Part shown: positions 1-17,082 of the stretch, piece after piece | Numbering within the stretch: the first letter of the stretch is position 1 | Layout: every line of letters starts with the position of its first letter | Source: Actinomycetota bacterium | GTDB lineage: Bacteria > Actinomycetota > Acidimicrobiia > Acidimicrobiales > Microtrichaceae | DNA length: 17,082 nt | NCBI GenBank assembly: GCA_018268735.1 | Contig: JAFDWA010000009.1 | Span: 1-17,082, forward strand | Direction of reading: 5' to 3' | Program-made: the position numbers and the translations under genes | The notes under the pieces: generated by a model | Databases searched by the model: none | What the model was told of the DNA's origin: nothing | The model's input: the letters and a program-made list of their open reading frames with translations, nothing else

Positions 1-1355
1 TGATCGTGGTCGTGGTCGTGATCGTGGTCGACGGGTCGAAGGTACTGCTCGTCGATCGGCGCGCCGTCGGGGTCGACGACCTCGGCGTGCTCGACCAGCC
101 ACTCGATGGCCTTGTCGGCGGCGATGTCGGAGCGTACCGCCGAGAGCTGCCCGTTGCTCCGAAGCTGCTCCCGGGCTTCCTCGAGGGTCAGCTCGGCGTC
201 CCCGATCATCCCGGCGACCACCTCGTCGACCTCGTCGTCGGAGGCCTCGAGTCCCTCCGCTGCCACGACGGCACGGATCGCCAGATCGACCTTGACGCCC
301 TCCTCTGCAGCCGAGCGCAGCGAGGCGGTGAACTCCTCCGGGTCCTGTCCGGTCACCCGGAGGTAGTCGTCGAGGCCGACGCCCTGCTGCTGCAGCCGCA
401 TCATCATGTTCTGCAGGCGCAGCTGCATCTCCGTCGCGATCAGCGATTCAGGGATGTCCTCGTCGACCAGCTTGGCGAGCTCGTTGCCGGCACGGGTCCG
501 CACGGCGGCACGGGTCTGGCGCTCACGGGTCTCGGCGAGGCGACCGCGCGTGTCGTTGCGGAGCTCTTCGACCGTCTCGAACTCGGAGGCTTCCGCAACC
601 CACTCGTCGGTCAGCTCGGGCAGGACCCGCTCCTTGACCTCCTTGACGAGCAGGCGGAACTCGACCTCGTCCTCGTCGGGGTCGGGAGGCTGCGCCGAGA
701 ACTCGAGGATGTCACCGACCTTCGCGCCGGTCAGGTGCTCGTCGAACTCGGAGGCGATCATCCCGGAGCCGACCGCGTACAGGTAGTCGTCGGCGGTGAG
801 GCCGTCCACCTCCTCGCCGCCCTGGCTCCCGTGGATGTCGATCGTCACGTAGTCGCCCTCACCGGCAGGATGATCCACCGTCTCCAGCTCGCCGTACTGC
901 GCTCGGAGCCGATCGATCTGCTCGTCGAGCTCCTCATCGGGCACATCGGGGCTCGGCACCTCGATGCGCAGTCCGCCGTAGCCGGCGACGACCACGGTCG
1001 GGCGGATGCCGACGATCGCTGTGAAGGTCACGTCGCCCTCGTCGCGACCATCGGTGATGTCGAGCTCGGGTTGTGCGATCACGTCGACGTCGTTGCTGAT
1101 CACCGCGTCGCTGTAGAACTCCGGCAGGGCACGGTTCAGCGCTTCGGACCGCGCGTAGCCGGTGCCGAGCTGCTTCTCCATCAGCGCTCTCGGCGCCTTC
1201 CCCGGTCGGAATCCCGGGATTCGGACCTCCCTCGCGATCTCCTTCCAGGCAGCCGCGATGGCGGGTTCGAGCTCGGATTCGTCGATCTGGACGACGAGCT
1301 TGACCTTCGGCTCCAGGTCGGGGGTGTCGGGAACGGGTTCGAGCGTGGCTTTCAC
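1..1355 (-). CDS. tig: Trigger factor (ribosome-associated chaperone/PPIase), 3' end outside window
   Basis: This gene encodes trigger factor, the chaperone that docks at the ribosome exit tunnel and assists nascent-chain folding. Read from a GTG start at 1355, the frame stays open to the window edge, giving about 451 codons without a stop. The N-terminal domain carries the ribosome-binding signature GFRPGKAP at residues 48-55. An FKBP-like region follows (about 155-240, including GDYVTIDI and VGDILEF), then a helical C-terminal domain rich in Glu, Arg and Gln (about 250-425). The last visible residues are an unusual alternating Asp-His run (PVDHDHDHDHD), which may bind metal; that role is inference. 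The GTG has only a weak Shine-Dalgarno sequence. A TAGGCT hexamer lies 6 nt upstream, so a near-leaderless transcript is possible. The gene is divergent from tRNA-Pro. The family call is very secure; the tail function is unknown. Confidence 0.94.
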   Translation of the reverse strand, partial: MKATLEPVPDTPDLEPKVKLVVQIDESELEPAIAAAWKEIAREVRIPGFRPGKAPRALMEKQLGTGYARSEALNRALPEFYSDAVISNDVDVIAQPELDITDGRDEGDVTFTAIVGIRPTVVVAGYGGLRIEVPSPDVPDEELDEQIDRLRAQYGELETVDHPAGEGDYVTIDIHGSQGGEEVDGLTADDYLYAVGSGMIASEFDEHLTGAKVGDILEFSAQPPDPDEDEVEFRLLVKEVKERVLPELTDEWVAEASEFETVEELRNDTRGRLAETRERQTRAAVRTRAGNELAKLVDEDIPESLIATEMQLRLQNMMMRLQQQGVGLDDYLRVTGQDPEEFTASLRSAAEEGVKVDLAIRAVVAAEGLEASDDEVDEVVAGMIGDAELTLEEAREQLRSNGQLSAVRSDIAADKAIEWLVEHAEVVDPDGAPIDEQYLRPVDHDHDHDHD

Positions 1356-1458
1356 AGGGACGGGAGCCTACTGCCGCACCGCTGCCCCCTCCCCATCGCC
1401 GAGGACGGACAGCGCACACGGCGTCGACGGGCTCGCCAGCCGGTAGCCTCCCCGCCCA

Positions 1459-1532
1459 CGGGACGTGGCGCAGCCTGGTAGCGCACCGGCTTTGGGAGCC
1501 GGGGGCCGCGAGTTCGAATCTCGCCGTCCCGA
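1459..1532 (+). tRNA. tRNA-Pro (anticodon TGG)
   Basis: A full cloverleaf is visible. The acceptor stem CGGGACG (1459-1465) pairs with CGTCCCG (1525-1531), with discriminator A1532. The D arm is GCGC/GCGC. The anticodon stem is CCGGC/GCCGG with loop TTTGGGA, which puts anticodon TGG at 1493-1495. The T arm is GCGAG/CTCGC with loop TTCGAAT. The 3' CCA is not encoded. Its 3' end, from the T stem to just past the discriminator, is the integration target of the mobile element: the same 23 bp recur at 10566-10588. The gene stays intact because the element restores its 3' end. A TAGCCT hexamer at 1444-1449 could be its -10 box, but no convincing -35 box is seen. Confidence 0.96.
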
Positions 1533-1533
1533 C
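1511..1533 (+). repeat. attL core (inside tRNA-Pro 3' end)
   Basis: Twenty-three bases, beginning AGTTCGAATC and ending GTCCCGAC, are identical to 10566-10588. They cover the T loop, the T stem 3' strand, the acceptor 3' strand and the discriminator. Just beyond the core, both copies continue with ACATCG and then CCCGAG, but with different small gaps (left GACATCGACAGCCCGAG, right ACATCGCCCGAG). Weak similarity therefore reaches past the exact core. Confidence 0.93.
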
Positions 1534-1603
1534 GACATCGACAGCCCGAGTCGCCTGCAATGGCAAGGATCGGCGATCGGGCAGCTGAGCCACCGAGGCC
1601 CCT

Positions 1604-1622
1604 GCGGTCACGTTCCGGTCAC
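1604..1622 (+). promoter_or_regulatory. Left integrase arm-type sites (two GGTCAC repeats)
   Basis: GCGGTCAC (1604-1611) and CCGGTCAC (1615-1622) are spaced 11 bp apart, about 71 bp inside the attL core and overlapping the integrase stop codon. The same motif occurs three times in the same orientation near attR (10428-10458) at 12- and 11-bp spacing. Matching, helically phased short repeats flanking both core sites are what arm-binding sites of lambda-type integrases look like. No binding data can be seen here. Confidence 0.6.
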
Positions 1623-2792
1623 ATCTCCCCACCCGGCCGCCACGATCAGCGCCGACACGGCATCGGCATGGTGAGCCTCCAGCCTCGGCACGACATGGGC
1701 GTAGATGTCGCCGGTGATGGCGATGGACTCGTGGCCCAACCTGGCCGAGACGACTTCCAGCGGGACGCCCGCTTCCAGCGCCAGCACTGCGTACGTGTGC
1801 CGGGCATCGTGCAGCCGAATCTTCGGCAGGCCCATCCGCTTCAGTCGTCGGTCGTATTCACGGCTCACGTGCTTCGGATGCAGGGGTGAACCATCGGCCA
1901 GCGTGAACACGAGGCCGGTGTCGGGCCACCCCGCACCTATACGCAGCCGGTCGGCCGCCTGGCGCTTCCGCTGCACCTTCAACGATGCGACGAGCTCCGG
2001 TTGAAGCCGGATCGAGCGTCGGGACCTCGACGTCTTCACCGTCTCCTGTTCGATCGGTTGAGCACCGACCATCACGATGGATCGACGGATGGACACCTGG
2101 CCGGCTTCGAGGTCCACGGCATCCCATTGCAGGCCGAGCGACTCCCCTCGTCGACATCCGGTGAGGAACAGCAACGTCCACAGTGGCCCGTACCGGCCAT
2201 CCCGTTCGGCGTTGAGGAACGCCGCCACCTGCTCCCCGGTCCACGTCGACATCGGGCGCCTGCCTGACGCCTTGATGCTCGGCGGATCGGCCGACGTCGC
2301 CGGGTTCACTCGTATGAGTCCCGCCTTCACGGCATCACCGAGCGACTTGGACATCACCGAGTGGATGTGGCGCACCGAAGCCGCTGACAGACCGGCGGTC
2401 GCCTTGTCCGAATAGAGGCGATTCAGGACGACGGCATTCACCTGTGATAGTCGCATGTCGCCCACCTTCGGGATGATGTGCAGCCGGGCCGTCCGACGGT
2501 AGAAGTCCACAGTGGCCGGCTTCAGTCGCCCGGGTAGCGAGTCGAGCCACGTCGTCAGCCATGATGCGACCGTTGGATCGGGGCCGAGCGTGAGTCCACC
2601 GGTGTGGACGTCGTGGCGCAAGCGGTCCAGTTCCAACCGTGCCGCCTTCCGGGTTGGGAAGCCTCGGCGTCGAACCTGCCGACGTTGCCTCCAGTTCCCT
2701 CCGGTGTCGTAGCCGGGACCGGCATCGAACACGAACCCCCACGTGCCGGTCGTCTCGTCCTGCTTCGGGCCACCGTTCGCTGATCGCTGCAT
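1608..2792 (-). CDS. int: Tyrosine recombinase (phage-type integrase)
   Basis: This 394-residue site-specific recombinase presumably drives integration and excision at tRNA-Pro. The N-terminal part (about 15-70) resembles an arm-binding AP2-like domain, with basic GNWRQRRQVRRRGF and TRKAARLELDRL. A SAM-like core-binding domain spans about 72-170. The catalytic domain spans about 185-385 with all expected residues: Arg214 in TGCRRGE, Lys253, His328 and Arg331 in HDARHTY, His354 in RLGHE, and nucleophile Tyr364 in DIYAHV. Length is typical. It reads toward tRNA-Pro and ends 75 bp from the attL core; its last codons overlap the left GGTCAC repeats. The ATG at 2792 is the only good start. The upstream 394-bp region carries dyads that could control it. 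Function is secure; the target site is deduced from the att duplication. Confidence 0.96.
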   Translation of the reverse strand: MQRSANGGPKQDETTGTWGFVFDAGPGYDTGGNWRQRRQVRRRGFPTRKAARLELDRLRHDVHTGGLTLGPDPTVASWLTTWLDSLPGRLKPATVDFYRRTARLHIIPKVGDMRLSQVNAVVLNRLYSDKATAGLSAASVRHIHSVMSKSLGDAVKAGLIRVNPATSADPPSIKASGRRPMSTWTGEQVAAFLNAERDGRYGPLWTLLFLTGCRRGESLGLQWDAVDLEAGQVSIRRSIVMVGAQPIEQETVKTSRSRRSIRLQPELVASLKVQRKRQAADRLRIGAGWPDTGLVFTLADGSPLHPKHVSREYDRRLKRMGLPKIRLHDARHTYAVLALEAGVPLEVVSARLGHESIAITGDIYAHVVPRLEAHHADAVSALIVAAGWGDVTGT

Positions 2793-2894
2793 CAGCCATT
2801 GATGGCGCGCTCAAGTCTCGGCGTCAACGGTTCCGGGGACATCGTCACGGACTGAATGCCTGGCTATCGACCCGACCGATCAGTGAGCGCTGTA

Positions 2895-2915
2895 CGGATC
2901 ATCCCGGCTGATCCG
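2895..2915. promoter_or_regulatory. Perfect 7-bp inverted repeat upstream of int (candidate operator)
   Basis: CGGATCA (2895-2901) and TGATCCG (2909-2915) form a perfect inverted repeat around a 7-nt spacer TCCCGGC, about 103 bp upstream of the integrase start. The arm centres are 14 bp apart. This suits a dimeric DNA-binding protein, possibly one of the element's HTH proteins. The role is inference. Confidence 0.4.
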
Positions 2916-3014
2916 AGCGGTCATGTCCTCAATGAAATGCTGGGAAGTCGCCCGACCTGATGCAGTTACGTGCCCCGATTCAAGCTGCAGGAGCGATGCA
3001 CTCATCCGTTCAAC

Positions 3015-3074
3015 TGTGGATGATCCATCAAGAATGGCTCACAAATCCACACCTTGTCCTCCTTGAAGTCCACA
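3015..3074. promoter_or_regulatory. Cluster of three DnaA-box-like 9-mers
   Basis: TCATCCACA on the minus strand (3015-3023) differs from the TTATCCACA consensus at one position. AAATCCACA (3043-3051) differs from it at two, and AAGTCCACA (3066-3074) differs at two from the TTGTCCACA form common in actinobacteria. Three such 9-mers within 60 bp in a lower-GC region suggest host DnaA binding, either as an auxiliary origin or as control of int/xis. The match is modest. Confidence 0.35.
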
Positions 3075-3121
3075 GGTGTATTCACGGATGGTCGATCGGA
3101 ACAGTTCAGCACGAGATAGCT

Positions 3122-3165
3122 CAAGTGTTGGCGTGTATCACTTGGATCGAATCCACCGGATCGAA
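3122..3165 (+). promoter_or_regulatory. Dyad plus direct repeats upstream of the xis-like gene
   Basis: CAAGTG (3122-3127) and CACTTG (3139-3144) are perfect inverted arms with an 11-nt spacer. Directly after them GGATCGAA occurs twice (3144-3151 and 3158-3165), 14 bp apart. The cluster ends 21 bp before the HTH gene's ATG, which fits an operator or an excisionase-type binding array. No clear -35/-10 pair is visible. Confidence 0.4.
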
Positions 3166-3186
3166 CAGCACAGGCGGAGCAGCACC

Positions 3187-3414
3187 ATGAGCATCCCGAA
3201 CCCCATCGACGTCCCGGCGCTGACCGTTGATGAAGCCGCCGACTTCTACGGCATCGGGCGAGCCGCTGCGTACGCCGGATGCAACACGTACCTCGCCACC
3301 GACGGCGCCGAAGGGATCCCGTGCATCCGGGTCGGCCGCTTCATCCGGGTGCCGACCGCTGCCATGCGAGTGCACCTCGGCATTGATCGACTCCCGCAGG
3401 ACGAGAGCTCCTGA
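3187..3414 (+). CDS. Small excisionase-like helix-turn-helix protein
   Basis: A 75-residue protein with the layout of MerR/excisionase-type winged HTH proteins. LTVDEAADFYGIGRAAAYAG (residues about 12-31) supplies the recognition helix. IPCIRVGRFIRVPTAAM (about 44-60) supplies the wing-strand-helix segment that sets the DNA contact. Such proteins act as recombination directionality factors or regulators in actinobacterial integrative elements. The ATG at 3187 follows GGCGGAG with suitable spacing, so it is preferred over the longer frame starting at 3076. The position between int and the replication gene supports a xis or regulatory role. There is no experimental evidence, and it could instead be a regulator of the replication gene. 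Confidence 0.75.
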   Translation: MSIPNPIDVPALTVDEAADFYGIGRAAAYAGCNTYLATDGAEGIPCIRVGRFIRVPTAAMRVHLGIDRLPQDESS

Positions 3415-3453
3415 TGGGACACCAGAGCGGGCGGGAGTGGTTCCCCGCTTGCA

Positions 3454-3521
3454 CACCCCTTCGGTCGGGGTGCTTGGCGGCCACGGCCGGCGGAGCGGGC
3501 ATACCTGACGCCCCGCCGGCC
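3454..3521. promoter_or_regulatory. Two stem-loops in the leader of the replication gene
   Basis: The 224 bp between the HTH gene and the replication ATPase hold no convincing gene. CACCCC (3454-3459) pairs with GGGGTG (3467-3472) around TTCGGTC. Then GGCCGGCGG (3485-3493) pairs with CCGCCGGCC (3513-3521), a perfect 9-bp stem with a 19-nt loop. A competing GCGGG/CCCGC pairing exists inside it (3495-3499 with 3512-3516). These could be a terminator for the upstream gene or a structured leader that limits replication-protein synthesis. There is no T-run after either stem. Confidence 0.4.
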
Positions 3522-3638
3522 TGGCTTCCGCCTGAACCACTGACTGCCAAGCCTCGACGACCGAACGGAACCATCCCGTGTATGACTGCTCACGCCGTGC
3601 CCTCCTGACCGTCGCCGCCTTCGTGGAGTTGGACTCCG

Positions 3639-5069
3639 ATGGCTGACGCACTCGCCGAACGTCAGGCGAAGATCAAGGCCCAGATGCGCCGGACCGGTGG
3701 CGAACTGAAACCCGTCGAGTTCAGCGACCCTCATGCGGGCCACAGCGACGCAGGCGAGGCATTCGACCGTCTACCTCCAGTGGAGATCGAAGGTTCCGAC
3801 CTTCCACCTCCACCTGAGGTCGACTACGTGCCCGAGCCCGTCCCGCTGGCGGCCTACGAGCAGGCCGCTGAGGCGAAGTCGGAGCGGTCGGAGCCACGTC
3901 GCACGGTGGTGCTCACCAGCGCCGACTCGATCGAACCCGCTCGGGTCCACTGGCTCTGGACCGGCCGACTGGCGGTCGGCACGCTCGGTCTGCTCGCCGG
4001 CCGTGAAGGCCTCGGCAAGAGCACCTTCGCCTACTGGCTCACCGCCCGCATCACCCGTGGACAGCTCGATGGTGAGCACCACGGCGAAGCCCGCCCCGTG
4101 CTGGTGTGCGCCACCGAGGACTCCTGGGCGCACACGATCGTGCCCCGGCTCATCGCTGCCGACGCCGACCTCGCCCTCGTGCACCGGGTGGAGGTGACCG
4201 CCGACGGGTTCCACGTCGGGCTGTCGGTGCCCCGTGACCTGCATGAGCTCGGTCGTGCCGCCGAGCAGACCGGCGCAGCGATGCTGCTCCTCGATCCGCT
4301 GATGTCCCGGCTCGACGGTGCGCTCGACAGCCACAAGGACGCAGAAGTGCGACGGGCGCTGGAGCCGCTCGTGGCCTTCGCCGACGAGTGGCACCTGGCC
4401 GTGCTCGGCCTCATCCACCTGAACAAGGGCGGCGCCGTCGACGTGCTCGACCGGGTGATGGGATCCAAGGCGTTCGCCGCCGTGGCTCGATCCGTCAGCG
4501 TCGTGACCCTCGACCCGGACGACGAGACTGACACCCGACGCCTGTTCGGCACGCCGAAGAACAACCTCGGCCGGACCGACCTGCCGTCGATCGTCTTCAC
4601 GGTGCAGGGCGCCGAGGTGGACACGAGCGAGGGTCCGACGACCACTGGGACCGTGGCCCTGCTCGGCGAGTCGGCGACCACCGTGCAGGACGCTGTCCGT
4701 CGCTCGGGTGAGGACTCCGAGGTCCGCACTGCTGTAGGTGAGGCCGTCGACTGGCTCGCCGACTTCCTGCACGACGTCGCCAAGCCGGCCAGCAGCAAGG
4801 ACGTGAAGGCCGCAGCCAAGGCTGCCGGGATCTCCGAGGACGCGCTCAAGCGAGCTCGCCGCAAGCTCGGTGTTGAGGTCGAACCCAGGGGCTTCCCCAG
4901 AGTGACCTACTGGTCACTCTCCGCAGTCGGGGCACAGTCAGGTGATCAGTCGTGGGGAGACCACCCGACTGCACTCACTCACCCAACTGGACAGTCGGGG
5001 CAGTCGGTGCAGTCAGGTGGTGTCTCCCGGGATGAGCACCCCACTGACGACGAAGGGCTGCCGTTCTGA
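3639..5069 (+). CDS. RepA/AAA_25-like RecA-fold ATPase, probable element replication protein
   Basis: This 476-residue protein has a RecA-fold ATPase core like plasmid RepA hexameric helicases and the AAA_25 family. The Walker A motif GREGLGKST lies at residues 121-129. The Walker B strand AMLLLDPLM lies at 214-222, with Asp219. LAVLGLIHLNKGG (253-265) looks like the motif 3/sensor region. A C-terminal winged-helix segment (about 386-427, SSKDVKAAAKAAGISEDALK) may bind DNA. The N-terminal 90 residues are polar and probably disordered. The last 45 residues are a low-complexity Gly/Ser/Gln/His-Pro tail whose DNA contains iteron-like CAGTC repeats. ATG 3639 follows GGAG at 3625-3628. The gene sits directly before the iteron array, supporting a role in origin opening or helicase action. 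Exact biochemical activity is inferred. Confidence 0.85.
   Translation: MADALAERQAKIKAQMRRTGGELKPVEFSDPHAGHSDAGEAFDRLPPVEIEGSDLPPPPEVDYVPEPVPLAAYEQAAEAKSERSEPRRTVVLTSADSIEPARVHWLWTGRLAVGTLGLLAGREGLGKSTFAYWLTARITRGQLDGEHHGEARPVLVCATEDSWAHTIVPRLIAADADLALVHRVEVTADGFHVGLSVPRDLHELGRAAEQTGAAMLLLDPLMSRLDGALDSHKDAEVRRALEPLVAFADEWHLAVLGLIHLNKGGAVDVLDRVMGSKAFAAVARSVSVVTLDPDDETDTRRLFGTPKNNLGRTDLPSIVFTVQGAEVDTSEGPTTTGTVALLGESATTVQDAVRRSGEDSEVRTAVGEAVDWLADFLHDVAKPASSKDVKAAAKAAGISEDALKRARRKLGVEVEPRGFPRVTYWSLSAVGAQSGDQSWGDHPTALTHPTGQSGQSVQSGGVSRDEHPTDDEGLPF
4899..4920. repeat. Perfect 9-bp-arm palindrome at the start of the candidate origin
   Basis: AGAGTGACC (4899-4907) and GGTCACTCT (4912-4920) are exact inverted arms around the loop TACT. 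The palindrome lies inside the 3' coding end of the replication gene, 4 nt before the first CAGTC iteron. A perfect 22-nt dyad within coding sequence is unlikely to come from codon choice alone. It may bind the replication protein or a regulator, or form a hairpin. Confidence 0.6.
4924..5018 (+). repeat. Iteron set A: six direct CAGTC-type repeats within the 3' end of the replication gene
   Basis: CAGTCGGGG, CAGTCAGGT and CAGTCGTGG start at 4924, 4935 and 4947. CAGTCGGGG, CAGTCGGTG and CAGTCAGGT start at 4992, 5001 and 5010. An inverted CAGTCGGG lies at 4964-4971 between the two triplets. Spacing is 11 and 12 bp in the first triplet and 9 and 9 bp in the second. The encoded peptide (such as GQSGQSVQSG) is low complexity, so the repetition looks selected at DNA level. 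This is the typical look of replication-initiator iterons, but binding is unproven. Confidence 0.65.
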
Positions 5070-5129
5070 TGGGCGCCCTCCGTCGGCGACGTATTTCACG
5101 ATCAACGGAGCGACGTCCTGATGGGCGCC
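5066..5129 (+). repeat. 12-bp direct repeat pair between the two iteron sets
   Basis: CTGATGGGCGCC occurs at 5066-5077, spanning the replication gene's stop codon, and again at 5118-5129. The copies are 52 bp apart (about five helical turns) and flank a slightly AT-richer patch containing GTATTTCACGATCAA. Their position between the iteron sets suggests they belong to the origin. Confidence 0.5.
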
Positions 5130-5134
5130 GTTTT

Positions 5135-5261
5135 CGCTACTCGCCCCGCTACTCGCACCCTTCCGAGAATCCCGCTACTCGCTCACTGCTCGCACTGCTC
5201 GGAAGCCTGCAAACCCGCTACTCAGCCGCTACTCGGTCCTGCTCGACCAGGCCACTACTCG
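5135..5261 (+). repeat. Iteron set B: CGCTACTCG repeats downstream of the replication gene
   Basis: Exact CGCTACTCG copies lie at 5135-5143, 5147-5155, 5173-5181 and 5227-5235. One-mismatch copies lie at 5216-5224 (ending A) and 5253-5261 (starting CA). Two head-to-tail CACTGCTCG variants fill 5184-5192 and 5193-5201. Start-to-start distances are 12, 26, 11, 9, 23, 11 and 26 bp, mostly near one or two helical turns. The region (5070-5357) has no plausible gene. Direct repeats on one helix face, next to a RepA-like gene, are the hallmark of an iteron-controlled origin. Confidence 0.72.
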
Positions 5262-5268
5262 CCAGTGC

Positions 5269-5283
5269 CCCCTCTAAGAGGGG
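5269..5283. repeat. 15-bp palindrome closing the iteron region
   Basis: CCCCTCT (5269-5275) and AGAGGGG (5277-5283) are perfect inverted arms around a single A. The palindrome follows the last CGCTACTCG-type repeat by 7 bp and precedes the TerS-like gene by 74 bp. It may be an operator for the downstream operon or part of the origin. Confidence 0.45.
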
Positions 5284-5357
5284 CAGTGGGGAGTGACAAG
5301 CGAGCAGCGGCACCCCCGAATCGACACCCCGAACATCTCCCCGTAGGAGGCCCATCC

Positions 5358-5882
5358 ATGACCGCCAACACACGACTCACCGACGACGAGCGCCGCAACA
5401 TCATCGACATCCTCACCGAAACCGAGAACGTCGCCGAGACAGCACGACGTACCGGACGATCCGCCTCCACCGTCAGCCTGCTCGGACGCCAACACGGGAT
5501 CAACGTCGCCGCACGGACGAGGACGGCCCGCGCCTGTGAAGCCGCCAAGCTCGACGCCGCCGCCCGCCGTGCCACCCTGGCGCTCGGCTTCCTCGACGAT
5601 GCCGAACGTCTCCGTGCCCAGCTGTTCGCCCCGATGGTCGTGACCGAGCTGGCCGGCAAGATCGCCGCCCACGTGCAGACCGAGGTGACCGAGCCGTCGC
5701 CGTCCGACAAGCGGGCCCTGATGAACGCCGCCACCTCGGCGGCTCGTTCGGCGATGGAGCTCGACCGCCACGACCGGACCCCCGATGCCGGTAGCGAGAT
5801 CCCGATGCTCGTGCAGTTCGTCGACGGGTTGCGTGCCGTCGCCGACGAGTCGGACCGTGACGAGCCGGGAGCGGTGGCATGA
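5358..5882 (+). CDS. HTH protein resembling actinophage small terminase/HTH proteins
   Basis: A 174-residue protein. Residues about 8-50 (LTDDERRNIIDILTETENVAETARRTGRSASTVSLLGRQHGI, described by its ends) form a homeodomain-like HTH. The rest is an Arg/Ala-rich helical region followed by a C-terminal part with AMELDRHD and MLVQFVDGLRAVADE. This arrangement recalls actinophage proteins annotated as HTH or terminase small subunit. I recognise it from pattern memory, not a search. The ATG at 5358 follows a strong GTAGGAGG. It is the first gene of an operon in which each next start overlaps the previous stop by 4 bp. If it is TerS-like, the element could redirect a helper phage's packaging. It could equally be a plain regulator. 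Confidence 0.6.
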   Translation: MTANTRLTDDERRNIIDILTETENVAETARRTGRSASTVSLLGRQHGINVAARTRTARACEAAKLDAAARRATLALGFLDDAERLRAQLFAPMVVTELAGKIAAHVQTEVTEPSPSDKRALMNAATSAARSAMELDRHDRTPDAGSEIPMLVQFVDGLRAVADESDRDEPGAVA

Positions 5883-6172
5883 GCGACGACGAGCGGAAGG
5901 TGAAGCCGAACCCCATCCTGTGCAGCTACCTCAACAAGCGGGACCGTACGATCGTCGGGCTCGCCCTCTACGCCATGAGCCACCTGCTCGGCGACATGGA
6001 CTCCGAACAGGTAGCCGCCTTCGGCACCTCGCTGGCCGTCAAGTCGGCCGGGCACGGCCTGATGTCCTTCGACGAGCTGTACGGGATGCCGCCCGACGAA
6101 GCGTTGAGCCTGTTCGGCGACCGGGCGGCCGCCCTCAACGACATGCGCCGCCAGATCGACGGGGGACCGTGA
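5879..6172 (+). CDS. Hypothetical protein, 97 aa
   Basis: A 97-residue protein of no family I recognise. It begins with a basic stretch (SDDERKVKPNPILCSYLNKRDR) and continues as a probably helical, soluble domain with YAMSHLLGDMDSEQVAAF and SFDELYGMPPDEALSLFGDRAAALNDM. It has no signal peptide or membrane segment. Its ATG overlaps the stop of the HTH/TerS-like gene (ATGA) and its stop overlaps the next GTG, so translation is probably coupled. The context makes it an accessory partner in the same operon. Confidence 0.75.
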   Translation: MSDDERKVKPNPILCSYLNKRDRTIVGLALYAMSHLLGDMDSEQVAAFGTSLAVKSAGHGLMSFDELYGMPPDEALSLFGDRAAALNDMRRQIDGGP

Positions 6173-6687
6173 GACGTTCCAGCTTCCCGCTGGCCCCGAT
6201 CGTCGCCATCATCGGCGTGAAGGCCACGAGGGCCGCTCTGGTCGCCTCACGCACCGGGAAGCCGACCGACGGCGGCCTGGCGTTCTGTGAACGGATCGGC
6301 GTGCCTCCCCGCCGCCTCGCCGCCCTGCTCGACCCTCGTTGCGGCGAGTTGACGTTCTGGGAAGCCGACACCGCAGCCTGTCGGATTGGACTGCATCCGA
6401 TGCTCGTCTGGCCGGACTGGGGCGACACCGACGACGGCTTCGACGAGCCGTCGGACGCCGTTCCTGTGACCGTCGATGTGACCGCCGACGATCCCCGAGA
6501 CCTTGAACCGTTGCAACGTCAGGGATCCGACGCCGACATGTCACGAGAGTGGGAATTACACCCCGCCCCCGAACAGGTCTCTGACGTCCGCATTCGACCC
6601 CACCTGAATCCGACCCCGATGACATCTACCGAACCGACGAACGACGCCGGTACCGACGCACCGCCACCGGAGGATCGACCACGATGA
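6169..6687 (+). CDS. Putative small HTH-type protein, 172 aa
   Basis: The GTG start overlaps the previous stop (GTGA). The first about 85 residues look like a compact helical DNA-binding module seen in actinobacterial mobile elements. CERIGVPPRRLAAL is a possible recognition-helix region, and TAACRIGLHPMLVWPDW matches the recurring 'RIGxHPxxVWPDW' ending I associate with such proteins. The second half is acidic, then Pro/Thr-rich and probably disordered (VTVDVTADDPRDLEP onward). A longer frame upstream is rejected because it would overlap the neighbouring gene extensively. Function is unassigned; a regulatory role is plausible. Confidence 0.68.
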   Translation: MRRSSFPLAPIVAIIGVKATRAALVASRTGKPTDGGLAFCERIGVPPRRLAALLDPRCGELTFWEADTAACRIGLHPMLVWPDWGDTDDGFDEPSDAVPVTVDVTADDPRDLEPLQRQGSDADMSREWELHPAPEQVSDVRIRPHLNPTPMTSTEPTNDAGTDAPPPEDRPR

Positions 6688-7082
6688 CCGCACCGCCCCG
6701 AGAGTTCGACCGCACCGACGACGACGGCATCATCGTGCCCGTCGAGCTGACGGGCCCGCTCGCCACCCTGATCCACGAAGCGCTCCCACGTCTCGCCGCC
6801 GACTACGGATGTCCGCTCCGATGGTCCGACGAGTTCCATTCGTTGAAGGTCGCCCTGATCGCTGCTGCACAAGGTGCGCCCCGACCGATGGCGAAGGTGC
6901 CACCACGTCGCACCGTGACCACCGACGAGGCCGCCACGATGATCGGCGTCAACCCGTCGACGATTCGCCGCATGATGCAAGCCGGACGCATACCCGATGT
7001 CGTGGTGACCGAACACGGGCGACGAATCCCCGAACGATGGGTGATCGACGAGGTCGACCGACGAGACCGCTCCCGGACCTGA
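6684..7082 (+). CDS. Excisionase/MerR-family helix-turn-helix protein
   Basis: A 132-residue protein with a C-terminal HTH_17-type domain at about 78-123. TVTTDEAATMIGVNPSTIRR carries the helix-turn-helix, and GRIPDVVVTEHGRRIPERWVIDE the wing and following helix. The N-terminal 70 residues form a separate small domain (GIIVPVELTGPLATLIHEALPRLAAD). The ATG overlaps the previous stop. The element thus carries two unrelated excisionase-like HTH proteins, one near int and this one in the operon. One may be the directionality factor and the other a transcriptional switch. The HTH assignment is firm; the role is inferred. Confidence 0.75.
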   Translation: MTAPPREFDRTDDDGIIVPVELTGPLATLIHEALPRLAADYGCPLRWSDEFHSLKVALIAAAQGAPRPMAKVPPRRTVTTDEAATMIGVNPSTIRRMMQAGRIPDVVVTEHGRRIPERWVIDEVDRRDRSRT

Positions 7083-7208
7083 TGCACGCCACGTGCGCTC
7101 CACCGGTGCCGTCGCGATTCACTCGGCATCGGGTAGCCGTTCCATCGGTTCCGGGCGCTGCATGTCGTACTGACGGAGCGGCCACCCATCGACGAATCGA
7201 GGACCGCC

Positions 7209-7397
7209 ATGGGTGCCACCGTCAGACTGCTCGAAGCCGAAGCGCAGCGCTCCGAAGCGCTCATCGAACGCATCGACGCCGAGATCGTCAACGGCTCCGA
7301 ACGGGTCACCCTGTCGGACCTCGCCACTGCCACCCGATCAGGCGACTTCGCCCGCAGTCGAGCCGAAGCGCTCCGCACCCGACAGGAGACACGATGA
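7209..7397 (+). CDS. Small coiled-coil-like protein, 62 aa
   Basis: A charged, Ala/Glu/Arg-rich helical protein (VRLLEAEAQRSEALIERIDAEI, then VNGSERVTLSDLATATRSGD). It begins at an ATG preceded by GAGGA and heads a second overlapping operon after a 126-bp gap. The pattern ERI-x(n)-G-x(2,3)-VT-x2-D-x3-A recurs near the N terminus of the protein at 7606-8316 (DERIAAGDNAVTATDII), so the two may be related helical modules. No known function. Confidence 0.62.
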   Translation: MGATVRLLEAEAQRSEALIERIDAEIVNGSERVTLSDLATATRSGDFARSRAEALRTRQETR

Positions 7398-7609
7398 CCA
7401 CCCCGACGCCGTTCATCCCGAAGCCCGGCGAGCTGTTCGACGACGAGGAGGCCGCAGCGCTCACCGTCGAGATGTTCGCCGAGCTGACCTACCGCCGCCT
7501 CATCGCCCTTCAGGCCGACTACCCGGCGATCTACGAAGCACTCGAAGCCGGCAAGGCGAACCCTGGAGTCGACGACTCCGACGAGACGGACCAGGGAGAC
7601 GACAAGTGA
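7394..7609 (+). CDS. Small acidic hypothetical protein, 71 aa
   Basis: A soluble acidic protein (GELFDDEEAAALTVEMFAELTYRRLIALQADYP, described by its ends) with an Asp-rich C terminus (VDDSDETDQGDDK). The ATG overlaps the preceding stop and the stop overlaps the following GTG, so it is translationally coupled in the middle of the operon. I recognise no family. Confidence 0.7.
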   Translation: MTTPTPFIPKPGELFDDEEAAALTVEMFAELTYRRLIALQADYPAIYEALEAGKANPGVDDSDETDQGDDK

Positions 7610-8316
7610 GCAAGCACCAGTCCCCGAACCCGAACGAGATCGCCGACGCCGAAGCGGCCTACACCGACGCAGTCGCAGCCCGGGCCAACCTCGACGAGCG
7701 GATCGCCGCCGGAGACAACGCCGTCACCGCCACCGACATCATCGAAGCCGATGCGCTCATCGCAACCCGCAACGTCGAGCTGGACACGGCCCGACGTCTC
7801 GCCGGGATCCGTCGTGACATCGCAGCCGAACAGGACGCATCCGAAGCCCTCCGTACGCAGTGGGCCGAGCTCGGCAGCGCACTGCCGGCTCACGTCGACG
7901 CCATCGCCGACGCATTCGACTCCGCCGTCGTCGCCCTCGAAGCGCTGAACCTGGCAGTCGTCGACTACAACGGCGACGCCAACGCTCGACGGTCCGGCAT
8001 CGTCGCCGCCGCCACCGGTGCCCGTGTCATGTTCCGAGACGAGCGAGGTCTACCGATCCCCGGTGACACCTCCGTCGCCGGCATCGACTGGCAGGCCATC
8101 GACTGCATCACCAGCACGCTGGAACCCGTGGACCTCCCCGCCATCACGAGACAGGCCATCGACGTCGCCGGGTCCAAGTTCGCGCCCGGACCGAACACGC
8201 CGCTGATCGTCGATCTACCTCACCGTGACAAGGCAGCCGGGACGATCGAAGCCGTTCAGCACAAGCTGGAAGCCGACCCCTACGGCGGACAGGCCGTTGC
8301 GTCTCTGCTCGGATGA
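7606..8316 (+). CDS. Hypothetical helical protein, 236 aa
   Basis: The GTG start overlaps the previous stop (GTGA). Residues about 8-120 are predicted helical and coiled-coil-like: repeated Ala/Glu/Arg heptads, EAAYTDAVAARANLDERI, and ARRLAGIRRDIAAEQDASEAL. The C-terminal part (about 135-236) looks more globular, with VMFRDERGLPIPGDTSVAGIDW and FAPGPNTPLIVDLPHRDKAAG. It has no membrane segment or signal peptide. Its N-terminal motif is shared with the 62-aa protein at 7209. It resembles scaffold-like small-phage proteins only in general helical character, which is not enough to assign a role. Confidence 0.75.
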   Translation: MSKHQSPNPNEIADAEAAYTDAVAARANLDERIAAGDNAVTATDIIEADALIATRNVELDTARRLAGIRRDIAAEQDASEALRTQWAELGSALPAHVDAIADAFDSAVVALEALNLAVVDYNGDANARRSGIVAAATGARVMFRDERGLPIPGDTSVAGIDWQAIDCITSTLEPVDLPAITRQAIDVAGSKFAPGPNTPLIVDLPHRDKAAGTIEAVQHKLEADPYGGQAVASLLG

Positions 8317-8322
8317 CGTCCC

Positions 8323-8700
8323 GTGTCGCCTCACCACCGGAGCGCCTGCACCCTGTGCGGACACGCCAGTGCTCTCGGATGGTGGGGCGACCCGAACCTG
8401 ACCCACTGCCGGGGATGCTGCGCCTCCTGGCGGATGTCCTCGAACATCGCACACTGCCCGCAGTGTCACGAGACGTTCACGTCCCCCTCCGCCGCTGACC
8501 GCCACCGCCGAGACGACCGATGCACACCACCTGCCGACGTCGGGCTCGTACCACTGCGAAAGCGCCTCAGCAGCGTTCCCGTGTGGGGTCCGCCCCCAAA
8601 GGTGCCGGAAGGGCCTTGCTCGTCTCTGAGCACGGTTATGCCGGGTCCTGAGGGCATTCTGGCTACAAGCGCCTGCCGGAGTGTCGCACCATCGGCGTAG
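8323..8700 (+). CDS. FDXHR-like putative zinc-binding protein
   Basis: A 125-residue protein with closely spaced metal ligands: Cys9-x2-Cys12, Cys29-x2-Cys32 (plus Cys33), then Cys45-x2-Cys48 followed by His61 and Cys67 (HCPQCHETFTSPSAADRHRR). The last block matches the small actinobacterial/actinophage proteins called FDXHR family, except that the FD of the hallmark is replaced by AD (ADRHR). A GTG start at 8323 lies 6 nt after the previous stop. The ATG at 8313 in another frame overlaps that stop but gives a non-zinc translation and is rejected. The C-terminal half, after a Trp-Gly-Pro segment, is low complexity. The family call rests on remembered motif shape. Confidence 0.7.
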   Translation: MSPHHRSACTLCGHASALGWWGDPNLTHCRGCCASWRMSSNIAHCPQCHETFTSPSAADRHRRDDRCTPPADVGLVPLRKRLSSVPVWGPPPKVPEGPCSSLSTVMPGPEGILATSACRSVAPSA

Positions 8701-8709
8701 CGTCCGGGC

Positions 8710-8877
8710 ATGGTGGTCGTCTACCTACCCGACAACTGGGATGACCTCGACGACGCTGCACGCCTCCGGTGCGCACGCCGTGAGGGATACAGCACCGTCG
8801 AGGACTTCGTCGCCGCTGCCGAGTGGACGACGTTCGTGATGAACCGCCCGCCCGACTACCCGTACATCATCGACTGA
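8710..8877 (+). CDS. Small hypothetical protein, 55 aa
   Basis: The frame from ATG 8710 to TGA 8877 encodes MVVVYLPDNWDDLDDAARLR followed by ARREGYSTVEDFVAAAEWTT and ends in PPDYPYIID. Composition is protein-like (strand, acidic turn, amphipathic helix, aromatic tail). A TAG 9 nt upstream of the ATG fixes the start. No clear Shine-Dalgarno is present, so it may be leaderless or weakly expressed. It is convergent with the minus-strand cassette and overlaps its last small frame by 11 bp. Unknown function. Confidence 0.5.
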   Translation: MVVVYLPDNWDDLDDAARLRCARREGYSTVEDFVAAAEWTTFVMNRPPDYPYIID

Positions 8878-8980
8878 GCGACACCACCGGGCCCTGACCG
8901 ATGTACCGGTCCGCCGCATCCAGTCCATCGAGGATGACACCGACGCCACCGCGGGCGGCTAGATGCAGGCCGGCTAGCAC
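8867..8980 (-). CDS. Possible 37-aa microprotein ending the minus-strand cassette
   Basis: GTG at 8980 is preceded at ideal spacing by AGGAGG (on the minus strand) and encodes VLAGLHLAARGGVGVILDGL followed by DAADRYIGQGPVVSLSR. The strong ribosome-binding site is the main support. Two even smaller frames (9083 to 9036, and 9039 to 8974) link it to the 146-aa gene by overlapping GTGA and stop codons, which could be coupling or chance. It overlaps the convergent 55-aa gene by 11 bp. Confidence 0.35.
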   Translation of the reverse strand: MLAGLHLAARGGVGVILDGLDAADRYIGQGPVVSLSR

Positions 8981-9079
8981 CTGCTCCGCCTCCTGTAGGC
9001 GAGGACACCGGTCGCACCTATCGGATACCGGCCGGTCACGAAGCGCAGGTGATGACGACCCCGGCGGCCCCCGCCGTGC

Positions 9080-9520
9080 TCACGACGTCTCCGGCTGGTC
9101 GAACACCTTCAAGCCGCCCGGCTGGATCGACGCCGGATCCATCGAGAGACGCCCGCCTTCCTCCTCGGCCCACGACAGGCGCAGTGGATCGGTGAGCGTG
9201 GACGAGTCGACGCCGAACGCACCGCCGCCCCGATGCGTCTCGATCAGCGCCCCATCACAGGTATCGCTGTAGCGGACAGCGACGACGGCATGACCATCGG
9301 CAGCGTGCACCACAGCATGAGCTCCCGGACCTTGCACCTGGATCTCCGACTCGTACCGTGTGGCGTGAGTAGTGATCCGCTCCGTTCCGTCCTCATCGAC
9401 GATGACGAGCCGGCGCAGCCTCAGCTCCGCCTCACCTGACCGCAGGTGGTCGACGACCTCCCGCAGTTCGGCCAGCTCAGCCCGCAGTCCGTCGATCGTT
9501 GCCTGTTCCGACGTGTTCAC
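9080..9520 (-). CDS. Hypothetical protein with N-terminal coiled coil, 146 aa
   Basis: The N terminus (about 5-36, IDGLRAELAELREVVDHLRS) is a clear heptad coiled coil that could dimerise or tether. It is followed by a beta-rich domain (LRRLVIVDEDGTERI, EIQVQGPGAHAVVHAADGHA, VAVRYSDTCDGALIE) and a polar C terminus. There is no signal or membrane helix. The GTG start overlaps the stop of the upstream 68-aa gene (GTGA). It is the largest protein of a leftward cassette that runs opposite to the element's other genes. No family is recognised. Confidence 0.68.
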   Translation of the reverse strand: MNTSEQATIDGLRAELAELREVVDHLRSGEAELRLRRLVIVDEDGTERITTHATRYESEIQVQGPGAHAVVHAADGHAVVAVRYSDTCDGALIETHRGGGAFGVDSSTLTDPLRLSWAEEEGGRLSMDPASIQPGGLKVFDQPETS

Positions 9521-9723
9521 GATGTCACCGCTTCCAGTCGTCCCCGCCGCAGGATCGACGCCGCCAGGCCCATGACGTCGATCGACTGATCCGACCCGCC
9601 GAGCGCCATCATCTCGACACGGGCCGACTCCAGCTCGTCGGCAAGCTCGGCGTGCTCGGCCGTCACACGGCCCAGGATGCGCTCGATCACGTCGAGCCGT
9701 GCCTCGACCGCTGCGCCGGTCAT
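9517..9723 (-). CDS. Small coiled-coil protein, 68 aa
   Basis: ATG at 9723 overlaps the stop of the 56-aa gene, and the stop overlaps the next GTG. The protein is a nearly continuous charged helix (VEARLDVIERILGRVTAEHA, then ELADELESARVEMM) followed by a short helix (IDVMGLAASILRRGRL). It may pair with the coiled-coil N terminus of the next gene product; that is inference from shape and gene coupling only. Confidence 0.65.
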   Translation of the reverse strand: MTGAAVEARLDVIERILGRVTAEHAELADELESARVEMMALGGSDQSIDVMGLAASILRRGRLEAVTS

Positions 9724-9890
9724 CGGGCGACCTCCGCCGCCTTGACCGCCACGCGGCCGATCAGGACGCCGTGCCGCTCGACGTTCAGCATCCGGTCCCG
9801 ATCCCATGCCGGAGTGAACGGCCGGCCGCTCGGATGGGCGCACTCCGCAGCGATCAGCTTCGCCGCCCGTAGCTTCGCTAGCGTGAACAT
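9720..9890 (-). CDS. Small basic protein, 56 aa, first gene of the minus-strand cassette
   Basis: ATG at 9890 follows an excellent AGGAGGT at correct spacing, which decides the start over longer frames. The product is basic and compact (FTLAKLRAAKLIAAECAHPS, then GRPFTPAWDRDRMLNVERHG, ending IGRVAVKAAEVAR). No family is recognised; DNA or RNA contact is possible from its charge. A strong stem-loop lies 29 bp upstream of the start. Confidence 0.65.
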   Translation of the reverse strand: MFTLAKLRAAKLIAAECAHPSGRPFTPAWDRDRMLNVERHGVLIGRVAVKAAEVAR

Positions 9891-9918
9891 CGTCGGGACC
9901 TCCTGGGGTTCCGTCCAC

Positions 9919-9947
9919 GCCCGGGGATGTTGTCTCATCGCCCGGGC
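9919..9947 (-). promoter_or_regulatory. Stem-loop in the leader of the minus-strand cassette
   Basis: GCCCGGGGATG (9919-9929) and CATCGCCCGGGC (9936-9947) pair over 11 bp with one bulged base around the loop TTGTCT. It lies between the two divergent transcription units (9891-10069), upstream of the AGGAGGT site. It could be an operator or an attenuating leader hairpin. The remainder of this 179-bp gap holds no convincing gene. Confidence 0.45.
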
Positions 9948-10030
9948 ACCTTCGTCGTTGCCGAGTCCATGATGAGCGCGCCGGGGACCGTCCTGGCAAG
10001 AGGGAAGTTCGGCCTGCATGCGGACGAGCG

Positions 10031-10050
10031 CCGGGTGAAGGCGCACCCGG
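10031..10050 (+). promoter_or_regulatory. Perfect 7-bp inverted repeat before the last element gene
   Basis: CCGGGTG (10031-10037) and CACCCGG (10044-10050) are exact arms around AAGGCG, 19 nt upstream of the GTG start at 10070. Location and size fit an operator that could silence the rightmost gene, or a leader hairpin. Confidence 0.42.
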
Positions 10051-10069
10051 GACTCGATCGGCGGGCGTC

Positions 10070-10567
10070 GTGAGCACGGCCCTCGCACTCCCCGAGCCGC
10101 AGTCGCTCGCCCAGGTCTCGGAGCTGTGTTCCGCCGCCGTGGCGTGGGCGGAACAGCAGGACTCCATCCCGGTCATCCGTGAATGCATCAACCGGCTGGC
10201 CGCCATCAACGAGTACCTGAGCCGCACGTCTCGTGACGGCCGGGCCGAGGTCGACACGGCGATGCGTCGGATGGAGCAGCGGATCGGGGTGCTGATCGGG
10301 AAGGCGACGGCGAACGGCAAGGGCCTGGAGTTCCGCAAGCTCGCCGAGCATCCCGACATCGTCGACGAGGTCATCGCCGAATCCACCGACGCAGCGCCAC
10401 CGTCCCGTCGGACCCTCTCAACCGCCTCCGGTCACGGATCCGGTCACAAACCGGTCACAACGGACCGCTACGGGGCGACATCGGGACATCGGGCCGAGTG
10501 CCGAAACCCGCTAGATTCCGCAGGAAACGCCATCGGGGCGACCGGACCGACACCAGCCGAGCAGTAG
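10070..10567 (+). CDS. ParB-partner/plasmid-type helical protein ending at attR
   Basis: A 165-residue protein. The N-terminal 110 residues contain AAVAWAEQQDSIPVIREC and NEYLSRTSRDGRAEVDTAMRRMEQRIGVLIGKA. This layout recalls the small helical proteins found beside plasmid and phage ParB- or regulator-type genes in actinobacteria ('AVAWAE...RAERRxGELL'). The similarity is remembered, not searched. The C-terminal 45 residues (GHGSGHKPVTT onward) are low complexity because the DNA there carries the CCGGTCAC repeats. The TAG stop straddles the first two bases of the attR core, so the gene runs exactly to the element's edge. The GTG has only a weak ribosome-binding site. Confidence 0.6.
   Translation: MSTALALPEPQSLAQVSELCSAAVAWAEQQDSIPVIRECINRLAAINEYLSRTSRDGRAEVDTAMRRMEQRIGVLIGKATANGKGLEFRKLAEHPDIVDEVIAESTDAAPPSRRTLSTASGHGSGHKPVTTDRYGATSGHRAECRNPLDSAGNAIGATGPTPAEQ
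10428..10458 (+). promoter_or_regulatory. Right integrase arm-type sites (three CCGGTCAC repeats)
   Basis: CCGGTCAC starts at 10428, 10440 and 10451, spaced 12 and 11 bp, about 108 bp inside the attR core. The orientation matches the two copies near attL. An 8-bp tandem ACATCGGG (10478-10493) follows. The density of this 8-mer here is far above what single copies elsewhere in the window would predict. Best explained as integrase arm sites on the second arm of attP. Confidence 0.62.
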
Positions 10568-10588
10568 TTCGAATCTCGCCGTCCCGAC
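10566..10588 (+). repeat. attR core (duplicate tRNA-Pro 3' end)
   Basis: Identical over 23 bp to 1511-1533, but not preceded by the remainder of a tRNA gene, so this is the fragment left by insertion. It ends 15 nt before the ATG of the host hydrolase gene. Confidence 0.93.
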
Positions 10589-10603
10589 ACATCGCCCGAG
10601 CTC

Positions 10604-12823
10604 ATGGCGGTCACGCCCCAGGTGGACAGCGGAGCACGGGCACGGTCAGATCCGCCGTCAGGAGTCGCCGTGTCGGAATCCGAAGTGCCATCCGAGCATG
10701 CCGTCGACCTCGCACCGGTCGGCACCGCCGACGTCGACCTCGCCGGCGCGCCCCCCGGTTCGTCGTGGCTCTCTCGCGCCGAATCGGTGCTCTCGGTGCT
10801 CTCACCGCTCACGTCGTCTCCCGGTGCACCGCTCGAGACCACGAACTTCATCCGATCGGTGCAGCCGTCGTTGATGCCACGCACCTCGCTGCACCAGGGT
10901 GCGGTGAGCGGGCTGTCGATCCTCGCTGCACGAGGTGTGAGCTCCGCCGTGGAGAGGATCACCGATCGCGTCACGTTCGGCAGCTCGTCGCTCGTCGTGC
11001 GCCTCGGCGCCCGCGCCGCGATGGTCGCGGCGGGCCGAGCGGTCGCGACCGCCCCGGATCCGGACGACCAGCGTTGGCCTGCGGGGGTGTCGCGGCTGAC
11101 CGGGGAGCTCCTGCAGATCGGCGCTGCCGGCGGGGCGATGTACGACGTGCTCACCCGCGTCCGCTCGGGCGAGGGGCGCGACGTCCGCAGCCTGCGACGG
11201 CTCGGGATCACGACCGGCGTGTCGCTGGCAGTCGCCGGCTACGCCTCGCGCCACTTCCTCGCCGAGCGACGGGAGTTCTTCACCGACGACTTCGACCAGC
11301 TCTCGCTCACCCTGCCGCGCACGCTGGCGAACACCGCGGCAGTGACCGCTGCCGGCACCGGCATCGCCGCCGCGTTCCGGATGACCCGCAAGGGGTGGAT
11401 CGGCTACTTCGGTCCCGGGATCACGCGCAACGTGCTCGGTCGTGCCGTGAACGCCGCGATGTGGAGCGGAGCGGTCACCGGCCTGTACTGGGCCGGCATC
11501 TCGACGATCGGGCGGGCGAACGAGAAGGTCGACCCCGGGTACTCGACGCCGCCCACGAACCCGCTGGTGTCGGGGTCGCCCGAGAGCCTCGCGTCTTTCG
11601 AGGAGCTCGGTCAGCAGGGACGTCGGTTCGTGCTCGACGCGCTCGATCCCGGGCTCATCGACGAGACCCTCGCCGAGCAGGGAGCGGCGACGCCGATCCG
11701 CATCTACATCGGGTTCAACGACCACCCGACGCACTCGCAGTCGCGGGCCGAGACGGCGCTCGCCGAGATGGAGCGTGTCGGCGCGTTCGACCGCCGCTAC
11801 CTGCTGCTCGTCTCGCCGACCGGCACGGGATGGGTGGACCACACCGTGCAGGAGTCCGCCGAGTTCTTCGCGAGAGGCGACATCGCGACGGTCTGCGTGC
11901 AGTACGGCCGCTACCCGTCGTTCCTGTCCCTGCAGAAGGTCCGCCAGGGCCGTCGGCAGTTCCGCACGCTCGTGCTCGGAGTGCACCAGCGACTGATGGG
12001 AATGGCACCCGGGGACCGGCCGGAGGTGCTCGTCTTCGGCGAGAGCCTCGGTGCCTGGTCCTCCTCCGACGTCGTGATGAAGTCCGGGATCGGCGGCCTC
12101 GACGCCTACAGCATCAGCCGGGCGCTCTGGTTCGGGATGCCCCACCTCGCGCGGTGGTCCAGGGCCGGGCTGGACCGACCGGGGGCGATGACGCCGCCCG
12201 GCACCGTCGGGGTGTTCGACCGCTGGGAGGAGCTCGAGCAGCTCGACCCTGAGCAACGCGACGCGCTGCGGGTCGTGCAGCTCAGCCACGACAACGATCC
12301 GATCACCCACGTGGACCCGTCGATCCTGTTCCGCAGCCCTGACTGGCTGGGCGAGCCCCGTGGCCGCAACGTCCCCGACGGCCAGCGCTGGTATCCGGTC
12401 GTGACGTTCCTCCAGACGGTGATCGACGCCGCGAACGCCATGCGCAACTCACCGGGTGACTTCCGATCGACCGGACACGACTACCGCGCGGACACCGCCC
12501 GGTTCGTGGCCGAGGGCTTCCGGTTCCGCTACTCCGAGGATCAGCTCGCACGGGTGGAGGCCACCCTGCGACGGCTGGAGAAGGAACGTGCCGAGCGGAT
12601 CAAGGGGGTGGACGGCTCCTCGGGTCACGAGGGAGCTGTTGCTTCGGAGCGGTCCCAGGTCGACGCCGGCGACGCACACCCGACGAGGCCCGACGCTCGA
12701 CCGGCGCTGGCAGGTCGAACGGCCGGGCCGGCGTGGATCACCAAGTCGGGCCTGAACTGGCCGGGACGAGCCCGTCCTCCAGCGGATCGGGAGGCGCAGG
12801 ACTCGCAGGTCGCCGGCGGGTGA
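10604..12823 (+). CDS. Membrane-anchored alpha/beta-hydrolase (Abhydrolase_9-like)
   Basis: A 739-residue serine-hydrolase-like protein of the actinobacterial Abhydrolase_9 type. Residues about 95-305 contain several hydrophobic segments (such as TGVSLAVAGYASRHFLA and TAAVTAAGTGIAAAF) and are probably membrane helices. The hydrolase domain begins near 320. The nucleophile elbow VFGESLGAW lies at 477-485 with Ser481. Asp563 or Asp565 in SHDNDP and His625 in GHDY are the likely other triad members. The substrate is unknown; an envelope-lipid role is inferred. The first ATG is used, but a GTG at 10670 is possible because the first about 50 residues are low complexity. The gene starts 15 nt beyond attR, so its original promoter lay near or upstream of tRNA-Pro. 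It overlaps the CPBP gene by 4 bp. Confidence 0.85.
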   Translation: MAVTPQVDSGARARSDPPSGVAVSESEVPSEHAVDLAPVGTADVDLAGAPPGSSWLSRAESVLSVLSPLTSSPGAPLETTNFIRSVQPSLMPRTSLHQGAVSGLSILAARGVSSAVERITDRVTFGSSSLVVRLGARAAMVAAGRAVATAPDPDDQRWPAGVSRLTGELLQIGAAGGAMYDVLTRVRSGEGRDVRSLRRLGITTGVSLAVAGYASRHFLAERREFFTDDFDQLSLTLPRTLANTAAVTAAGTGIAAAFRMTRKGWIGYFGPGITRNVLGRAVNAAMWSGAVTGLYWAGISTIGRANEKVDPGYSTPPTNPLVSGSPESLASFEELGQQGRRFVLDALDPGLIDETLAEQGAATPIRIYIGFNDHPTHSQSRAETALAEMERVGAFDRRYLLLVSPTGTGWVDHTVQESAEFFARGDIATVCVQYGRYPSFLSLQKVRQGRRQFRTLVLGVHQRLMGMAPGDRPEVLVFGESLGAWSSSDVVMKSGIGGLDAYSISRALWFGMPHLARWSRAGLDRPGAMTPPGTVGVFDRWEELEQLDPEQRDALRVVQLSHDNDPITHVDPSILFRSPDWLGEPRGRNVPDGQRWYPVVTFLQTVIDAANAMRNSPGDFRSTGHDYRADTARFVAEGFRFRYSEDQLARVEATLRRLEKERAERIKGVDGSSGHEGAVASERSQVDAGDAHPTRPDARPALAGRTAGPAWITKSGLNWPGRARPPADREAQDSQVAGG

Positions 12824-13620
12824 ACCGGGGCTCGGACCCGCAACCGATCTCTCCGCACGACCACGGCGGACCCCTCTGGTGGGACCCGCTGTCGGTCCGC
12901 CCCGACCAGGTGAGCACCGAGACGATCCCGGTCCTCGCGACGATCGGGGTGCTCGTCGGCTCGAACGTCATCGCCAACGAGGTGCTTCCATCGTGGCTGT
13001 ACATCCCGTGGAACATCGCCGTGGCGACGACGCTCGTGTGGGTCGCCCGCCGATTCGGTCGATGCTCGATCGACGAGCTCGGCCTGTCACCTCGGCGTGC
13101 AGCTGCCGGGGCGAGGTGGGGAGGGGTGGCTGCCGCTGCGGTCGTGTGCGTCGGCGTCCTCGGCGCGCTCCTGCCGCCGACGAGGGACCTCTTCCACGAC
13201 GAGCGGGCACGAGACCTGACCTTCGTCGGGCTCCTGGTGCACGTCGGCATCGAGATCCCGATCGGTACGGTGCTCGCCGAGGAGACCATGTTCCGTGGGG
13301 TCCTCCCGGCGATGTTCCGGCGACGGTTCGCGCACCGACGGAGCTGGGCGGTCAGGGCCGATGTCGCAGCGGCGCTGCTCTTCGGGCTCTGGCACGTGCT
13401 GCCGTCGCTCGACCTCGCGGCGAGCAACGCGGTGCTGCAGCACCTGCCGTTCGGTCTGGGGACCCCGGTCGCGATCGTCGGCAGCGTCGTGGCGACCGCA
13501 TGCGCCGGGCTCGGGTTCACGTGGCTTCGCAACCGCTCCGGCAGCCTGCTCGCGCCGATGCTGCTGCACTGGGCGATCAACGGCACCGGACTCGTCGTGG
13601 CATGGGTCGTGCAGCACTGA
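12820..13620 (+). CDS. CPBP-family (CAAX/Abi-type) intramembrane metalloprotease
   Basis: A 266-residue polytopic membrane protein with the CPBP signature. The EE-x3-R motif is EETMFR (Glu154, Glu155, Arg159). The F-x3-H motif is FGLWH (His192), and the last helix has H-x3-N in HWAIN (His250, Asn254). About six to eight hydrophobic helices are visible between residues 35 and 264. The family includes CAAX-type prenyl proteases and bacteriocin-immunity/abortive-infection-like proteins; the substrate here is unknown. The GTG start overlaps the hydrolase stop (GTGA), which argues against longer upstream starts and suggests co-expression with the hydrolase. Confidence 0.9.
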   Translation: MNRGSDPQPISPHDHGGPLWWDPLSVRPDQVSTETIPVLATIGVLVGSNVIANEVLPSWLYIPWNIAVATTLVWVARRFGRCSIDELGLSPRRAAAGARWGGVAAAAVVCVGVLGALLPPTRDLFHDERARDLTFVGLLVHVGIEIPIGTVLAEETMFRGVLPAMFRRRFAHRRSWAVRADVAAALLFGLWHVLPSLDLAASNAVLQHLPFGLGTPVAIVGSVVATACAGLGFTWLRNRSGSLLAPMLLHWAINGTGLVVAWVVQH

Positions 13621-13693
13621 GCTTGCGGAACCGAGCCTGCGGGAGAGGGCGAGCTGCGAGCGACGAGGAGCGGGGCGACCGACCTGCGCGGGA

Positions 13694-13993
13694 TCAGCCG
13701 ACGATGTCGAACACCTCGGTCAGCCCGGTGATGTCGAGCAGCCGCATCACCGACCCCGACGGCGAGCGCAGCTCCACCCGTCGGTCACCGGCGGGACCCC
13801 GGGCGAGCACCATCGATCGCAGGCCGCTCGAATCGAGGAACTCGAGGTCGGCGAGGTCGAGGACGATCTCGGTCCGCCCAGCGGCCAGCTGCGACGCGAC
13901 GATCTCGTCGAGTCGACCGGCGGTCTGCGCGTCGAGGTCACCGCTGATGCGGATCACGTCGCCCACCACCTCCAACGCGAAGCCCTCGGTCAT
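13694..13993 (-). CDS. STAS-domain anti-sigma-factor antagonist
   Basis: A single STAS domain of 99 residues. It starts with LEVVGDVIRISGDLDAQTAG, has IVLDLADLEFLDSSGLRSMV with the phosphorylatable Ser in DSSGL (Ser55/Ser56), and ends with VMRLLDITGLTEVFDI. Such proteins bind anti-sigma kinases and release stress sigma factors; phosphorylation switches them off. ATG 13993 follows a good AGGAG. No partner kinase or sigma gene is in the window, so the partner is encoded elsewhere or outside the visible DNA. Confidence 0.92.
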   Translation of the reverse strand: MTEGFALEVVGDVIRISGDLDAQTAGRLDEIVASQLAAGRTEIVLDLADLEFLDSSGLRSMVLARGPAGDRRVELRSPSGSVMRLLDITGLTEVFDIVG

Positions 13994-14086
13994 CCTGCTC
14001 CTGTCCTCGACCGGCGAGCGTCAACGGTACGCCATCGGGCGCCCCGGGGCCGCGCTACCGTGAGCGGACCCTGCTGCTGCAGGCCT

Positions 14087-14158
14087 GCGGGTGTAGCTCA
14101 ATGGCTAGAGTCCCAGCCTTCCAAGCTGGTCATGCGGGTTCGATTCCCGTCACCCGCT
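14087..14158 (+). tRNA. tRNA-Gly (anticodon TCC)
   Basis: The acceptor stem GCGGGTG (14087-14093) pairs with CACCCGC (14151-14157), with discriminator T14158. The anticodon stem is CCAGC/GCTGG with loop CTTCCAA, giving anticodon TCC at 14120-14122. The T arm is GCGGG/CCCGT with loop TTCGATT, where the terminal G-T pair is a wobble. The 3' CCA is not encoded. No integration scar is seen here. Confidence 0.95.
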
Positions 14159-14196
14159 CTCCGCTCCACCGGCGCTCGCGTCGCCGGTGCAGCGCG

Positions 14197-14988
14197 TCAC
14201 CGGTTGTGCTGCGCTGCGGCGCCGGCCGGCGTGTACACGACGAGCTGCATCCCCGGCTGCTCCAGCACCGCGAGCCGGTGGTGGTCGAGCTCGAGGCGTC
14301 CGAGCTCAGGATGGTCGAACACCCGCCGGGTGGACGTGAACGTCGCGACATCGCGTTCGTCCCACATCTCGGCGAAGGTCGACGAACGGGCCCGCAGCGA
14401 CACCACCACCTGCTCGATGGCAGGGTCGTCGGACCAGTCGGCGCAGTGGGCACGGAACTGCGACGCGAGCCGTCGCTGCTCGACGGACTGGTCCGCCATC
14501 AGTGCTGCGAGCTCGTCGTCGAGGAACACCAGCTCGAGCAGGTTCGGAGCAGGCTCGCTGCGGCTCCGAAGGCTCGGGAAGAGACGTTCCTCCGCGGCGT
14601 TCCACGCGACCAGGTTCCAGCACCGGTCGAGCAGGTACGCAGGATTCGGCTCCAGCGCGTCGATGAGCGCACGGAGTCCGGGCGTGACCTGCGCCGTCGT
14701 TCGGGGAGGTTCATCGGCGCGGTAGCCCGCCAGCGTGAAGAGGTGGTCGCGCTCAGCCGGCGCCAGGTCCAGCGCACGCGACAAGGAGTCGAGCACGTCG
14801 ACCGACACCGACTGCGCCCGGCCCTGCTCCAGCTTCGTGATCCACGACACCGTCACCCCTGCGACGGCGGCGAGCTCCTCCCGACGCAGGCCAGGGGTCC
14901 GTCGACGCGACGCAGCGAACCCCGACGCGGTCGGGTCAGCTCTGGCTCGACGCGAGCGCAGGAACGCTCCCAGCTCTGCTGCCCGCAT
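14197..14988 (-). CDS. XRE-family regulator with MmyB-like ligand-binding domain
   Basis: A 263-residue regulator. An N-terminal XRE helix-turn-helix spans about 30-76, starting with the typical TPGLRREELAAVAGVTVSWI and ending LSRALDL. A MmyB-type sensor domain follows (about 100-255), recognisable from NPAYLLDRCWNLVAWNAAEE and the C-terminal TSTRRVFDHPELGRL and LDHHRLAVLEQPG. MmyB-type regulators often control a divergent metabolic gene in response to a hydrophobic or fatty-acid ligand; the ligand is unknown here. ATG 14988 is chosen because MRAAELGAFLRSRR is the usual start of the family. No strong ribosome-binding site is visible. It is divergent from the IlvD/Edd-type dehydratase with 77 bp between starts and probably regulates it. 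Confidence 0.92.
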   Translation of the reverse strand: MRAAELGAFLRSRRARADPTASGFAASRRRTPGLRREELAAVAGVTVSWITKLEQGRAQSVSVDVLDSLSRALDLAPAERDHLFTLAGYRADEPPRTTAQVTPGLRALIDALEPNPAYLLDRCWNLVAWNAAEERLFPSLRSRSEPAPNLLELVFLDDELAALMADQSVEQRRLASQFRAHCADWSDDPAIEQVVVSLRARSSTFAEMWDERDVATFTSTRRVFDHPELGRLELDHHRLAVLEQPGMQLVVYTPAGAAAQHNR

Positions 14989-15003
14989 GCGCCAAGGGTA
15001 GTA

Positions 15004-15038
15004 GTGGCGGTGCCACCATCGACGGGGGCTGTCACCAT
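15004..15038. promoter_or_regulatory. Operator candidate between the regulator and the dehydratase
   Basis: GTGGC (15004-15008) and GCCAC (15012-15016) form a perfect dyad around GGT. CACCAT recurs at 15014-15019 and 15033-15038, 19 bp apart. Both lie in the 77-bp divergent promoter region, a likely binding site for the MmyB-type protein. The arms are short, so confidence is modest. Confidence 0.4.
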
Positions 15039-15065
15039 GCGTCGCTCGGCGCGATCGTTGCGTCC

Positions 15066-16829
15066 ATGGCTGACCCTGCGCCGACGTTGAGCTCCGATCA
15101 CCCAGGTCACGACGCGCAACGGGTCGGCACTGCACGTGTGCTCGGCCAGGACGTCACACGGGTCCACGAGCCGGTGTGGGCGGTGATCGGCACACTCGGC
15201 GAGAGCCAGTGCTACCTGGGGGTGCAGGCCAAGGTGGAGGCGATCCAGCAGGCGCTCGCCCGACGGATCACCGACCACGACATGCAGGTCCGGCTCGTCG
15301 CACCTGCCTACAGCCTGGGCGTGTCGGACGGTCAGCTGAACGGCACCGCCCGGATGCGGTACTCGCTGGTCTCCCGGGAGGTCGTGCACGACACGACAGA
15401 GGTCCACCTCCGGGCGAACGAGGTCGCAGCTGCGGTCGCGGTGGTCGCCTGCGACAAGCCACCCGTCGGAACCGTCGCTGCGCTGCTCGAGCACGACGTC
15501 CCGGCGATCGTCTGCTCCGACGGATCGATCCGACCGGGGACCGATCCGGAGTCCTGTGAGCGCATCGACATCGTGTCGGCCTACCAGGCGTCGGGCGATC
15601 CCGACCACGAGCGGCGCAGCCGCCTCGCGCTCAGCGCCTGTCCCGGCTTCGGCAGCTGCGGCGGCATGTACACGTACAACACGATGCAGACGTTCTTCGC
15701 GGCCGTCGGTCTCGAACCGCTGCACATGGTGTCGCCGGCTTCGGAGGATCCCCGCCGCCTCGAGCAGTTCCCCGACGAGCTGGTCGGCCACCTCGAGACG
15801 TTGGTCGATCGGGGCATCCGACCCCGCGACATCGTGACCGCGCCGGCGTTGCGCAACGCGATCACGGTCGCGCTTGCGATGGGCGGCTCGACGAACATGG
15901 TGCTCCACTGCGTCGAGATCGCCCGCGCCGCCGGCATCGACTTCTGGGGTGAGGTGCTGTCGCAGCAGGAGTTCAACGACCTGACGCGCTGCACACCGGT
16001 GATCACGAACCTCCGCCCCTACGGGCGCTGGTCGATGGTCGACGTCGACGACGTCGGCGGCCTCCAGGTCGTCGTCCGTGAGCTCCTCGACGCCGGCCAC
16101 CTCGACGGCAGCACGCTCACCTGCACCGGTGAGTCCCTCGCTGAACAGGTCAGGCGACTCGACCCGCCACGACCCGACGGCGACGTCGTGCACACCGTCA
16201 GCAACCCGTTCAAGCCGACCGGAGGGCTGCGCCTCCTTCGGGGGAACCTGGCCCCCGACGGGGGTGCGGTGCTCAAGACGGCAGGGATCGAGCAGGGGAT
16301 CGTCGACGGCCGCTTCGAGGGGGTGGCACGGGTCTTCGACGACGAGCCGTCGCTGCTGGCTGCACTCGAGGAGCAGCCTGACTCCTTCGGCGACGGCACG
16401 ATGATCGTGTTGCGCTACGGCGGTCCACGTGGCGCGCCGGGCATGCCGGAGCTGCTCGAGCCGACCTCACGGGTCACGACGCTGTGCCGCGAGCGCGGCG
16501 TCACGATCGGCCTGCTCACCGACGCCCGGTTCTCCGGAGGATCCGTCGGCCTCGTCATCGGCCATGTCGCGCCAGAGGCCCTGCTCGGCGGACCGATCGC
16601 TCTCGTCGAGGACGGCGATCACATCACCGTCGACCTCGACCACAACCGCCTCGACTGCCGGGAGCTCGACGACGCGACCACCTCCTCGACACGAGCCGAC
16701 CGCTGGGAGGCCGCCGTCGCCGCCAACGGCGGGGTGCATCCGGCCGCGGGTCCCGTCGAGGCCCGGGTGCTGATCCGCGCCCGTGCCCGCGCCGTGCCGG
16801 CGCTGCAGGGCGGTGGACTGCTCGACTGA
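15066..16829 (+). CDS. Divergent IlvD/Edd-family dehydratase
   Basis: A 587-residue member of the iron-sulfur dehydratase family that includes dihydroxy-acid dehydratase (IlvD), phosphogluconate dehydratase (Edd) and sugar-acid dehydratases. Cluster ligands are present: Cys49 in a divergent GESQCYLG motif, Cys129 in ACDK, and Cys198 in CPGFGSCGGMYTYNTM. Mg-site candidates are Asp88 in SDG and Asp130 with Lys131. The C-terminal catalytic segment LLTDARFSGGSVGLVIGHVAPEA (residues 483-505) carries the FSGG serine. The N-terminal region around Cys49 does not match the usual IlvD consensus and the gene is not next to other valine-isoleucine genes, so a sugar- or hydroxy-acid substrate is more likely. 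ATG 15066 gives the expected N terminus. The divergent MmyB-type regulator probably controls it. Confidence 0.9.
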   Translation: MADPAPTLSSDHPGHDAQRVGTARVLGQDVTRVHEPVWAVIGTLGESQCYLGVQAKVEAIQQALARRITDHDMQVRLVAPAYSLGVSDGQLNGTARMRYSLVSREVVHDTTEVHLRANEVAAAVAVVACDKPPVGTVAALLEHDVPAIVCSDGSIRPGTDPESCERIDIVSAYQASGDPDHERRSRLALSACPGFGSCGGMYTYNTMQTFFAAVGLEPLHMVSPASEDPRRLEQFPDELVGHLETLVDRGIRPRDIVTAPALRNAITVALAMGGSTNMVLHCVEIARAAGIDFWGEVLSQQEFNDLTRCTPVITNLRPYGRWSMVDVDDVGGLQVVVRELLDAGHLDGSTLTCTGESLAEQVRRLDPPRPDGDVVHTVSNPFKPTGGLRLLRGNLAPDGGAVLKTAGIEQGIVDGRFEGVARVFDDEPSLLAALEEQPDSFGDGTMIVLRYGGPRGAPGMPELLEPTSRVTTLCRERGVTIGLLTDARFSGGSVGLVIGHVAPEALLGGPIALVEDGDHITVDLDHNRLDCRELDDATTSSTRADRWEAAVAANGGVHPAAGPVEARVLIRARARAVPALQGGGLLD

Positions 16830-16863
16830 TCAGGTCACCACGGTGGTCAGGTCACCACGGTGG
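16830..16863. repeat. 17-bp tandem duplication at the convergent gene ends
   Basis: TCAGGTCACCACGGTGG occurs exactly twice head to tail (16830-16846 and 16847-16863). The right copy contains the flotillin-like gene's stop codon; the left copy begins right after the dehydratase stop. Each copy contains the dyad ACCAC-G-GTGGT. It looks like a recent slippage duplication, possibly doubling a weak bidirectional terminator stem. Confidence 0.85.
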
Positions 16864-17082
16864 CGTCGTCACCGGAGGGCCCGGTGGACCCGGCCGGCTC
16901 CACGAGCTCCACCGCGTCGACGGGCTCGTCCACGTCCGTGGAGGAGACTGATGCCGGTGAGTCCGGCTGGTCGGCCAGGCTGCGCATTAGCAGCGCGCCG
17001 AGGCCGCCGATCACGCCGCCGCCGTCGGAGCCGACCTGGATGTCGGGGACGATCTTCACGTGGCCGGCTGCGACCTCGCGCA
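16847..17082 (-). CDS. Flotillin-like SPFH protein, C-terminal fragment (5' end outside window)
   Basis: The frame is open at the right edge and ends with TGA at 16847-16849. Visible are 77 C-terminal residues: REVAAGHVKIVPDIQVGSDG, then GGVIGGLGALLMRSLAD, and an acidic Pro/Ser/Thr-rich tail ending DDATVVT. The 'VKIVPDIQV...GGGxxxGLxALLMRxL' ending is the usual C terminus of bacterial flotillin-type membrane-scaffold proteins. A GTG at 17059 exists but lies within the conserved stretch, so the true start is upstream, outside the window. The assignment rests on a short segment. Confidence 0.7.
   Translation of the reverse strand, partial: REVAAGHVKIVPDIQVGSDGGGVIGGLGALLMRSLADQPDSPASVSSTDVDEPVDAVELVEPAGSTGPSGDDATVVT

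Follow-up and report, generated by a model that had tools for sequence, protein, structure and literature searches.

A putative replication origin within the 3' end of the RepA-type ATPase gene of an actinobacterial integrative element

The window, i.e., the whole analysed stretch of 17,082 nucleotides from the Actinomycetota contig JAFDWA010000009.1, contains an integrative element of about 9 kb. Comparison with related loci suggests that an array of CAGTC repeats (array A, 4924-5014), located within the 3' end of the element's repA gene (3639-5069) directly after the part encoding the winged-helix domain, is probably the replication origin of this element, read by the RepA winged helix, and that a second array (array B) is a separate site. 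The original prediction had described 4899-5283 as one layered candidate origin with two iteron families. These 385 bp contain two different things, array A and array B. Every repeat listed in that prediction exists in the sequence, and for the CAGTC family a candidate origin is well supported by the comparison with relatives. The repeats had been placed beside the ATPase gene, yet 4899-5069 is coding, being the 3' end of the gene, with array A inside. The features are presented in Table 1.

Table 1. Features of the element and of its two repeat arrays in window coordinates.
Feature	Position	Strand	Details
tRNA-Pro(TGG)	1459-1533	+	ARAGORN and Rfam; presumed integration target; attL core in its 3' end
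attL core, 23 bp	1511-1533	+	exact direct repeat of 10566-10588
Tyrosine integrase	1608-2792	-	PF00589, 9.1e-20
Small HTH_17 protein, excisionase or regulator type	3187-3414	+	PF12728, 1.4e-4, under curated cut-off; scanned from 3190
RepA-like AAA_25 ATPase with winged helix	3639-5069	+	PF13481, 3.2e-25; structure model; Foldseek core matches
Array A, first forward cluster	4924-4955	+	CAGTC at 4924, 4935, 4947
Centre motif GTGGGGAG	4952-4959	+	window's version of the GGGGAG-containing motif between arms
Array A, inverted cluster	4965-4989	-	GACTG 4967-4971; AACTG 4985-4989 (inverted CAGTT-type copy)
Array A, second forward cluster	4992-5014	+	9-bp spacing; CAGTC at 4992, 5001, 5010
12-bp repeat CTGATGGGCGCC, copy 1	5066-5077	+	overlaps repA stop codon
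25-bp stretch with the highest A+T content of those examined between 4890 and 5360	5089-5113		52% vs element average of 33%
12-bp repeat CTGATGGGCGCC, copy 2	5118-5129	+	
Array B, CGCTACTCG repeats	5135-5261	+	exact at 5135, 5147, 5173, 5227; variants at 5184, 5193, 5216, 5253
Imperfect palindrome closing array B	5257-5294		15-nt arms, 87% complementary; includes GTGGGGAG at 5286
Inverted array B repeat copy, CGAGCAGCG	5301-5309	-	1 mismatch
HTH_38 / phrog_5536 protein	5358-5882	+	directly downstream of array B
attR core, 23 bp	10566-10588	+	exact direct repeat of 1511-1533

The presumed bounds of the element are the two 23-bp repeats, at the tRNA-Pro gene. When an empty integration site was sought, the right-flank gene was present in three of twelve relative genomes, with neither the tRNA gene nor the att core in the 4.9-5.0 kb of each.

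PF13481 is the sole Pfam family in the window's RepA, which presents no Prim-Pol, DUF927 or D5/Primase_Cterm match, and the RepA profile matched nothing when run against the PDB sequences. The ATPase core is of the RecA/DnaB/RSF1010-RepA type (Foldseek matches include 1olo and 1nlf, with a TM by target of 0.57-0.59). It is followed by a predicted winged helix (residues 365-426), with block means of 83-90 over residues 371 to 430 of the structure model, and by a low-confidence tail (residues 431-476, pLDDT 30-35). The best 120 of 1296 protein matches were examined as relatives, and 114 tails were parsed with self-chosen, uncontrolled peptide patterns. In the viral-contig scan, the single RepA sequence yielded no relative, and the RepA alignment used as query did yield relatives.

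Array A comprises the six forward CAGTC copies originally predicted and, in addition, one reverse copy and one inverted CAGTT-type copy, spaced 9 to 12 bp apart and in both orientations. Three CAGTYR copies at 9-bp spacing occur only once in the 2.93-Mb assembly, namely in array A, given an expectation of about 0.005 under equal base frequencies. Five copies of CAGTCG on both strands are reached in 0.9% of shuffles, a value that varies with word length from 0.5% to 39%. The array of the window is degenerate: within its own 4.4-kb locus, it yielded 0.006 for direct plus inverted pairs and a non-significant 0.183 for inverted pairs alone.

Among 94 loci matching repA, seven had an incomplete region; the scan was applied to 80, which were reduced to 54 distinct loci after removal of near-duplicates. 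In 32 of these 54, this unbiased scan placed the inverted 6-mer pairs that follow the winged helix among the highest 5% for the locus concerned, where about 2.7 such loci were expected. The remaining 22, including phage Rando14 (L020) and plasmid L018, were below this level. Among loci added later, four of seven reached it, with L144, L146 and L147 below. Repeats of this kind recur at the corresponding position in relatives, as the original prediction would have it for conserved repeats; this was not the case for array B, as far as searchable, nor for the 22-nt palindrome discussed below. One of 84 matching phage records and three of twelve matching plasmid records were examined, and the repeats adjoin repA in two of these three plasmids (L017 and pCG2). 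L017 is below the 5% level over the 220 nt tested; the repeats of this plasmid were found slightly farther along.

These repeats could also be the mere trace of a low-complexity peptide tail (QSGQSVQS, TALTAPT, etc.) with no function in the DNA. The RepA tail is predicted to be disordered, and array A of the window is itself not significant against synonymous-codon shuffles (inverted 0.122, sum 0.098), both of which fit such a reading. When this control was applied to coded tails of at least 40 codons, however, 28 of 39 surpassed their synonymous shuffles at the 5% level for inverted pairs, as did 24 of 39 for direct pairs and 32 of 39 for the sum. Moreover, the repeats use reading frames 0, 1 and 2 and also occupy non-coding positions: all sites lie beyond the stop codon in L008, L012 and L043, as do all forward sites in L004, and six of seven forward and both reverse sites in L037. 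The arrays are thus independent of reading frame and of coding, and together with the agreement between arms presented next, this makes a peptide-only origin of the repeats very improbable.

The repeat sequence varies from element to element, yet agrees between the arms of one element. Considering repeat positions 6-9, the match between forward and reverse copies was 0.631 within elements vs 0.373 between elements, a difference reached in 0 of 5000 permutations. Of 26 loci at 40% identity or above, this test covered, with no hand selection, the 17 that have at least two forward and at least one reverse CAGT sites. An earlier, partly hand-picked set (18 of 24 loci) gave 0.647 vs 0.388. In that set of 24, L145-L147 were omitted and L149 (36% identity) was added by hand; L033, L042, L050, L021, L011 and L144 were then dropped for having too few CAGT sites.

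Repeat similarity is also associated with similarity of the winged helix. Corrected for the ATPase, the partial correlation is 0.20 (0 of 3000 permutations; 58 of 61 loci), compared with 0.02 for the reverse partial, i.e., the ATPase given the winged helix, on the same loci; the ATPase alone is correlated with repeat similarity as well (r = 0.21, 0 of 3000). An earlier run gave a partial of 0.25 on 53 of 60 loci. Within the set of 18 CAGT loci, the association with the winged helix is weak, with r = 0.12 (533 of 5000) and a partial of 0.23 (75 of 5000).

GGGGAG is found in only 10 of 54 loci overall (about 3.7 expected), and in 6 of the 19 whose identity is 43% or higher (about 1.0 expected). 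Array A presents no strong A+T-rich element, with a maximum of 44% A+T per 25 bp, and the segment at 5089-5113, between the arrays, is a weak candidate for unwinding. As a weaker argument for an origin, among the 59 loci covered by the A+T analysis, a peak at this place in the top 5% of the locus was observed in 9 of 20 with short tails vs 2 of 39 with longer tails, values that are uncontrolled for the frequent A+T richness of intergenic DNA.

A rival reading takes array A for a hairpin formed in repA mRNA (an attenuator, terminator or stability element) rather than for a DNA origin. A hand-chosen 55-nt inverted part of the array does fold well as RNA (-26.2 kcal/mol, z = -3.96, equalled by 0 of 200 shuffles), but the whole 96-nt array folds no better than shuffled sequence (z = -0.69, 50 of 200 as good). 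A hairpin needs no direct copies within one arm, and deviations from pairing show no G-U bias on the messenger strand (G-U 3.7% vs A-C 8.4%, mean of 18 loci). Furthermore, arrays are found beyond the stop codon in relatives, and only two tRNAs exceed the Rfam threshold in the window. A hairpin is hence a highly unlikely explanation.

Under the preferred reading of array A as an origin, RepA would be a helicase-type ATPase of RecA fold whose winged helix recognizes 9-bp repeats, CAGTYRNNN in the window's clade, arranged as oppositely oriented clusters that flank a short centre containing GGGGAG. With RepA bound in both orientations, helicase rings would come to flank the centre, allowing replication to start; unwinding, helicase loading and replication after excision are likewise presumed. 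We propose that the final 50 codons of repA can house the repeats because the tail encoded there is unstructured and tolerates many peptides.

The other components of the original prediction fared unevenly. The 22-nt palindrome is present at 4899-4920, but a function for it was rejected: perfect 9-bp arms occur one to seven times per simulated 17 kb and three were observed, which is chance level, and at that position 17 of 17 relatives present at least three mismatches in the nine arm positions. The closing palindrome exists, yet it is imperfect and ends at 5294 rather than 5283. As for the CGCTACTCG iterons, described as six with two adjacent variants, there are four exact copies, two with one mismatch (5216, 5253) and two with two mismatches (5184, 5193); the inverted copy at 5301 was missing from the list.

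Array B is the densest 8-mer cluster of the window, and 60 simulated elements never exceeded three copies. Five copies of CGCTACTC in 5070-5283 were matched by 0 of 2000 dinucleotide shuffles (0 to 0.3% for other word lengths). No relatives carrying its repeats were found as far as searched. An exact-pattern search of IMG/VR returned 52 stretches. In the DNA examined around them, tblastn detected neither repA nor the 5358-5882 gene and gave only two weak integrase matches; three of the 52 had several pattern matches, which in two cases (L095, L136) lay in 12-bp-periodic repeats.

Two functions were considered for array B, each of them tentative. It may be a second initiator contact or a copy-number control site of the same replicon, given that it adjoins array A, that its inverted copy across the closing palindrome produces a layout resembling array A, and that GTGGGGAG, with only four occurrences in the window on both strands, is common to both arrays (4952, 5286). 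In L005 and L008, a second, different repeat of TGTCAACGC type likewise lies downstream of the first. However, these two are the only other loci among the 54 with a second distinct repeat family within about 500 nt, at the threshold used, which makes such families exceptional; the sequence of array B is also unrelated to CAGTYRNNN and was seen in no relative, and this function is accordingly doubtful.

Alternatively, the HTH protein whose gene lies directly downstream (5358-5882), possibly a small terminase subunit, might use array B as its operator or as a packaging (pac) site, in which case the element would be a phage satellite whose signals for replication and packaging adjoin. Relatives of this gene amount to eight proteins including itself, among them P0122 and P0123 (77% and 58% identical), with seven phage records; among 99 genomes it was found in one, the window's own, and by pattern in no viral contigs. 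One relative is the last gene of the Streptomyces phage PapayaSalad record, adjoining the large terminase gene, which is the first. Within the family, weak matches to terminase small subunits were obtained for the phage protein (phrog_57, 3.9e-4) and for P0126 and P0127 (phrog_1206, 4.8e-5 and 3.3e-3). Phage satellites of PICI type combine an integrase and a replication module with a terminase small subunit or another capsid hijack gene. The element has the integrase and the replication gene, and the putative terminase assignment of the 5358-5882 protein draws on phage neighbourhood and weak matches of relatives, without fold support: no terminase match was obtained for the protein of the window, its low-confidence model gave no terminase-like fold match (best E of 0.46), and phrog_5536 has no assigned function. 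Moreover, only two-copy direct repeats, and no array like B, were found upstream of the phage relative, and array B was found in no relative. This role is therefore also rather questionable.

If array A is indeed an origin, the 3' tail of AAA_25 repA genes could be used to locate the unannotated origins of many integrative elements, phages and plasmids, and the repetitive C-terminal peptides of many AAA_25 RepA proteins would be explained. Matched pairs of repeats and winged helices would form a data set on the joint change of specificity of initiator and origin, and would predict which elements can share a cell. A broader proposal, which we consider improbable as a whole, is an origin class of its own, in which a RecA-fold helicase initiator carries its origin in a disposable tail, in any frame or just past the stop codon, and repeats and winged helix diversify as a matched pair that gives each element a private origin; array B would then serve the HTH gene that follows it, as a site for packaging or control, and the 385 bp would hold the replication and packaging signals of an undescribed actinobacterial phage satellite.

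Among known systems, RSF1010 RepA shares the fold of the ATPase core, yet it is not known to have a winged helix fused to it, and a separate protein, RepC, binds the repeats of its origin. Rep_3-type iteron plasmids have mainly direct repeats in helical phase (PMC5043065), in contrast with the 9- to 12-bp spacing and both orientations of array A, and no Pfam match to a Rep_3 initiator was found in the element. Actinobacterial integrating conjugative elements (AICEs) with RepPP/Prim-Pol replication (PMC3218068) likewise combine an integrase with a replication module, and here a site-specific tyrosine integrase lies between 23-bp repeats at a tRNA gene; the Prim-Pol domain (PF09250) is present in some RepA relatives. 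The differences are that the window's RepA is an AAA_25 protein without a Prim-Pol match, and that no FtsK/SpoIIIE transfer protein was found among the element proteins scanned (Pfam, PHROGs and NCBIfam, with a few ORFs below about 180 aa outside the Pfam scan). In phage lambda, four 19-bp repeats lie within gene O next to a 40-bp A+T-rich segment, and O recruits a helicase with the help of P (PMC4488673). The likeness is that the putative initiator-binding repeats are in the initiator's own gene, whereas here they are 9 bp long, at the extreme 3' end, with no clear adjacent A+T-rich segment (at most 44% in array A and 52% at 5089-5113), and a helicase-type fold is part of the proposed initiator.

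A further close parallel is found in staphylococcal elements. According to PMC7581432, SaPI Rep origins follow immediately after the helicase gene, and the C-terminal domain of the helicase recognizes them; for SCCmec Cch2, in vitro binding of the putative origin by the C-terminal domain is described. Both cases share with the window an element-borne initiator that joins a helicase domain to a C-terminal DNA-binding domain (here predicted, as an AAA_25 core and the winged helix-turn-helix at 365-426) and a short-repeat origin, putative in the window, at the end of the initiator gene. They differ in that their helicases are of the DUF927 or D5/Primase_Cterm type rather than RecA-fold AAA_25, and in that their origins are downstream of the gene rather than within the coding tail, although the repeats are beyond the stop codon in L008, L012 and L043. 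By analogy, the RepA/array A module would work like the Rep-origin modules of SaPI and SCCmec type, without being a member of them.

Array A, the CAGTC-type repeats running in both orientations over 4924-5014, lies within the last ~50 codons of repA, the gene of an AAA_25 ATPase. The repeats named in the original prediction, a candidate origin at 4899-5283 with two iteron families, are present in the sequence, but they were placed beside the ATPase gene, and 4899-5069 is the 3' end of that gene. The palindrome listed first is at chance level (9-bp perfect arms occur 1-7 times per simulated sequence of the window's size; 3 were observed) and is not conserved, its arms having at least 3 mismatches of 9 in 17/17 relatives. 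Position 4992 is the sole place in the 2.93-Mb assembly where three CAGTYR follow one another at 9-bp spacing. Given that array A was not significant at 5% against synonymous-codon replacement (0.122 for inverted pairs, 0.098 for all pairs), it is a degenerate member of its repeat family.

The RepA family is large: of 7996 candidates scored, 1296 proteins match at E up to 1e-30, and the tails (residues after the winged helix) of the best 120 were examined. Many of these are repetitive directly after the winged helix, with peptides such as QSVQSVQS, VGAVGAVG, VVPVVP or SRDSRD adjoining stretches rich in T (for instance TALTAPTG), and RGD or WGE often separates the two; a [RW]G[DEGA] tripeptide, a pattern of our choosing and without control, falls within the first 70 residues of 100/114 parsed tails. 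In the loci examined, the underlying DNA consists of CAGTYRNNN repeats in varying reading frame, Q/V/S peptides corresponding to one orientation and T-rich peptides mostly to the opposite one.

Array A-type repeats are a nucleic-acid feature. CAGT sites lie entirely past the stop codon in L008, L012 and L043 (loci with a repA match) and largely past it in L037 and L004, and coded repeats use frames 0, 1 and 2. In 28/39 coded tails, the window's not among them, at least 95% of synonymous-codon replacements show less inverted symmetry than the native sequence. In 32/54 distinct loci the tail region ranks among the highest 5% of the locus for inverted 6-mer pairs (the unbiased count); with direct pairs added, 29/54 do so, and 4/7 later-found loci reach the top 5% for inverted pairs. 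The tail signal is absent in phage Rando14, the 1 of 84 matching phage records examined for repA, and in plasmid L018, which has one strong hairpin only. Among the 3 of 12 matching plasmid records examined (L017, L018, pCG2), L017 (Streptomyces) and pCG2 (Corynebacterium) carry both-orientation repeats after repA, L017 being below significance for inverted pairs in the 220 nt tested. A short GGGGAG-containing motif, in more than one reading frame, stands between the arms (forward and reverse copies) in the window, L051, L002, L036, L044, L045 and L143; overall, GGGGAG occurs in 10/54 loci. An A+T-rich peak (top 5% of locus) coincides with the tail in 9/20 loci with tails of at most 26 residues and in 2/39 others, which is weak support for an origin, since intergenic DNA tends to A+T-richness. 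In the window's array region, the most A+T-rich stretch is 5089-5113 (52% A+T), between the arrays.

Other repeats were also observed. L005 and L008, a Micromonospora and a Salinispora locus, each carry a second distinct repeat of TGTCAACGC type downstream of their CAGT array, ~160-250 nt beyond the winged helix, and L008 adds GGCCTCTA and GCCCTCAC. L006 and L007 share CTAGCGGC / CCGCTAGC clusters in both orientations 1.0-1.4 kb after the winged helix, and L048-L050 (viral contigs, 6 to 75 kb) carry a large non-coding TGATACCACT array, both orientations, after repA.

Judging by sequence comparison, the repeats are private to each element. With copies anchored on CAGT[CT] only and positions 6-9 compared between forward and reverse copies, agreement was 0.631 within versus 0.373 between elements (0/5000 permutations; 17/26 loci, at least 40% identity), 0.653 versus 0.384 in 20 of all 61 loci (0/5000), and 0.647 versus 0.388 in an earlier set of 18/24 loci, with three loci omitted and one added by hand. 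More distant relatives have different repeats, e.g., AAGGTG or TGAGCA, CCTTAA and CCGAAG types. Repeat-family similarity follows winged-helix identity after correction for the ATPase (partial r 0.20, 0/3000, 58/61 loci; 0.25 in 53 loci), the partial correlation with ATPase identity given the winged helix being 0.02 (58/61 loci). The probable reader of the repeats is, on this evidence, the winged helix, shared descent being only partly controlled in the correlation. Taken alone, the 18 CAGT loci show this link weakly (partial 0.23, 75/5000; plain r 0.12, 533/5000). In these loci, forward copies number 61 CAGTC versus 15 CAGTT and reverse copies 35 C versus 27 T (Fisher p 0.003, relatedness uncorrected).

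The RepA model, built on an alignment of 22 sequences (pTM 0.57), has a RecA-type core with Foldseek matches to RAD51, DnaB and RSF1010 RepA, a wHTH at 365-426 and then a very low-confidence tail. The winged helix would bind the repeats, clusters in opposite orientation would position a pair of helicase assemblies about the centre, and the tail, being apparently unstructured, would be free to hold the site. Array A is read, with fairly good confidence, as a replication origin embedded in its own initiator's gene.

Array B, the second repeat family (5135-5261, inverted copy at 5301), lies in the gap between repA and the phrog_5536 gene start. Its repeats are real: it is the window's densest 8-mer cluster, its 8-mer count was reached in 0/2000 shuffles, and in the assembly the close pair of CGCTACTCG occurs in array B only. 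Array A-type repeats recur in kind in relatives; CGCTACTCG repeats were found in no relative, either among the loci compared or in a viral-contig pattern search. GTGGGGAG is present in both arrays, and the reader of array B could be the phrog_5536 protein or RepA. Given that a phrog_5536 relative is the last gene of the Streptomyces phage PapayaSalad record and the large terminase the first, sequence context suggests that the protein may be a terminase small subunit. The window's own member matches no terminase, and a fold search left the assignment unsupported. The family phrog_5536, which carries no functional annotation, has a member next to the large terminase gene of an Austintatiousvirus phage.

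Element features in the window
Feature	Position	Strand	Remark
23-bp exact repeat, left	1511-1533		3' end of tRNA-Pro gene
Tyrosine integrase	1608-2792	minus	inside element
Small HTH protein	3187-3414		inside element
RepA-like AAA_25 ATPase	3639-5069	plus	inside element
HTH protein, family phrog_5536	5358-5882		inside element
23-bp exact repeat, right (attR core)	10566-10588		exact match to 1511-1533

The remaining element proteins are small and mostly without family match. The proteins scanned include none of FtsK/SpoIIIE transfer type, so an AICE, in the sense of the relevant part of PMC3218068, is unsupported. No empty integration site confirming the boundaries was found in the relative genomes searched. 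An HTH protein at 6684-7082 has an excisionase-type match (phrog_66), making it the element's second excisionase candidate, and its HTH part matches PADLOC mad1 (5.6e-7). An open reading frame at 10070-10567 ends at the attR core, and outside the element 17 bp are duplicated exactly in tandem at 16830-16863.

Within open-licence PMC literature, we recognised no description of embedded origins in the AAA_25 family, and the parts of PMC7145576 and PMC10690885 on the satellites PLE and Mulch/Flayer present no system of such make. For mycobacterial prophages, whose RepA proteins have 320-350 residues, the relevant section of PMC7157519 suspects an origin in repA or adjacent to it, without repeats seen. 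For an origin inside an initiator gene, the arrangement proposed for array A in repA, the textbook example is lambda (PMC4488673, in the part concerned). The nearest tested precedent is the Rep system of SaPI and SCCmec, where, according to the pertinent part of PMC7581432, the origin lies at the helicase gene's end and is recognised by the helicase C-terminal domain.
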